Shown here one piece after another: positions 1 to 64,000 of a stretch of DNA of 64,000 bases. This DNA is from Gallaecimonas sp. GXIMD4217 (lineage in GTDB: Bacteria; Pseudomonadota; Gammaproteobacteria; Enterobacterales; Gallaecimonadaceae): positions 124,001-188,000 of the forward strand of contig NZ_CP149925.1 in the NCBI RefSeq assembly GCF_038087665.1, given 5' to 3'. Below the pieces are notes generated by a model. That model did not search any database. It had not been told where the DNA came from and saw only the letters and a list, made by a program, of their open reading frames with translations. A program made the translations under genes and the position numbers. The stretch's first letter is position 1. Each line of letters starts with the position of its first letter.

Positions 1-411
1 AAGCGTAGCCGCTGGGTGTTGCTCAAAAACGAGGGCAATCTCAATGACAAGGAACGTGGCCGCCTCGAAGCCTTGCTGGCCGCCAACCGTGATCTGATGG
101 TGGTCTACGTGCTCAAGGAGCAGTTGAAGGCGCTGTGGTACTGCCGCGATGAGCAAACGGCCCATCGCCAATGGCGGCTCTGGTGGCAGCAGGTGGAGGA
201 AAGTGGCATCGCGCCGCTGTTGCAGTTCGCCCGTAAGCTAAAACCCTACTTGCCAGGGATAGTCGCTTCCGCCAGCTATCCCCTCCATACCTGCCGGCTG
301 GAGGGGATGAACAACAAAATCAAACTGATGAAGCGGATGGCTTATGGCTATCGGGATCTGGAGTACTTCTTCCTGAAGATAAAAGCCGCCTTCCCCGGAG
401 ATCCGCGATGA
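1..411 (+). CDS. ISL3-family transposase, C-terminal part (cut by window edge)
   Basis: The frame is open from base 1, so only the last 136 codons are seen and the true start lies to the left. The visible part has the features of the DDE domain end of ISL3-type transposases: KNEGNL near the start, a WRLWWQQVEESG segment, the conserved LEGMNNKIKLMKRMAYGYRD stretch that follows the last catalytic acidic region, and a FFLKIKAAFPG ending. No second ORF of the element is present to its right. The terminal inverted repeat could not be identified because the left end is missing. The copy may be intact or a remnant. Family assignment is by recognition of motifs and is fairly secure. Confidence 0.8.
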   Translation, partial: KRSRWVLLKNEGNLNDKERGRLEALLAANRDLMVVYVLKEQLKALWYCRDEQTAHRQWRLWWQQVEESGIAPLLQFARKLKPYLPGIVASASYPLHTCRLEGMNNKIKLMKRMAYGYRDLEYFFLKIKAAFPGDPR

Positions 412-507
412 ACCTTTTTTATTGGAGGCAGCCCAGCCGCGCAAATAGCCGGGGCAAAGCCGCCAAAAACATGAGAGGCTGGACCCCAGGCCCAACAGGT
501 AACGCCC

Positions 508-1029
508 ATGACCATCCCCGACTGCCATTTCCACACCCCAAGGCTCCAGGTGCGCCCCTGGCGGCTACGCCTGGCCGGGTTGCCGGACCGCGACGCCTTC
601 GCCGGGGAAATCCTCAAGCTGCTGACCCCGGCGGTGACCCGCACCCTGCCGCCGGGCTGGCAGCAGATCCAGACCAGGGAGCAGGCCGAGCTGTGGCTCA
701 GGGAGCGGGACGCCGAGAGCGCCATGCTGGTGGTGGAGCACCAGGGCGCACTGGTGGGGCTGCTGTTCCTGCACGGTGACGACGGCGATCTGCACCTGGG
801 TTACCTGCTGGGGGAAATGCACTGGGGCCAGGGCCTGGCCAGCGAGCTGATTTCGGGGCTGGTGGCCTGGGCCGGCCAGCAGGGCGGGATCCACACCCTG
901 GTCGGTGGCGTCGAGACCGACAATGGCGCCTCCATTCGGGTGCTGGAAAAGGCGGGCTTCACCCGCCGGGAAGACAAGGCGGCGCCCCAGGGGGTGATCT
1001 TCCTGGAGCACCGCCTGCAGGGGAACTAG
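508..1029 (+). CDS. GNAT-family N-acetyltransferase (RimJ/RimL type)
   Basis: This 173-residue protein has the layout of RimJ/RimL-like GNAT acetyltransferases, which move an acetyl group from acetyl-CoA to an amine. The acetyl-CoA binding region is seen as LGYLLGEMHWGQGLASELI around residues 95-115, followed by the typical VETDNGASIRVLEKAGF segment near residues 130-148. No signal peptide or membrane segment is present, so it should be cytoplasmic. The ATG at 508 has only a weak purine-rich stretch (AGGTAA) before it. Its stop overlaps the stop of the convergent DUF2938 gene by four bases. The substrate cannot be told from the sequence. Confidence 0.8.
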   Translation: MTIPDCHFHTPRLQVRPWRLRLAGLPDRDAFAGEILKLLTPAVTRTLPPGWQQIQTREQAELWLRERDAESAMLVVEHQGALVGLLFLHGDDGDLHLGYLLGEMHWGQGLASELISGLVAWAGQQGGIHTLVGGVETDNGASIRVLEKAGFTRREDKAAPQGVIFLEHRLQGN

Positions 1030-1529
1030 GCGGCCAGCAGGGCGCGCCAGGCCAGGGCCGACAGGTACAGGCCGAGGCCAAAGGCGCTGTGGGCGGCCAG
1101 GCTGAGCAGGCGGGCCCGGCTGGGGTTGGGAGCCTTGGCGGCGGCAATGCCGAAGCCCAGGCAGGGCTGCATCAGCAGGAAGGGCGCCGCCAGGGTGCCT
1201 ATCCCCACCAGCAGCGCCGGCGCCAGGGAGGGATCGTCGGCCCAGCCCGGTCCCCACAGCCCCAGCAGCAGGGCGGCAAAGGCGATGCCGATGCCGTAAT
1301 GGGCGCCCCAGCCCAGCAGCCGTTCGCCTGCCACCGGCGCCGCCCTGGCGATATGGGGATGGGCCCAGGTACCTTTGGGCATGTGCCCCAGCCAGCGCCC
1401 CACCAGGCTGTAGTCCAGGGGCGGGATCCCGAACAGCCGCTTCAGCAGCAGCGCCCAGGCGTCCATGGCAAGGGTGGCGCCGGTGCCGATCAGCGTCGCC
1501 TTGAGCAGCAGTTCCTGCAGTTCGTTCAT
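1026..1529 (-). CDS. DUF2938-family integral membrane protein
   Basis: A 167-residue membrane protein with about four hydrophobic segments, matching the DUF2938 pattern: an N-terminal TLIGTGATLAMDAWALLLKR helix, then a GRWLGHMPKG motif with HPHIARAAPV, then three further helices. The family has no established function. A good ribosome site (AAGGAG, seven bases upstream) supports the ATG at 1529. It is the last gene of a three-gene minus-strand unit (methyltransferase, small membrane protein, this gene) that is probably controlled by the divergent MarR regulator. Confidence 0.75.
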   Translation of the reverse strand: MNELQELLLKATLIGTGATLAMDAWALLLKRLFGIPPLDYSLVGRWLGHMPKGTWAHPHIARAAPVAGERLLGWGAHYGIGIAFAALLLGLWGPGWADDPSLAPALLVGIGTLAAPFLLMQPCLGFGIAAAKAPNPSRARLLSLAAHSAFGLGLYLSALAWRALLAA

Positions 1530-1547
1530 GATTTCTCCTTGGGGTTG

Positions 1548-1940
1548 TCAGGCCGCTTCCTTCATGGCGGCGCGAAATTGCTCTGTCATCTGGTGGCCCT
1601 TGATGGCCGGTACGGCGATGGCGCTCAGCATCAGCTTGCCGGCCATGATCAACAGCGCCGTGGCCAGGGCGTCCAGGAACCAGGCGATGGCCGGCCCGGC
1701 CGGGCCCAGGTAGGCGGGGCTCTCCGCCAGGGCCGGCAAGGTCCAGTGGCCGGTCAGGCCGTGCAGGGCCAGGGCCGCCCAGAAACCGAAGCAGTAGGGG
1801 CAGCGCCAGGCCTGGTACAGGTAGGCCAGGGGCCTGGGCAGGGCGGCCACCAGCCGGTTGAACCAGCTGCCCCAGTCCGGCAGTTTCTCCCAGATCAGCA
1901 GGTACAGGGACAGGCCCATCAGGGTCAGGGTGAACTCCAT
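1548..1940 (-). CDS. Small membrane protein with CPYC motif, unknown function
   Basis: This 130-residue protein has hydrophobic segments near residues 3-18, 52-68 and 82-108. Its most distinctive feature is RCPYCFGFW near residues 46-54. A CxxC of this kind may bind metal or be redox active, but no thioredoxin fold is visible and I do not recognise the family with confidence. Translation starts three bases after the methyltransferase stop, with an AAGGAG that includes the end of the preceding coding sequence, so the two are likely co-translated. The C-terminal 20 residues are charged and probably cytoplasmic. Confidence 0.6.
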   Translation of the reverse strand: MEFTLTLMGLSLYLLIWEKLPDWGSWFNRLVAALPRPLAYLYQAWRCPYCFGFWAALALHGLTGHWTLPALAESPAYLGPAGPAIAWFLDALATALLIMAGKLMLSAIAVPAIKGHQMTEQFRAAMKEAA

Positions 1941-1943
1941 CTG

Positions 1944-2564
1944 TTACTCCTTGGTCGCGGTCAGAAGATGAACGGCAATGCCGGGGGCCCGGTAGTCCCC
2001 GGGCTGGCCCGGGGCCAGCCCGGCATCGCGGAGCTGGCAGGCGAGCCGGGCCATATCCAGGACCGGGAAGTCCTCGGGGCTGGCGCCGGGGAACTGCTCG
2101 CCAAGCTCCGGCAGCAGCTCGGCCCAGTTCTCCTCGATGATCACCAGGCGCCCGCCCGGCCTCAGCACCCGGCGCACCTCGGCCAGGCCGGCGGCCAGAT
2201 CCTGCCAGTGGTGCAGGCTGCATACCGCCAGGGCCAGGTCGAGGCCGTCGTCGTCCAGGGGCAGCCTTTCGGCGCTCGCCTCCAGGAACTCGGGTGCCTG
2301 GGCCAGGTTCTGGCTCTGAGCCCGGGCCTGTTCCACCATCCTGGGGGTGGGATCCACGCCCGTCACCTGGGCGCCCAGGGCCGCCAGCAGGCGGGCCAGG
2401 TGGCCACCGCCACAGCCGATATCCAGTACCCTGTCGCCGGCCCGTATGCCGGCCAGCTCGGCCACCCTGTCGTGAAGCGGCACCTGGCCCCACTGGCGCA
2501 GGTATTGGTCGGCCTGGTGATCTGACCAGGCCCCCGGCAGGGCGGGGTGTTCTGATGAGGTCAT
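1944..2564 (-). CDS. Class I SAM-dependent methyltransferase (Methyltransf_11 type)
   Basis: The 206-residue product has the class I methyltransferase core: motif I VLDIGCGGGHLARLLAALGA, an acidic residue after it in VTGVDPTPRM, and the later LALAVCSLHHW and LRPGGRLVIIEENW segments. It is soluble. The chosen ATG at 2564 lies eight bases after AAAGGAG; a longer reading to 2609 would run through the operator region and lacks a ribosome site. The gene heads a minus-strand trio with two membrane proteins. It is divergent from a marR-type gene, which suggests control by a small-molecule ligand. The substrate is unknown. Confidence 0.82.
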   Translation of the reverse strand: MTSSEHPALPGAWSDHQADQYLRQWGQVPLHDRVAELAGIRAGDRVLDIGCGGGHLARLLAALGAQVTGVDPTPRMVEQARAQSQNLAQAPEFLEASAERLPLDDDGLDLALAVCSLHHWQDLAAGLAEVRRVLRPGGRLVIIEENWAELLPELGEQFPGASPEDFPVLDMARLACQLRDAGLAPGQPGDYRAPGIAVHLLTATKE

Positions 2565-2582
2565 GGCAATGGCTCCTTTTTT

Positions 2583-2684
2583 GGTTAGACAGGCTAACCA
2601 TAAGGTCAAAAAGGTTAGGCTGTCAAACCAAATGCGCCTGGGAAGGGGAGGCGGGGGCGGCTAGAATGGTTCGCCTGACTAAGT
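2583..2684. promoter_or_regulatory. Three operator-like sites between the methyltransferase and marR genes
   Basis: Site 1 (2583-2599) reads GGTTAGACAGGCTAACC, a perfect 6-bp dyad that extends to 7 bp with the flanking T/A. Site 2 (2613-2629) reads GGTTAGGCTGTCAAACC and matches the reverse complement of site 1 at 15 of 17 positions. Site 3 (2668-2684) reads GGTTCGCCTGACTAAGT and matches the same sequence at 13 of 17. The sites lie in the divergent promoter region; site 1 is just upstream of the methyltransferase ribosome site and site 3 just upstream of that of the MarR gene. MarR proteins bind such short dyads as dimers, so autoregulation plus repression of the divergent genes is inferred. 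Confidence 0.65.
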
Positions 2685-2700
2685 ATCAAGGGGAGTGCCC

Positions 2701-3156
2701 ATGGCGTTGGCACAATCACTGATGGCCCTGCAACGGCAGCTGACCCGGGCCTGGGCGGCCCAGGGTCTGGAGGGGGAACTCAGCTATAGCGAGTTCGAGT
2801 ACCTGAAGCTGGTGCAGGCGGCGGAGGAGGCCAGGCCCTCGGGCCGGCCCCACGACGACAGCAGCCACCTGTCGACCCTGGCGGCGGAGCTGCAGGTGCA
2901 GAAGTCCTCGGCCAGCACCATGGTCAAGAAGCTGGAAAAGCGTGGCCTGGTCAAGCGCATTCCCTGCCAGTTCGACGCCCGCGCCCAGCACATACTGCTT
3001 ACCGACCAGGGCCGGACCCTGCTGACCCAGGCCCAGGCCGCCGTCTACGACGCCTTGGAGCAGCGGCTGGCGGCGGGCCTGGGCGAGGCGGAATACGCCC
3101 GGCTGGAAGGCTGCCTGGCCAGGCTCTGCGAGCAGCTTTCGGCCAGCGCGGGCTAG
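2701..3156 (+). CDS. MarR-family transcriptional regulator
   Basis: A 151-residue winged-helix protein. The recognition-helix region reads LSTLAAELQVQKSSASTMVKKLEKRGLVKR (about residues 60-89), followed by the wing CQFDARAQHILLTDQGRTLL; N- and C-terminal helices would make the dimer interface. GGGGAG is placed correctly for the ATG at 2701 and too close for the GTG at 2695. It is divergent from a methyltransferase/membrane-protein operon and has operator-like dyads on both sides of the promoter region, so it probably represses itself and that operon until a ligand binds. Confidence 0.85.
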   Translation: MALAQSLMALQRQLTRAWAAQGLEGELSYSEFEYLKLVQAAEEARPSGRPHDDSSHLSTLAAELQVQKSSASTMVKKLEKRGLVKRIPCQFDARAQHILLTDQGRTLLTQAQAAVYDALEQRLAAGLGEAEYARLEGCLARLCEQLSASAG

Positions 3157-3165
3157 GCCACGGGC

Positions 3166-3195
3166 AAAAAAAGGGGGCCATTGGCCCCATTTTTG
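3166..3195. terminator. Bidirectional rho-independent terminator
   Basis: GGGGCC (3174-3179) pairs with GGCCCC (3183-3188), flanked by a run of A on the left and T on the right. It sits between the convergent marR and GNAT genes and can serve both. Confidence 0.85.
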
Positions 3196-3216
3196 TCGTG
3201 GATGAAAAGCGGCGGC

Positions 3217-3687
3217 TCAGGCCTCGGCCAGCACCTTCTCCATGGTCCAGTTGGTGAGGATCTCGCCGTTACGCTCGGTGTCGTTGCGGCGTACCTCCAC
3301 GAAGCCCTGCTTGGTGAAGAAGGGCCTGGCCAGGTAGGAGGCCTCCACGTACAGGCGCCGGATGCCCTTGGCCCTGGCCTGGGCTTCCAGGTGGGCGTAG
3401 AGGCTGCCGGCGATGCCGCGGCGCTGGTGAGCCCTGTGCGTATAGGTCCAGTCCACGTGGCCGTCGTCTTCCAAGGTGATGAAGCCCACCACCTGGCCGT
3501 CGATCTCGGCCACATAAGGCGGCTTGGCGTCCAGGCGCTGCTGCCAATGGCCGTAGTCCTTGGGCAGGGGCGCCCACTGATCGACCTGGGCCTGGGTGTA
3601 ATACTCCAGGGCCACGCTGTGGATGCTGTCGTAGAAGATATCGGCGAGGGCGCGGGCATCGCTGGGCTGGTAGTCGCGGATCAACAT
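3217..3687 (-). CDS. GNAT-family N-acetyltransferase (YafP-like)
   Basis: The 156-residue product is a small single-domain acetyltransferase. It has an N-terminal IRDYQPSDARALADIFYDSIH, a central VVGFITLEDDGHVDWTYTH strand pair, the acetyl-CoA pyrophosphate loop HRAHQRRGIAGSLYAHLE, and a FFTKQGF ending typical of the fold. The ATG at 3687 is chosen because GGAGG precedes it by nine bases; the longer reading from 3723 adds twelve residues with no family counterpart. It is a single gene closed by the shared terminator downstream. The acceptor substrate is unknown. Confidence 0.78.
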   Translation of the reverse strand: MLIRDYQPSDARALADIFYDSIHSVALEYYTQAQVDQWAPLPKDYGHWQQRLDAKPPYVAEIDGQVVGFITLEDDGHVDWTYTHRAHQRRGIAGSLYAHLEAQARAKGIRRLYVEASYLARPFFTKQGFVEVRRNDTERNGEILTNWTMEKVLAEA

Positions 3688-3732
3688 AAAACATCCTCCA
3701 TGGGGCCAGGCTGCGCTTAACATGAGCGCAAC

Positions 3733-3767
3733 AAAAAAGGGCGGAGGACTCTAGCAGAGCACCGCCC
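3733..3767 (-). terminator. Rho-independent terminator for the small membrane-protein gene
   Basis: Read on the minus strand, GGGCGG (3767-3762) pairs with CCGCCC (3744-3739), with an inner CTCT/AGAG stem, and is followed by six T (3738-3733). It lies just after the stop of the 3789-4064 gene. Confidence 0.7.
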
Positions 3768-3788
3768 CAATGCCAAGGCACTGATGCT

Positions 3789-4064
3789 TCAGGCGAAAGG
3801 CGCCAGCTGCCTGGTCAGCACCAGGGGCCAGATCAGGCCGGTGGCCATCACCACCAGGTTGTCGCCGACACCGGCCCTGTCCTGTTCATGGATGCCGACG
3901 CTTGGGCATAGTCCCAGGGTCAGCACCTTCACCACCGGCCAGCCCAGGTACCAGCACAGGGTCTCGCACAGCAGCTCCCACAGCAGCCACACCAGGACTC
4001 GGGCCAGGTAATAGAGGGCCTTCAGCAAGGGGCGGGCGCCCAGCTCCAGCAGTTCTTCGATCAT
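3789..4064 (-). CDS. Hypothetical small membrane protein
   Basis: The 91-residue product begins with a short acidic helix (MIEELLELG) and continues with strongly hydrophobic stretches at about residues 18-45 and 66-86, rich in Trp and Leu. I do not recognise a family. The start at 4064 follows GGGAGG by four to five bases; the reading from 4121 adds a Pro-rich tail without a ribosome site. A terminator follows on the same strand, so it is probably a single-gene unit. An inner-membrane location is inferred. Confidence 0.55.
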   Translation of the reverse strand: MIEELLELGARPLLKALYYLARVLVWLLWELLCETLCWYLGWPVVKVLTLGLCPSVGIHEQDRAGVGDNLVVMATGLIWPLVLTRQLAPFA

Positions 4065-4133
4065 GGGGCCTCCCGGCGAGATCGGTTCTGGCATTGGAGC
4101 ATGCCGGTGGCGGCCGATCAACGGCGTACTGGT

Positions 4134-4517
4134 CTATTGCCCCGCCTTCAGCTCCTTGACCACCCGCTTTTCCAGCTCGGCCCGGTGGCTGAAGCTTTCC
4201 ATCGGCGTGACGTGCCAGTTGAGCACGCCCCAGCCGGGCAGGGCCCGCACCAGTTCCGTGACCTCCTCGTGGGAGCCGGCCGAGAGCACGAAGGCGCCGG
4301 CCCTGGCCCCCACCAGGATGCCGCCGGCCTTGATGCGCCTTTCGGCGGCCAGGCTCTCCAGGCTGGGGATGATCAGTGTCTCCAGCAGTTCGATGGCCTG
4401 GGCCTCGGAGGTGGGGCTGCCGGCGGCATTGGCCTCGAACTCCACCAGGTAGAGCTGGCTCTTGGCCAGGGCCGGGGCGGCCAGGACCAGCAGCAGGGCA
4501 AGGAACAGGGTTTTCAT
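4134..4517 (-). CDS. Exported protein with muconolactone-isomerase-like ferredoxin fold
   Basis: This 127-residue protein starts with a clear signal peptide (MKTLFLALLLVLAAPALA, cleavage expected after residue 18). The mature part resembles the muconolactone isomerase/YciI-type alpha-beta fold: LYLVEFEAN strand, a long helix, IKAGGILVGARAGAFVLSA, then a helix and LNWHVTPMESF. The cytoplasmic members act on small organic acids; an exported relative probably has another role, and no catalytic claim is made. It stands alone with its own upstream region of about 90 bases shared with nothing on the other strand. Confidence 0.6.
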   Translation of the reverse strand: MKTLFLALLLVLAAPALAKSQLYLVEFEANAAGSPTSEAQAIELLETLIIPSLESLAAERRIKAGGILVGARAGAFVLSAGSHEEVTELVRALPGWGVLNWHVTPMESFSHRAELEKRVVKELKAGQ

Positions 4518-4587
4518 TGGCGACTCCCATGGATCCGTTTCGGGATATAAAGCATAGGAGCGGGTTGGGCATTTTGCCCTTAGGCGA

Positions 4588-4608
4588 CAAGGCCCCGCTG
4601 GGGCCTTG
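4588..4608 (-). terminator. Hairpin after the polysaccharide deacetylase gene
   Basis: CAAGGCCCC (4588-4596) pairs perfectly with GGGGCCTTG (4600-4608) around a 3-base loop, four bases after the deacetylase stop. There is no strong T-run on the minus strand, so it is a likely but weak terminator. Confidence 0.5.
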
Positions 4609-4611
4609 CCG

Positions 4612-5583
4612 TTACTGGGCCTTGGGGCTCAGCCAGGGCTGGGACCACCAGTAGAAGCGGCCGGGCTGGTCCTTGGAGGGGGCTGTGCAGTTGACCCTGG
4701 AGCGGCCCGGTGGCAGATCCAGGGCCGGCACCTGGGCTTGCTGGCCCTGGATGGCCAGATCCAGCACCTGGCCTTCGAAGAAGCAGTTGAAGCGGCCCAT
4801 GTCGGCGTCCTCGGCCTTGACGGTCAGGGTCAGGGCCGGGCTGTAGCCGTTAACGCGCAGCATCTCGGTGTCGGAGCTGGCCACCGGCAGGTGCAAGGTG
4901 TTGAGCTTGAGCTTGAGGCTGGCCAGATCCGCGTAATGGCCGGCGGCCGGGAAGCGGGGCAGGGCGGTGAGATCCGAGCCCGGGCCCATGGGGCCGGACT
5001 GCTGGCCGAAGGCCACGTAACCCTCGGCCCGCAGGAAGGCCTGCAGCTCGCCGTTGTATTCGCCATAGGGCCAGGCCAGCCACCTGGGGCTGGCCGGCAG
5101 GGCCTGCTGGGCGTCGAGGATGGCGGCCTTGGCCCTGTCCAGGGGCAGCTCGGTGAGGTGGGGATGGCCCCAGCCGTGGTTGGCGATGGTGGCGCCCTGC
5201 TGGGCCAGCTCGGCCAGGTCGGCGCGGCTCATCATGCCGGGGGCGCCCAGGCTGGCGGGGTTCACGAACAGGGTATAGGGGTAGCCGTACTGGGCCAGCA
5301 GCGGCGCCGCGTTCTCGGCGATGTCCCTGTAGCCGTCGTCGAAGGTGATGGCCACGGCCTTGTCCGGCACCTGGGCCTCGCCCTTGGCGGCGGCGATGGC
5401 CTGGCTCAGCGGCACTACGGTGAAGCCGCCCTGTTTCAGGTGCTCCAGGTGGGCGCGGAAATCGTCCGGCCTGGTGCTGGTGGAAAAGGGGCTGTCCTCG
5501 GCCACATGGTGGTAGAGCAGCACCACTGTCTGCTGGGCGGCCATGACCGGCAGGCAAAGACAAAGTAACAACCAACGCCACAT
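4612..5583 (-). CDS. Exported polysaccharide deacetylase (NodB domain)
   Basis: The 323-residue product has a signal peptide (residues 1-16) and a NodB-type deacetylase domain, which removes acetyl groups from amino sugars with a bound metal. The signature motifs are visible: VLLYHHV near residue 21, ITFDDGYRD around 97-105 holding the catalytic base and metal Asp, and NHGWGHPHLTEL around 140 with the two metal His residues. LAWPYGEYN supplies the later conserved motif. The C-terminal 100 residues form an additional beta-rich region of unknown role. Context gives no polysaccharide locus, so the substrate remains open. Confidence 0.83.
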   Translation of the reverse strand: MWRWLLLCLCLPVMAAQQTVVLLYHHVAEDSPFSTSTRPDDFRAHLEHLKQGGFTVVPLSQAIAAAKGEAQVPDKAVAITFDDGYRDIAENAAPLLAQYGYPYTLFVNPASLGAPGMMSRADLAELAQQGATIANHGWGHPHLTELPLDRAKAAILDAQQALPASPRWLAWPYGEYNGELQAFLRAEGYVAFGQQSGPMGPGSDLTALPRFPAAGHYADLASLKLKLNTLHLPVASSDTEMLRVNGYSPALTLTVKAEDADMGRFNCFFEGQVLDLAIQGQQAQVPALDLPPGRSRVNCTAPSKDQPGRFYWWSQPWLSPKAQ

Positions 5584-5604
5584 ATCATCGATTCCTTAAA
5601 CAGC

Positions 5605-5626
5605 GACGCCGCTCTGGGGCGGCGTC
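5605..5626 (-). terminator. Hairpin between the M1 peptidase and deacetylase genes
   Basis: GACGCCGC (5605-5612) pairs with GCGGCGTC (5619-5626). On the minus strand it follows the M1 peptidase stop and is followed by CTGTTT. It may attenuate read-through into the deacetylase gene. Confidence 0.5.
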
Positions 5627-5631
5627 TTGGA

Positions 5632-7458
5632 TTATCGTACAAGCTGATCCAGTGTGCCCTGTGCCAGGGGATGGTAGCCGGGCCTGGCCTTTTCATAGGC
5701 GGCCTTGGCAAAACCCTGGTATTGGGGTTTCTCCATCAGCATCTTGTACAGCGGCACCACCAGGCGGCGGCGACCGATACGCTGCAGATAGCCTTCCATG
5801 GGGGTGAACGCCGGCTGGTAGTCGTGCTCGATGGCCTGACGATACCAGGCGTGGGCGATCTCGCTGTTGTTGGCGCCACTAAAAGCAAAGGCTTTATCAA
5901 GTTCGGCTAATTGTGCTTTTCCGATGCTGTCGGGAAGCTGATAAATGAAATAGATCCACTGCTGGGTGTTCCAGCCCCGGGTGGGCAGCTGAGCAAGGCC
6001 CTTGTCGCCGGCCAGCCAGGCGTCCAGCTCCGCCTTGACCTTCACGAAGGCCTGGGAGCTGGGCTTGGGAGCGCCGTCCGGCAGGCCGGGCTGGAAGATC
6101 CAGGCCTTGAGCCTGTCCAGCTCGACCTTGCCTTCCTTGACCAAGGTGGCCTCCATGTGGGCCAGGAAGCGCTCGGTGTCCATGGATTGGAAGGCGAAGC
6201 GGCTGAAGTAGTCCTTGATGAAGGCGTCGAAGCGCTCGCGGCCCACCTTGGCCTCCAGCTCGAACAGCATCAGCGCGCCCTTCTCGTAGGGGATGTCGCT
6301 GAAGGCGTCGTCCGGGTCACGGCCGGCCAGCTCCAGGGCCAGCTTGGTGTCGCGCGGGTCCAGCTGGTCGATGTCTTCCAGCAGTTCGTTGTAGCCCAGC
6401 AGGGCCTCCATGCGCTCGCGATCCTTGCCGTACAGGGCCTCCATGATGCGGTAGGTCAGGTAGGTGGTGAAGCCCTCGTTCAGCCACAGATCCCGCCAGG
6501 CGCCGTTGGTGACCAGGTTGCCGGACCAGGAATGGGCCAGCTCGTGGGCGATCAGCGACACCAGCGACTTGTCGCCGGCGATCACCGTGGGGGTGATGAA
6601 GGACAGGCGCGGGTTCTCCATGCCGCCGAAGGGGAAGCTGGGCGGCAGGATCAGCAGGTCGTAGCGGCCCCAGGGGTAGGCGCCGTACATGGCTTCCACC
6701 TTCTCCATCATGGCTTCGGTGTCGGCGAACTCCCAGGCCGCCGCCTCCAGCACCGCCGGCTCGGCATAGACGGCGGTGCGCTGGCTCATGGGCTTGACCG
6801 CCAGGTCGCCGACGCCCAGGGCGATCAGGTAGGAGGGGATGGGCTGGGGCATGTTGAAGTGGTACTCGCCGTCGCGGACCGGATCCTGCTCCATCTCGGC
6901 GCTCATCACCGCCAGCAGCTCCCTGGGGGTGCGGATCACGGCGTCATAGGTCACCCGCACCGCCGGGCTGTCCTGCAGCGGAATGAAGCTGCGGGCGTGG
7001 ATGGCCTGGGCCTGGGAGAACAGGAAGGGATGCCGCTTGCCGGCGGTCTGCTCGGGCGCCAGCCATTGCAGGCCGGAGGCCTTGGGGGAGGTACGGTAGT
7101 GCACCCGCACCTGGTGGGCGCCCCTGGGCAGCTGGATGTGCAGGGCCGAACCCAGGTTGGCGTCGGCCTCCTTCAGCTGCCAGCCGGTGGCCAGCCAGCC
7201 GTTGCCGCTGTTCTGCTCCACCTTGCGGATATGCAGGTCGCGGGTATCCAGGATCAGGGTGCGGGCATCCTGGTCCAGGCGGCGGATATCCAGCACCACG
7301 TTGCCGTCCAGGACCTTCCTGTCGAAGTTGACGGTCAGATCCAGGCTCAGGTGGCTGACCCTGAGCTGGTCATGGTTGGCGAAGCTGTGCTGGTCGGCCC
7401 TGGCAAGGAAGCTGGCGGCCAGCAGCATGGTGGCGGCGATGAGGCTAAAAAGGCGCAT
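5632..7458 (-). CDS. Exported M1-family zinc aminopeptidase
   Basis: This 608-residue protein has a signal peptide (residues 1-21) followed by an M1 aminopeptidase of the leukotriene-A4-hydrolase type, which removes N-terminal residues from peptides, here most likely in the periplasm. The substrate-anchoring GGMEN is at residues 278-282, the zinc site HELAH at 305-309, and the third zinc ligand in NEGF at about 327-330. The C-terminal helical domain after residue 460 is also as expected, with a PGLPDG linker. The length agrees with the family. It is divergent from the MATE gene across about 146 bases; no specific operator was recognised there. Confidence 0.88.
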   Translation of the reverse strand: MRLFSLIAATMLLAASFLARADQHSFANHDQLRVSHLSLDLTVNFDRKVLDGNVVLDIRRLDQDARTLILDTRDLHIRKVEQNSGNGWLATGWQLKEADANLGSALHIQLPRGAHQVRVHYRTSPKASGLQWLAPEQTAGKRHPFLFSQAQAIHARSFIPLQDSPAVRVTYDAVIRTPRELLAVMSAEMEQDPVRDGEYHFNMPQPIPSYLIALGVGDLAVKPMSQRTAVYAEPAVLEAAAWEFADTEAMMEKVEAMYGAYPWGRYDLLILPPSFPFGGMENPRLSFITPTVIAGDKSLVSLIAHELAHSWSGNLVTNGAWRDLWLNEGFTTYLTYRIMEALYGKDRERMEALLGYNELLEDIDQLDPRDTKLALELAGRDPDDAFSDIPYEKGALMLFELEAKVGRERFDAFIKDYFSRFAFQSMDTERFLAHMEATLVKEGKVELDRLKAWIFQPGLPDGAPKPSSQAFVKVKAELDAWLAGDKGLAQLPTRGWNTQQWIYFIYQLPDSIGKAQLAELDKAFAFSGANNSEIAHAWYRQAIEHDYQPAFTPMEGYLQRIGRRRLVVPLYKMLMEKPQYQGFAKAAYEKARPGYHPLAQGTLDQLVR

Positions 7459-7604
7459 GGCTGTTCATTGTTGTTGTGGATGTGGCGGGGATTTTAAAGA
7501 ATTTCGACTCGGGCTTCACGGTGGTGGCCCTTCTTTCGTCGCGGCCGGGCTGCCTCAGGACGGTTGCCCGGGTACACTGACGCAAATTTGTGACCGAGAT
7601 CGCC

Positions 7605-8912
7605 ATGGATCCCCGACCCTACCGCCAGGTGCTGGCCCTGGCCCTGCCCATGATCCTGTCCAACATCAGCGTGCCGCTGCTGGGGCTGGTGGACACGGCC
7701 GTGATCGGCCACCTGGACGACGCCGCCTTCCTGGGCGGGGTGGCCGTGGGCAGCATGCTGATCACCTTCCTGTTCTGGCTGTGCGGCTTCCTGCGCATGA
7801 GCACCACCGGCCTTATCGCCCAGGCCCACGGCAAAGGCGACGGCCAGGCCCTGGCCGTCTGGCTGGGCAAGGGCCTGGCGGTGGCCCTGGCACTGGCGGC
7901 GGCCTTGCTGGTGCTGCAGTGGCCCATAGGCGAGCTGGGGCTGTGGCTGAGCGGCGGCTCCGAGCAGGTGCGGGCCCAGGCGGCCAGCTATTTCTATATC
8001 CGCATCTGGGCGGCGCCGGCGGCTCTGTGCAACCTGGTGGTGCTGGGCTTTTTGGTGGGACGCCAGGACACCAAGGGGCCCATGGCGCTGCTGCTGCTCG
8101 GCAACGGCGTCAACATGGCGCTGGATCTGCTGCTGGTGGTGGGCCTGGGCTGGCAGGTGGCGGGCGCCGCCCTGGCCTCGGTCATCGCCGACTACCTGGC
8201 CCTGGGGCTGGGCCTGTACCTGGTGGCCAGGCGGCTGCCCGGCGTCCACCGGCACTGGCTGGCCCTGCTTGGCCGCGGTGGCTGGCGGCGGCTGTGGCTG
8301 CTCAACCGCGACATACTGCTGCGCAGCCTCTGCCTGCAGCTCTGCTTCCTGTTCGTCACCTTCCAGGGCGCCCGCCTGGGTGACGCCGTGGTGGCCGCCA
8401 ACGCGGTGCTGCTCAACTTCCTGCTGCTGATCTCCTACGCCCTGGACGGCATCGCCTATGCCGCCGAGGCCCTCACCGGCAAGGCCGTCGGGGAAAAAGA
8501 CGAAATCGGACTGAGGGCCTGGGTGCGGATCTGCGCCCACTGGTCGCTGGCCTTTGCCGGCGCCTTCGTGGTGCTGTTCGCCCTGGGCGGCGAGGCCATC
8601 ATCGCCCTCCTGACGGACGTGGCGGCGGTGCGCCAGGAGGCGGTCCGCTACCTGCCCTGGGTGGTGGCGTTGCCGCTGGTGGCGCTGTGGTGCTACCTCT
8701 ACGATGGCGTCTTCGTGGGTGCCACCCGCGCCAGGGAGATGCGCAACACCATGGTGCTGGCCACCTTCGGGGTCTTCTTCCCGCTGTGGTGGCTGAGCCA
8801 GGGCTGGGGTAACCATGGCCTCTGGCTGGCGCTGAGCGCCTTTTTGGCCACGCGCGGCCTGGCGCTGTGGTGGCTGTACCGCAAACCGGGCTTTGTGACG
8901 GGTTCAGGCTGA
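7605..8912 (+). CDS. dinF: MATE-family multidrug/DinF-type efflux transporter
   Basis: The 435-residue inner-membrane protein has twelve hydrophobic segments in two similar halves, the pattern of MATE exporters that couple drug export to proton or sodium entry. The N-terminal LALPMILSNISVPLLGLVDTAVIGHL and the FLRMSTTGLIAQAHG motif in TM2-TM3 match the DinF subfamily. ATG 7605 is preferred over the in-frame GTG at 7590 because it gives the usual short N-terminus, though the ribosome site is weak. Unlike E. coli dinF it is not next to lexA and no LexA box was seen, so SOS control is not indicated here. Confidence 0.82.
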   Translation: MDPRPYRQVLALALPMILSNISVPLLGLVDTAVIGHLDDAAFLGGVAVGSMLITFLFWLCGFLRMSTTGLIAQAHGKGDGQALAVWLGKGLAVALALAAALLVLQWPIGELGLWLSGGSEQVRAQAASYFYIRIWAAPAALCNLVVLGFLVGRQDTKGPMALLLLGNGVNMALDLLLVVGLGWQVAGAALASVIADYLALGLGLYLVARRLPGVHRHWLALLGRGGWRRLWLLNRDILLRSLCLQLCFLFVTFQGARLGDAVVAANAVLLNFLLLISYALDGIAYAAEALTGKAVGEKDEIGLRAWVRICAHWSLAFAGAFVVLFALGGEAIIALLTDVAAVRQEAVRYLPWVVALPLVALWCYLYDGVFVGATRAREMRNTMVLATFGVFFPLWWLSQGWGNHGLWLALSAFLATRGLALWWLYRKPGFVTGSG

Positions 8913-8963
8913 ATTCATAAGGGGCCCTTTAGGTTTTACTTAACAGCGCCATAGGAGGCCAAT

Positions 8964-9536
8964 ATGAAGAAGACCCTAGCCCTGCTGAGCCTGAGCATTC
9001 TTGCCTTTACCGCCTGGGCCTCGCCGCCGCCAAACCAGGTGCCGCCGCCGAGCCATGGCAAGCCGCCCGCCGCCGTCCCCAAGGCCAAGGGGGCACCGCC
9101 CGCCGCCCACCAGAAGTTCCGCCAGGAGCACAACCGCAAGTGGCAACATCGCCGCTACGACGATGACGACCGCAACCAGTGCTGGGATGCCTGGGGTTAC
9201 AACCTGGGTGGGCGTTTCGACGACGAGCAGCGCTACTTCATCGAGCTGGGCGGCGGTCACTGCCGCGAGCAGCGCCGCGATCACGACCGCGACGGCGACA
9301 TCGACGCCGTGCTGCGCGCCGGCCTGGACCGCGACGACGTCTACAAGGCCATCAACCTGGCCCGGGAGGAGTTCGACCTGAACCGTGCCCGCTTCGTCCG
9401 CGCCACCGAGGTGGACAACAGCATCCGCAACATCCGCTACACCCTGGTGTTCAAGACCCGCCGCGGCTACCGCCATTTCCGGGTCAAGCAGCGGGCCTGG
9501 ACCGGCCAGGTGCGCGACATCTGGGAGGTGCGCTAA
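8964..9536 (+). CDS. Hypothetical exported, charged protein with Pro-rich N-terminus
   Basis: The product (190 residues) has a signal peptide (MKKTLALLSLSILAFTAWA), then a proline/alanine-rich stretch of about 35 residues, then a very charged Asp/Arg region (DDDDR, DHDRDGDID). Two cysteines at about residues 73 and 98 may form a disulfide in the periplasm. The C-terminal 90 residues look like a small alpha-beta domain with repeated Arg. No family was recognised. AGGAGG precedes the ATG by six bases. The next gene on the same strand starts 48 bases later and may be co-transcribed. Confidence 0.6.
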   Translation: MKKTLALLSLSILAFTAWASPPPNQVPPPSHGKPPAAVPKAKGAPPAAHQKFRQEHNRKWQHRRYDDDDRNQCWDAWGYNLGGRFDDEQRYFIELGGGHCREQRRDHDRDGDIDAVLRAGLDRDDVYKAINLAREEFDLNRARFVRATEVDNSIRNIRYTLVFKTRRGYRHFRVKQRAWTGQVRDIWEVR

Positions 9537-9584
9537 GGACGGAGTCGGCGTAGGCTTAGAAGGCCGCTACCCAGGAGTCGCCTT

Positions 9585-10427
9585 GTGAGACTACGCCTCT
9601 GTTCCCTGTTGCTGTTGCCCTGGCTGGCCTGGGCCAAGCCCCTGGCCCTGGTCATACAGGGCGACCAGTATTACCCGCCCTACAGCTACCTGCAGGATGG
9701 CCAGTTCAGGGGCATCTACGTGGATCTGCTCAAGGTCGTCTTCGCCGAGATGCCCGGCTACCAGGTGGAACTGCAGCCCATGCCCTGGAAGCGTGGCCTG
9801 CGCATGCTGGAGCTGGGCGACAGCTTTGCCCTCTTTCCCCCCTACCTGCACCTGAAGGAAAGGCCCTGGATCGGCCGCTACTCGGCGCCCATGCTGGAAG
9901 AAGAAGTGGCGGTGTTCTGCCGCGATGACGTGGTGCTGCCGGACAAGCCCGCCTTCCCGGACGACTTCCAGGGCCTGACCTTCGGCATCAACAGCGGCTT
10001 CGCCCTGGGCGGCGAGGCCTTCCGGCAGGCCGTGGCACAGGGCTGGATCCGCCTGGAAGCGGCCCATTCCAACCAGTCCAACCTGCTGAAGATGGTGCTG
10101 CACCGCATCGACTGCTACATCAACGACCGCCGCGCCATCCTCTTCGATCTCGAGGTGCTGGAGGAGCAGGGCTGGCCCATGGCCCTGGCCGGGATCGGCC
10201 AGAAGGCCAGCGTCTCCAGGGAGATGGCCTACCTGGCCTTCAGCCGTTACGAGAGCCGTTACCCCTACCGGGATGCCTTCGTCGAGGAGTTCAACAGGGT
10301 CCTGGCCAAGGTCAAGGCCAGGGGCGAGCTGGACCGCATCGTCGCTTCCTACCTCAACGGCGCAGCTCAAAGTGGGGAAACAGCGACAGGCCCAGGGCCG
10401 TCAGCGCCGCCAGCGTCGTCTCGCTGA
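9585..10427 (+). CDS. Periplasmic amino-acid-type substrate-binding protein (SBP_bac_3)
   Basis: The 280-residue protein has a signal peptide (1-17) and the bilobed substrate-binding fold of family 3: YYPPYSYLQDGQFRGIYVDLLKVVF at the N-terminus, MPWKRGLRMLELGD, then ITFGINSGF-like hinge residues and RIDCYINDRR. It lacks linked permease and ATPase genes, so it may be a stand-alone binding protein. The start is GTG 9585 after CCAGGAG. The usual family end is near ASYLNG (residue about 260); here reading continues about 20 further residues (Gly/Pro/Ala/Ser-rich) antisense to the 3' end of nrdG, suggesting loss of an earlier stop. Confidence 0.78.
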   Translation: MRLRLCSLLLLPWLAWAKPLALVIQGDQYYPPYSYLQDGQFRGIYVDLLKVVFAEMPGYQVELQPMPWKRGLRMLELGDSFALFPPYLHLKERPWIGRYSAPMLEEEVAVFCRDDVVLPDKPAFPDDFQGLTFGINSGFALGGEAFRQAVAQGWIRLEAAHSNQSNLLKMVLHRIDCYINDRRAILFDLEVLEEQGWPMALAGIGQKASVSREMAYLAFSRYESRYPYRDAFVEEFNRVLAKVKARGELDRIVASYLNGAAQSGETATGPGPSAPPASSR

Positions 10428-11055
10428 CGTTGGGGCGGCCCAGGCCCGGGTCCAGCATCTGGCCGGGCCTGACCAGCTGCAGGGCATGGTGTCTCACGCC
10501 CCTGGCCGCCAGCGACTTCATCAGCATCTTCAGCGCCGCCACCGGCATCAGCTCGCCGTGCCAGGTGGTGCGCACCTCGAAATCCACGCCGCTCTGCAGG
10601 GCCAGATCCAGGCATTGCCAGTGCCGGTCACCCTGGCCGGGCTTGCCTATGATGCCATCCAGGTCCGCCGGCAGGGCCTTGATGTCCAGGCCCAGCCAGT
10701 CCACCAGCTTCAGCAGGGGTTCCAGGTGCTTGGGGGAGACGCCGGCGCTGTGCAGGCCGACCTTGAAGCCCAGGGCCTTCACCTCGGCCATGGCCTGGGC
10801 CAGGCCGGGTTGCAGGCTGGCCTCGCCGCCGCTGAACACCACGGCGTCCAGCAGGCCGGTGCGCTCCTGGAGCCAGGCCCTGATGTCCTGCCAGTCCAGC
10901 TGTTGTTCGGGCTTGCCGCACAGCAGCTCGGGGTTGTGGCAATAGCGGCAACGCCAGGGGCAGCCCTGGCACCAGACCACCGCGGACAGATGAGCCGGAT
11001 AATCCAGGGTGGTGAAGGGGGTGACCCCACTGATGACCAGGGCTGTCTCCGTCAT
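10354..11055 (-). CDS. nrdG: Anaerobic ribonucleotide reductase activating protein (radical SAM)
   Basis: NrdG cleaves S-adenosylmethionine with a 4Fe-4S cluster to create the glycyl radical on the anaerobic ribonucleotide reductase. The cluster motif C-x3-C-x2-C is at residues 32, 36 and 39 (CPWRCRYC), preceded by TPFTTLDYP as in the longer NrdG2-type activases, and FSGGEASLQP supplies the SAM-binding GGE. The 233-residue length is longer than the roughly 155 residues of E. coli NrdG, agreeing with the NrdG2 type. Its ATG overlaps the stop of the small glycyl-radical ORF by four bases, so the two are coupled. Its 3' end overlaps the convergent binding-protein gene by 74 bases. Confidence 0.9.
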   Translation of the reverse strand: MTETALVISGVTPFTTLDYPAHLSAVVWCQGCPWRCRYCHNPELLCGKPEQQLDWQDIRAWLQERTGLLDAVVFSGGEASLQPGLAQAMAEVKALGFKVGLHSAGVSPKHLEPLLKLVDWLGLDIKALPADLDGIIGKPGQGDRHWQCLDLALQSGVDFEVRTTWHGELMPVAALKMLMKSLAARGVRHHALQLVRPGQMLDPGLGRPNVSETTLAALTALGLSLFPHFELRR

Positions 11056-11207
11056 GAGCGGGCGGCGTCCTCGGTGAAGTGGCGGCGCTCGGCGTGCTCG
11101 GCCTGCTTGCCGGGGTTAAAGGCCGATACCGGCCTGTGGTAGCCCATGACCCGGGTCCAGATCTCGCAGCGGGTACGTTCGTTGTCGTTCAGTGGTTTTG
11201 TTTGCAT
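11052..11207 (-). CDS. Separate glycyl-radical peptide of class III ribonucleotide reductase
   Basis: This 51-residue ORF reads like the last segment of class III NrdD: a charged start, then TRVMGYHRPVSAFNPGKQ, in which Gly22 aligns with the radical glycine of E. coli NrdD (RVCGY). It lies 17 bases after the nrdD stop in another frame, with its own AAGGAG eight bases before ATG 11207, and its stop overlaps the nrdG start (ATGA). The preceding NrdD ends after its zinc-finger region without such a glycine loop. Together these facts indicate that the radical-bearing domain is made as a separate polypeptide. A sequencing frameshift is the main alternative, but the ribosome site argues against it. 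Confidence 0.75.
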   Translation of the reverse strand: MQTKPLNDNERTRCEIWTRVMGYHRPVSAFNPGKQAEHAERRHFTEDAARS

Positions 11208-11224
11208 GGTTTTTCTCCTTGGTT

Positions 11225-13204
11225 TCAGCCGGCCTGCCTGGCCAGCAGTTCGTCGTCGCAACGGGGGCAGAACTCGTGCTCCCCGTCCAGGTAGCCGTGT
11301 TTGGGGCAGATGGAAAAGGTGGGGGTGACGGTGATGTAGGGCAGGCGGAACCGGCCCAGGGCGCGCCGCACCAGGGCCTTGCAGGCCTGGATGCTGGAGA
11401 TGCGCTCGGCCATGTACAGGTGCAGCACGGTGCCGCCGGTGTACTTGCACTGCAGCTCGTCCTGGCGGCTCAGGGCCTCGAAGGGATCCTCGGTGAAGCC
11501 CACCGGCAGCTGGCTGGAGTTGGTGTAGTAGGGCTGGTCGTCGGTGCCGGCCTGGAGTATGCCCGGGTAGCGCTTGCGGTCCTCCTTGGCGAAGCGGTAG
11601 GTGGTGCCTTCCGCCGGGGTGGCCTCCAGGTTGTAGAGATGGCCGGTTTCCTCCTGGTACTGGACCATGCGTGCCCGCACGTGATCCAGCAGCGCCACCG
11701 CCAGGGCGTGGCCAGGGTCGCTGCTGATGTCGTGCTCGCCGCCGGTGAAGTTGCGCACCATCTCGTTGATGCCGTTCACCCCCAGGGTGGAGAAGTGGTT
11801 GCGCAGGGTGCCCAGGTAGCGCTTGGTGTAGGGGAACAGGCCCTGGTCCATGAACTGCTGGATCACCTTGCGCTTGAGCTCCAGGCTGTCCCGGCCCAGA
11901 TCCATCAGCTGGTCCAGGCGCGCCAGCAGGCCCGGCCAATCGCCCTGGAACAGGTGGCCCAGGCGGGCGCAGTTGATGGTGACCACCCCCAAGGAGCCGG
12001 TCTGCTCGGCGGAGCCGAACAGGCCGTTGCCGCGCTTGAGCAGCTCGCGCAGATCCAGCTGCAGCCGGCAGCACATGGAGCGGATCTGGTTGGGCTTCAT
12101 GTCGGAATTGATGAAGTTCTGGAAGTAGGGCAGGCCGTAGCGGGCGGTCATCTCGAACAGGCGATCGGCGTTGGCGCTGTCCCAGTCGAAGTCTTCGGTG
12201 ATGTTGTAGGTGGGGATGGGGAAGGTGAACACCCGGCCCTTGGCGTCGCCGGCCTGCATCACCTCGATGTAGGCCCTGTTGATGAGGTCCATCTCCGCCT
12301 GCAGCTCGCCGTAGCAAAACGGCATCTCCTCGCCGGCGATGACCGGCACCTGCTGGCGCAGATCCTCCGGGCAGACCCAGTCGAAGGTGAGGTTGGTGAA
12401 GGGGGTCTGGGTGCCCCAGCGGGACGGTACGTTGAGGTTGTGGATGAACTCCTGGATGCCCTGCTTGACCTCCTCGTAGCTCAGCTTGTCCCGGCGTACG
12501 AAGGGGGCCAGGTAGGTGTCGAAGGAGCTGAACGCCTGGGCGCCGGCCCATTCGTTCTGCAATGTACCCAGGAAATTGACCATCTGCCCCAGGGCGGATC
12601 TCAGGTGCCTGGGCGGGGCCGATTCCACCTTGCCGGGCACGCCGTTGAAGCCCTCGTGCAGCAGGGTGCGCAGCGACCAGCCGGCGCAGTAGCCGCTGAG
12701 CATGTCCAGGTCGTGGATGTGCAGATCGCCGTTGCGGTGGGCCTTGCCGATGGCGGCGTCGTAGATGTGGCTGAGCCAGAAGTTGGCGATGACCTTGCCG
12801 GAGACGTTGAGGATCAGGCCGCCCAGGCTGTAGCCCTGGTTGGCGTTGGCGCTGATGCGCCAGTCCTCGCGCTGGAGGTATTCGTTGATGGTGGCTTCCA
12901 CGTCCACCAGGGTGCCCCTGTCGGCACGCAGGCTGTGGCGGCGCTCCCGGTAGAGGATGTAGGCCTTGGCGGTGGCGAAGTGGCCGGCGGCGGCCAGCAG
13001 CCGTTCCACCTGGTCCTGGATGGCCTCCACCCTGGGCCGCTCCGGCAGGGCCGGCAGCACCTGCTGGCAGAGGGCGGCGGCCTCGTCTTGGTCGAACTCG
13101 CCGGTGGCGCGGCCGGCCTTGGCGATGGCGTGGGTGATGCGGTCGGCATCGAAGGGGGCCAGGCTGCCGTCCCGCTTGACGACCAGGCGCTGCTTGCCAG
13201 ACAT
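11225..13204 (-). CDS. nrdD: Anaerobic (class III) ribonucleoside-triphosphate reductase, main chain
   Basis: NrdD reduces ribonucleoside triphosphates to deoxyribonucleotides without oxygen. The 659-residue chain starts with an ATP-cone regulatory domain (about residues 1-100, with VVKRDGSLAPFDADRI) followed by the ten-stranded barrel, with NFLGTLQNEWAGAQAFSSFD, NSDMKPNQIRSMCCRLQLD and GVVTINCARLGHL as recognisable catalytic-core segments. It ends with a zinc-binding region (SICPKHGYL and CPRCDDE), but no glycyl-radical loop follows; that is in the next small ORF. A TCC-rich start region and GGAG precede ATG 13204. NrdR-like and FNR-like sites upstream indicate induction under anaerobiosis or low dNTP. 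Confidence 0.92.
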   Translation of the reverse strand: MSGKQRLVVKRDGSLAPFDADRITHAIAKAGRATGEFDQDEAAALCQQVLPALPERPRVEAIQDQVERLLAAAGHFATAKAYILYRERRHSLRADRGTLVDVEATINEYLQREDWRISANANQGYSLGGLILNVSGKVIANFWLSHIYDAAIGKAHRNGDLHIHDLDMLSGYCAGWSLRTLLHEGFNGVPGKVESAPPRHLRSALGQMVNFLGTLQNEWAGAQAFSSFDTYLAPFVRRDKLSYEEVKQGIQEFIHNLNVPSRWGTQTPFTNLTFDWVCPEDLRQQVPVIAGEEMPFCYGELQAEMDLINRAYIEVMQAGDAKGRVFTFPIPTYNITEDFDWDSANADRLFEMTARYGLPYFQNFINSDMKPNQIRSMCCRLQLDLRELLKRGNGLFGSAEQTGSLGVVTINCARLGHLFQGDWPGLLARLDQLMDLGRDSLELKRKVIQQFMDQGLFPYTKRYLGTLRNHFSTLGVNGINEMVRNFTGGEHDISSDPGHALAVALLDHVRARMVQYQEETGHLYNLEATPAEGTTYRFAKEDRKRYPGILQAGTDDQPYYTNSSQLPVGFTEDPFEALSRQDELQCKYTGGTVLHLYMAERISSIQACKALVRRALGRFRLPYITVTPTFSICPKHGYLDGEHEFCPRCDDELLARQAG

Positions 13205-13232
13205 GGAGTCTCCTTACTAAATCCAGGGTTAA

Positions 13233-13294
13233 TCACAATATCTTGTGTATTAGATTTAGTTTGAAACCCATATCTTGTGGTTGACCAGGATCAA
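13233..13294 (-). promoter_or_regulatory. Two NrdR-like boxes and an FNR-like box upstream of nrdD
   Basis: 13233-13248 reads TCACAATATCTTGTGT and matches the NrdR consensus ACACwATATmTwGTGT at all but the first base. A second, weaker copy is at 13265-13280 (AACCCATATCTTGTGG, 12 of 16), exactly 32 bases away, the three-turn spacing known for paired NrdR boxes. 13281-13294 reads TTGACCAGGATCAA, close to the FNR/ANR consensus TTGAT-N4-ATCAA. The FNR site is centred about 83 bases before the nrdD ATG. If it acts at -41.5, the start of transcription would fall in the first NrdR box, consistent with NrdR repression. Confidence 0.75.
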
Positions 13295-13373
13295 TAAAGG
13301 GGCATTGCTGCCCATTGGCGATCATGCGGGAAGAGGACTTTTCCCAGGCAGACGCCCGGTGGGGGTAAGGAAA

Positions 13374-13604
13374 TCAGCGGGCCAGGAACTGGCCGAGGCG
13401 GTGGCAGAGGATGCCCACATAGCCGCTGAGGGCCAGCAGCATGCCGGCGCCGCCGATGATAAGGCCGGGCACCTGCAGCAGGGGGTCGAAGCGGCTTCCG
13501 GCCAGGATCAGGGCCAGGCCGGCCAGGAACAGCAGCAGCCCGGTAAAGAAGCGGCGGGCAGCCAACCTTGGCCGGCTGCCCAGGCGCTCGATGAGGGCGC
13601 GCAT
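13374..13604 (-). CDS. Small two-helix membrane protein downstream of nfuA
   Basis: The 76-residue product has a basic N-terminus ([18 protein letters not shown]) and two hydrophobic segments (about residues 20-38 and 46-64), ending in a short basic tail. No family was recognised. Its ATG overlaps the nfuA stop (TGATG), so translation is probably coupled to nfuA. It may be an unrelated envelope gene that simply shares the transcript. Confidence 0.55.
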   Translation of the reverse strand: MRALIERLGSRPRLAARRFFTGLLLFLAGLALILAGSRFDPLLQVPGLIIGGAGMLLALSGYVGILCHRLGQFLAR

Positions 13605-14182
13605 CAGTAGTAGGAGTGTTCGCCGTGCTGGTGCTCGGTGACGTCGCGGACGCCCTTGAGCTCTTCCGGGAACTGGGCCAGCAGCTCCTTCTCGATGCCT
13701 TCCTTGAGGGTCACGTCCACCATGGAGCAGCCGTTACAGCCGCCACCGAACTGCAGTACGGCGATGCCGTCGTCGGTGATCTCCATGATCGCCACCTTGC
13801 CGCCGTGGCCGGCCAGCTGGGGGTTGATCTGGGACTGGATCACATAGTCGACCCGCTCGATCAGCGGCGCATTATCGGCCACCTGGCGCACCTTGGCGTT
13901 GGGGGCCTTGAGGGTCAGCTGGGAGCCCATCTGGTCGCTGGTGAAATCGATCTCGGCGTCCTGCAGGAAGGGGGCGCTCTGCTGGTCCACTATGGCGTCG
14001 AAGCCGTTGAAAGGCAGGTGCTCGTCCGTGGGCTCCACCGCATCCGGCGGACAGTAGGACACGCCGCACTCGGCATTGGCCGTGCCGGGGTTGACCACGA
14101 AGACGCGGATATTGGTGCCGTCGGGCTGGTCGGCCAGCAGTTTTTTGAAGTGGGCCTGGGCGGCCTCGGAAATGCGGATCAT
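13604..14182 (-). CDS. nfuA: Fe-S biogenesis protein NfuA
   Basis: NfuA carries a 4Fe-4S cluster to target enzymes, especially under oxidative stress or iron limitation. The 192-residue protein has the degenerate A-type N-terminal domain (residues 1-95) and a C-terminal Nfu domain with the cluster-binding pair Cys149 and Cys152 in GGGCNGCSM, followed by [10 protein letters not shown]. Length and sequence are very close to the E. coli protein (191 residues). Location near comF and bioH is conserved in Vibrio and relatives. A small membrane-protein gene overlaps its stop. Confidence 0.95.
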
Positions 14183-14367
14183 ATCGCCTCGCGAAAACCT
14201 GACTACTTTACTGGGTTATGATAACGCGCCTGGGCGGCGAAACCTAGGCCCTTCTGTTACCTCCAGCGGGGTAGGGCGCGACCAATGGCCCCGGCCCCAT
14301 GACCGCCGGCCTTTTGTTTGGCGCCGGCCTTGAGTAGCCTTTAGCAAAACACCAACAAGGCATTCCC

Positions 14368-16890
14368 ATGACGAGCTGGCGACATTGGGCGGCGGCCCTG
14401 GCCCTGCTGCCCCTGGCCGTGCAGGCCAAGCCCACTGCAGAATACTTCCCCAAGGCGCAACTTTCCGAGCAGCTGCCCACCCCGGAGGCGGTGCTGGGCT
14501 TCGGTATAGGCGACTGGCACCTGCGCCACGACCAGCAGCTGGCCTACCTGGAGCAGCTGGCGGCCCGGTCCGAGCGCATCCGGCTTATCGATATCGGCCG
14601 CACCACGGAGCAGCGCCGCCAGGTGGTGCTGGCCATCTCCAGCCCCGCCAACCTGGCCCGCCTGGAGCAGATCCGCCGCCAGCATCTCAGGGTGCTGGAC
14701 GGCGAGCGGGATGACAGCCTGCCGGCCCTGGCCTGGCTGGGCTACTCCATCCATGGCGATGAACCGTCGGGCGCCAACGCCGCGCCCCTGGTGGCCTACT
14801 GGCTGGCTGCGGGCCAGGACGCCGAGGTCAAGGCGATACTGGAGCAGACGGTGGTGCTGATCGATCCGGCCCTGAACCCGGACGGCCTGGACCGCTACGC
14901 CAACTTCGCCAACAACCACCAGGGCCGCCACAACTCCGGCTCCCTGCAGCACCGCACCCGCTGGCAGGATTTCCCGGCCGGCCGTCTCAGCCACTATGGT
15001 TTCGACCTCAACCGGGACTGGCTGCTGCTGACCCACCCGGCGTCGCGCAACCGCATCGCCTTCTGGCAGCGCTGGCTGCCCCAGGTGTTCGGCGACTTCC
15101 ACGAGATGGGGCCCCACAGCAGCTTCTTCTTCCAGCCCGGCATCCCCAGCCGGGTCAACCCCCTGACGCCGCCGCGCAACCAGGAGCTGACCCGCAAGCT
15201 GGCCGAGGGGGTCGCCCAGGCCCTGGACGGCCAGGGCCGGCTCTACTTCACCGGCGAGTCCTATGACGATTTCTACTGGGGCAAGGGCTCCAGCTATGCC
15301 GACGGCCTGGGTGCCATCGGCATCCTCTACGAACAGGCCAGGGCCCGCGGCCAGAAGGTGGAGACCCCCTTCGGCGAGCTGACCTTCACCTACGGCATCG
15401 AAAACCAGCTCACCGCCAGCCAGAACCTGCTTCGGGGCGTGCTGGCCCACAGGGCCGAGCTTCGCGAGTACCAGGCCGGCTTCTTCGCCAGCGCCCGGGA
15501 AGAAGGGCGCGACGAAAAGCTCAAGGGCTACCTGCTGAAGAACCCGGACGATCCGGCCCGGCTCGAGGAGCTGGCGGCCCTGCTGGCCGCCCACGGCATC
15601 CAGATCTACGAACTGGGCCGGGATGTCGACCTGGAAGGACGCCGCTTCAAGGCCGGCAGCGATCTCTACATTCCCCTGGCCCAGCCCCAGTACCGGCTGC
15701 TCAGGTCCATCTTCGAGCGGCGTACCAGCTTCCAGGACAACAGCTTCTACGACGTGTCCAGCTGGAACCTGCCCCTGGCCTTCAATGTCGAGGCCATTGG
15801 CGTCTCCGACGGCCGCTACAAGTCCCATATGGAGGCCAGGCCCTGGCAGCCGCAGGGACGCCGGGACATCGCCGTGGAGCCGGCCTATGCCTGGGCCTTT
15901 CAGTGGCGTGCCAGCCAGGCCCCGGCGCTGCTGGCGGATCTGCTGGCCCAGGGGGTGCGGGTGTTCGCCTCCGGCCGGGAGATGGTCAACAGCGGCCACA
16001 GGCTCAGCCCGGGCGACATGCTGATCCCGGCCGGGATCCAGGACCAGCCTGAGCTGCTCAAGCTGCTGACCCGCCTGGCCAACAAGCACCAGCTGCCGCT
16101 GATGGCCCTGAAGGGCGGCCTGTCCGCCAAGGGCGGCGACGTGGGCAGCCCCAGCCTGGTGCCCATGACGAAGCCCAGGGTGGCGCTGCTGGTGGGACGC
16201 GACATCCATGCCCAGCGCGCCGGTGGCGTCTGGGAGGCCCTGGATCAGCGCGCCGGCGTCGAGCTGACCCTGCTGGAGTCCACCCTGCTGCCCTGGATGG
16301 ACATCAACGAGTTCAGCCACCTGATCCTGCCGTCCGCCTCCTGGCTGGGCCTGGGCGAGGACTTCACCGGCCGGCTCAAGGGCTGGGTGGAGCGGGGCGG
16401 CACCCTGATCACCCTGACCGACGCCAGCACCTGGGCGGCGAGCCAGGGCCTGCTCAAGGCCGAGGTGCTGGCCGAGGAAGACCGCGCCCTGCTGTTCCCC
16501 ACCAAGGATCTCAGCTATGCGGATCGGGACGCCCATGGCGCCAACATGCTGATCGCCGGCGCCCAGGTGCTGGCGGATCTGGATCCGGGCCATCCCCTCA
16601 ACTGGGGCCTGGGCAGCCTGACGCTGCCGTTGATGCGGGATCACACCGGCATGCTGGTCAAGTCCGAGGGTGACTTCACCGTGCTGGGCCGATACGCCGA
16701 GCAGCCGCTGCTGTCCGGTTTCATGGCCGGGGCCAACAAGGATCAGCTGGCCGGCACCCCCGCCGCCGTGGCCCAGCGCCTGGGCAAGGGTGCCGTGGTG
16801 GCCTTCATGGACGACGTCAGCTTCCGTGGCATCCAGCGTGGCTCGGAGCGCTGGCTCAGCAACGCCCTCTATTTCACGCCCAATTTCTAA
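14368..16890 (+). CDS. Exported M14-family zinc carboxypeptidase-like protein
   Basis: This large (840-residue) protein has a signal peptide (residues 1-20) and an N-terminal M14 domain. The zinc ligands His129 and Glu132 are in IHGDEPSG and a third His is at about 245 in DFHEMG; PDGLDRY and FDLNRDW resemble the substrate-binding segments of the family. The remaining 500 residues contain a second alpha-beta domain with a glutamine-amidotransferase-like look (GRDIHAQRAGGVWEAL, then LILPSASW), as in other long secreted M14 proteins of marine bacteria. It probably acts on peptides outside the inner membrane. The stop overlaps the convergent comF stop by four bases. Confidence 0.85.
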   Translation: MTSWRHWAAALALLPLAVQAKPTAEYFPKAQLSEQLPTPEAVLGFGIGDWHLRHDQQLAYLEQLAARSERIRLIDIGRTTEQRRQVVLAISSPANLARLEQIRRQHLRVLDGERDDSLPALAWLGYSIHGDEPSGANAAPLVAYWLAAGQDAEVKAILEQTVVLIDPALNPDGLDRYANFANNHQGRHNSGSLQHRTRWQDFPAGRLSHYGFDLNRDWLLLTHPASRNRIAFWQRWLPQVFGDFHEMGPHSSFFFQPGIPSRVNPLTPPRNQELTRKLAEGVAQALDGQGRLYFTGESYDDFYWGKGSSYADGLGAIGILYEQARARGQKVETPFGELTFTYGIENQLTASQNLLRGVLAHRAELREYQAGFFASAREEGRDEKLKGYLLKNPDDPARLEELAALLAAHGIQIYELGRDVDLEGRRFKAGSDLYIPLAQPQYRLLRSIFERRTSFQDNSFYDVSSWNLPLAFNVEAIGVSDGRYKSHMEARPWQPQGRRDIAVEPAYAWAFQWRASQAPALLADLLAQGVRVFASGREMVNSGHRLSPGDMLIPAGIQDQPELLKLLTRLANKHQLPLMALKGGLSAKGGDVGSPSLVPMTKPRVALLVGRDIHAQRAGGVWEALDQRAGVELTLLESTLLPWMDINEFSHLILPSASWLGLGEDFTGRLKGWVERGGTLITLTDASTWAASQGLLKAEVLAEEDRALLFPTKDLSYADRDAHGANMLIAGAQVLADLDPGHPLNWGLGSLTLPLMRDHTGMLVKSEGDFTVLGRYAEQPLLSGFMAGANKDQLAGTPAAVAQRLGKGAVVAFMDDVSFRGIQRGSERWLSNALYFTPNF

Positions 16891-17555
16891 AGGGCCCGGG
16901 CCAGGCACCACACCTGCACGTCCTCGCAGCCGGCGGCCAGCAGCTGCCGGCTGAGCAGGGACACCGTGGTGCCCGTGGTCACCACGTCATCGATCAGCGC
17001 CACCCTCTTGGGTGGCGTTTTGGTGACGGTGAAGGCGCCCTTGAGGTTGCGCTGCCGCCCCTTGCGGTTCAGGCCCTGCTGCTTGCGGGTATGGCGGCGG
17101 CGTACCAGCAGGCCGTTGTCCACGGCTATCCCCAGCCGCTCCCCCAGGTGGTTGGCCAGCAGCTCGGCCTGGTTGAAGCCCCGCCACAGCAGCCGCCACT
17201 TGTGCATGGGCACCGGCACCAGCACGTCCGGCAGGGGCCGGTCGCCAAGGGCGGCCAGCAGGGGCAGGCACAGGGCCCTGTCCAACCACCACTGCCGCCG
17301 GTACTTGAAGCCGTGGATCAGCCTGTCCCAGGGCGGCTGGTAGAGGGCGCCGGCCACCAAAGCGCTAAAGGGTGGCGGCGCCAGTCGGCAGCGCTTGCAG
17401 GGACCGCCGGGGGAGGGCAGGCCACAGTTGGGGCAGGGGCTGTGCAGGCGGGGCAGATCCGCCAGGCAGTCGGGGCAGAGGCTGAGCCTGGCGGGCAGCC
17501 GGCACAGCACGCAGGACCTGGTCGGCTTGGCCCATCGCCTCAGCCGGGCTACCAT
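16887..17555 (-). CDS. comF: ComF-family phosphoribosyltransferase-like protein
   Basis: ComF/GntX proteins combine a zinc-ribbon N-terminus with a phosphoribosyltransferase-like domain; in competent bacteria ComF helps DNA uptake. The 222-residue product has four Cys pairs in the first 65 residues (CVLC, CPDC, CPNC, CKRC) and the PRTase signature VALIDDVVTTGTT near residue 185. The start ATG 17555 gives the usual N-terminus; no clear ribosome site is visible. It is divergent from bioH with only 24 bases between start codons, so the two promoters must lie partly within each other's coding region. The comF-bioH pairing is conserved in gammaproteobacteria. Confidence 0.88.
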   Translation of the reverse strand: MVARLRRWAKPTRSCVLCRLPARLSLCPDCLADLPRLHSPCPNCGLPSPGGPCKRCRLAPPPFSALVAGALYQPPWDRLIHGFKYRRQWWLDRALCLPLLAALGDRPLPDVLVPVPMHKWRLLWRGFNQAELLANHLGERLGIAVDNGLLVRRRHTRKQQGLNRKGRQRNLKGAFTVTKTPPKRVALIDDVVTTGTTVSLLSRQLLAAGCEDVQVWCLARAL

Positions 17556-17579
17556 GGCGGCGCTGTATCTGGAGGTAAA

Positions 17580-18353
17580 ATGGCATCCTTGCATATCGAG
17601 ACCCACGGCCAGGGGGAACCCCTGGTATTGCTGCACGGTTGGGGCGTCAACGGCGGCGTGTTCAGCAAACTGGTACCCCTGCTGGCCGACCGTTTCCAGC
17701 TCAGTGTGATCGATCTGCCCGGCTTTGGCCAAAGCCAGGGGATGCCGGCCCAGCACAGCGCCCTGGCCATGGCCGAGCTGGTGGCCGAACAGGTGCCGCA
17801 GCAGGCCATTTGGCTGGGCTGGTCCCTGGGTGGCCTGGTGGCCAAGGAGGCGGCCCTGAATCGCCTGGGCGAGCCCAAGGCCCTGGTGACCGTGGCCTCC
17901 AGCCCCCGCTTCCTGGACGAGGACCACTGGCCGGGCATCAAACCGTCGGTGCTCGAACAATTCGCCGCCTCCCTGGACGGCGAGCTGGCCAAGGTCATAG
18001 AACGCTTCCTGGCCATCCAGGCCATGGGCTCGGAAACGGCCAGAACCGACATCAAGGCCCTGCGCGAGGCGGTGCTGGCCAGGCCCCTGCCCAGCCGGGA
18101 AGCCCTGGCCGCGGGCCTGGCCATCCTCGACAGCGCCGATCTGCGCCCGGCCCTGGCCGATATCCGCCTGCCCTTCCTGCGCCTCTACGGCCGCCTCGAT
18201 GCCCTGGTGCCGGGCCGGGTCATCGCCCGGGTGGATGAGCTGAGCCCGGGCAGCCAGTCCCATACCTTTGCCCATGCCTCCCATGCGCCCTTCATCTCCC
18301 ACCCACGGGAATTTGTGGCCCGGCTCACGGCCTTTGCCGATGCGCTGGCATAA
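17580..18353 (+). CDS. bioH: Pimeloyl-ACP methyl ester carboxylesterase
   Basis: BioH removes the methyl group from pimeloyl-ACP methyl ester, ending the masked phase of pimelate synthesis for biotin. The 257-residue alpha/beta hydrolase has its catalytic Ser82 in GWSLGG, Asp207 in YGRLDALVP and His235 in HASHAPF, the same numbers as in E. coli BioH. GGAGG lies five bases before ATG 17580. Other bio genes are not in the window, which is normal for bioH. A small ORF follows 21 bases downstream. Confidence 0.94.
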   Translation: MASLHIETHGQGEPLVLLHGWGVNGGVFSKLVPLLADRFQLSVIDLPGFGQSQGMPAQHSALAMAELVAEQVPQQAIWLGWSLGGLVAKEAALNRLGEPKALVTVASSPRFLDEDHWPGIKPSVLEQFAASLDGELAKVIERFLAIQAMGSETARTDIKALREAVLARPLPSREALAAGLAILDSADLRPALADIRLPFLRLYGRLDALVPGRVIARVDELSPGSQSHTFAHASHAPFISHPREFVARLTAFADALA

Positions 18354-18374
18354 GCTGATGGCCAGGAGGTAAAC

Positions 18375-18581
18375 ATGAACAACGTCATCAACAGCGGCCT
18401 CGCCCTGCAGCAGCAGGCCCAAGGCCGGGCCACCGAAGCGGCCGGCACCCTGGCCCGCGGCCAGGTGGAAGTACAGCCCCTGGTGGAGCTGCAACTGGCC
18501 GAGCAGGAGTCCGCTGCCGCCGCCAGGCTGCTCCAAAGCGCCGACGACATGCTCGGCACCCTGATCGATATCCGGGCCTGA
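18375..18581 (+). CDS. Small helical protein with flagellar-axial-protein-like C-terminus
   Basis: The 68-residue product is soluble and helical, with a Gln/Ala-rich first half. Its end (LVELQLAEQESAAAARLLQSADDMLGTLIDIRA pattern, residues about 36-68) resembles the terminal helix of FlgE/FlgG/FlgC proteins, where a variant of 'xxAKVIQTADEMLGTLLDI' is conserved. No flagellar genes are nearby, so it is an orphan small protein and not a true rod or hook subunit. AGGAGG lies five bases before ATG 18375, supporting real translation, and it follows bioH closely. Confidence 0.6.
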   Translation: MNNVINSGLALQQQAQGRATEAAGTLARGQVEVQPLVELQLAEQESAAAARLLQSADDMLGTLIDIRA

Positions 18582-18648
18582 AGTCCCTCCTTGTGAGCAG
18601 GGCAACAACGCGGTAGCTTGTTGTCATCATGTAAACAAGGAGCTCCCC

Positions 18649-20172
18649 ATGACCACTCATCCCCTGTTGCGGCTGTCCCTGCTTTCCCTGGCCCTGGCCG
18701 GCCTAAGCGCCTGCGACAAGGCGCCCCAGCCGGAGGCCAAGGCAGCAAAGCAGCAGAGCAAGGCCGAGCAGCACCAGGTCCATGGGGACGGCATCAACTG
18801 GTTCCAGGGCGGCGTCGACGCCGCCTTCGTCCAGGCCAAGGCCGACGGCAAGCCCGTATTCCTGTTCTGGGGCGCCGAGTGGTGCCCCTACTGCCAGCAG
18901 ATCAAGAACACCATCTTCAACCGCCGTGAATTCATCGAGCAGAGCCGCCAGTTCGTGGCCGTCTACGTGGACGGTGACGCCGAGGGCGCCCAGGCCATAG
19001 GCGACCGTTTCAAGGTGATGGGCTACCCCACCATGCTGGTGTTCGCCCCCGATGGCACCGAGTTGACCCGGCTACCCGGCGGCATCGACCTGGAGCAGTA
19101 CGCCGCCGTGCTGGATCGGTCCCTGAACGGCCTCAAGCCGGTGCAGGATCTGGCCCGGGCCGCCCTGGCCGGCCAGGCGCTCAGCGACAGCGAATACCGC
19201 CAGCTGGCCTACTACTCCTGGGATCAGGACGGCGACATCGACAACAGGGCGGCGCTTTTCGCCAGCCTCGGGGAAGGTGCCGGCCAGGCCGATGTACGCA
19301 CCCGCTTCTACCTGTTGTGGGTTGGCGAACAGCTGCAGGGCGACGGCCTGGCGGCGGACCAGGGCGCCGAGCTGGCCCGGCAGCTGGGGGCCATACTGGC
19401 CGACGGGGCGCTGACCAAGGCGGCCCTGGAATGGCTGCAGTACCTGCCCGGGGAGCTGCTCGAGGCCACCGGCCTGGAAGGCGAAGCCAAAGAAAAGCTG
19501 CAGGCCAAGTGGCTGGCGGCCATGGACCAGGTGGCGGCGGACGCCGGCTATTCCAACCGGGAGCGCCTGCTGGCAGCCTACCCGGCCCTGGCCTTTGCCG
19601 ACCAGCCGGATGAAGGCCTCCAGGCCCAGGTCCGCAAGGCCGTGGCCCGGGCCGATGCCGACACCAGCAATCCCTATGAGCGCCAGGCGGTGATGAGCGC
19701 CGCCATTTCCCTGCTGCGGGATGCCGATCTGAACGAGGAAGCCTCCAGCCTGGCCGAGACCGAGCTGAAGAAGGCGGCCCAGCCCCATTACTTCATGAGC
19801 TATATCGCCAGCATCGAGGAAGAGCTGGGCAACGGCGACCAGGCCCTGGCCTGGCGCAAGCGCGCCTTCGACGAGGCCAGGGGGCCGGCCACCCGCTTCC
19901 AGTGGGGTACCAGCTACCTGCAGGCCCTGGTTCGGCTGGCGCCGGAGCAGGGCCAGCTGATCGAGCAGACCGCCTTGGCTCTGCTGGACGAGGTGCAGCA
20001 GAGCGAGCTGTTCTCCGGCCGCAACTACAAGCGCCTGCAGCGCATCGAGCAGAGTCTCAGGGACTGGCAGGGCGACAGCCAGGCCATCAAGAGCAAGGTG
20101 CTGGGCCAGTGCCAGCCCCTGGCCCAGGCCCTCAAGGCCAGGTGCGAGGCCTTCATGGCGGCCGAGGCATGA
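18649..20172 (+). CDS. Thioredoxin-like lipoprotein with large C-terminal helical domain
   Basis: The 507-residue protein begins with a lipoprotein signal (LALAGLSAC, lipid Cys at about residue 23; the next residue is Asp, which in E. coli would favour inner-membrane retention). A thioredoxin domain follows at about residues 50-165, with the redox motif WCPYC in GAEWCPYCQQIKNTIF and the cis-Pro segment MGYPTMLVF. The remaining 340 residues are alpha-helical and TPR-like, with a Cys pair near the end. It probably works in disulfide handling at the periplasmic side. The stop overlaps the next gene's ATG (ATGA). Confidence 0.75.
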   Translation: MTTHPLLRLSLLSLALAGLSACDKAPQPEAKAAKQQSKAEQHQVHGDGINWFQGGVDAAFVQAKADGKPVFLFWGAEWCPYCQQIKNTIFNRREFIEQSRQFVAVYVDGDAEGAQAIGDRFKVMGYPTMLVFAPDGTELTRLPGGIDLEQYAAVLDRSLNGLKPVQDLARAALAGQALSDSEYRQLAYYSWDQDGDIDNRAALFASLGEGAGQADVRTRFYLLWVGEQLQGDGLAADQGAELARQLGAILADGALTKAALEWLQYLPGELLEATGLEGEAKEKLQAKWLAAMDQVAADAGYSNRERLLAAYPALAFADQPDEGLQAQVRKAVARADADTSNPYERQAVMSAAISLLRDADLNEEASSLAETELKKAAQPHYFMSYIASIEEELGNGDQALAWRKRAFDEARGPATRFQWGTSYLQALVRLAPEQGQLIEQTALALLDEVQQSELFSGRNYKRLQRIEQSLRDWQGDSQAIKSKVLGQCQPLAQALKARCEAFMAAEA

Positions 20173-20579
20173 GCAGGGGCAGCTGCCTGTGCGGGGCGGT
20201 GCGCTACCAGGTGGAGGAGGTGGCCTGGGTGGCCCACTGCCATTGCCCCATGTGCCGCAAGAGCCATGGCGCGGCCCTGGTGACCTGGGTGGGCGTCAAC
20301 AAGGACGCCTTTCGCATCACGGCCGGCGAGGACCAGGTTAACTGGTACGAATCCAGCCCAGGTGCCGGCCGCGGAGCCTGCAGGATCTGCAACTCGCTGC
20401 TGTTCTTCCATGCCCCCAGGTGGCCGGACGAGATGCACATCACCCGGGCCAGCTTCGACGAGGATATCGGGATGCGGCCCCTGGCCCATGCCTGGTACGA
20501 CCGTCACGTGGACTGGCTGACCATAAGCGACGATCTGCCCAGGCGGGGCGGCCCCTCCGGCACCGAGCCCCTGGACTAG
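20169..20579 (+). CDS. GFA-family zinc protein (glutathione-dependent formaldehyde-activating type)
   Basis: The 136-residue protein has the Mss4/GFA fold with zinc-binding cysteines: GSCLCGAVRY (residues 4-13), HCHCPMCRKSHGA (about 24-36), and a later CRICNS. Family members are often called glutathione-dependent formaldehyde-activating enzymes, but for most a different or unknown role is likely. It overlaps the thioredoxin lipoprotein gene by four bases, so the two are co-translated. Its stop lies in the first bases of the 84-85-bp repeat array that follows. Confidence 0.85.
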   Translation: MSRGSCLCGAVRYQVEEVAWVAHCHCPMCRKSHGAALVTWVGVNKDAFRITAGEDQVNWYESSPGAGRGACRICNSLLFFHAPRWPDEMHITRASFDEDIGMRPLAHAWYDRHVDWLTISDDLPRRGGPSGTEPLD

Positions 20580-20916
20580 AGCCGCCGTATCAGCAGCGGC
20601 ATCAGGGGGCCTGTACGACAAGAGCGGGCGTGAACAGGGCAAAGCCGTAGACCACTGAATCAGAGCCGCCGTATCAGCAGCGGCATCAGGGGGCCTGTAC
20701 GACAAGAGTGGGCGTGAACAGGGCAAAGCCGTAGACCACTGAATCAGAGCCGCCGTATCAGCAGCGGCATCAGGGGTGCCTGTACGACAAGAGTGGGCGT
20801 GAACAGGGCAAAGCCGTAGGCCACTGAATCAGAGCCGCCGGATCAGCAGCGGCATCAGGGGTGCCTGTACGACAAGAGTGGGCGTGAACAGGGCAAAGCC
20901 GTAGACCACTGAATCA
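20579..20916. repeat. Four tandem 84-85-bp copies of the 3' end of the antiporter gene
   Basis: Copies start at 20579, 20663, 20747 and 20832, and a fifth, native one at 20917 is the antiporter's own 3' end. Periods are 84, 84, 85 and 85. Read on the minus strand each unit retains codons for SVVYGFALFT..., then VQAPLMPLLIRRL and a stop, so the unit is the last 28 codons plus one joining base. The copies differ from the native end at a CGACAAGAGTGGGCGTG segment but are nearly identical to each other, indicating that they multiplied after the first duplication. Two copies carry a one-base deletion. They are not expected to be translated. Confidence 0.88.
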
Positions 20917-22107
20917 GAGCCGCCGTATCAGCAGCGGCATCAGGGGGGCCTGTACGAAGAGGGTGAACAGGGCAAAGCCGTACACGACCGACTGGGCCGT
21001 ATACCAGCCCTCCAGGGTCACGGGCAGGGCCAGGGCCAGGGCCAGGGACACGGCGCCGCGCAGGCCGCCCCACATCATCACATGGCGCTGGGCCAGGGGC
21101 AGCCGCTGCTGGCCCGGCAGGCTGTTGGCCAGGGGCAGCAGGCCGTAGATCACCAGCGACCGGGCCAGTATGGCCGCGGCTATGCCGATCAGCATGGCCA
21201 GCCAGCGGTCGGCGAACATCATCCAGGTCACGGTGACGCCCACCAGCAGGAACACCAGGGCATTGGCCAGGTAGGCGGCCACCTCCCAGAGTCCGGTCAG
21301 CAGGCGTTCCTGGCCCTTGCCGCGGCAACTCTCGCCGTAGATAAGCCCGGCCACCACCAGGGCCACAATGCCGGACACCTGCAGCCAGTGTTCGGCGATA
21401 TGGAAGGTAAGCAGCATCAGGATCACCGAGCCGGCGGCCAGGTGCATCTGCTCGCTCAGGGAGCGCACCCCCAGCCAGGCCAGCAGGCCCAGGGCGGCAC
21501 CGGCCAGGATGCCGCCGCCAAAGGCATAACCGAAGCGCCAGATGGCCTCCAGGATAGAGATGTCGCCGCCACCGGCCAGGCCCAGCAGCACCATGAAGGC
21601 CACCACGGCGGTGGCGTCGTTGAACAGGCTCTCCCCCTCCAGCAGGGTATGGAGCCGTTCGGGGGCGCCCATGGCCTTGAACAGGGCCACCACCGCCACC
21701 GGATCCGTGGCCGACAGCATCACCCCGGTGATCAGGGCGGTGAGCAGCGGGAAGCCCAGCTCGTGGCCTATGCCAAGGAAGAGGACCAGGCCGCTGATGG
21801 CGGCGGCCAGCAGCATGGCCGGCACCGCCAGCACCAGCACCGGCCACCATACCCCTTTCAGGGCACCCAGGCGCAGGTTGAGGGCCGACTCGAACACCAG
21901 CACCGGCACCAGGGCGTGCAGTATCCAGTCCTGGAAGTGATGCCAGCGAAAGCCGGTATCGAAGCCGGCCAGCAGCACCAGCTCCGAGCCGATAAAACCC
22001 ACCAGCACCAGCAGGGTGGCAAAGGGCAGCCGCAGCCGCCGGGCCAGGGGCTCCAGCAACATGGCCAGGAGCAGCATCAGGGCAATGGTGAGCAGGCTGG
22101 TAAGCAT
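20914..22107 (-). CDS. CPA1-family Na+(K+)/H+ antiporter
   Basis: The 397-residue membrane protein has about twelve helices and the motifs of the CPA1 (NhaP-like) exchangers, which export Na+ or K+ for protons. ATDPVAVVALFKAMG carries the transport Asp pair region, EGESLFNDATAVVAF follows as usual, and WGGLRGAVSLALALALP is the late Arg-containing signature. The length is a little short because the protein has almost no cytoplasmic tail. The 3' end was duplicated four times beyond the stop. The start ATG 22107 follows GGGAGAAG. The gene is divergent from creD across about 110 bases. Confidence 0.87.
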   Translation of the reverse strand: MLTSLLTIALMLLLAMLLEPLARRLRLPFATLLVLVGFIGSELVLLAGFDTGFRWHHFQDWILHALVPVLVFESALNLRLGALKGVWWPVLVLAVPAMLLAAAISGLVLFLGIGHELGFPLLTALITGVMLSATDPVAVVALFKAMGAPERLHTLLEGESLFNDATAVVAFMVLLGLAGGGDISILEAIWRFGYAFGGGILAGAALGLLAWLGVRSLSEQMHLAAGSVILMLLTFHIAEHWLQVSGIVALVVAGLIYGESCRGKGQERLLTGLWEVAAYLANALVFLLVGVTVTWMMFADRWLAMLIGIAAAILARSLVIYGLLPLANSLPGQQRLPLAQRHVMMWGGLRGAVSLALALALPVTLEGWYTAQSVVYGFALFTLFVQAPLMPLLIRRL

Positions 22108-22218
22108 GGGCTTCTCCCGGGGTTTCCTACAAGGTTAGTCCCTGGCCGGCAGGCCGTTCATGGGGTGGTCAGGGGCGCGGGCCTAGTCTGGACAGAGTTA
22201 ACAAAGAGACAACAAATC

Positions 22219-23517
22219 ATGGACGAAAACTCCTTCACCAGGCGCAACGGCGCCACCGTCAAGATGCTGCTGATCGGCCTGCTGGCCCTGCTGCTGTTGA
22301 TCCCCATTGCCATGGTCAAATCCCTGATCGTCGAGCGCCAGCAGCGCCAGAACGAAGTGATCGAGGAGATCGGCGCCAAATGGGGCCAGGCCCAGCATCT
22401 CACCGGCCCTATCCTGGTGCTGCCCTACACCGACTATATCCAGGACAACAAGGGCAACCGCCATGCCAGCCACCAGAACGCCTACCTGCTGCCGCAGCGG
22501 CTCGAGGTGGAGGCCAGGGTCGAACCCCAGGTCCGCTACCGGGGCATCTACCAGTCCGTGGTCTACGAGACCAGGGTCAGCCTCAGCGGCCGCTTCGATC
22601 CCGCCCTGCTGAAACAGGTGCTGGGCCAGCACAATAACCTGGAGCCGGGGCGGGCCATGCTGGCGCTGGGTCTGGGCGATCTCAAGGGCATACGGGAGTT
22701 GAGCAAGGCCAGGCTGGGCAGCAGCGCCCTGGAGATGTCGCCGGTCAGCTTCGATGCCGGCCTCGACAGGGCCATCGCCGCCCCGGTCGATGTGAACGCC
22801 AAGCTGGATTTCCAGTTCGAGCTGACCCTCAGGGGCAGCGAGCGCCTGTACCTGGCTCCCTCCGGCAAGGAGACCAGGCTGACGGTCAGTTCGCCCTGGG
22901 CCACGCCCAGCTTCGAAGGGGCCTACCTGCCCAGCGAGCGCCGGGTCGGCAAGGACGGCTTCGAGGCCCAGTGGCAGGTGCTGCACTTCAACCGCAGCTT
23001 TCCGCAGTTCTGGCTGAGCAACCAGTACAGCCACCATGCCGATGACTTCGGGGTGGCCTTCCTGGTGGCGGCGGATCCCTACCAGCAGATCCACAGGGTG
23101 GCCAAGTACGGCCTGATGTTCATCGGCCTGACCTTCGTGGCCTTCTTCTTCTCCGAGGTCACCAGCGGCCGCAAGGTCCACCCCCTGCAGTACCTGCTGG
23201 TGGGACTGTCGCTGTGCGTCTTCTACACGCTGCTGCTGGCCATCTCCGAGCACAGCAGCTTCGCCCTGGCCTATGGCCTGTCCAGCCTGGCCACCGTGTT
23301 GCTCATCGCCGGCTACGCCAAGGCGGCACTGGCCAGCGGCAGGCTGGCGGGGCTGGTGGGGGCCATGCTGGCCATCCTCTACGGCTACCTCTACATCATC
23401 CTGCAGCTGGAGGACTATGCGCTGCTGATGGGGGCCCTTGGCCTGTTCGGGGTGCTGGCGGCGGTGATGTACCTGACCCGGCGCATCGACTGGTACGCCC
23501 TGGAGCTGAACGGATAA
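22219..23517 (+). CDS. creD: Inner-membrane protein CreD
   Basis: The 432-residue protein has one N-terminal membrane segment (about residues 14-35), a large periplasmic region (to about residue 290), and five or six C-terminal helices, the layout of CreD. In E. coli and Aeromonas creD is activated by CreBC/BlrAB under carbon or beta-lactam stress, and affects cell-envelope behaviour; its molecular action is unknown. No creBC genes are nearby and no clear cre tag (TTCACnnnnnnTTCAC) is seen just upstream, so control may differ here. The ATG 22219 is preceded by AAAGAGAC. Confidence 0.87.
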   Translation: MDENSFTRRNGATVKMLLIGLLALLLLIPIAMVKSLIVERQQRQNEVIEEIGAKWGQAQHLTGPILVLPYTDYIQDNKGNRHASHQNAYLLPQRLEVEARVEPQVRYRGIYQSVVYETRVSLSGRFDPALLKQVLGQHNNLEPGRAMLALGLGDLKGIRELSKARLGSSALEMSPVSFDAGLDRAIAAPVDVNAKLDFQFELTLRGSERLYLAPSGKETRLTVSSPWATPSFEGAYLPSERRVGKDGFEAQWQVLHFNRSFPQFWLSNQYSHHADDFGVAFLVAADPYQQIHRVAKYGLMFIGLTFVAFFFSEVTSGRKVHPLQYLLVGLSLCVFYTLLLAISEHSSFALAYGLSSLATVLLIAGYAKAALASGRLAGLVGAMLAILYGYLYIILQLEDYALLMGALGLFGVLAAVMYLTRRIDWYALELNG

Positions 23518-23543
23518 AAAAACCGGGGCCTGGCCCCGGTTTC
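23517..23543. terminator. Bidirectional terminator between creD and tex
   Basis: ACCGGGG and CCCCGGT (23522-23540) form the stem, with seven A on the left and a T-rich stretch on the right. It is placed between convergent creD and tex. Confidence 0.8.
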
Positions 23544-23546
23544 TTA

Positions 23547-25835
<2,289 letters not shown>

Positions 25836-25904
25836 CAACTTCTATCCAAGCCGTGCGGCTCAATGGGCTTTGGTGCTAAGTTAGCGGCCATTGTGCCACC
25901 TGAC

Positions 25905-26399
25905 ATGAACAAGATGAAACGCTCGAACTACATTACCCGCGAGGGCTGGCAGGCCCTGGACCAGGAGCTGAAATACCTGTGGAAGGTGGAGCGGCCCCAG
26001 GTGACCCAGGCGGTGTCCGAGGCCGCGGCCCTGGGCGACCGATCCGAAAACGCCGAGTACATCTACGGCAAGAAGCGGCTCAGGGAAATCGACCGCCGGG
26101 TGCGCTTCCTGACCAAGCGCCTGGACGCCCTGACCATAGTGGATCCCAGCCCACAGCAGGAGGGCAAGGTCTTCTTCGGCGCCTGGGTGGAGGTGGAGGA
26201 CGAAGAAGGCAAGGTCCAGCGCTTTCGCATCGTCGGCCCCGACGAGTTCGATCTGCGCCAGGGCAAGCTCAGCGTCGACAGCCCCATGGCCCGGGCCCTG
26301 ATCGGCAAGCAGCTGGACGACGAGGTCTGGGTGCAGACCCCCACCGGCCGCCGGCCCTGGGTGGTCACCGCCATCCGCTACCGGCCCTTCGAGGGCTAG
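25905..26399 (+). CDS. greB: Transcription elongation factor GreB
   Basis: GreB rescues backtracked RNA polymerase by stimulating transcript cleavage. The product is about 164 residues with the N-terminal coiled coil carrying the acidic tip (LGDRSENAEYIYGKKRLREIDRRVRFL; the DRSENAEY tip holds the Mg-coordinating residues) and a C-terminal FKBP-like domain (PQQEGKVFFGAWVEVEDEEG, SPMARALIG). Start may be ATG 25905 or the nearby ATG 25914, which would give the E. coli-like MKRSNYITREG; neither has a strong ribosome site. Stop overlaps the barrel-protein gene stop by four bases. Confidence 0.94.
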   Translation: MNKMKRSNYITREGWQALDQELKYLWKVERPQVTQAVSEAAALGDRSENAEYIYGKKRLREIDRRVRFLTKRLDALTIVDPSPQQEGKVFFGAWVEVEDEEGKVQRFRIVGPDEFDLRQGKLSVDSPMARALIGKQLDDEVWVQTPTGRRPWVVTAIRYRPFEG

Positions 26400-27778
26400 A
26401 AGCTGAACTTGCCGTACAGCATCATGTAGTACCAGTCGTCGTCGGCGCCGGTGAACTGCCTGGCACCCCGGTCCGGGCTGGCATAGGCGCCCACCAGGCT
26501 GAAGGACAGGTGGTTGTGGGGGTACCAGTCGAGGATCAGGTTGAACTCCTGGGCGAAGGCCTCGCTGCCGACCCCCATGCCGGCGGCCTTGTCCAGGCGG
26601 AAATCGTACCAGCTCAGGCTCACCGCCAGATCCTCCCTGGGGCTGACCGCCAGGCGCAGCAGGTGGGAATTGAGGTTGGAGTTGATAAGCACGTACTCGC
26701 CCAGGATCTCGCCCTGGTACCAGTAGCCCCAGTCATAGAAGCCGTAGAAGAGCGGGTCGAAGTTGCGGTTGCTGCCGTCGTCCGGGTCGCCGTCCCCCTC
26801 GAAGCTGGCGTACCTGTAGGTCAGGGCGGGCGACCACTTTACCCGGTCGAAGTCGTAGCGGGCCGACAGGTACCAGCCGTCGGCGTCATGGGCCCGGCCG
26901 TTGTCCTGGACCACGTACTCGCCGTCAAGACGGAGCTGGTCCAGGGCCGTGCCCGGCAGCCAGGCCTTGAAGGGGGTCAGGCTGAAGCGCCCATCATAGA
27001 TGTCCATGCCGTCCCTGGGCTTGGCGTTGGCCGACAGCCGGTAAAGGCCGCCCCCCACCGAGCCCAGCTCCCCCAAGTCGTAGTCCAGGGTGACGCCGCT
27101 GGCCCTGGTGTTGTGGTCGGGATGGTCCGGGGCCTTGTTGTCGTTGCCCTTGAGGTAGATCAGCTCGGCCTTCAGCCCCTGGTAGTTGACGCGGGCAATG
27201 GCGGCGTAATCGGCGGCCTTGCGATCGCCCAGCCAGAATCCCGAGCGGTCGCCGCCATTGTTGGCCTGGGAGAAGAACAGGAAGCCGGTGCCGGCCACGT
27301 ATTGCTGGCGGCCGAAGGAGATATCCAGGAAGTCCTCGCCCAGCTCGGGGAAGAGGTTGCCGGAGCGCCAGCCGACATAGGCCCGCTCGACGGCGGTGTC
27401 GCTGGTGTCGCCCAGGCCGACGTTGGTGCCGGCGGCGTCTATGCCTTCCTGGCCCACCGCCAGCAGGGTCAGCTGGCCGTAGAAGCTGCTGCCGTTATCC
27501 AGCACATAGTTGCCGTTGAGGCTGGGCATCAGCGCAAACTCCAGCCAGTCGGTGGAGCTGTCACCCAAGTTGCCCTCGGCGTCGCCGAACCAGGAGTCGG
27601 TTTGGTCGAACCAGGCGAATTCCGCCTTGAAGGCGGCCCGGACGCTGCTCCCCTGGTCGTCCTGCCAGAGCGCCAGGGGATCCCGCTCCTCGTCGGCCCG
27701 GGCGAGGAAGGCGGCCGGCAGCAGGGCGATTGAGACCAGGAGGTAGGCGGCGGGGCCTATGGCCTTTGCGATCATCAT
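26396..27778 (-). CDS. Outer-membrane beta-barrel protein (alginate-export/porin-like)
   Basis: This 460-residue protein has a signal peptide (from ATG 27778, MMIAKAIGPAAYLL to AFLARA) and many short amphipathic strands ending in a C-terminal Phe (MLYGKFSF), as in outer-membrane barrels. Segments such as ISFGRQQYVAGTGFLFF, LGDRKAADYAAIARVNYQGL and FSLVGAYASPD recall the alginate-export/OprE-like family; the Asp-rich loops suggest solute binding. It is divergent from ompR across about 200 bases, with a candidate OmpR half-site between them. The exact solute is unknown. Confidence 0.72.
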   Translation of the reverse strand: MMIAKAIGPAAYLLVSIALLPAAFLARADEERDPLALWQDDQGSSVRAAFKAEFAWFDQTDSWFGDAEGNLGDSSTDWLEFALMPSLNGNYVLDNGSSFYGQLTLLAVGQEGIDAAGTNVGLGDTSDTAVERAYVGWRSGNLFPELGEDFLDISFGRQQYVAGTGFLFFSQANNGGDRSGFWLGDRKAADYAAIARVNYQGLKAELIYLKGNDNKAPDHPDHNTRASGVTLDYDLGELGSVGGGLYRLSANAKPRDGMDIYDGRFSLTPFKAWLPGTALDQLRLDGEYVVQDNGRAHDADGWYLSARYDFDRVKWSPALTYRYASFEGDGDPDDGSNRNFDPLFYGFYDWGYWYQGEILGEYVLINSNLNSHLLRLAVSPREDLAVSLSWYDFRLDKAAGMGVGSEAFAQEFNLILDWYPHNHLSFSLVGAYASPDRGARQFTGADDDWYYMMLYGKFSF

Positions 27779-27898
27779 GGGCGATAAGTCCTCTGCTTGG
27801 GTGCCGGGCACCCCATCTTGAGAAAAATAGGCCATTCCGGGCGCCTTGCCTGCCGGTCGTCCCAAGTCTGGCCCCTTCGGACCCCTGGGCTCCCATGG

Positions 27899-27916
27899 GT
27901 AATTCTTTGTAACAAA
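27899..27916. promoter_or_regulatory. Candidate OmpR-type site between the porin-like gene and ompR
   Basis: GTAATTCTTTGTAACAAA resembles the OmpR consensus (TTTACTTTTTGNAACAT), especially the TTTGTAACA core. It lies about 65 bases before the ompR start and about 120 bases before the divergent barrel gene. Similarity is by eye only and may be coincidental. Confidence 0.3.
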
Positions 27917-27980
27917 AGCGGCTAGGCTGGCTGTGGCAAACTTTTTATAGTAGTGACAGTACCTTGTGGGAGTGAGTCAG

Positions 27981-28706
27981 ATGGGACAGGAAACAACCAA
28001 GATCCTGGTGGTCGACGACGACATGCGGCTGCGTTCCTTGCTGGAGCGTTACCTGGTGGAGCAGGACTTCCAGGTCCGCAGCGCCGCCAACGGCGAGCAG
28101 ATGGACCGGCTGCTGGAGCGGGAGAATTTCCACCTGATGGTGCTGGATCTGATGCTGCCCGGCGAGGACGGCCTGGCCATCTGCAAGCGCCTGCGCCAGA
28201 AGGACGAGCACCTGCCCATCATCATGCTCACCGCCAAGGGCGACGAGGTGGACCGCATCATCGGCCTGGAGCTGGGCGCCGACGACTACCTGCCCAAGCC
28301 CTTCAACCCCCGCGAGTTGCTGGCCCGCATCAAGGCGGTGCTGCGCCGCCGTACCGCCGAGGTCCCGGGCGCCCCGTCCAGCGAGGAGCAGATGGTGTCC
28401 TTCGGCAAGTTCAGGCTCAACCTGGCCACCAGGGAGATGTTCGACGAGGACCAGCCCATCAGCCTCACCTCCGGCGAATTCGCGGTGCTCAAGTCCCTGG
28501 TCACCCATCCCAGGGAGCCGCTGTCCCGCGACAAGCTGATGAACCTGGCCCGGGGCCGGGACTATTCGGCCCTGGAGCGCAGCATTGACGTGCAGGTATC
28601 GCGGCTGCGGCGCATGATAGAGCCGGATCCCAGCCGGCCCCGCTACATCCAGACCGTCTGGGGCCTGGGCTATGTGTTCGTGCCCGACGGCAGCCCCAAG
28701 GAATGA
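27981..28706 (+). CDS. ompR: Osmolarity response regulator OmpR
   Basis: OmpR is the DNA-binding partner of EnvZ, adjusting porin and envelope genes to osmolarity and pH. The 241-residue protein has a receiver domain with acidic pocket Asp12-14, phosphorylation Asp56 in LDLMLPG and Lys106 in YLPKPFNP, and a C-terminal winged-helix domain ([40 protein letters not shown]). ATG 27981 agrees with E. coli and follows GGGAG; the GTG at 27966 is less likely. Stop and the envZ start overlap (ATGA). Confidence 0.96.
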
Positions 28707-30013
28707 GGCTGATCCCCAAGTCCGCCTTCGGCCAGACCGTCATGCTGCTGGCGGCACTGCTGCTGGTGAACCAGCTGGTCAGCTACATGATGGTGCTGGT
28801 CTATGTGATCAAGCCCAACTACGACCAGATCAACGACCTGCTGGCCAAGCAGGTCAAGGTGGTGTTCCTGGACGAGCCCCTGGACGGCCGCGAGCGCCTG
28901 GAGCTGCCCGACGAAATGCGGCGGCGCTTCTGGGAGGCCACCGGCATCGAGATCTTCAAGGAGAAGGTGGCCCTGGACATGGGCCTCAAGGACGCCACCT
29001 ACTACAGCATCCTCTCCGAGCCGCTGAGCCGCGAGCTGGGCGGCGAGACCGAGGTGCGCATCTCCCAGGACGACATCTTCACCATCTGGGTGCGCCCACC
29101 CATGGCGCCCCAGTACTGGCTGAAGATCCCCCTGACCGGCTATGACGCCTCCGAGCTGTCGCCGTTGCCCATCTACCTGACCATGATCGGCTTCCTGTCG
29201 GTGTTCGGCGGCTGGCTGTTCGCCCGGCGCATCAACAGGCCCCTGAAGAGCCTGGAGGTGGCGGCTCGCCAGGTGGGGCGCGGCGAAAACCCCGACAAGC
29301 TGCGTGAAGACGTGGGCTCCCAGGAGATCCAGGCGGTGACCACCGCCTTCAACCAGATGGCCAGGGGCATAGCCCAGCTGGAGGAGGACAGGGCGCTGCT
29401 GATGGCCGGGGTGTCCCACGATCTGCGCACCCCCCTGACCCGCATCCGCCTGGCCACCGAGATGATGTCGGCAGACGAAAGCTACCTGCGCGACGGCATC
29501 ATCGGCGACATCGAGGACATGAACGCCATCATCGACCAGTTCATCGCCTATGTGCGCCAGGACCGGGAGGACCAGCCGGAGATAGCCGAGCTCTGCCCCC
29601 TGGTGGAGGACGCGGTGTCGTCCTTTGCCGAGCGGCCGCTGCAGGTGGAGCTGCTGCTGGGCCCCCTGCCGGCGCTGCGGCTGCGGCCGCTGTCGCTGAA
29701 AAGGGTGCTCTACAACCTGCTGGAGAACGCCGAGCGCTACGGCCGCGGCAACGCCAGGGTGCTGACCCGGCTGTCCCGGGACGGCAAGTGGGCGGAGCTG
29801 GTGGTGGAGGACGACGGCCCCGGCATCCCCGAGCCCGAGCGGGAGCGGCTGTTCCTGCCCTTCGAGCGGGGCGACAAGGCCAGGGGCTCCCACGGCTCCG
29901 GCCTGGGCCTGGCCATCATCAAGAAGATCGTCGACTCCCACCGCGGCCGCATCGCCCTGGGCGAAAGCGAACTGGGCGGCCTGAGGGTGACCATAGGGCT
30001 GCCGCTGCACTGA
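28703..30013 (+). CDS. envZ: Osmosensor histidine kinase EnvZ
   Basis: The 436-residue kinase has two membrane segments (about residues 11-35 and 155-175) flanking a periplasmic domain, a HAMP linker, and the phosphorylated His239 in [21 protein letters not shown]. The ATP-binding domain shows [19 protein letters not shown] and [18 protein letters not shown]. It phosphorylates and dephosphorylates OmpR. The four-base overlap with ompR and a strong terminator 20 bases after its stop define the two-gene operon. Confidence 0.95.
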
Positions 30014-30033
30014 AGGCATAAAGTGCCGCCAAG

Positions 30034-30056
30034 GGCCCGCTTCGGCGGGCCTTTTT
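30034..30056 (+). terminator. Rho-independent terminator of ompR-envZ
   Basis: GGCCCGC (30034-30040), a TTCG loop, and GCGGGCC (30045-30051) followed by TTTTT. It closes the ompR-envZ operon. Confidence 0.92.
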
Positions 30057-30059
30057 CAT

Positions 30060-30091
30060 GGGCGTTTTCGCGCACAGGGGCGAAAACGCCC
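30060..30091. promoter_or_regulatory. Perfect 11-bp inverted repeat, candidate enhancer for the sigma-54 regulator
   Basis: GGGCGTTTTCG (30060-30070) and CGAAAACGCCC (30081-30091) are perfect inverted arms around ten bases. The centre is about 97 bases before the likely start of transcription of the adjacent -24/-12 promoter, a normal distance for an NtrC-type activator site. It is not followed by a T-run in either direction, so it is probably not a terminator. An overlapping GGGGCG-AAAA-CGCCCC dyad (30077-30092) shares the right arm. Confidence 0.55.
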
Positions 30092-30146
30092 CTGCTGCAA
30101 TACAATGCCTCTCCTTAAAACCCTTTAAAAACAGATAGATAAATAT

Positions 30147-30161
30147 TGGCATCCCTTTTGC
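30147..30161 (+). promoter_or_regulatory. Sigma-54 (-24/-12) promoter of the efflux module
   Basis: TGGCATCCCTTTTGC has the TGGCA and TTGC elements with the required ten bases between GG (30148-30149) and GC (30160-30161). It lies 36 bases before the adaptor gene ATG, in an otherwise AT-rich gap. The operon it precedes encodes its own sigma-54 activator, which makes the match more credible. Confidence 0.72.
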
Positions 30162-30196
30162 CCTTGTTCTGTCATGCCATAAGCCAAGGAGTAGAA

Positions 30197-31441
30197 ATGG
30201 ATATCGCCAAACAGCCGCGCAAAAGCTGGAACCGCAGGTGGCTGCTGCTGCCCACCCTGGTGGTGGTCGCCGGCCTGGCTTGGAGCCTGCAGGGCCCCGA
30301 TGCCAGCCGCAGGGTGGCGCTGGCCGACATCGGCACCGCCAAGGTACAAGAGGGCGACTTCCAGGTGCAGGTCGAGGGCTTCGGCACCCTGGTCTCGGCC
30401 CGGCAGCGGGTGGTCACCACCCAGGTCAAGGGGGTGGTGGAGCAGATCGCCGTGCGCCCCGGCGCCCAGGTCAAGGCCGACACCCTGCTGCTGACCCTGA
30501 GCGACCCCGAGCTGGAGCAGCAGCACCATGACGCCAAGCTGGCCCTGGAGCGGGAAGAACTGGCCCTGGCGGCACTGAAGCTGGAGCAGGGGGTCGAGCT
30601 GTCTCGCCAGCGCCAGGAGGTGTTGAGGCTGCAGGGGGAGACGGAGCTGGCCGCCCTGGAACACCAGGCCAACGGCGAGCTGGCCAGCAAGGGCATCGTT
30701 TCCAGGCTGGATCTGGCCAGGAGCCGGCTGCGCCATGAACAGCTGCAGCGCCAGTGGCGTTTCGAGCAGCAGCGCCTGGAGGAGCTGGAGGAAGTGCTGG
30801 AGCAACGCCGGCGGATCCAGGCCGGCCAGGTGGAGCGGCTCAGCCGCCAGCTGGCCCTGGTCGACAGGCGCAAGGCGGCCCTGGAAGTGAGGGCCGGCCT
30901 GGACGGCATGCTGCAGTCCCTGGACGTGGAGGTGGGCCAGAGCCTGCCCCTGGGGCACAGGCTGGCCACCGTCGGCGCCCAGGATCAGCTGCTGGCCCAG
31001 GTCGACATCCCCCAGAGCCAGGCCGGCGCCCTGTCCCTGGGCGACAGGGTCGAGGTCGACACCAGGGGCGGCCAGGTGGGCGGCAGCGTCAGCCGTATCG
31101 AGCCCGTGGTCAACGGCGGCACCGTCCGGGTCGAGGTGACCCTAGAAGGCGAGCTGCCCGCCAACGCCAGGCCGCAGATGCGGGTCCGGGCCAGCATCCA
31201 TACCGACACCCTCAGCGGCGGCCTCTATGTGGCCAGGCCCGCCAACGCCTACGAGGGCCAGCGCGGCCGCCTGTACCGCCTCGACGAGGACGGCCTGGCC
31301 CGGCTGGTACAGGTGCGCTTCGGTGCCGGCAACGACCGCCAGATCCAGATCCTCGAAGGCCTGAAGGCCGGCGACAGCATCATCACCTCCGACAGCGGCC
31401 ACTGGCTGCAGCAGGAGCTCGACTGGTTACAAATCCAATAA
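30197..31441 (+). CDS. Periplasmic adaptor (HlyD/MacA-type) of an ABC efflux system
   Basis: The 414-residue protein has one N-terminal membrane anchor (about residues 15-30), a split biotinyl/lipoyl-like domain, a long coiled-coil hairpin rich in Glu/Gln/Leu/Arg (about residues 100-225), then beta-barrel and membrane-proximal domains (LLAQVDIPQSQAGALSLGDRVEV, RPANAYEGQRGRLYRL). It should link an inner-membrane ABC transporter to an outer-membrane channel. A good AAGGAG lies before ATG 30197. It is the first gene after the sigma-54 promoter, and its stop overlaps the next reading frame. No TolC gene is present here. Confidence 0.87.
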   Translation: MDIAKQPRKSWNRRWLLLPTLVVVAGLAWSLQGPDASRRVALADIGTAKVQEGDFQVQVEGFGTLVSARQRVVTTQVKGVVEQIAVRPGAQVKADTLLLTLSDPELEQQHHDAKLALEREELALAALKLEQGVELSRQRQEVLRLQGETELAALEHQANGELASKGIVSRLDLARSRLRHEQLQRQWRFEQQRLEELEEVLEQRRRIQAGQVERLSRQLALVDRRKAALEVRAGLDGMLQSLDVEVGQSLPLGHRLATVGAQDQLLAQVDIPQSQAGALSLGDRVEVDTRGGQVGGSVSRIEPVVNGGTVRVEVTLEGELPANARPQMRVRASIHTDTLSGGLYVARPANAYEGQRGRLYRLDEDGLARLVQVRFGAGNDRQIQILEGLKAGDSIITSDSGHWLQQELDWLQIQ

Positions 31442-31458
31442 TGAAGAAGGAAATGCCC

Positions 31459-32145
31459 ATGATCACCCTGACCGATATCCACAAGTCCTACCATACCGAT
31501 ACCCTGGAGACCCTGGCCCTGAGGGGGATCAGCCTGACCATAGCGCAGGGCGACTATGTGTCCATCAATGGTCCGTCCGGCTGCGGCAAGTCCACCCTGC
31601 TGTCCGTGCTGGGGCTGATGGATGACGCCAGCCAGGGCCAATACCACCTGGGCGAGGTGGAGGTCAGCGCCCTGAGCCGGGCCGACAGGACCCGGCTGCG
31701 CCGCGACCGCATCGGTTTCGTGTTCCAGTCCTTCAACCTCATCGACGAGCTGAGCGTGTTCGACAACGTCGCCCTGCCGTTGCGTTACCAGGGCCTGGCC
31801 ACGGACGGTATCCGCGAACGGGTGGAGCAGTGCCTGGAAGCGGTGCAGCTGGCCCACAGGGGTGGCCACAAGCCGGCCCAGCTCTCCGGTGGCCAGCAGC
31901 AGCGGGTGGCCATCGCCAGGGCCATAGTGACCAACCCGGATCTGCTGCTGGTGGACGAACCCACCGGCAACCTGGACAGCCACAACGGCGAGGCCATCAT
32001 GGCGCTGCTGGACCAGCTCAACGAGCGGGGCTGTACCATCGTCATGGTCACCCATGACGCCGCCTTTGCCCGCCGCGCCAAGCGCCAGCTGCACCTGCTG
32101 GACGGCCGGCTTATCGCCAGCGAAGCCCTGCGCCAGGCCGTGTAA
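31459..32145 (+). CDS. ABC transporter ATP-binding protein (MacB/LolD type)
   Basis: The 228-residue ATPase contains Walker A GPSGCGKST (residues 38-46), Q-loop VFQSFNLIDELSV, signature LSGGQQQRVAIARA (about 142-155), Walker B LLLVDEPTGNLDS and the switch His in VTHD. The GLMD.. and EPTGNLDS features are typical of the LolD/MacB group that powers mechanotransmission rather than substrate passage. ATG 31459 has AAGGAA at suitable distance; an in-frame ATG at 31441 overlapping the adaptor stop is possible. It works with the adaptor and the permease on either side. Confidence 0.92.
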   Translation: MITLTDIHKSYHTDTLETLALRGISLTIAQGDYVSINGPSGCGKSTLLSVLGLMDDASQGQYHLGEVEVSALSRADRTRLRRDRIGFVFQSFNLIDELSVFDNVALPLRYQGLATDGIRERVEQCLEAVQLAHRGGHKPAQLSGGQQQRVAIARAIVTNPDLLLVDEPTGNLDSHNGEAIMALLDQLNERGCTIVMVTHDAAFARRAKRQLHLLDGRLIASEALRQAV

Positions 32146-32154
32146 GGAGGCCCC

Positions 32155-34572
32155 ATGAAGCATTATCTGTTTTGGCTGCGCCAGGAGCTGGCCGGCTTCT
32201 TCTCCAGACCCCTGCTGCTGTCGACCCTGGTGATCAGCTTCGGCCTGACCCTGGCCATGGTGGCCACGGTCGCCGCCGTCGGCCAACCCCTGCTCAGCCG
32301 CAGCGATCTGCTGGCCCAGCGCGACAACCTCTACGTGCTGGATCTCCAGGCCAAGATCGGCGGCAGCCGGCTGCCCTTTGCCGCCACCAACTTCCACGAG
32401 CCCCTCAGCCAGCGCATCGGCCGCGATGTCCTGGCGGTGCAGATGAGGGATACCCTGGCGGAGGGCAGGAACGGCGCCAGCCACGATGTCCTGATGGTGT
32501 CGGACAACTACTTCCAGGTGCTGGACGTGGCCCCCGTGCTGGGCCGGGCCTTCCAGGCGGACAGCGCCGAGGCCGGCGAGCTGATCCTCAGCCATGCACT
32601 CTGGCAACAGCGCTGGCAGGGCGATCCCCAGGTCCTTGGCCAGAGCCTGGAGCTTGGCGACAAGGCCTACCGCATCGTCGGGGTAGCCCCGGCCGAACTC
32701 CGTTATCCCAAGGGCCTGCTTCCCGAGGCGCCCGAGCTGTTCATCAGCCTGCCGGCCAAGGCCCTGGACGGCAAGGAAAATGCCTTTTCCAACGGCGACA
32801 CCCTGTTCCTGGCCAAGATGGCGGCGGGCACCGCCATGGACGAGCTGGCCGCCAGCCTGCTCGAGGATCTGCGCACCTTCTACCTGGACCAGGGCGCCGA
32901 CATCTTCAACCAGTTCGACCTGAGCCTGAAGCTGGTGCCCGTTGCCGATCGCCTGGTCAGCGCCGACGACAAGCTGGCGGTAGCGGTGCTGGCCATCTCC
33001 GTGGCCATACTGCTGTTGATCAGCCTGTCCAACCTGGGCCACCTGCTGCTGATCCACCAGGGCAAGCGCCACAAGGACGAGGCCCTGCACCAGCTGCTGG
33101 GCGGCCACTGGTGGCAGCGGCTGCTGGTGTTCGCCGGCTGCTACCTGGTGCTGTTCACCCTCAGTACCCTGATGGGGCTCTGGCTGGGACAGCTGTTGCT
33201 GGAAGGGGCCCGGTCCCTGTTCGGCGAGGCCATGCTGGTGCTGCAGGAAGCCGACATGAATAGCCCGGCCATGGCCATGACGGCGGCCATCGCCCTGGCG
33301 GCGGCGCTGCTGCTGGCCCTGCTGTCCGGCCTGCAGGGCTGGAAGCTGTCCCTGGCCGCCAGCCTGCAGCAGAGCGGCAAGGGCGGCGGTGGCCGCCTCA
33401 GCAGCCGTCGCCAGCAATGGATGAACCTGCTGCAGGTGGCCATGAGTTGCCTGCTGCTGGTGGGTCTGTGGACCAACCTCAGCGAGAACCTGGAGCTGAT
33501 GTGGCGCAAGCCCATGATGGCCCATGAGGACCGCTACCTGCTCAACCTGCGCCTGGACCAGGCCCTGGCCAGCGAGGCCAGTCCCGACAAGAGCATGGCA
33601 CCGCTGCTGGCGGCCGTGGAGCAGGTGCTGGCCGCACAGCCCGGCATCGAGGCCAGCCTGATGGGACAGACCGCGCCCAACAACGCCAGCCTGCTGGGCC
33701 TGGACATGACCACCCAGGACGGCGAGTCCCTGGACATGGTGTTTGCCTCCTGGGCCAGCCCCGGCTTCATGGACTTCTACGAGATGGAGGTGCTCGAGGG
33801 CCGGGCACCCAGGGCCGAAGACTACCGGGACGATCTGCATCCGCTGCTGATCACCCCGGAGCTGGCCGACAAGCTGGCCCGGCTCGGCGATGGCCAGGTG
33901 CTGGGTCGTCGCCTGAGCTGGACCCTGGGCGAGGAGAAGCTGCCCCAGCAGGGACAGGTGCTGGGGATCATCCACTCGCCCATGGCCGAGATGGGGGTCA
34001 CTTCCTGGATGCTGATCCCGCCCCTGCCCAGGGGCCTGGAGGCCAACTTCATACTGGCCATCAAGAGCAGCCAGCAGCCGGATCTGGCGCAGCTGGAAAG
34101 GCGCCTCAGGGATGTGCTGCCGCTGGCGCGGGTGGAGACGGAGTCCCTGGAAGAGCTGCTGCGCCGCCGCCTGGAGCCCCTCTACCTCAAGGCCGGCCTG
34201 GCGCTGTTCACCAGTGCCCTGACCCTGGTGGTGATGGCCCTGAGCCTGTTCGGCAACACCAGCTTCTCGGTGCAGCAACGCCGCCACGACATGGGTATCC
34301 GCCAGGCCCTGGGCGCCAGCGACGGCCAGCTGCTGCGCCACTACAGCGCCCAGGGGCTGTGGTCCATCTGCTGGGGTGCCCTGGCCGGCCTTGGCCTGGG
34401 GGTGCTGGGCTACCAATGGGCCAGGCAGCAGCTGGAAGGGCTGCCGGAGCCGAGCTGGCCTGGCCTGAGCGTGCTGGCCCTGATACTGTTGCTCATCGCC
34501 GCCCTGGCGCTGCTGGTGCCGGTACGGCAACTGCTGAAGAAGAACCCCATGATGCTGCTCAGGGAGTTGTGA
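32155..34572 (+). CDS. MacB/FtsX-type ABC transporter permease
   Basis: The 805-residue protein has two FtsX-type units, each with a large periplasmic domain and with the membrane helices near residues 20-45, 280-395, 435-450 and 680-800. It keeps the QQRRHDMGIRQALGASDGQLLRHY motif of the cytoplasmic coupling helix before the last helices. It is the membrane part of the adaptor-ATPase-permease set, which could export a peptide, lipid or drug, or pass an envelope stress signal. AAGGAGG is six bases before ATG 32155. Confidence 0.86.
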   Translation: MKHYLFWLRQELAGFFSRPLLLSTLVISFGLTLAMVATVAAVGQPLLSRSDLLAQRDNLYVLDLQAKIGGSRLPFAATNFHEPLSQRIGRDVLAVQMRDTLAEGRNGASHDVLMVSDNYFQVLDVAPVLGRAFQADSAEAGELILSHALWQQRWQGDPQVLGQSLELGDKAYRIVGVAPAELRYPKGLLPEAPELFISLPAKALDGKENAFSNGDTLFLAKMAAGTAMDELAASLLEDLRTFYLDQGADIFNQFDLSLKLVPVADRLVSADDKLAVAVLAISVAILLLISLSNLGHLLLIHQGKRHKDEALHQLLGGHWWQRLLVFAGCYLVLFTLSTLMGLWLGQLLLEGARSLFGEAMLVLQEADMNSPAMAMTAAIALAAALLLALLSGLQGWKLSLAASLQQSGKGGGGRLSSRRQQWMNLLQVAMSCLLLVGLWTNLSENLELMWRKPMMAHEDRYLLNLRLDQALASEASPDKSMAPLLAAVEQVLAAQPGIEASLMGQTAPNNASLLGLDMTTQDGESLDMVFASWASPGFMDFYEMEVLEGRAPRAEDYRDDLHPLLITPELADKLARLGDGQVLGRRLSWTLGEEKLPQQGQVLGIIHSPMAEMGVTSWMLIPPLPRGLEANFILAIKSSQQPDLAQLERRLRDVLPLARVETESLEELLRRRLEPLYLKAGLALFTSALTLVVMALSLFGNTSFSVQQRRHDMGIRQALGASDGQLLRHYSAQGLWSICWGALAGLGLGVLGYQWARQQLEGLPEPSWPGLSVLALILLLIAALALLVPVRQLLKKNPMMLLREL

Positions 34573-34579
34573 GCAAGAG

Positions 34580-35917
34580 ATGAGCCTACGTATTTTGGTG
34601 GTCGAGGACGACCAGGACATCGCCGAGGCGGCCCGCTTCCTGCTGGGCCGCCGGGGCCACGCCCTGGTCCTCTGCCACGACCTGGACTCGGCCAGGGCGG
34701 CCCTGGCCGGGGACGACTTCGACCTGATGCTGCTGGACATGAACCTGAGCCGGGACACCACCTCCGGCCAGGAAGGCCTGGATTTCCTCCAGGCCACCGG
34801 CGAGCTGCGGCCCCCTACCATCGCCATGACCGCCTGGGCCAACGTGGCCCTGGCGGTGCAGGCCATGCAGGCCGGGGCCGTGGATTTCATCGAGAAGCCC
34901 TGGAACAACGCCAGGCTGCTGGAGCTGGTCGACAAGCACGGCCGCACCAGGCGCCTGGAGGCGGAAAACCGCCAGCTCAAGCAGCTGGACAGCCCGGACC
35001 AGCCCCTGGGGCAATCCAGGGCCATGACCGAGCTGCTGGCCATGGCCAGGCAGGTGGCCCCGACCCGGGCCAACGTGCTGATCACCGGCGAGAACGGCAC
35101 CGGCAAGTCGATGCTGGCCCAGTACCTGCACGGCCATTCCGACCGGGCCGACCAGGCCTTCGTGGCCGTGAACATGGGCGCCATCCCCGAGACCCTGTTC
35201 GAGAGCGAGCTGTTCGGCCACCGCAAGGGCGCCTTCACCGACGCCAAGACCGAGCGCCTGGGCCGTTTCGCCATGGCCGAGGGCGGCACCCTGTTCCTGG
35301 ACGAGGTGGCCACCCTGCCGCCGGCCCAGCAGGTCAAGCTGCTGCGGGTGCTGGAAAGCGGCGACTACGAGGTGCTGGGCGACAGCCATACCCGGAAGGC
35401 GGACGTGCGCCTGATCGCCGCCACCAACGCCGATCTGCACCAGGCCATGGCGGCCGGCGAGTTCCGCCGCGACCTCTATTTCCGCCTCAATACCGTGGAG
35501 CTGCGCCTGCCGCCGCTCAGGGAGCGACCCGACGATATCCCCTTGCTGGCGGCGCATTTCCTGGCCAGGCATGGGCGCCGCTACGGCCGGGACCAGCTGC
35601 GGCTGGAACCCGAGGCGCTCGGGGCCCTGGCCGCCTACGGCTGGCCGGGTAACGTGCGCGAGCTCAGCCATGTGATGGAAAGGGCGGTGCTGATGGCCAG
35701 GGGCGACAGCCTGGGCGCCGCCGATCTGGCCCTCACCGCCAGCGCCCCGCCACCCCAGGGGGAGCCGGCCCTGGCGCCCCTGGCCCAGGTGGAAAAGCAG
35801 CTGATCCTCAAGGCCCTGGCCCAGACCGGCAACAGCATCGGCCTGGCCGCCGAACGCCTGGGCCTGTCCCGCCACGCCCTGTCCAGGCGGCTGGAAAAAC
35901 ATGACATCCAGCTTTGA
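34580..35917 (+). CDS. Sigma-54-dependent response regulator (NtrC type)
   Basis: The 445-residue regulator has a receiver domain (phosphorylation Asp53, Lys106), an AAA+ sigma-54 activator domain and a Fis-type HTH (NSIGLAAERLGLSRHALSRRLEK, last 30 residues). The AAA+ domain has Walker A GENGTGKS (170-177), the sigma-54-contacting loop as GAFTDA (217-222) in place of the usual GAFTGA, Walker B GGTLFLDEV, and RLIAATN. It starts seven bases after the permease stop. Together with the kinase that overlaps its end, it likely activates the -24/-12 promoter in front of the operon. The signal is unknown. Confidence 0.93.
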   Translation: MSLRILVVEDDQDIAEAARFLLGRRGHALVLCHDLDSARAALAGDDFDLMLLDMNLSRDTTSGQEGLDFLQATGELRPPTIAMTAWANVALAVQAMQAGAVDFIEKPWNNARLLELVDKHGRTRRLEAENRQLKQLDSPDQPLGQSRAMTELLAMARQVAPTRANVLITGENGTGKSMLAQYLHGHSDRADQAFVAVNMGAIPETLFESELFGHRKGAFTDAKTERLGRFAMAEGGTLFLDEVATLPPAQQVKLLRVLESGDYEVLGDSHTRKADVRLIAATNADLHQAMAAGEFRRDLYFRLNTVELRLPPLRERPDDIPLLAAHFLARHGRRYGRDQLRLEPEALGALAAYGWPGNVRELSHVMERAVLMARGDSLGAADLALTASAPPPQGEPALAPLAQVEKQLILKALAQTGNSIGLAAERLGLSRHALSRRLEKHDIQL

Positions 35918-37142
35918 GCGCCGCCAGGCCCGGTTGCTGCTGGTGCTGTGCCTGCCGGCCTGGGGGCTCTTTGTCCTGCTCGGCTGGCAGATGGACTGGA
36001 GTCTGCTGGCCTGGCTCAACCTGGCGTTGTTGCTGGGGCTGGTCCAGCTTTGGCTGGCAAGGCGCCTCTACCTGAGCGGCACCGAACCCTGGGCCGGGCT
36101 GCAGACCCTGGTGGAGGGCATCAACCAGGGCGACACCAGCTACCGGCTCAACTGGCCCTATCGCCAGGGCCTGTTGCCCCAGGTGGCCCAGGCCCTGGCA
36201 CAGCTGAGCGCCAGGGAGGCGAGCCAGGGCCGGCGCCGGGCCCAGCAGCACCTGCTGTTCGAGGAGCTGTTCCGGCGCAGCCGCCAGCCGCTGTTGTGGC
36301 TGGACGACGATGACGCCGTGCTGGCCGGCAACGATGCCGCCCTGTTGCTGTCCGGCCAGGGCCAGTGGCAGCCCGACCTGACCCTGGCCGACTTCAAGCT
36401 GCACCGGACCGCCCAGGGCATCGCCAGCGGCGATCCCGGCACCCAGGTGCAATGCCTGCAGGTGGACCAGCAGGGGCAGCTGCTGATGCTGTTCCCCATG
36501 TCGCAGCAGCTGGCCCGGCAGGAGGTCCTGGCCTGGCAGCGGTTGATCCGGGTGTTCAGCCACGAGGTGCGCAACTCCATGACCCCCATCCAGAGCTACT
36601 GCCAGGCGCTGTTGGACGTGCCGCCCGGCTCCCCGGAGGAGCTCGGCACCATACTGGCCACCATCAACAGGCGTGCCGGCGGCCTGCTGGAATTCGTGGA
36701 AGGCTATGCCCGCCTGGCCAAGCTGCCGCCGCCCAACTGGCAGGCCCTGGCGGCCCGGGACTGGCTGCAGGGGATCTGCGATCTGCTGCCGGCGCTGGAT
36801 TGCCGGCTGCTGCTGGACGCAGACGAACTGCAGGGTGACGACAAGCAGCTGGAGCAGCTGCTGCTGAACCTGCTGCACAACGCCCTGGAGGCGGCACCAG
36901 GCCGGCCGGTGACCATCCGCTTCGGCCACGAGGACGGCATGCAGTGCCTGGTGGTGGAGGATCTGGGCCCCGGCTTTGCCAACCTGGACAACCTGATGGT
37001 GCCGCTTTACAGCACCAAGCCCAAGGGCTCCGGCATCGGCCTGGCCCTGTGCCGGCAGATCCTGATGAACCACGGCGGCCGCCTGGCCCTGGCCAACCAC
37101 CCCGGCGGCGCCAGGGTCAGCTGCTACTGGCCGCTGCCGTAG
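35901..37142 (+). CDS. Sensor histidine kinase of the efflux module
   Basis: This 413-residue protein has two N-terminal membrane segments (about residues 12-28 and 34-52) separated by only a few residues, so it has almost no periplasmic domain and must sense within the membrane or through the transporter. A HAMP/PAS-like middle (residues 60-195) leads to the phosphorylated His221 in FSHEVRNSMTPIQSYCQALL, then N-box NLLHNALEAA, DLGPGF and GSGIGLALCRQI. Its ATG lies 17 bases inside the end of the regulator gene, indicating coupled translation. A terminator follows 70 bases later. Confidence 0.9.
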   Translation: MTSSFERRQARLLLVLCLPAWGLFVLLGWQMDWSLLAWLNLALLLGLVQLWLARRLYLSGTEPWAGLQTLVEGINQGDTSYRLNWPYRQGLLPQVAQALAQLSAREASQGRRRAQQHLLFEELFRRSRQPLLWLDDDDAVLAGNDAALLLSGQGQWQPDLTLADFKLHRTAQGIASGDPGTQVQCLQVDQQGQLLMLFPMSQQLARQEVLAWQRLIRVFSHEVRNSMTPIQSYCQALLDVPPGSPEELGTILATINRRAGGLLEFVEGYARLAKLPPPNWQALAARDWLQGICDLLPALDCRLLLDADELQGDDKQLEQLLLNLLHNALEAAPGRPVTIRFGHEDGMQCLVVEDLGPGFANLDNLMVPLYSTKPKGSGIGLALCRQILMNHGGRLALANHPGGARVSCYWPLP

Positions 37143-37210
37143 CCGGCGGCCTGGGCCAGCCAGGCGTCCAGCGCTTGCTGCGGCGAAAGTGAAGGTGAGC
37201 GCCGTTCATA

Positions 37211-37238
37211 AAAAAGGCCCGCAACTGCGGGCCTTTTC
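37211..37238. terminator. Bidirectional terminator between the kinase gene and pckA
   Basis: AGGCCCGC (37215-37222), loop AACT, GCGGGCCT (37227-37234), with A-run on the left and TTTT on the right. It lies between convergent transcription units. Confidence 0.87.
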
Positions 37239-37255
37239 CGTTGTGTCCTGCCGGC

Positions 37256-38857
<1,602 letters not shown>

Positions 38858-39142
38858 TGTCTTTCGCTCCAGGGTACAGAGTTTGTTGAAGTAGGGATTT
38901 TGGTCTTTTTATTGGCGCGCATTGTAGCCCATGGGCGGAAACGTTTAAACGCGCCAGCTAAACCAAGTCGCAATAAAAAGCAAACTTTCTCTAGGGCGTA
39001 CGGAATTTGTCCATCCAGGCGGCTGAAATGTAAAGGTTTATGTCATCTGTTGTTTCCGGCTTTTTGCAAATGCTATAAAGCCCTTCTCCCCCCTTGCCGC
39101 AGTTCCACGAAGGAAGTGGTTTGTATTCATTGGAGAAGTATT

Positions 39143-41428
39143 GTGGCAAAACAACACGCGATATCCGCGCTGTCGCTGGCGGTGGCCCTGGCCCTGTCCG
39201 GCTGTGGCAGCGATAACAACAACACTCCGCCCCAGGTCGAAGCGGCCAGCTTCCAGGGCCTGAAGCAGATGGTGGCCCTGAACGGCCAGCTGTCCATCAA
39301 GGATCAGGACGATCGCACCCTGAGCATCAGCGTATGGGAAGACGGCAAGGTCCACGGCGTCAACGACGGTCGTTACAACCTCAACAGCGGCGAGCTGGTC
39401 ATCAATGACGATTACAGCTTCAGCTTCATTCCCTACGGCACCGACGACGTGACCCTGACCCTGGTGGTCAGCGACCGCGAGCATGACGTCGAGGCCGAGC
39501 TGAGCTTCAGCGACATCGCCGGCGATCCCCTGTTCAAGGAGCAGTGGCACCTGCGCAACACCGGCCAGAAGGCCTACTCCCAGGACGAGGACGGCCGCAT
39601 CGCCTACCTGACCTGGCTGGCCGGCCTGTACGACATGGCACTGGAAGATCTGCTGGAAATCGACAGCCTCAAGTACGATCCCAGCATACTGGTGCCCGGC
39701 GAGGACATGCACCTGACCAAGACCATCGCCTCCGGCATCACCGGCCAGGGCGTACGGGTACTGGTGGCCGACTCCGGCCTGGAAGTGGCCCACGAGGATC
39801 TGGTGGCCAACGTCATCCCCGGCGCGTCCCTGAACTTCGTCTACAACGGTGACGAGGGCGGCAACTTCCCGGCCTCCAGCCACCCCCAGGATCCCACCTC
39901 CAAGTCCAACCTGGGTGACCACGGCACCTCGGTGGCCGGCCTGATCGCCGCCAAGGGCTGGAACGGCCTGGGCGGCCGCGGCGTGGCCCCCGATGCCGGC
40001 CTGATGGGCATGAACTACCTCAAGGCCCAGGACACCCTGTCCTACATGTTGTCCAACGGCCTGCCCGGCTCCATGGGCAGCACCGCCGACATCGTCAACA
40101 AGAGCTATGGCCGTGATGTCTTCTATCCCGACAGCATCGACGAAATCGACCTGGCGGTGCAGTCCTTCGGCCCCCTCCATGGTCGTGGCGGCAAGGGCAT
40201 AGTGCACCTCAAGGCGGCCGGCAACGGCTTCGATTCCAACCTGTCCCCCTATTCCCCCTGTGAGGAAGTGGGCGGCATCGATGCCGGCCTGGCCTGCCAG
40301 AACACCAACCTGGAGCCGGTCAACGTCTACCCCTACAACACGATAGTGGCGGCGGTGAACTCCGACGGCAGGCACACCAGCTATTCCTCCGCCGGTTCCA
40401 ACGTCTTCATCTCGGCCCCGGCCGGTGAATACGGCCGCGCCGCCCCGGCCATGGTCACCACCGACCAGTCCACCTGCCTGCAGGGCTACGCCTCCTTTGC
40501 CCGGGATCAGTACTACCGTGCCAATATCGCCGGCTACCCGTACGCCGAGGTGTATCCCTTCAACGGCACCGCCCACGAAGAGAACCTGAACTGCAACTAC
40601 ACCTCCAGCTTCAACGGCACCTCCTCGGCCACCCCCAACACCGCCGGTGCCGTGGCCCTGCTGCTGAGCGCCAACCCGGACCTGAGCTGGCGTGACGTGC
40701 GCCACATCCTGGCCAGCACCGCCGACCAGGTGGACGCCGACGCGGCCCCCGTGGTGCTGGACGTGGACGGCGAGCAGTACCTGGCCCGCGACGGCTGGCT
40801 GACCAATGGCGCCGGCTTCCACTTCAACAACCTGTACGGCTTCGGCCGGGTCAATGTGGACAAGGCCGTGGCCATGGCCACAAACGGCTACCAGAGCCTG
40901 GCACCCATGGTGGAGAGCGCCTGGTTCGACGTGGATCGCAGCGAAGCGCCGCTGGCCATCCCCGACAACAAGGCCGCCGGCGTGGTCGACACCTTCGAGG
41001 TGAGCGAGGATCTGATCATGGAGATGGTGCAGCTGAAGGTCACCATCAGCAACGACAACCTGGTCACCTACGGCTTCGATGACGACGGCTATATCGGCTC
41101 CACCCTGGGTCCCGACACTGCCATTGAGCTGGTGTCCCCGGCCGGTACCCGCAGCGTGCTGCTCAACCCCAGATCCGGCCTGACCATCTCCCACGACCTC
41201 ATCAACGGCGCGGATGTGGAGCAGTACTTCCTGAAGGACCAGATCCTGGCCTCCAACGCCTTCTACGGCGAGAACGCCAAGGGCACCTGGACCATCAGGG
41301 TGGTGGACACCAATGGCGACGACGTTGCCTTCAACCACAGCCAGTTCGGTGCCGCCAAGCTGCTCAACAACAGCGAAGACAGCAAACTGGAAGCCTGGGG
41401 CCTGCGTTTCTTCGGCCGTCAGCAATAA
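39143..41428 (+). CDS. Kexin-like S8 serine protease lipoprotein with P-domain
   Basis: This 761-residue protein has a lipoprotein signal with lipid Cys21 (LSGCGSD), then a region to about residue 190, and a subtilase domain with Asp210 (VLVADSGLE), His260 (GDHGTSVAG), oxyanion Asn361 (KAAGNG) and Ser494 (NGTSSATP). After it comes a proprotein-convertase P-domain (about 590-761) ending in WGLRFFGRQQ. This architecture recalls the Aeromonas sobria serine protease ASP. The start is GTG 39143, seven bases after GGAG; readings farther upstream lack a signal sequence. A small exported gene follows after 18 bases. Gly after the lipid Cys suggests outer-membrane sorting. Confidence 0.88.
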   Translation: MAKQHAISALSLAVALALSGCGSDNNNTPPQVEAASFQGLKQMVALNGQLSIKDQDDRTLSISVWEDGKVHGVNDGRYNLNSGELVINDDYSFSFIPYGTDDVTLTLVVSDREHDVEAELSFSDIAGDPLFKEQWHLRNTGQKAYSQDEDGRIAYLTWLAGLYDMALEDLLEIDSLKYDPSILVPGEDMHLTKTIASGITGQGVRVLVADSGLEVAHEDLVANVIPGASLNFVYNGDEGGNFPASSHPQDPTSKSNLGDHGTSVAGLIAAKGWNGLGGRGVAPDAGLMGMNYLKAQDTLSYMLSNGLPGSMGSTADIVNKSYGRDVFYPDSIDEIDLAVQSFGPLHGRGGKGIVHLKAAGNGFDSNLSPYSPCEEVGGIDAGLACQNTNLEPVNVYPYNTIVAAVNSDGRHTSYSSAGSNVFISAPAGEYGRAAPAMVTTDQSTCLQGYASFARDQYYRANIAGYPYAEVYPFNGTAHEENLNCNYTSSFNGTSSATPNTAGAVALLLSANPDLSWRDVRHILASTADQVDADAAPVVLDVDGEQYLARDGWLTNGAGFHFNNLYGFGRVNVDKAVAMATNGYQSLAPMVESAWFDVDRSEAPLAIPDNKAAGVVDTFEVSEDLIMEMVQLKVTISNDNLVTYGFDDDGYIGSTLGPDTAIELVSPAGTRSVLLNPRSGLTISHDLINGADVEQYFLKDQILASNAFYGENAKGTWTIRVVDTNGDDVAFNHSQFGAAKLLNNSEDSKLEAWGLRFFGRQQ

Positions 41429-41446
41429 GGGACAAGGAGTAACATC

Positions 41447-41926
41447 ATGAAACTGATTTCCGCACTGATCGCCTCCACCCTGGCCCTGAGCGGCGCCGAG
41501 GCCAGCGAGCTGCAGCCCAAGGAGCTGCGCGGCCTGCAGCAGGGCGTCCAGAAGCCCAGCTTCAAGGACAGGGACTTCGGCGTCTACCGCATCCTGCCGA
41601 GCCAGACCGGCGCCGAGGGCCAGGCCAAGGCGCCCAGCCTCGACAAGCGCCTGGTCAAGGGCACCAGGGTCGAAAATGTACTGACCGGCAAGCAGGGCCT
41701 GGTGACCGGCAAGCTGGCGGTCCTGGCCGAGCGGGGCACCGATGTCCACGGCCTGGCCAGGGAGCTGGGTGTGGTCGTGGAGGCCTCCGAGAGCCGCACC
41801 GGCCTCTACCTGCTGGATGCCTCCAACAGCGCCGATCTGGCCGTCCTCAAGGCGACCCTGGCCGACAAGGCCGGCATTCGGCGGGTCAAGATAGACGTGC
41901 GCGACAACCGCAACCGCGAGTACTGA
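41447..41926 (+). CDS. Small exported partner of the S8 protease (ORF2-type chaperone candidate)
   Basis: The 159-residue product has a signal peptide (MKLISALIASTLALSGAEA) and a C-terminal domain (about residues 87-157) whose beta-alpha-beta order (KLAVLAERGTDVHGLAREL, then GLYLLDASNSADLAVLKATL, then IRRVKIDVRDN) looks like an I9-type subtilisin propeptide. The S8 protease gene lies 18 bases upstream. In Aeromonas sobria the downstream gene orf2 encodes an external chaperone of similar size needed for maturation of the kexin-like protease ASP. The same role is inferred here from position, size and fold; direct sequence identity was not measured. Confidence 0.62.
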   Translation: MKLISALIASTLALSGAEASELQPKELRGLQQGVQKPSFKDRDFGVYRILPSQTGAEGQAKAPSLDKRLVKGTRVENVLTGKQGLVTGKLAVLAERGTDVHGLARELGVVVEASESRTGLYLLDASNSADLAVLKATLADKAGIRRVKIDVRDNRNREY

Positions 41927-41941
41927 GTTGGCGCTGGCGAT

Positions 41942-41970
41942 AAAAAAGGCCCCTTTCGGGGCCTTTTCTT
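41942..41970. terminator. Bidirectional terminator between the protease pair and hslO
   Basis: AAGGCCCC (41946-41953), loop TTTC, GGGGCCTT (41958-41965), with A-run on the left and TTTTCTTTT on the right. Confidence 0.9.
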
Positions 41971-42834
41971 TTACTGGGTCTGCTTGGGCGCCTGCTGGGC
42001 GTCGTCGCAGAACAGGGCGGTGGCGTCCACCTTGTCGAACTCGTAGTGGGCGCGGCAGTACTCGCAGTTCATCTCGATCTTGCCCTTCTCGGCCAGGATA
42101 TGGTCGATCTCTTCCTTGCCCAGGCTGACCAGGGCGTCGGCGCAGCGCTCCCTGGAGCAGACGCAATGGAAGCGGACCGGCTGGGGCTCGAACAGCCGCA
42201 CCTCTTCCTGGTGGTAGAGGCGGTGCAGTATGGTCTCGGCGTCCAGGGTGAACAGCTCTTCACGCTTGATGGTGTCGGTCAGGGTCACCAGGTGCTCGAA
42301 GTCGGTGCCGTTCTCGCCTGCCGGCATCACCTGCAGCAGCATGCCGGCGGCCTGCTGGTCGTCGGCATGGATCCACAGCTTGGTGGGCAGCTGCTCGGAG
42401 CGGTTGAAGTAGTGCTCCAGCACCTGGGCCAGGTTGTCGCCCTCCAGGCCCACCACGCCCTGGTAGCGGTCGCCCTCGTTGGGGGTGATGGTGATCACCA
42501 GGTGGCCCTTGCCCATCAGCTCGTGCAGGCCGGCATCCTCGGGGATCTCGCCGTGGTAGCGGGCCACGCCGCGCAGGCGCTGGTCGTGGCTGCCGTTGAT
42601 CACCGCCAGCCGTACCGGGCCGTCGCCCTGGAGCTGCACGGCGATCTCGCCCTCGAACTTGAGGGTGGCGGTGAGCAGGCTGGAGGCCACCATCAGCTCG
42701 CCCAGCAGCTTCTGGATGGGCGCCGGATACTGGTGGTTGCTGAGGATGGCCTGGTAGCTTTCCTGCAACTGCACCAGCTCGCCGCGGACCTGGGCGTCGG
42801 CAAACAGAAAGCGAAGGAGGGAATCTTGTTGCAT
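41971..42834 (-). CDS. hslO: Redox-regulated chaperone Hsp33
   Basis: Hsp33 is a cytoplasmic holdase switched on by oxidation of its zinc-binding cysteines. The 287-residue protein has the N-terminal folding-platform domain and a C-terminal redox switch with CVC (224 and 226) and CEYC (257 and 260). The chosen ATG 42834 has CAGGAG before it and overlaps the hslR stop (TAATG). hslR-hslO order is as in E. coli. A further short C-terminal tail ([11 protein letters not shown]) follows the domain. Confidence 0.95.
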
Positions 42835-43268
42835 TAGTGCTCCTGATGTTTGAATTGCACCAGCTTGCGGCGCTGTTTCTTGTCCGGCCGGGATTCCGGG
42901 CGCGGGTTGTGCAGGGCATTGATGCGCCTGGCCTCGGCGTTTTGCCGGCGCTTTTCGATGCTGGCTGTCGTCTCTTCGTAAAGTTCCTGGGCTATGCTGG
43001 CCGGCCCGCGCTTGTCGGACAGGGCCTTGACCACCAGTTCCCGCTCGTCCTGGCCGGTCCACAGCCTGAGCACGGCGCCGACCTCCACCAGCTTGCTGGG
43101 CTTGCTGCGGGCACCATTGTAGTGGACCTTGCCGCCCTCGATCTGGGCCCGGGCCAGGGCCCTGGTCTTGTAGAAACGGGCGGCCCAGAGCCACTTGTCC
43201 AGGCGCACTTCGGCCTTGTCCGATGCGGCCTCGGGGCCCGGGTTGACTGTTGATTTTTGTCTGGCCAT
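42834..43268 (-). CDS. hslR: Heat-shock protein 15, ribosome-recycling S4-domain protein
   Basis: Hsp15 binds 50S subunits that carry a stalled nascent chain and helps free them. The 144-residue product has the S4 RNA-binding domain ([19 protein letters not shown], then [10 protein letters not shown]) followed by a basic C-terminal helix ([17 protein letters not shown]). The ATG 43268 gives the normal N-terminus, though no clear ribosome site is seen. It is translationally coupled to hslO and divergent from gspC across 139 bases. Confidence 0.93.
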
Positions 43269-43407
43269 GGTTTTAACTAGCTGCGTTAACAATAAAAACG
43301 CGAAAATGACACAATTCAGGCTATCGCCGTGCCGTTGGCGGTGGCCACAACCGAGGGGCTGCAGCCAGTAGTAGGCAAGGATAGCCGAATTCAACGGGCT
43401 GCAAATT

Positions 43408-44289
43408 ATGATGAATTCCGAAGCGTTTTTGCACTCTTTCGAGGGCATTCTGGCCCGATTACCACTGTCCCGCCTGCGTTCGCTGCTGACCTGGCTGCTG
43501 GTGCTGCTGGCCCTGTGGCTGGCCGCCGGCCTGCTCTGGCAGCTGCTGACGCCGCTGCCTAAGCCCGGCCAGTGGCAGCCCAAGCAGGGCAGCGCCCGCA
43601 GCGACAACGACCTGGATCCCGGCCGTATCACCCAATACCACCTGTTCGGCGAGGCCGAGGTGGCGCCGCCCGAGCCGGTGGCCAACCTGGATGCCCCCGA
43701 GACCCGGCTGCGGGTCACCCTGGCCGGCCTGGTCGCCGCCTCCGACGGCCTAGGTGGGGTCGCCATCATCGAAAGTCAAGGCCGCCAGCAGACCTATGTG
43801 GTGGGCGAGACCATCCAGGGCACCGGCGCCAGGCTGGAGCGCATCCTCGAAGACAGGGTGCTGGTCTCCAACCGCGGCGTCACCGAGGCCCTGATGCTGG
43901 ACGGCGTCGACTACAGACCGGTGCAGCGCACGTCGCAACCGGCCAAGGGGGCCTCCAGGACCAGGCCGGCGCCTCGCGAACTGCGCCAGGCCATCTCGGA
44001 CATCAAGGCCGATCCCACCAGCATCGCCGATCTGGTGCAGCTGACCCCGGAACGGGACGGCGACGAGCTGCTGGGCTACCGCATCGCCCCGGGCAGGAAA
44101 CCCGAGCTGTTCAAGGCGGTCGGATTGCAGAGCGGCGATCTGGTCAAGGCCCTCAACGGCTACGACCTCACCGACCCGGCCCAGGCCCTTGAGGTGCTGG
44201 GACAACTGGACACATTGGACAGCCTGAGCCTGGATATCGACAGGAACGGCGTCGACACCAGCGTCGAAGTCACGCTGGAAAACCGATAA
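43408..44289 (+). CDS. gspC: Type II secretion protein GspC
   Basis: GspC is the inner-membrane protein that links the assembly platform to the GspD secretin. The 293-residue product has a short cytoplasmic N-terminus, one membrane helix (about residues 25-48), a periplasmic HR domain (RITQYHLFGEAE, then LRVTLAGLVAASD) and a C-terminal PDZ domain (about residues 205-290: GYRIAPGRKPELFKAVGLQSGDLVKALNG). It is the first gene of the gsp operon. No strong ribosome site precedes the two adjacent ATG codons at 43408. Confidence 0.93.
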   Translation: MMNSEAFLHSFEGILARLPLSRLRSLLTWLLVLLALWLAAGLLWQLLTPLPKPGQWQPKQGSARSDNDLDPGRITQYHLFGEAEVAPPEPVANLDAPETRLRVTLAGLVAASDGLGGVAIIESQGRQQTYVVGETIQGTGARLERILEDRVLVSNRGVTEALMLDGVDYRPVQRTSQPAKGASRTRPAPRELRQAISDIKADPTSIADLVQLTPERDGDELLGYRIAPGRKPELFKAVGLQSGDLVKALNGYDLTDPAQALEVLGQLDTLDSLSLDIDRNGVDTSVEVTLENR

Positions 44290-44307
44290 GAATGAAGGAT
44301 GTAAGGA

Positions 44308-46395
44308 ATGGCCATCAAGCAACAGCATAGGCGCACACTGGCAAGCGTACTGCTAACGGCCCTGCTGTCCGGCGCGCCCGTGCTGGCGGCGTACAGCGGC
44401 GGCGCCCTGGCCGAGGAGCCGACCTACAACGCCCAGTTCAAGGACACCGACATCAGCGAGTTCATCGCCACGGTGTCCTCCATCCTCAAGCGCACCATAG
44501 TCCTGGACCCGTCCGTACGCGGCAAGATAGACGTACGCTCCTACAAGGAGATGACGGCCGCCGAGTACTACGACTACTTCCAGAACGTGCTGGACGTGTA
44601 CGGCTTCGCCGTGGTCGAGATGCCCAACGGCGTGCTCAAGGTGGTCAAGGCCAAGGACGCCAAGACCGGCCCCAGCCCGGTGCTGGACGCCAAGGAAAAG
44701 AGCACCTCTTCCGACCAGGTGGTGACCCGGGTGGTGCAGGTGCACAACGTGCCGGTGCGCGAGCTGGCGCCGATCCTGCGCCAGCTCAACGACAACGCCG
44801 GCGCCGGCAACGTGGTCCACTACGACGATTCCAACATCCTGATCCTCACCGGCCGCGCCGCCACCGTCGACCGCCTGGAACAGATCGTGCGCCGCGCCGA
44901 CAAGGCCGGCGACCAGGACGTGCAGGTGGTCAAGCTGCAGCACGCCTCCGCCGCCCAGGTGGTGGCCATAGTGGAGGATCTCAACAAGGGCACCGGCAAC
45001 AAGCCCGGCAGCGATCCCCTGGCGGTGAAGGTGGTGGCCGACGAGCGCACCAACTCGGTGCTGGTGTCCGGCGAGGCCAAGGGCCGGGCCCGGGTGATCC
45101 GCACCATCAGGGCCCTGGATTCCGAGCAGCAGACCACCGGCAACACCCGCGTCATCTACCTGCAGTACGCCAAGGCGGAGGATCTGGTGGAGGTGCTGGA
45201 AGGGGTCTCCGAGACCATAGTGGCCGAGGAGCAGCAGGGCCAGCAGCAGGCCCGCAGCCGCAGCGCCCAGTCCGTGCCCATCTCCATCAAGGCCCACGAA
45301 GACACCAACGCCCTGGTGATCACCGCCCAGCCGGACCTGATGCGCTCCCTGGAGGGGGTCATCAAGCAACTGGATATCCGCCGTGCCCAGGTCCATGTGG
45401 AAGCCATCATAGTGGAGATCTTCGACGGCGACGGCACCGACCTTGGTGTGCAGTGGGTCCATGAGGATTACGGCCTGCAGCAGTTCAACAACGGCAACTT
45501 CCCCAGCCTGACCCAGGTGGGGGCCGCCGCCCTGGCCGCCGAGGGCCAGAAGGGCACCACTACCGTCACCATCGACTCCAACGGCACCCGTACCGAGCAG
45601 AGCACCCCGGATACCAGGGGCGACTTTACCCTGCTGGCCCAGGTGCTGGGCCAGGTCAACGGCGCCATGTGGGGCGTGCTGAAGAACGACTGGGGCGCCA
45701 TAGTCCAGGCGGTGTCCACCAACACCAAGGCCAACATCCTCTCCACGCCGTCGGTGACCACCCTGGACAACAAGGAAGCCAACTTCGTGGCCGGTGAAGA
45801 CGTGCCGCTGCTGACCGGCTCCACCCCGGGCGAGAACAACTCCAACCCCTTCCAGACCATCGAACGCCAGCAGCTGGGTGTGAAGCTGAAGGTCACCCCC
45901 CAGATCAACGAGGGCGACTCGGTACAGCTGGAGATCGTCCAGGAAGTGTCCAGCCGCGCCGGCAACACCGCCGTGGACATCACCCTCAACAAGCGGGAAG
46001 TGAGCACCACGGTGCTGGTGGGCGACGGCGATACCGTGGTGCTGGGCGGCCTCATCGACGAGGACGTGCAGGAATCCGAATCCAAGGTGCCGCTGCTGGG
46101 CGACATCCCGGTGCTGGGCCACCTGTTCAAGTCCACCTCCACCTCCAAGCGCAAGCGCAACCTGATGGTGTTCATCCGCCCGTCCATCGTCCGCGACCGC
46201 GAGACCATGTCCAGGCTCAGCCACCGCAAGTACAACTTCATGCGCGACGGCCAGCTGCAGCGCCAGGAAGACGGCATCTCCCTGATGCCCTTCATGGAGC
46301 CGCCGGTACTGCCCCAGTGGGACGATGCCCTGGCCCATCCGCCCAGCTTCGAGGAATACCTCCAGCGCCAGGCCCGGGAAGGCAGCGATGACTGA
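44308..46395 (+). CDS. gspD: Type II secretion secretin GspD
   Basis: GspD forms the outer-membrane channel of the type II system. The 695-residue precursor has a signal peptide, N0 domain ([29 protein letters not shown]), repeated N1-N3 domains, and the secretin core with [30 protein letters not shown] and the ending [33 protein letters not shown]-terminal S-domain-like tail follows residue 610, where a pilotin could bind; no pilotin gene is in the window. Next in the operon is gspE, overlapping by eight bases. Confidence 0.96.
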
Positions 46396-47923
46396 GCGGC
46401 TGCCCCAGGAAGAGCTGCTGGAGGCGGCCGAGGGCGCCCTGGAGGAGGAAAACCCGGCCGAGCAGCTGGCCGCCGGCCGGCTGCCCTTCGCCTTTGCCAA
46501 GGCCCAGGGGGTGCTGCTCCATGACGGCGTCTTCTACGTGCGCCAGGGTGCCAGCGCCGCCGCCATCCTGGAGGCCCGCCGGGCCCTGGCCCAGCCGCTG
46601 GCGCCACAGCTGGTGTCCGGCGACCAGTTCGAACAGCAGCTGGTGGCGGCCTACCAGGCCAACTCCTCCGAGGCCCGCCAGCTGATGGAGGACATCGGCC
46701 AGGATCTGGATCTCAACGCCCTGGCCGAGGAGCTCCCCCAGACCGAGGATCTGCTGGACTCCGACGACGACGCGCCGGTGATCCGCCTGATCAACGCGCT
46801 GCTGTCGGAAGCCATCAAGGAAGGGGCCTCGGACGTGCATATCGAGACCTTCGAGCAGGCCCTGGTGGTGCGTTTTCGCATCGACGGCGTGCTCAAGGAG
46901 ATCCTGCGTCCCAGCCGCAAGCTGGCCAACCTGCTGGTGTCGCGCATCAAGGTCATGGCCCGCCTGGATATCGCCGAGAAGCGGGTGCCCCAGGACGGCC
47001 GCATCAGCCTGCGCATCGCCGGCCGCGCCGTGGACGTGCGGGTGTCCACCATGCCGTCCAACCACGGCGAGCGGGTGGTGCTGCGCCTGCTGGACAAGAA
47101 CGCCGTGCGCCTCAACCTCACCGACCTGGGCATGACCCCGGGGGTGCAGGAGCGCTTCGACGCCCTCATCCGCAAGCCCCACGGCATACTGCTGGTCACA
47201 GGCCCCACCGGCTCGGGCAAGTCCACCACCCTCTATGCGGGTCTTTCCGAGATCAACTCCAAGGACCGCAACATCCTGACCGTGGAAGACCCCATCGAAT
47301 ACGACCTGGAAGGCATAGGCCAGACCCCGGTCAACCCCAAGGTGGACATGACCTTCGCCCGGGGCCTTAGGGCCATACTGCGCCAGGATCCGGACGTGGT
47401 GATGGTGGGCGAGATCCGCGATCTGGAAACGGCGCAGATCGCCGTCCAGGCCTCCCTGACCGGCCACCTGGTGCTGTCCACCCTGCACACCAACACCGCC
47501 GCCGGCGCCATCACCCGCCTCGAGGACATGGGCATAGAACCCTTCCTGGTGTCCAGCTCCCTGCTGGGGGTGCTGGCCCAGCGCCTGGTGCGCAGGCTCT
47601 GCCCCCACTGCCGCCAACCCTACCAGGCCAGCAGCGCCGAGCTGGAGATCCTCGGCATGGCCGCGGACACAGAACAGGTGCTGTACCACCCCGGCAGCTG
47701 CGAGCACTGCAACCATACCGGCTACAAGGGCCGCACCGGCATCCACGAGCTGATCGTGGTGGACGAGCAGCTGCGCGAACTGATCCACAACGGCAAGGGC
47801 GAGCAGGCCATAGTCCGGCACGTGCGCAAGTCGGTGCCGTCCATCCGTGACGACGGCTTCTCCAAGGTGCGCCTGGGCCAGACCTCCCTTGAGGAAGTGC
47901 TGCGCGTGACCCGGGAGGATTGA
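46388..47923 (+). CDS. gspE: Type II secretion ATPase GspE
   Basis: GspE is the cytoplasmic hexameric ATPase that drives pseudopilus assembly. The 511-residue protein has the N-terminal domain that binds GspL, Walker [10 protein letters not shown] (272-280), Asp box, Walker B-like GEIRDLETA, His box [16 protein letters not shown], and the tetracysteine zinc module with CPHC (about 395-398) and CEHC (about 428-431). ATG 46388 overlaps the gspD stop. Its stop overlaps the gspF start. Confidence 0.97.
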
Positions 47924-49149
47924 TGGCCGCCTTCGAATACCTGGCCCTGGACGCCAAGGGCAAGAACAGGAAGGGCATCATAGAGGCCGACACCGCCAAG
48001 GCGGCCCGCAGCCAGCTGCGGGAAAAGGGCCTGATGCCGGTGAGCATAGAGGCCACCGTCTCCAAGGAGAAGGCCTCCGCCAAGGGCAGTGGCGCGCTGT
48101 TCAGGGCGGGCCGGATCTCGGTGCCGGATCTGGCCCTGATCACCCGCCAGCTGGCCACCCTGGTACAGTCGGCCCTGCCCATAGAGGAATGCCTCAAGGC
48201 GGTGGCCGAGCAGAGCGAGAAGCCGCGCCTGCAGCGCATCCTGATGGCGGTGCGCTCCAAGGTGGTGGAAGGCTACAGCCTGGCCGACTCGCTGCGGGAG
48301 TTCCCCCATGTCTTCGACGATCTCTACTGCGCCATGGTCAGCGCCGGCGAAAAGTCCGGCCACCTGGACACGGTGCTCAACCGCCTGGCCGACTATACGG
48401 AGCAGCGCCAGTACCTGAAGCAGAAGATCAGCCAGGCCATGATCTACCCCATCATGCTGACCCTGGTGGCGGTGGGGGTCATCACCCTGCTGCTGACCCA
48501 GGTGGTGCCCAAGGTGGTGGCCCAGTTCGAGCACATGAACCAGACCCTGCCGGCCTCCACCCGCTTCCTGATCGCCGCCTCCGAGTTCCTGCAGAGCTAC
48601 GGCCTTTGGATCCTGGCCGCCCTGGTGCTGGCCTTCCTGGCCTTCGGCCGGGCCATGACCAGGCGGCCGTTCCGGAAGCGGGTCCATGACCTGGTGCTGA
48701 GGCTGCCGGTGTTCGGCAAGGTCAGCCGTGGCATCAACACCGCCCGCTTCGCCCGCACCCTGTCCATCTGCAGCGCCTCGGCGGTGCCGCTGCTGGAAGG
48801 CATGCGCATCGCCGGCGACGTGCTGGCCAACCTGGTGGTCAAGGACGCGGTGAGCGACGCCACCGCCCGGGTCCGCGAGGGCACCTCGTTGCGCCAGGCC
48901 CTGGCCAACACCAGGCTGTTCCCGCCCATGATGCTGCACATGATCGCCTCCGGCGAGAAATCCGGCGAGCTCACCCAGATGCTGGAGCGGGCCGCCGACA
49001 ACCAGGATCGGGAATTCGAGAACCAGGTCGCTGTCTCACTGGGCATACTGGGGCCGGTGATCGTGATACTGCTGGCCGCCATGGTGTTCTTTATCGTCAT
49101 CTCCATCTTGCAGCCCATCATGGAACTCAACAACATGGTGGGCAGATAG
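47923..49149 (+). CDS. gspF: Type II secretion inner-membrane platform protein GspF
   Basis: The 408-residue protein has two homologous T2SF domains with three membrane helices (near residues 172, 225 and 378), as in GspF/PilC platform proteins. [23 protein letters not shown] at the N-terminus is characteristic. LITRQLATLVQSALPIEECL and FARTLSICSASAVPLLEGM mark the start of each domain. Start ATG 47923 overlaps the gspE stop (TGATG). Confidence 0.95.
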   Translation: MAAFEYLALDAKGKNRKGIIEADTAKAARSQLREKGLMPVSIEATVSKEKASAKGSGALFRAGRISVPDLALITRQLATLVQSALPIEECLKAVAEQSEKPRLQRILMAVRSKVVEGYSLADSLREFPHVFDDLYCAMVSAGEKSGHLDTVLNRLADYTEQRQYLKQKISQAMIYPIMLTLVAVGVITLLLTQVVPKVVAQFEHMNQTLPASTRFLIAASEFLQSYGLWILAALVLAFLAFGRAMTRRPFRKRVHDLVLRLPVFGKVSRGINTARFARTLSICSASAVPLLEGMRIAGDVLANLVVKDAVSDATARVREGTSLRQALANTRLFPPMMLHMIASGEKSGELTQMLERAADNQDREFENQVAVSLGILGPVIVILLAAMVFFIVISILQPIMELNNMVGR

Positions 49150-49166
49150 CCTTCACAGGAGTCGTT

Positions 49167-49622
49167 ATGAAAGTCAGTACCCGCAAACAGCGCCGCCAGG
49201 GCGGCTTCACCCTGCTGGAGATCATGGTGGTCATCGTGATCCTTGGCATCCTCGCCTCCATGATCGTACCCAATGTGCTGGGCAACAAGGAGCAGGCCGA
49301 CCAGCAGAAGGTGGTCTCCGACATCCGCGCCCTGGAGTCCTCCCTGGACATGTTCAAGCTGGACAACAGCCGCTACCCGGACACCGAACAGGGCCTGGAA
49401 GCCCTGGTCAGCGATCCGGGTGGCCTGCGCAAATACAAGGAAGGCGGCTACATCAAGCGCCTGCCCAAGGACCCCTGGGGCAACGACTACATCTACCTCA
49501 ACCCGGGCGAGCAGAGCCGCAGCGGCTATGACCTCTACTCCCTGGGCGCCGACGGCCAGGAAGGCGGCGAAGGCGTGAACGCCGATATCGGCAACTTCAA
49601 CCTGGGCGACTTCCAGGGCTGA
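49167..49622 (+). CDS. gspG: Type II secretion major pseudopilin GspG
   Basis: GspG is the main subunit of the pseudopilus. The 151-residue precursor has a 13-residue basic leader ending in Gly before FTLLEIMVVIVILGILASMIVP; prepilin peptidase would cut Gly-Phe. The rest matches GspG, including the calcium-site end (DPWGNDYIYLNPGEQ, LYSLGADGQEGGEGVNADIGNF). The leader is single and of normal length, in contrast to GspI and GspJ. AGGAG precedes ATG 49167. Confidence 0.97.
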   Translation: MKVSTRKQRRQGGFTLLEIMVVIVILGILASMIVPNVLGNKEQADQQKVVSDIRALESSLDMFKLDNSRYPDTEQGLEALVSDPGGLRKYKEGGYIKRLPKDPWGNDYIYLNPGEQSRSGYDLYSLGADGQEGGEGVNADIGNFNLGDFQG

Positions 49623-50209
49623 TGCGCCAGGCCCGGGGTTTCACCCTGCTGGAGATCATGGTGGTGGTGATGCTGATTGGCCTCGCCGCCTCCCTGGTCG
49701 CCATCAACTTCGGCGGCGAGACCGCCGCCGACCGCCTGGACAAGGAGGCCCGCGCCTGGCTGGCCCGCCTGGAGCTGCTCCGGGACGAGGCGGTGATGCA
49801 GGGCCGGGAGCTGGGCCTGCGCCTGGACAAACAGGGCAAAAGGCCCCAGCTGGAGCCCATGCGCTTCACCGAGGACGGCTGGCAGAAGCTGGAAAGCGAT
49901 CGCCTGCTCAGCGCCTGGCCCCTGGCCGAGGGCATCCGCGGCGCCATCAAGCTGGACGGCCTGGAGCTGGGCCCCAGCCTGATCCCGGAGGACGCCTTTG
50001 CCGAGGAAGACGCTGACGACGAGGCCGAGCGGCTCACCCCGCACCTGTTCTTCCTGTCCAGCGGCGAGCTGCTGCCCTTCGAGCTGTGCCTGACCACCGA
50101 AGACGAGCAGCGCCGGGAGCTGGTGCTGTGCATCCAGGGCCAGGCCACGGGTGGCCTGAGCCTGGTGGACGACCGCCGCGCCTCTGATCTGGGGGAGCTG
50201 CAATGGTAA
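49622..50209 (+). CDS. gspH: Type II secretion minor pseudopilin GspH
   Basis: This 195-residue minor pseudopilin has a short leader (MRQARG) before FTLLEIMVVVMLIGLAASLVAINFG, then the beta-rich globular domain of GspH (LLRDEAVMQGRELGLRLDKQG, FFLSSGELLPFELCL). It sits near the pseudopilus tip. The ATG overlaps the gspG stop, and its end overlaps the gspI start by seven bases. Confidence 0.92.
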   Translation: MRQARGFTLLEIMVVVMLIGLAASLVAINFGGETAADRLDKEARAWLARLELLRDEAVMQGRELGLRLDKQGKRPQLEPMRFTEDGWQKLESDRLLSAWPLAEGIRGAIKLDGLELGPSLIPEDAFAEEDADDEAERLTPHLFFLSSGELLPFELCLTTEDEQRRELVLCIQGQATGGLSLVDDRRASDLGELQW

Positions 50210-50664
50210 GGGCGCGCGGCTTTACCTTGCTGGACAGGAAGGGTGCTGGCCCGGGCCGCAAGGTACGCGGTTTTACCCTGCTGGCCAGTAAGGATGGTGG
50301 CCCGGGCCGTTCCCATAGCGGTTTTACCCTGCTGGAGGTACTGGTGGCCCTGGCCATCTTCTCGGTGGCGGCCCTGGCGGTGTTGTCGGCGGCCAACAAC
50401 AACATCACCAGCCTCGGCTACCTGGAGGAGAAGACCTTCGCCGACTGGGTGGCCAATAACAAGCTGGTGGACGCCGACCTCGGCGAGGTGAAGGACGGCC
50501 TCAAGGGCACCGAGACCCTGGCCGGGGTGGAATGGCACTGGCAGTACAAGCGCCTCAAGACCGAGGATGCCAACTTCTATGCCGTCGAGGTCAGGGTCGG
50601 CCGCACGGCGGACCTCAAGGCCCCCCTGGCGGTGCTGCGCCGCTACCAGGAGAAGCAGCCATGA
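50203..50664 (+). CDS. gspI: Type II secretion minor pseudopilin GspI with triplicated leader motif
   Basis: GspI is a tip pseudopilin that initiates the pseudopilus with GspJ and GspK. From residue 41 the sequence is normal (FTLLEVLVALAIFSVAALAVLSAANNN). The leader, however, is 40 residues instead of about six: the GFTLL cleavage motif occurs after Arg5, again at residue 23 and again at 40, spaced 17 residues, with Gly/Lys/Arg-rich linkers. GGGGGAG is six bases before ATG 50203 and no other in-frame ATG/GTG/TTG start exists before the third motif, so this extended leader is probably translated. Only the third motif is next to a membrane helix. Confidence 0.92.
   Translation: MVRARGFTLLDRKGAGPGRKVRGFTLLASKDGGPGRSHSGFTLLEVLVALAIFSVAALAVLSAANNNITSLGYLEEKTFADWVANNKLVDADLGEVKDGLKGTETLAGVEWHWQYKRLKTEDANFYAVEVRVGRTADLKAPLAVLRRYQEKQP
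50217..50334 (+). repeat. 51-bp in-frame tandem repeat in the gspI leader
   Basis: The prepilin cleavage segment begins at 50217, 50268 and 50319 (two full units plus the native copy). Each unit encodes GFTLL plus a twelve-residue linker containing GAGPGR or GGGPGR. The copies are moderately diverged at the DNA level, so the expansion is not very recent. The 51-bp period keeps the frame. Confidence 0.9.
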
Positions 50665-51524
50665 GCCGGCGTAGTTCCACCCTGCCGGAAGTGTTTGGCA
50701 ACGGCAGCCAAGGCGATGGCCGACAGCGGGGCTTCACCCTATTGGAGGTGTTTGGCAACGGCAGCCAAGGCGATGGTCGCCAGCGGGGCTTCACCCTATT
50801 GGAGGTGTTTGGCAACGGCAGCCAAGGCGTTGGCCGACAGCATGGCTTCACCCTATTGGAGGTGCTGATCGCCATCAGCATCTTCGCCATGGTCGGCCTG
50901 GCCAGCTTCCAGGTGCTGGATCAGGTGCTCAAATCCGACGAGAGCAGCGCCCGGAAGACGGCTCAGCTCAAGGCCCTGCAGCAGGCCTTCTTCACCATGG
51001 AGCGGGACTTCATGCAGCTCAGCCCCCGCAAGGCCCGCTTCCCGGACGGCGAGCGCCAGCAGGCGGCGCTGCTGTCCCAGGACGGCCTGCTGGAAAGCGA
51101 GGGTGGCGCCATCGCCTTTACCCGCCTGGGCTGGATCAACCCGGCCGCCATGCTGCCTCGGGCCGAGGTGCAGCTGGCTGGCTACCGGCTGGCCGAAGGC
51201 CGGCTGGAGCGGCTGCACTACCTGTACCCGGATCCGGACTACGGCCAGGAGCCCCAGCGGCTCAGCCTGCTGGAGGGGGTGGACAAGCTGGCCTTCCGCT
51301 TCTTCGACGGCGAACACTGGGTGACCAGCTGGGACAAGCCGGTGCTGCCGCGGCTGCTGGCGGTGCAGCTGACCCTGGACGGCTACGGCGAGATAGAGCG
51401 CCGCTTCATGGTGCCCGAGGGGGCCACGGTCGAGCGGCAGGCCCAGAACAATGGCCAGGGCAACGGCCAGAACAACCCCGGCAGCGGCCGCCCCAACAAT
51501 CCCAACAGGGGCAGCTCGTCATGA
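50661..51524 (+). CDS. gspJ: Type II secretion minor pseudopilin GspJ with repeated leader motif
   Basis: The normal GspJ part begins at residue 63 (FTLLEVLIAISIFAMVGLASFQVLDQVL) and continues with RDFMQLSPRKARF and later VDKLAFRFFDGEHW, as expected. The leader is about 62 residues long and contains GFTLLEV at positions 24, 43 and 62, each followed by FGNGSQG(D/V)GRQ(R/H) linkers, plus a degenerate first copy (STLPEV). The period is 19 residues. The C-terminus is Asn/Gly/Gln-rich (NNGQGNGQNNPGSGRPNNPNRG pattern, last 30 residues). ATG 50661 overlaps the gspI stop. Confidence 0.93.
   Translation: MSRRSSTLPEVFGNGSQGDGRQRGFTLLEVFGNGSQGDGRQRGFTLLEVFGNGSQGVGRQHGFTLLEVLIAISIFAMVGLASFQVLDQVLKSDESSARKTAQLKALQQAFFTMERDFMQLSPRKARFPDGERQQAALLSQDGLLESEGGAIAFTRLGWINPAAMLPRAEVQLAGYRLAEGRLERLHYLYPDPDYGQEPQRLSLLEGVDKLAFRFFDGEHWVTSWDKPVLPRLLAVQLTLDGYGEIERRFMVPEGATVERQAQNNGQGNGQNNPGSGRPNNPNRGSSS
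50678..50860 (+). repeat. 57-bp in-frame tandem repeat in the gspJ leader
   Basis: The CACCCT core of the leader recurs at 50678, 50735, 50792 and 50849, exactly 57 bases apart. Copies 2 and 3 are nearly identical, so this array is younger or better homogenised than the gspI one. Unit sequence includes TTTGGCAACGGCAGCCAAGG. The frame is kept throughout. Confidence 0.92.
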
Positions 51525-52489
51525 GGCACAGGCAGCAGGGCGTGGCCCTGATCACCGTGCTGCTGGTGGTGGCTGTGGTGGTGGTCATAGGCGCCGAGAT
51601 GAGCAGCCGCCTGGGGCTGGGGATCCGCCGCACCGACAACCAGCTCAGCCAGCACCAGGCCTTCTGGTACGCCATCAGCGGCGAGGCCTACGCCAAGAAG
51701 GTGCTGATCGAGCTGCTCAAGGACAACGACGGCCAGCTGGGCCCAGAGCTGGGCTGGCAGGAAGAGCAGGCCTTCCCGGTGGAAGGGGGCGAGATCAGGG
51801 GCCGGTTGCGTGATGCCAAGGCCTGCTTCAACCTCAATGCCCTGCAGGTGAGCAATGACGACGACAGGCGCATCCGCGCCGGCCAGTTCCAGGCGCTGCT
51901 GGAGCACCTGGAGGTGGACAACTACCAGGCCGAGCAGGTAGCCCAGGGCCTGGCCGACTGGCTGGACGAGGACGACCGGCTGCAAAGCAGCCTGGGCGCG
52001 GAAGACAGCGAGTACCAGAGCCGGGAACATCCCTACCTGGCCGCCAACGGCCCGATGGCGGATGCCTCCGAGCTCAGGGCCGTCAACGGCATGAGCGGGG
52101 CCATCTACCAGAAGATCCGCCCCCATGTCTGCGCCCTGGCCGGCAACGACTGGGCCCTTAACATCAACGGCCTGACCGAAGAGCAGGCGCCGCTGCTGGC
52201 CGCCTGGCTGGCGCCCATGAGCCTGGCCGACGCCGAGTCGCTGCTGTCGTCCCGGCCCAGGGACGGCTACGCCGACGTGGCCGATTTCCGCGCCGAGCCG
52301 GCCCTGGCCGCCCTCCAGGGCCAGGACGTCAACGCCGCCATAGAGGCGGTGGTGGTCAAGAGCGATCACTTCCTGGTGCAGCTGCAAGGCCATTACCAGG
52401 ACAGGGTGGTCTACCTGGAGAGCGAACTGCTGCAAGATGAGAACAACAAGATGACGGTGCAGTCGCGCCGTCTGGGAGGAGCCCTGTGA
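51521..52489 (+). CDS. gspK: Type II secretion minor pseudopilin GspK
   Basis: GspK is the large pseudopilin that caps the tip. The 322-residue precursor has a short leader (MRHRQQG) before VALITVLLVVAVVVVIGAEMSSRL; the residue after the cut is Val, as is usual in GspK. The large globular domain follows, with the AKACFNLNALQVSNDDD segment and the paired helical T2SSK domains (GLADWLDEDDRLQ, YLAANGPMADASELRAVNGM). Overlaps gspJ by four bases. Confidence 0.95.
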   Translation: MRHRQQGVALITVLLVVAVVVVIGAEMSSRLGLGIRRTDNQLSQHQAFWYAISGEAYAKKVLIELLKDNDGQLGPELGWQEEQAFPVEGGEIRGRLRDAKACFNLNALQVSNDDDRRIRAGQFQALLEHLEVDNYQAEQVAQGLADWLDEDDRLQSSLGAEDSEYQSREHPYLAANGPMADASELRAVNGMSGAIYQKIRPHVCALAGNDWALNINGLTEEQAPLLAAWLAPMSLADAESLLSSRPRDGYADVADFRAEPALAALQGQDVNAAIEAVVVKSDHFLVQLQGHYQDRVVYLESELLQDENNKMTVQSRRLGGAL

Positions 52490-53673
52490 GCCAAACCCTG
52501 GTATTGCGCCTGGGCATGAACGCCGAAGACCCCATCCACTGGCTGATCCGCTCGGCCAGGGAGGAAGAGATCCTGTCCTCCGGCCGCCTGGCCGGGGCCA
52601 GCGAACTGGCCCAGCTGGCCGACAAGGCCGGCGACGCCAAAGTACTGGTGCTGGTGCCCGGCCAGGCCCTGGGCTGCCACGTGCTGCCCGCCCAGGGCAA
52701 GGGCCGCCAGTTCCTCAAGGCGGTGCCCTTCATGCTGGAGGAGCAGCTGGCCGACGATGTCGAACATCTGCATTTCACCCTGATCCCCCAGGGAGAGCAG
52801 GTCCATGCCCTGGTCTGCGGCCATGGCCACATGCAGGCCTGGTTGGGCTGGCTGGCCGAGACCGGCCTCAAGCCCTTCCGCATGCTGCCGGACATGCTGG
52901 CTTTGCCCCATTTCGAGGACAGCTGGTCCGCCCTGGCCCTGGACGGCGAGTTGCTGGTGCGCACCGGCCCCTACCAGGGCCTGGCCGGCGAGGCCGAACT
53001 GGTCAACCTGGCCATCCAGAGCCTGACCGTGGACAGCCAGGACATACAGCCGGTCAACGCCTATTCCGAGCTGCGCCTGCCCGCCAACTGCACCCTCAAC
53101 CACCTGGGCGCCGAACTGCCCCTGGCGGTACTGGCCAAGGGCGCCGAGGCAAGCCGGCTCAACCTGCTGCACGGCCCCTACGGGGTCAAGCAGGAAGGCC
53201 AGGGCCAGCTCAAGGCCTGGTGGCCCCTGGCCGCGGCCTGCGCCGCCCTGCTGGTGGTGGCGGTGGCCGGCAAGGCCGTCAGCCTGTACCAGCTGAAACA
53301 GCAGGAGGCCGCCCTGCAGGCCCAGATCGAGACCGACTTCAAGCGCCTGTTCCCGGGCACCAGGCGTATCGTCAACGTCCGCTCCCAGATGCGCCAGAAG
53401 CTCAAGGCCCTGGGCGGCGCCAGCAGCGAGCCGGTATTCCTGGCCATGCTGGCCGACCTGGCCCCGGCACTCAAGGCCGTGCCCGGCATGAGGCCGGACA
53501 GCCTGCGCTTCGACGACAGGCGTGGCGAGCTGCGGCTGATGCTGGTGGGCAAGGATTACGCCGCCTTCGAAACCCTCAAGGGCAAGCTCAGCGACGCCTA
53601 TGAGGTGGAAGCCGGTGGCCAGAGCGCCGTTGAAGGGGGCGTCTCAGGTGCCCTGGTGTTGAGGAGCAGGTGA
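52486..53673 (+). CDS. gspL: Type II secretion platform protein GspL
   Basis: GspL anchors the GspE ATPase to the membrane. The 395-residue protein has a cytoplasmic actin-like region (residues 1-240: VLVLVPGQALGCHVLPAQGKGR, AVPFMLEEQLADDVEHLHF), one membrane helix (about residues 247-262) and a periplasmic ferredoxin-like domain. The start is GTG 52486 after GGGAGGA, overlapping the gspK stop. Confidence 0.94.
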   Translation: MSQTLVLRLGMNAEDPIHWLIRSAREEEILSSGRLAGASELAQLADKAGDAKVLVLVPGQALGCHVLPAQGKGRQFLKAVPFMLEEQLADDVEHLHFTLIPQGEQVHALVCGHGHMQAWLGWLAETGLKPFRMLPDMLALPHFEDSWSALALDGELLVRTGPYQGLAGEAELVNLAIQSLTVDSQDIQPVNAYSELRLPANCTLNHLGAELPLAVLAKGAEASRLNLLHGPYGVKQEGQGQLKAWWPLAAACAALLVVAVAGKAVSLYQLKQQEAALQAQIETDFKRLFPGTRRIVNVRSQMRQKLKALGGASSEPVFLAMLADLAPALKAVPGMRPDSLRFDDRRGELRLMLVGKDYAAFETLKGKLSDAYEVEAGGQSAVEGGVSGALVLRSR

Positions 53674-54143
53674 TGAACATCAAAGACTGGTATGACAATC
53701 TCGAGGCCAGGGAGCGGCGGTTGATCGCCCTGGCCGCCCCCGTGGCCCTGGTGGGGCTGCTGTACTGGGGGATCTGGACGCCGCTCGGCGAGGCGGTGGC
53801 GCAGGCCCAGAACCGGGTCAACGCCAAGCAGAACGAGCTGGACTGGCTCAGGGACCAGGGCGCCACCGTGCTGGCGGCCCGGGGCGGCAGCCGGCCGGTG
53901 GCCGGTGGCAGCCTGACCCAGAGGGTCACCAATGCCGCCCGGGCACACCAGATCACCATAGCCCGGCTCCAGCCCACCAGCAGTGGCGTGGCGGTGTGGG
54001 TCGACGACGTGGCCTTCGATGCCCTGACGTTGTGGCTGGCCCAGCTGCAGCAGCAGGGCCTGGTGGTGAGCCAGGCCGATATCGCCGCCGGCGAGGCCAG
54101 CGGCAAGGTCAAGGTGCGTAAACTGGAGCTGGTGGGGGCCTGA
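53673..54143 (+). CDS. gspM: Type II secretion platform protein GspM
   Basis: The 156-residue product has a short cytoplasmic start (MNIKDWYDNLEARERRLI), one membrane helix (about residues 20-38) and a periplasmic domain, the GspM layout; it dimerises with GspL. ATG 53673 overlaps the gspL stop (TGATG); a GTG three bases earlier is possible. It overlaps gspN by one base. Confidence 0.93.
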   Translation: MNIKDWYDNLEARERRLIALAAPVALVGLLYWGIWTPLGEAVAQAQNRVNAKQNELDWLRDQGATVLAARGGSRPVAGGSLTQRVTNAARAHQITIARLQPTSSGVAVWVDDVAFDALTLWLAQLQQQGLVVSQADIAAGEASGKVKVRKLELVGA

Positions 54144-54889
54144 TGAAGTGGTTGAAGTGGTCCCTGCTGGGCCTGTTGTTCTTCGCGTTCGCCCTCGTCT
54201 GCCAGCTGCCGGCGGCCCTGGTACTGGACAGGGTTACCCTGCCCAGGGGCCTGGTCCTTGACGGTGTGGCAGGCAGTCTCTGGTCCGGCGAGGTGCGCCG
54301 CCTGGAGGCCCAGGGCCTGGCCTTCGAGCGGCTGCGCTGGTCGCTGCGGCCGAGCCGGCTGCTGGCCGGCGAACTGGCCCTGGAGCTGCACGCCAAGCCG
54401 GGCGCCACCAAGCTGGATGGCCTGGTGGCGGTGGGCTTCGACGGCCTGGCCAGGGCCGAAAACCTCAGCCTGCGCCTGCCGGCCTCCGTGCTGGCCCAGC
54501 AGCTGCGCCTGCCCATTCCGTCGCAACTGGGCGGCCAGCTCAGCCTGATCCTGGATCAGGCCAGCCAGGGCCAGCCCTGGTGCGAAACGCTTGCCGGCGA
54601 GGCCAACTGGCGCCAGGCCAGCCTCAGCAACAAGTTCGGCAACTTCGAGCTGGGCCGGATCCAGGCCAGGCTGGGCTGTGACGGCGGCGCCGTCACCGCC
54701 GTGGTCCGGGACATCCCGGCCCGCCTGGGCCTGGAGCTGGAAGGGCGGCTGGAGGCCGGCCGCTACAGCGTCCGCGGCTCGGCCCAGCCCGCCGCCGACC
54801 AGCCCAAGGCCATCCAGGATGCCTTCAAGCTGGTGGCCAAACCCGATGCCAGCGGCCGTTACCCCATCAGTTTCCAGGGCCGGCTCTGA
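54143..54889 (+). CDS. gspN: Type II secretion protein GspN
   Basis: The 248-residue protein has an N-terminal membrane anchor (about residues 6-24) followed by a periplasmic beta-rich domain (LDGVAGSLWSGEVRRLEAQGLAFERLRW), as in GspN proteins. GspN is dispensable in several systems; its role is not settled. It is the last gene of the operon and is followed at once by a strong terminator. The prepilin peptidase gene is not part of this operon. Confidence 0.9.
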   Translation: MKWLKWSLLGLLFFAFALVCQLPAALVLDRVTLPRGLVLDGVAGSLWSGEVRRLEAQGLAFERLRWSLRPSRLLAGELALELHAKPGATKLDGLVAVGFDGLARAENLSLRLPASVLAQQLRLPIPSQLGGQLSLILDQASQGQPWCETLAGEANWRQASLSNKFGNFELGRIQARLGCDGGAVTAVVRDIPARLGLELEGRLEAGRYSVRGSAQPAADQPKAIQDAFKLVAKPDASGRYPISFQGRL

Positions 54890-54892
54890 GGC

Positions 54893-54920
54893 AAAAAAAG
54901 GCGCCATCGGCGCCTTTTTT
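54893..54920. terminator. Bidirectional terminator after gspN
   Basis: AAGGCGCC (54898-54905), loop ATC, GGCGCCTT (54909-54916), with A-run on the left and T-run on the right; shared by gspN and convergent yrfG. Confidence 0.93.
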
Positions 54921-54922
54921 GC

Positions 54923-55606
54923 TCAGCGACCCGCCGCTATGGCCTCCAGCAGGCTGCGGTAGTCGTTGGTGGCGGCAAAACCCTCGAAGGCCTTTTCGTC
55001 CTTCTTCGAGTCCGGGTTCTTCACCCCCAGCAGGTAGCGGATGCCGAAACGCCTGGCCGCCTCCAGGATCGGCTGGGAGTCGTCCACGAACAGGGTGCGG
55101 GCGGGATCGAACTTGAGCCGCTGCTGCACCAGCTCCCAGAGCCGCTGGGATTCCTTGGACACCCCGTATTCGTGGGTGGAGATGAGCAGATCCAGATGGG
55201 CATCGAGCCGGGTGCGCTCCACCTTCAGGGACAGGGACTGGGGATGGGCATTGGTCAGCAGCACCACCCGGCGGCCGCTTTGGCGCAGGGCGTCCAGGAA
55301 GGGCAGGGTGTCGTCGCGCAGGCTGATCAGGTGCTGGATCTCCCGGGTGGCGGTGTCGATATCCAGGCCCAGGCGCTGGCTCCAGTAGTCGTAGCAGTAC
55401 CAGTTGAGGGTGCCGAACACAGCGTCGTACTCGACCTCGATACGGGCGCGGGCCTGCTCCAGGCCGATGCCGTCCTTTTCGGCCAGCAGGGCCGGGACCC
55501 TGTCCAGCCAGAAGTGGTTGTCAAAATGCAGGTCCAGCAGGGTGCCGTCCATGTCGAGCAGGACGGTGTCGATTTCGGACCAATTGAGGTGATGTTCGGG
55601 CTGCAT
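54923..55606 (-). CDS. yrfG: GMP/IMP nucleotidase (HAD family)
   Basis: YrfG is a HAD-type phosphatase that hydrolyses GMP and IMP. The 227-residue product has the nucleophile motif LLDMDGTLLDLHFDNHFW, motif II VVLLTNAHP, a conserved Lys (LSLKVERT) and acidic motif FVDDSQPILEAA. The extended N-terminus (MQPEHHLNWSEI) is like E. coli YrfG. It is divergent from nudE across 61 bases, as in relatives where yrfG and nudE flank this secretion operon. Confidence 0.9.
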   Translation of the reverse strand: MQPEHHLNWSEIDTVLLDMDGTLLDLHFDNHFWLDRVPALLAEKDGIGLEQARARIEVEYDAVFGTLNWYCYDYWSQRLGLDIDTATREIQHLISLRDDTLPFLDALRQSGRRVVLLTNAHPQSLSLKVERTRLDAHLDLLISTHEYGVSKESQRLWELVQQRLKFDPARTLFVDDSQPILEAARRFGIRYLLGVKNPDSKKDEKAFEGFAATNDYRSLLEAIAAGR

Positions 55607-55667
55607 CTGGAATCTCGGCCGGGCTTTCGGTGTAATGGGGTGGTCATTCTAACCAGCCGTAGCCGTC

Positions 55668-56228
55668 ATGACGAAATCCCGAGACCTGCCCGAGATCCTC
55701 AACAGCCGCATCGTGGCCCAGAGCCGGCTGTTCAAGCTGGAAGAGCTGCACCTGAAATTCACCAATGGCGCCGAGCGTTTCTACGAGCGCATGAAGGGCA
55801 GCGGCCGCGGGGCGGTGATGATCGTGCCCATCCAGGGCGACGAGCTGCTGCTGGCCCGGGAATACGCCGCCGGCAGCCACAGCTACGAGCTGGGTTTTCC
55901 CAAGGGCCTTATCGATCCGGGCGAAACGCCCCGGGAGGCGGCCCTGCGCGAGCTCCAGGAGGAGCTTGGCTTCGGCGCCAAGGAATGGGTGGAGCTGCGC
56001 CAGGTCAGCCTGGCGCCGGGTTACTTCAACGCCAAGATGACCCTGTTGCTGGCCCGGGATCTTTATCCCTCCCGGCTGGAGGGGGACGAGCCGGAACCCA
56101 TCGAAGTGGTGCGCTGGCCGCTGGCCAGGCTGGATGAACTAAGCTATCGGGAGGACTTCTCCGAGGCCCGCAGCCTGACGGCGTTGCTGCTGGCCAAAGA
56201 CTGGCTGAGCGCCGAGGCAACAGCATGA
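55668..56228 (+). CDS. nudE: ADP-compounds hydrolase NudE (Nudix)
   Basis: NudE hydrolyses ADP-ribose, Ap3A and NADH. The 186-residue protein holds the Nudix box GLIDPGETPREAALRELQEELGF (G-x5-E-x7-RE-x2-EE-x-G pattern) with the preceding YELGFPKG strand found in NudE. ATG 55668 has weak purines before it. The stop overlaps the cysQ start (ATGA), so the genes form a unit. Confidence 0.92.
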   Translation: MTKSRDLPEILNSRIVAQSRLFKLEELHLKFTNGAERFYERMKGSGRGAVMIVPIQGDELLLAREYAAGSHSYELGFPKGLIDPGETPREAALRELQEELGFGAKEWVELRQVSLAPGYFNAKMTLLLARDLYPSRLEGDEPEPIEVVRWPLARLDELSYREDFSEARSLTALLLAKDWLSAEATA

Positions 56229-57016
56229 ACCCCGAGGCTTTGTTGGACGCCATCATCACCCTGGCCAAGGAGGCCGGCGACGCCATACTGCCCTGGTACG
56301 GCTCCGAGGCCCTCGAAACCCATACCAAGGCCGACGATTCCCCGGTTACCAACGCCGATCTGGCCGCCAACGAGGTGCTGATGGCCGGACTGCGGCGCCT
56401 GACCCCGCAGATCCCCATCCTCTCGGAAGAAGCCTGCGATGTGCCCTTTGAGGTGCGGCGCCGCTGGGCCTCCTACTGGCTGCTGGATCCCCTGGACGGC
56501 ACCCGGGAGTTCGTCAACGGCTCGCCGGACTTCGCCGTCAACATCGCCCTGGTGGTGGACAACGAGCCTGTGCTGGGGGTGATCCATGCCCCGGTCAGGG
56601 AACGCACCTATTGGGCCGTCAAGGGCCAGGGCGCCTACCGGGACGGCCAGGCCATCCAGTGCCGGCCCTGCGGCCAGCCGCCGGTGATCGCCGTCAGCCG
56701 CGCCCAGTTGCTGGATCCCCACAAGGCCAGGCTGAGGGCGGATCTGGAATTCGCCACCCTGCCGTACGGCTCCGCCAGCCTCAAGTCCTGCCTGGTGGCC
56801 GAGGGCCGGGCCGACGCCTATATCCGCATCGGCCCCACCGGCGAGTGGGACACCGCCGCCAGCTGGGCCATAGTGCGGGAGGCCGGCGGCGTGCTGGTGG
56901 ACCTGGATCTCAAGCCCCTCACCTTCAACCGGAGCGAAGATCTGGGCAACCCCAACTATGCGGTGCTGGGCGGAACAGGCCCGATCTGGAAAGGGCTCTT
57001 CGCCGACCAGGCCTGA
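56225..57016 (+). CDS. cysQ: 3'(2'),5'-bisphosphate nucleotidase CysQ
   Basis: CysQ removes the 3' phosphate from PAP, a by-product of sulfate assimilation, keeping it from inhibiting enzymes. The 263-residue protein has the inositol-monophosphatase fold with EEACDVPFEVR, the metal motif LLDPLDGTREFVNGSPDFAVNIALV and the late GEWDTAASWAIVREAGG. Coupled to nudE by a four-base overlap. Confidence 0.94.
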   Translation: MNPEALLDAIITLAKEAGDAILPWYGSEALETHTKADDSPVTNADLAANEVLMAGLRRLTPQIPILSEEACDVPFEVRRRWASYWLLDPLDGTREFVNGSPDFAVNIALVVDNEPVLGVIHAPVRERTYWAVKGQGAYRDGQAIQCRPCGQPPVIAVSRAQLLDPHKARLRADLEFATLPYGSASLKSCLVAEGRADAYIRIGPTGEWDTAASWAIVREAGGVLVDLDLKPLTFNRSEDLGNPNYAVLGGTGPIWKGLFADQA

Positions 57017-57092
57017 CCCCGGGGCCGCCCCGGCATGACCCCGACCATGGGGACTATGCTTACTGTCAGGTAATCCGCTGGGGGACATGGAC

Positions 57093-57440
57093 ATGGGATT
57101 GGCTAAATTGCTGATGGTGGTGCTGGTGATCGGCGCCGGTGTCTACGCCATCCGGATGACCCTGCTGAACCCGGAGCAGGCGGCCAGCCAGGCCCAGCTG
57201 CGCAGCAGCAGCGGCAAGACGCTCAGCAACCCCTTCGCCACGGTGCAGAAGAGCAGCACCAAGCTGTTCTGTCTCGAGGAGGCCAAGGCCAGGGTGGCCG
57301 CCGGCCTGGACTTCCAGCTGCTGGGCAGCCGCTTCCCGGATGCCGGCACCATGGAGCTGGAGTTCGAGGCCGGTGGCAGGCAGTACAGCGCCCGCTGCAA
57401 GGCCGACAAGGACGGCATCCAGGACTTCAGCCTGTATTGA
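57093..57440 (+). CDS. Small single-pass protein of unknown function
   Basis: The 115-residue protein has an N-terminal membrane segment (GLAKLLMVVLVIGAGVYAI) and a soluble region with two Cys (near 60 and 103) that could pair outside the cytoplasm. No family was recognised. ATG 57093 has GGGGGA at seven bases; ATG 57087 is closer to it. A strong terminator follows, so it may be a single gene or the end of the nudE-cysQ transcript 76 bases upstream. Confidence 0.55.
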   Translation: MGLAKLLMVVLVIGAGVYAIRMTLLNPEQAASQAQLRSSSGKTLSNPFATVQKSSTKLFCLEEAKARVAAGLDFQLLGSRFPDAGTMELEFEAGGRQYSARCKADKDGIQDFSLY

Positions 57441-57451
57441 GCATCAACGCA

Positions 57452-57481
57452 GAAAAAAGGCCTCCCTTGGGAGGCCTTTTT
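57452..57481. terminator. Bidirectional terminator upstream of the TonB receptor 3' end
   Basis: GGCCTCCC and GGGAGGCC (57459-57476) with A-run on the left and T-run on the right, between convergent genes. Confidence 0.9.
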
Positions 57482-57493
57482 GCGTTTGCCGCC

Positions 57494-59890
57494 TTAGAAG
57501 CGGTACTGGGCTTCCAGGTAGTAGTAACCGCCGTTGAAGCCGAAGGGGGCATTGGTCAGCGGGTAGACGAAGATGCCGTTGAAGTTGTTGTCTTCGGGGC
57601 GGGCCTCCGGGTACTCGTTGAACAGGTTCTGGGCGCCCAGGGTCAGGGCCAGCTGCTCGGTGGCCTGGTAGCGCAGCGCCAGGTCGGTGACCCACTTGGC
57701 GTCGAACTTCACGTTCTCGGCGCTGTAGCCGATGGTGTAGGTGCCGAAGTAGTTGACCCGCACCGTGGTCTGGACGTCGCCCTTGTCGTGGGTCAGACCA
57801 ATGGAGCCGGTGTGGCGGGGCTGGGCCTGGGTCATGCGCACCACTTCCCGGTCGTCGAACAGCTTGGCTTCCAGGCCGCCCAGGATGGAGGGCAGCTGGA
57901 TGTCCTCGATCTCGGTCTTGTTGTAGCCGTAGGCCAGGTTGAGCTTGAGGTCGCCATAGCCGCCCAGGGCCAGATCCTGGGTGGCCACCAGGTCAATGCC
58001 ACGGGTCTTGGTGTCCACGGCATTGACGAAGAAGCGGGCCGACTCGGCGCCGCCGGCGCGGATCAGATCCCGTACCTGCTGGGGCAGGCTGTCATCGTCG
58101 GCGCGCAGGGAGGAGGACAGCACGATGCGATCGTCGATACGGATGTCGTAGGCGTCCAGGGTCACGGACAGGCCGTTGTCGCCGGACCAGACCAGGCCCA
58201 GGCTCAGGGAGTCGGACTCCTCCGGCTGCAGGTCGCCCACGCCCAGGGACTGCACCAGGGGGCTGAGGTTGTTGAAGGTGCCGCTGTCGGTGGGCACCAG
58301 CTGGCCGGTGATCGGATCCGGGTCGAACAGGGTGGAGATGTTGGTGAAGTAGAGCTGCTGCACGCTGGGGGCGCGGAAACCGTTGTTGGCGGTGGCGCGC
58401 ACGGCCAGGTTGTCGGTCAGCTCATAGCGGGCCGCCAGCTTCCAGGCGTTGTGGCTGCCGAAATCGGAATAGTCCTCGTGGCGCAGGGCCGCGGACCAGA
58501 AGAAGGCGTCGCTGAGCTGGTTCTCCAGCTCCAGGTACAGGCCCAGGTTGTCGCGGTCCTCGTCGACGCTGGATTCGGGGGTGAAGCCGCCGAAGCCCTG
58601 GCTGCCGCCCGGCTTGCCCTGGAAGTCGGCCTTGATATGGGAGCCTTCCTCGCCGGCCATGACCTGGTAGCCGTTTTCACGGTAGCTGGCGCCTAGGGCC
58701 AGCAGGATCTCTGAGTCGTTGACGAATTCGAAATAGCGGGAGCCGTCCACATTGAGGTTGGTCTCGCGGGTTGCCAGGGTGCCGGCATAGAAGGCGGTGG
58801 GGCTGGTCGGGCCCAGGGAGGCGTTGAGGGTGTTGACCACCTCGTAGCGGAAGCGATTCTTGCCGGTGCCGGCGGAGGCGTCCAGCTGCCATTCGCCCAA
58901 GGCGAATTCATAGCCCAGGGTCACGGACTGGTCGCGGATCTCCGGCTTGATCTGCGGCAGGAAGCCGTCCGGGTAGATCTCCGGTACGTTGCGGCCGTCC
59001 AGGGCGCGGCGGTAGAAGGCGCCGGAGCGGGTCTCGCGCTCACTGATGCCGGCAAAGCCGTACAGCTCGCCGTCACCGAGCGGCAGGGCGGCGTTGGCGA
59101 ACAGGCCCAGGTTGTCGTATTCGGCGTCGCCCACATGGTGGTTGAGGCGGTTGAAGGTGGCCTCGCGGGGATCCTCGGAGCCGTCCGGGAGCTTGGGGTA
59201 CTGCTGGCGGGGATCCTTGCCGGCCCTGTTGGTCTTGTTCTTGTGGTGGGCCTCGAAGGACAGGTTCAGGAAGCCGCCGTCGCCGAGCTCCAGGCCCTGG
59301 TTCAGGCCGACCTTCCACTGCTCGCCGTCGCCTTCGTAGGTTTGGCCCACCTGGGCAGCGACTGTGGTGCCCTCGGCGTCGTCCTTGAGCACCACGTTGA
59401 TGACGCCGGCGATGGCGTCTGAGCCGTACTGGGCGGAGGCGCCGTCACGCAGGATCTCGATGCGCTTGATGGCGCTCATGGGGATGGCGTTCAGGTCGAC
59501 GTTGGAGCTGCCCTTGCCGACGGTGCCGGACAGGTGCACCAGGGCCGAGCCGTGGCGGCGCTTGCCGTTGACCAGCACCAGGGTGTGGTCCGGGCTCAGG
59601 CCGCGCAGGGTGGCCGGGCGCACGGCGTCGGAGCCGTCGGTCACAGACGAGAAGGGGAAGTGGTAGCTGGGGGCGGCGAACTGCAGGGCCCGGGCGGTCT
59701 CGGTCATGCCGGTGGCGGCCAGCTGCTCGCCGCTGATGATGTCGATGGGGGAAACGCTGTCGGTGGCGGTGCGCAGGGCGATGCGGCTGCCGATCACTTC
59801 GATGGTTTCAACCTCGTCTTGGTTCTCTGCGGCCCAGGATGGGGGGGCCAGGACGCCGGCAAGGGCCAGGGTCAAAAGGGAAAAGCGCAT
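57494..59890 (-). CDS. TonB-dependent outer-membrane receptor
   Basis: The 798-residue precursor has a signal peptide (MRFSLLTLALAGVLAPPSWAA), a TonB-box-like ETIEVIGS, the plug domain (TARALQFAAPSYHF, LRGLSPDHTLVLVNGKRRHGSAL, IEILRDGASAQYGSDAIAGVINVVLK) and a 22-strand barrel ending in YYYLEAQYRF with the terminal Phe. It should import a large or scarce ligand using TonB energy. The closest group by look is the one with NGKRRH plug motifs, often of unknown ligand. ATG 59890 is chosen because AGAGG lies six bases before it. No transport partner is adjacent. Confidence 0.93.
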   Translation of the reverse strand: MRFSLLTLALAGVLAPPSWAAENQDEVETIEVIGSRIALRTATDSVSPIDIISGEQLAATGMTETARALQFAAPSYHFPFSSVTDGSDAVRPATLRGLSPDHTLVLVNGKRRHGSALVHLSGTVGKGSSNVDLNAIPMSAIKRIEILRDGASAQYGSDAIAGVINVVLKDDAEGTTVAAQVGQTYEGDGEQWKVGLNQGLELGDGGFLNLSFEAHHKNKTNRAGKDPRQQYPKLPDGSEDPREATFNRLNHHVGDAEYDNLGLFANAALPLGDGELYGFAGISERETRSGAFYRRALDGRNVPEIYPDGFLPQIKPEIRDQSVTLGYEFALGEWQLDASAGTGKNRFRYEVVNTLNASLGPTSPTAFYAGTLATRETNLNVDGSRYFEFVNDSEILLALGASYRENGYQVMAGEEGSHIKADFQGKPGGSQGFGGFTPESSVDEDRDNLGLYLELENQLSDAFFWSAALRHEDYSDFGSHNAWKLAARYELTDNLAVRATANNGFRAPSVQQLYFTNISTLFDPDPITGQLVPTDSGTFNNLSPLVQSLGVGDLQPEESDSLSLGLVWSGDNGLSVTLDAYDIRIDDRIVLSSSLRADDDSLPQQVRDLIRAGGAESARFFVNAVDTKTRGIDLVATQDLALGGYGDLKLNLAYGYNKTEIEDIQLPSILGGLEAKLFDDREVVRMTQAQPRHTGSIGLTHDKGDVQTTVRVNYFGTYTIGYSAENVKFDAKWVTDLALRYQATEQLALTLGAQNLFNEYPEARPEDNNFNGIFVYPLTNAPFGFNGGYYYLEAQYRF

Positions 59891-60015
59891 AAACACCTCT
59901 ACAGGCGAAAGAATTCGGAGTGTATTTTCTTTGCCAAGTTCCGTGCCTGTATAGGCCCGGCTTGGACCCTTTTCTTATAGGTCATTCCGCCTGGCTATAA
60001 GAGGTTATGGCGCTG

Positions 60016-60963
60016 TTACGGCTGGGTTTCGCTCCCTTTAACCTGGGCCAGGATGAAGTCCGCCAGCCAGCGTACCCCCATGTCGTCGTGGCGGCGCTGG
60101 TGCCAGATCAGCAGCTGCTTAAGGGGGGCCTTGGTCAGGGGCAGCTCGACCGGCAGGGGCAGGCAGTGGATGGGGTGGATGGCCTGCATGCGGTTGGCAT
60201 AGCTGGCCGGCAGCACGGTGAGCAGATCCGACACCAGCACCGCCTGCAGGGCTGCCTGCAGGGTAGCCACCTGCATCACCACCGGGCGGCGAAGCCCGGC
60301 CTCCCAGAGCACCGAGTCCGGCAGCCAGGGCACCAGATCGGTCTCGCAGCTGACATTGACCTGGGGCCAATCGAGGAAGCGGGCCCGATCCCAGCCGCCC
60401 TGCAGCCTGGGGTTGTCGCGATGGCAGACGCAGAGGTAGTGGTCCTCCAGCAACACCTTGGCGTGGAAGTCCGGCGGCAGGGGCGCCATGGGCTCGTCCA
60501 TGGCCATCAGCGCCAGATCCCGCTCGCCCTTGGCCAGGCGTTCGAAGCCGTCTTTCTGCCACTCGCCGCAATCCAGGGTCACCCTGGGGGCGGCTCGGCG
60601 CAGGGCCGGCAGCCAGGCGGGCATGAAGATGCTGTGGGCGCCGTCGATGATGCTGAGTCGGAAGTTGCGGCTGCTGGTGGCGGGATCAAAGGCCAGGGGC
60701 TCGAACAGCCCCTGCAGCCGGGGCAGCAGCTCGGCCAGGGCCGGGCGCAGGGATTCGGCCCGGGCCGTGGGCCTGAGCCCCTGGCCCTGGCGCACGAACA
60801 GAGGATCGCCAAAGAGCTGGCGCAGCCGGCCCAGGGTCTTGGACATGGCCGACTGGCTCAGGTGCAGGGACTGGGCGGCCTTGCTTACCGACTGGTGCTC
60901 CAGCAGGGCCTGGAGGCTGATCAACAGGTTGAGGTCGCACTTGGCCAGTTGGCTGAGTTCCAT
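60016..60963 (-). CDS. LysR-family transcriptional regulator
   Basis: The 315-residue protein has an N-terminal winged helix (CDLNLLISLQALLEHQSVSKAAQSLHLSQSAMSKTLGRLR, about residues 9-48) and the two-lobed ligand domain of LysR regulators. It is divergent from a Bcr/CflA-type exporter gene, with a symmetric T-N11-A site between them; such an arrangement normally means regulation of the neighbour and of itself. The ligand is unknown. Confidence 0.92.
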   Translation of the reverse strand: MELSQLAKCDLNLLISLQALLEHQSVSKAAQSLHLSQSAMSKTLGRLRQLFGDPLFVRQGQGLRPTARAESLRPALAELLPRLQGLFEPLAFDPATSSRNFRLSIIDGAHSIFMPAWLPALRRAAPRVTLDCGEWQKDGFERLAKGERDLALMAMDEPMAPLPPDFHAKVLLEDHYLCVCHRDNPRLQGGWDRARFLDWPQVNVSCETDLVPWLPDSVLWEAGLRRPVVMQVATLQAALQAVLVSDLLTVLPASYANRMQAIHPIHCLPLPVELPLTKAPLKQLLIWHQRRHDDMGVRWLADFILAQVKGSETQP

Positions 60964-60995
60964 TGTCTATTCCTATGTGGAATGCATATCCTGAA

Positions 60996-61020
60996 AATAT
61001 ATCATTAGTGTTCATATATT
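60996..61020. promoter_or_regulatory. LysR-type operator (T-N11-A dyad)
   Basis: AATATAT (60996-61002), eleven bases, ATATATT (61014-61020): perfect 7-bp arms, with T61002 and A61014 separated by N11 as in LysR boxes. It lies in the gap between lysR (start 60963) and the exporter gene (start 61065) and is much richer in AT than its surroundings. Confidence 0.68.
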
Positions 61021-61064
61021 GGCTGGGACAGAATGCGCGCTCGGATCTGCTTTGGAGTATTGCC

Positions 61065-62228
61065 GTGCCCCATCTGAAATGGTTGCTGCTGTGCCTGGTG
61101 CTGTTCAGCCCCCTGGGTATCGATATCTACCTGCCCGCCATTCCTGCCATCGCCCAGGGCCTGGGCGCCGAAGAAAGCCTGATCCAGTCGACGGTGTCGC
61201 TGTTCCTGCTGATGATGGGCCTGGGCCAGGTGATCGCCGGGCCCTTGTGCGACCGCTTCGGCCGCCGGCCCGTGGCCCTGGGCGGCATGGCCCTGTACCT
61301 GGCGGGCGCCCTGATGGCGGTGTGCGCCGAGAGCGGCGCCCTGTTCGTGTTTTCCCGGCTGCTGCAGGGCCTGGCGGTGTGCGGCACCTCTGTGGTGGCC
61401 TTCTCGGCGGTGCGCGACACCCTGGAGGGGGAGGAGAGCGCCCGGGCCTACAGCTTCCTCAACGGCACTCTCAACATAGTGCCGGCCCTGGCGCCCCTGC
61501 TGGGGGGGCTGCTGGCCGAGCAGTTCGGCTGGCAGGCGCCGTTCTGGCTGCTGGTGGTCTATTCGCTGGCGATGATGGCGGTGATGGCCCGTTTCCTGCC
61601 CGAAACCAAGCCCGCCAACACCAGGGTCCAGGGCGGCCTGCCCCTGCGCCAATACGCCCGCATCCTGGGTGACGGCCGTTTCCTGGGCTTCGCCCTGGTC
61701 AACGGCGCCGGCATGGGCATGGTGCTGAGCTATGTGTCCCTGGCGCCCCAGGTGCTGATCAGCCAGGTGGGCCTGAGCCCGGTGGCCTTCTCGCTGGTGT
61801 TCGGCATCAACGGCCTGTGGATCATGGCGGCCAGCTACCTGGCCAACCAGGTGATCCGCCGCTTCGGGCGGGTCAACTGCCTGGCTACGGCGGTGGTGCT
61901 GCTGGGACTGGGGGCGCTGAGCCTGCAGGGGGCCTACCTGCTGGCGGGCAGTACCGTGCTGGCCTACATGCTGCCGGTGGCCCTGGCCTGCGCCGGCTTC
62001 GCCTTTGCCCTGGGGCCTGCCACCAGCTATGCCCTGGCCCCCTTCGGCGAGGAGGCCGGGGTGGCGTCGGCCATGCTGATGTTCGTGCAGATGGCCGGCG
62101 CTTCGGTGATCGGCCTGGTGGTGCTGGCCCTGCCCCAGGCCCCACAGCCGGCCTTGGCCGGGGCCATGGTGCTGGCAGCCCTGACCAGCCTGCAGGGGGT
62201 GGCCAGGGCCAGGCGTCAGCCCAGCTGA
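61065..62228 (+). CDS. Bcr/CflA-family drug efflux MFS transporter
   Basis: The 387-residue inner-membrane protein has twelve helices and the Bcr/CflA features: FSPLGIDIYLPAIPAIAQGLG in the first helix, GPLCDRFGRRPVALGG between helices 2 and 3, and LLQGLAVCGTSVVAFSAVRD in helix 4. Such proteins export drugs or other small molecules with protons. GTG 61065 with GGAG seven bases upstream is preferred over the longer reading from 60963, which would cross the LysR site. Its stop overlaps the mnmH stop by 13 bases. Confidence 0.88.
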   Translation: MPHLKWLLLCLVLFSPLGIDIYLPAIPAIAQGLGAEESLIQSTVSLFLLMMGLGQVIAGPLCDRFGRRPVALGGMALYLAGALMAVCAESGALFVFSRLLQGLAVCGTSVVAFSAVRDTLEGEESARAYSFLNGTLNIVPALAPLLGGLLAEQFGWQAPFWLLVVYSLAMMAVMARFLPETKPANTRVQGGLPLRQYARILGDGRFLGFALVNGAGMGMVLSYVSLAPQVLISQVGLSPVAFSLVFGINGLWIMAASYLANQVIRRFGRVNCLATAVVLLGLGALSLQGAYLLAGSTVLAYMLPVALACAGFAFALGPATSYALAPFGEEAGVASAMLMFVQMAGASVIGLVVLALPQAPQPALAGAMVLAALTSLQGVARARRQPS

Positions 62229-63307
62229 GCGCGGATCTGTTGGGCCAGGCCGTGGTGATCGCCCCTGGCCCGGATCAGGTGGGCCTTCTTGTCCAGCTGG
62301 TAGTGGTACATGGGGTCGTAGTAGTCCCTGAGCAGGATGCGGATCCATTCCCGGTGACCATCCCGGTCGCCGCCCTGCTGGGCGGCCAGGGCCTCCTCCA
62401 GCAGGCCGTTTAGCTGCTGGAAACGCTGGTCGCCCAGGCGCTTGCGGATCCGCCCCATGCTGGCGCGCAGGGTCTCGGCAAAGTGCTCGAAGCCCGCTTC
62501 TTCCCCCAGCGATGCCTGGCTCTCGGCCAGGTTGTCGAGGATGTAGTCCTTCTCGATGCGGGCCACCCTGGCCTCGAACTCCTCTTCCAGCACGAACAGC
62601 GGCGCCTCCCGCATGGCCTCGAACAGGCTCAGCGGCAGGGCTACGGAGCCTATTAGCCGGGATTCGTCCTCCAGCAGCAGCGGCGCTATGCCCGCCCGCT
62701 GCTGTTCCAGCAGGGCCACCGCCAGGCGGTTCTCGAAGTCGATGGGGCTGGGCTGGGCCCTGAGGCGGCGCCCGAAGGCGGAGCCGCGGTGCTCGGCCAG
62801 GCCCTCCAGATCCACGGCCTCGGCGAATTGCTGGATGAACTCTGTCTTGCCCGAGCCCGTGGTGCCGGCCACCACGTGGATGGGGCGGCGGGCGGCGCGG
62901 TCGTTCACCTCGATGAGGTGGCTGCGCAGGGCCTTGTAGCCGCCCTGCACATAGGGCATCTCGACGCCGGCCTCGGCCAGCCAGCGCTGCACTATCTGGG
63001 AGCGCATGCCGCCGCGGAAGCAGTACAGCACCGCATCCGGATGGGCCCTGGCGAAATCCAGCCAGGACTGCACCCGCTCTTCCTTTACCTGGCCGCCGAC
63101 CAGCTCATGGCCAAGTTCGATGGCCGCCTGCTGGCCCTGCTGCTTGTAGCAGGTGCCCACCTGCTCCCTTTCCCTGTCGTTCATCAGCGGCCTGTTGTGG
63201 GCACAGGGGAAGGCGCCCTTGGCGAATTCCACCGGGGCGCGCACGTCCATCAGCGGCCGGTTTTCCAGGAACAGGGCGTCGAACTGGCTCTGGGGCAGGG
63301 TGTTCAT
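62216..63307 (-). CDS. mnmH: tRNA 2-selenouridine synthase
   Basis: MnmH (SelU) replaces sulfur by selenium in the wobble uridine of some tRNAs, using selenophosphate. The 363-residue protein has a rhodanese domain with the active Cys96 in YCFRGGMRS, and a P-loop domain with GTTGSGKTE (148-156). The length equals that of the E. coli enzyme. It overlaps selD by four bases, so donor and acceptor enzymes are co-translated. ATG 63307 is the natural start. Confidence 0.95.
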
Positions 63308-64000
63308 GCCAGGCGCACCAGCTGGCCGTCGTGGTCGGCGAACTCGCCGATGTGGTGGAGCCGGTGGCCATGCTCTGTGGCCAGGGCCAGCAGCGCCTGT
63401 TCCTGCTCCGGGGCCACCGCCATCAGCAGGCCGCCGGAGGTCTGGGGGTCGCACAGCAGCAGCCGCGCCTCGTCGGTCAGTTCCGGCAGCTTGTGGCCAT
63501 AGGCCTCGAAGTTGCGATGGCTGCCGCCCGGCACGGCGCCGGCGGCCAGGTAGTGATGGACGCCCTCCAGCACCGGCACCGCCGTCAGGTTCAGGCGGGC
63601 GGTCAGCCGGCTGCCTTCGGCCATTTCCAGCAGGTGGCCGGCCAGGCCGAAGCCGGTGACATCGGTCATGGCGCTGACGCCGTCCAGTTCGGCCACCAGC
63701 TGGCCGAGGCTGTTGAGCCGGCACATGGTGTCCCGGGCCAGAAAGCGGTGTTGCTCCTCGAGCAGGCCCTTCTTCTCGGCCGTGGTGAGGATGCCGATGC
63801 CCAGCGGCTTGCTGAGGTAGAGGCGGTGGCCGGCCCTGGCGCTGTCGTTGCGCTTGAGGCGGTTGAGGGGTACCCGGCCGGTGACGGCCAGGCCGAAGAT
63901 GGGCTCGGGGGCGTCTATGCTGTGGCCGCCGGCCAGGGGGATGCCGGCCTCCTCGCAGGCCTGGCGGCCGCCGGAAATCACCTGGCCGGCCACCTCCGGG
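63304..64000 (-). CDS. selD: Selenophosphate synthetase SelD, C-terminal part (cut by window edge)
   Basis: SelD makes selenophosphate from selenide and ATP. The visible 232 codons begin inside the protein; the start lies beyond 64000. Recognisable segments are [50 protein letters not shown] and [15 protein letters not shown], all typical of SelD. The N-terminal Cys/Sec-Lys motif is not in the window, so whether this is a Sec- or Cys-containing form cannot be seen. It forms a unit with mnmH downstream. Confidence 0.94.

Follow-up and report, generated by a model that had tools for sequence, protein, structure and literature searches.

Repeated prepilin motifs in the leaders of the minor pseudopilins GspI and GspJ of Gallaecimonas sp. 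GXIMD4217, with a counterpart in a second genus

The 64,000-nucleotide stretch of DNA analysed here (the window) holds a type II secretion operon in which the genes of two minor pseudopilins, gspI and gspJ, have leaders built of tandem repeats of the prepilin motif GFTLL. The arrays lie in open frames, and that of gspI stands behind a conserved leader start. Repeated motifs occur also in the gspJ leader of a second genus, where their copy number has changed repeatedly and upstream motifs have decayed. We privilege, as the probable explanation, recurrent in-frame tandem duplication in a tolerated cytoplasmic leader that is removed whole at the motif next to the hydrophobic helix, copy number drifting because it is tolerated. 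Since the extra motifs come and go in the second genus, they are most likely tolerated passengers and not working extra cut sites.

The gspI leader

The ORF at 50203-50664, whose translation starts MVRARGFTLLDRKGAGPGRKVRGFTLLASKDGGPGRSHSGFTLLEVLVALAIF, scores 91.5 bits against the GspI family TIGR01707 of NCBIfam (4e-26; curated cut-off 44.35) and matches Pfam T2SSI (5.8e-19). The earlier note had claimed three GFTLL motifs in its leader, and these are present, their first letters at residues 6, 23 and 40. The in-frame tandem array translated from 50203 that it described also holds, the frame being open and TRF reporting a repeat at 50215-50336 with period 51, 2.4 copies and score 153. The start assigned by that note, with its ribosome site, agrees with the GGGGGAG ahead of the ATG (Table 1) and with the overlap of this ATG with the gspH stop. 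The statement that no ATG, GTG or TTG precedes the third motif is incorrect: codon 9, within the first motif, is an in-frame TTG, and a start there would still give a leader of 32 residues. The leader was rightly singled out for its length, as its 40 residues compare with a median of 9 and a 95th percentile of 22 for the nearest-start leaders of 415 distinct prepilins in the fetched loci.

Between the three motifs there are 2 silent changes and no replacement, against 1 silent and 11 replacement changes in the linkers. At the fifth residue past the glycine, unit 1 has D and unit 2 has A; the usual Glu is found in unit 3 only.

The gspJ leader

A larger array, absent from the earlier note, occupies positions 50673-50864 in gspJ, whose ATG overlaps the gspI stop. 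The gspJ product is assigned to GspJ by TIGR01711 (1.3e-55; 188.2 bits, curated cut-off 64.85) and T2SSJ (1.7e-36). TRF gives 57-bp units in 3.1 copies with 93% matches, and both periods, 51 x 2.4 and 57 x 3.1, are divisible by three. The array comprises three GFTLLEV and one decayed first copy, whose motif carries 2 silent and 5 replacement changes, and its linker is unlike that of gspI. The leader reads MSRRSSTLPEVFGNGSQGDGRQR, then GFTLLEVFGNGSQGDGRQR, GFTLLEVFGNGSQGVGRQH and GFTLLEVLIAISIF, with a net charge of just +2. Internal GTG and TTG codons would, if used, give leaders of 14 or 16 residues. In gspI as in gspJ, the combination of Gly-1, Phe+1, Glu+5 and a hydrophobic stretch is complete only at the last motif.

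A shared RNA structure of the two arrays was considered and rejected, as the z score of folding is -2.7 for gspI (4 of 200 shuffles fold equally well) against +1.3 for gspJ (183 of 200). The gspI array may form a hairpin.

Table 1. Coordinates of the secretion genes and leader repeats (window positions, except gspH2, which is placed on the genome).
Feature	Position	Strand	Sequence or basis
Type II secretion operon gspE, F, G, H, I, J, K, L, M, open frames	46325..54143	+	ORFs and profiles
gspI ribosome-binding site (likely)	50191..50197	+	GGGGGAG, read by eye; ATG 5 bases on
gspI, minor pseudopilin precursor, 153 aa, leader of 40 residues (Gly included)	50203..50664	+	TIGR01707 and T2SSI profiles
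gspI unit 1	50218..50268	+	GFTLLDRKGAGPGRKVR
gspI unit 2	50269..50319	+	GFTLLASKDGGPGRSHS
gspI third GFTLL, then hydrophobic helix EVLVALAIF; likely processed site	50320..50334	+	N_methyl match, residues 36-61
gspJ ribosome-binding site (likely)	50648..50653	+	AGGAGA, read by eye
gspJ, minor pseudopilin precursor, 287 aa, leader of 62 residues (Gly included)	50661..51524	+	TIGR01711 and T2SSJ profiles
gspJ decayed first unit	50673..50729	+	SSTLPEVFGNGSQGDGRQR
gspJ unit	50730..50786	+	GFTLLEVFGNGSQGDGRQR
gspJ unit	50787..50843	+	GFTLLEVFGNGSQGVGRQH
gspJ final GFTLLEV ahead of hydrophobic helix; likely processed site	50844..50864	+	N_methyl match, residues 59-82
gspH2, GspH-like gene	3342162-3342755 (genome)	minus	Best NCBIfam match XpsH, under its cut-off

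Leader arrays and other tandem repeats of the genome

Tandem repeat finding at the 22 prepilin-motif loci of the genome that score above the cut-off, gspJ being counted once, gave leader arrays at three, gspI, gspJ and gspH2, and none at the remaining loci. Three of 22 seems more than randomly placed arrays would give, a point against mere passengers, although one of these loci had prompted the search. Sampling of 39 stretches (780 kb) of the genome gave a background of 15 arrays, three judged CRISPR-like by eye, and 400 kb from two congeners gave 4 (period of at least 30 and score of at least 100, crude gene caller, the window and the gspH2 stretch left out).

The gspH2 leader has 64 residues and holds an 81-bp array of 2.2 copies whose unit contains no GFTLL; no internal start lies nearer than 64 residues. 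The gspG-like gene that precedes gspH2 has a 3' end similar to part of the unit, with a score that 0 of 500 shuffles reach. Besides itself and this gspG end, the repeat has two short weak matches in the genome (40 of 61 candidates scored). For the gspI and gspJ linkers, derivation from the end of the upstream gene was rejected, since the score is reached in 305, 113, 344 and 226 of 500 shuffles, as was an origin as a dispersed repeat, only short weak genome matches being found (40 of 284 candidates scored). The source of their DNA was found neither in upstream gene ends nor among genome-wide matches.

Several other arrays were observed, gene ends being the site of several of them in this genome. 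In the window, an array of period 85 with 95% matches and 4.9 copies lies at 20578-20982, where it overlaps a minus-strand ORF of 397 aa at its 3' end. Called genes of the minus strand carry arrays of 54 and 55 bp (L116, 3744-3883; L123, 3588-3764) at their 3' ends. A 92-bp unit in 2.6 copies, opening ATGAAATGG (L111, 18702-18936, near 898.7 kb of G000:C1), seems to include the start of a small membrane-protein gene; the unit length is not divisible by three, so the last start is probably the one used. An in-frame 51-bp array of 5.9 copies codes for KEGKCGEGKCGAEKKAM repeats in a small Cys-rich protein (L112, 18357-18659), and 61-bp spaced repeats (L120, 151-1096) are CRISPR-like in appearance.

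Congeners and wider searches

Comparison of GspI N-termini in relatives, the check proposed in the earlier note, supports an added array: gspI and gspJ have a single motif in the four congeners examined, and the GspI of one of them (G002) begins MVRARGFTLIEV, that is MVRARG/FTLIEV, sharing 9 of 10 residues with the first ten of the window protein. With this match the gspI array sits behind an old leader, and the MVRARGFTLL of the window looks like that leader with 34 residues added behind it. The gspH2 product of congener G003 begins MWAAGTERGFTLLEM, and its MWAAGTERG/FTLLE, compared with MWAAGN...NRQRG/FTLLE in the window genome, matches the start of the long gspH2 leader.

The gspI leader matched 78 of 369 genomes of the class, and no further repeated leader was present in the 30 loci examined, one of them the window genome's own. 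Searches with the gspJ leader matched 32 of 394 genomes of the order (30 loci examined, one its own), yielding the second genus described below, and 38 of 398 of the phylum, where the 30 loci examined showed no repeated motifs in another genus. The class, order and phylum sets overlap, and the loci examined cover part of the matched genomes. The genome-contig scan yielded two distant relatives only. Outside the second genus and the window genome, nearest-start leaders of at least 29 residues occur in 3/90 GspH, 3/93 GspI and 1/89 GspJ, and none of these long leaders has repeated motifs.

A second genus with repeated gspJ motifs

The order-level search led to a gspJ with three GFTLLE in genome G543, of genus g303. 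The GspD of this genus matches PDB entry 6i1x_A with 983 bits, which we take to be the Aeromonas hydrophila secretin; g303 is thus probably Aeromonas. A gspJ match was present in 36 of 37 species and all 36 leaders were read, the pattern that found these genes tolerating some other letters in the motif. Measured from the ATG overlapping the gspI stop, the leaders have 8-73 residues, at least 29 in 20/36 and 8-19 in 16/36. The overlap is ATGA in 32 species and 11 bases off in 2, the script having left the gspI stop unlocated in the other 2. All 36 leaders are stop-free from the assigned ATG, and the last motif is GFTLLEM in every species. Many long leaders hold a start codon near the last motif, which makes leader length in g303 uncertain; by nearest start the gspJ median is 13. 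Nearest-start leaders of at least 29 residues are absent from the other pseudopilins of g303 (GspG 0/18, GspH 0/36, GspI 0/36).

An intact GFTLLE lies upstream of the last motif in 7/36 species. Decayed upstream motifs, recognised by eye, are present in L250, L254, L256, L257 and L264, and also in L248, which keeps an intact one as well; their forms (DLTPLE, GLTSRD, GFTQRE, GVTRRE, GAMPLE) keep the frame open, which suggests that the extra motifs can be dispensed with. The number of exact motifs changed at least six times on a leader-free tree in which gains and losses are not separable (gspJ/gspI, "quick" method; 17 of 33 inner branches starred and 6 open). Near relatives with a similar left leader differ by a unit (L249 versus L268 and L272; L255 versus L265). 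The change of copy number that the earlier note had envisaged is thereby seen between species of g303; within the window species, represented by a single genome, it has no such support.

The left gspJ leader of L251 and L252 (MIPSN.R.SRH) is near-identical to that of L263, L267 and L271, though they are separate on the tree, and this could reflect leader transfer between species. In g303 genome G672 an 89-bp unit, in 2.0 copies, extends across the gspH start and first motif codons (L175, 445-621).

Selection, frame and charge

Upstream motifs of g303 differ from the last motif by 20 synonymous and 16 replacement changes in 13 copies, for an expectation of 2.4 possible replacements per synonymous change; the copies come from 16 rows, of which 3 non-motif rows were dropped, and the detector overlooked a decayed copy in L254. 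Detection by amino-acid identity or recombination between copies could explain the synonymous excess; the decayed first motif of the window gspJ, with more replacement than silent changes, runs counter to it. The upstream motifs are nevertheless not freely decaying, which is a point against strict neutrality, and owing to this excess a functional role has to be considered. In such a role the repeated motifs would be docking or cleavage sites of the peptidase, or the long tail would delay insertion, unit number tuning how quickly GspI and GspJ are readied. Several peptidase sites and delayed insertion, like the contingency repeat considered below, had been raised in the earlier note as possible consequences. 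Besides the synonymous excess, it would agree with the constancy of GFTLL across the diverged gspI linkers, with a gspJ design shared by two genera, and with the presence of leaders of at least 29 residues in GspH, GspI and GspJ but not in GspG (0/94 plus 0/18). We nonetheless regard it as unlikely. Several g303 species have let upstream motifs decay while keeping the leader, gspJ leaders in 16 of the 36 are short, units 1 and 2 of gspI lack Glu5, and the upstream motifs are not followed by a hydrophobic helix. A bolder form is a shade less likely still: the leader array of the tip pseudopilins would bind or queue prepilin peptidase and its unit number would set the moment at which GspI and GspJ can start a pseudopilus, gain and loss of units being a recurrent adaptive dial in at least two genera.

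The 22 long leaders (20 of g303 plus gspI and gspJ of the window) carry a charge per residue of +0.147 in frame; the value falls to 0.044 in the two remaining forward frames, which meet a stop in 31 of 44 cases. This bears on the idea that the array is mostly untranslated, gspJ starting at an internal GTG or TTG and the repeats being a duplicated 5' region. Such codons exist at suitable distances in the window gspJ, and the many g303 genes with a start codon near their last motif point the same way. The idea is improbable all the same, as no good ribosome site was recognised by eye ahead of these codons in gspJ, the nearest internal start of gspI still leaves 32 residues, gspH2 offers none nearer than 64, the g303 leaders are all open, and the 22 long leaders are more positively charged in that frame.

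A contingency locus, in which unit number would vary among cells or strains and switch secretion, is very improbable: the near-identical gspJ units (93%) could recombine and g303 species do differ in unit number, but since each unit is a whole number of codons, adding or removing one would not switch frame. An assembly or sequencing artefact, for which nothing speaks except the oddity itself, is hardly credible given a genome in one contig and 99.68% complete, units that differ among themselves and a similar pattern in other genomes.

Proposed origin and processing

In the favoured explanation, in-frame tandem duplications would have lengthened the gspI and gspJ leaders and taken in the start of the mature protein (GFTLL or GFTLLEV), the precursor being translated from the old start codon that overlaps the stop of the preceding gene. 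According to two reviews (PMC10191384, PMC4471445), the leader of an inserting prepilin is cytoplasmic, and both the active site of the peptidase and the cut lie at the membrane face. The last motif alone is fused to a hydrophobic helix and would alone meet prepilin peptidase there. An upstream motif lacks such a helix and would not reach the membrane face, so that the last motif would be cut and the whole array discarded. The peptidase would remove the entire 40- or 62-residue leader and leave an ordinary mature pseudopilin. The leader would need only hydrophilicity, positive charge and an intact frame; being discarded, cytoplasmic and subject to so few requirements, it would leave unit number and linker sequence free to drift. 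Such processing at the last motif is in keeping with the in-frame bias to positive charge and with the way upstream motifs have decayed in g303. We infer cleavage at the last motif, near-neutrality of the array and duplication as the mutational step.

Relation to known systems and significance

Class III signal peptides have leaders of 6-26 residues according to the review PMC4471445, a range exceeded by GspI and GspJ. The likeness lies in a hydrophilic basic leader ending in Gly and followed by FTLLE and a hydrophobic helix, and in the presence in the genome of a prepilin peptidase gene (one match), cleavage here being predicted. The difference is a leader of 40 or 62 residues with extra motif copies, and the GspI and GspJ leaders are in length variant, not ordinary, class III signal peptides. 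To our knowledge, the leaders of type IVb prepilins are not built of repeated motifs, and the proteins described here are GspI and GspJ by profile. They resemble type IVb prepilins in exceeding the classical type IVa leader length, type IVb leaders having about 15-30 residues in the same review (PMC4471445). With coding minisatellites they share in-frame tandem units (51 and 57 bp, and 81 bp in gspH2) and a unit number that varies between g303 species, but the gspI and gspJ arrays belong to a leader whose removal is expected, and each of their units includes a motif recognised by a protease. Long prepilin leaders are already known; no paper on repeated cleavage motifs within such leaders was found in searches of an open-access library.

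These genes warn that start-site annotation and prepilin finders relying on the motif only can misplace the cleavage site. They make testable how prepilin peptidase chooses one glycine among several identical motifs. They also indicate how elastic a prepilin leader can be, with 40 and 64 residues in gspI and gspH2, where no nearer good start exists, and up to 73 residues in g303 by the overlapping start.
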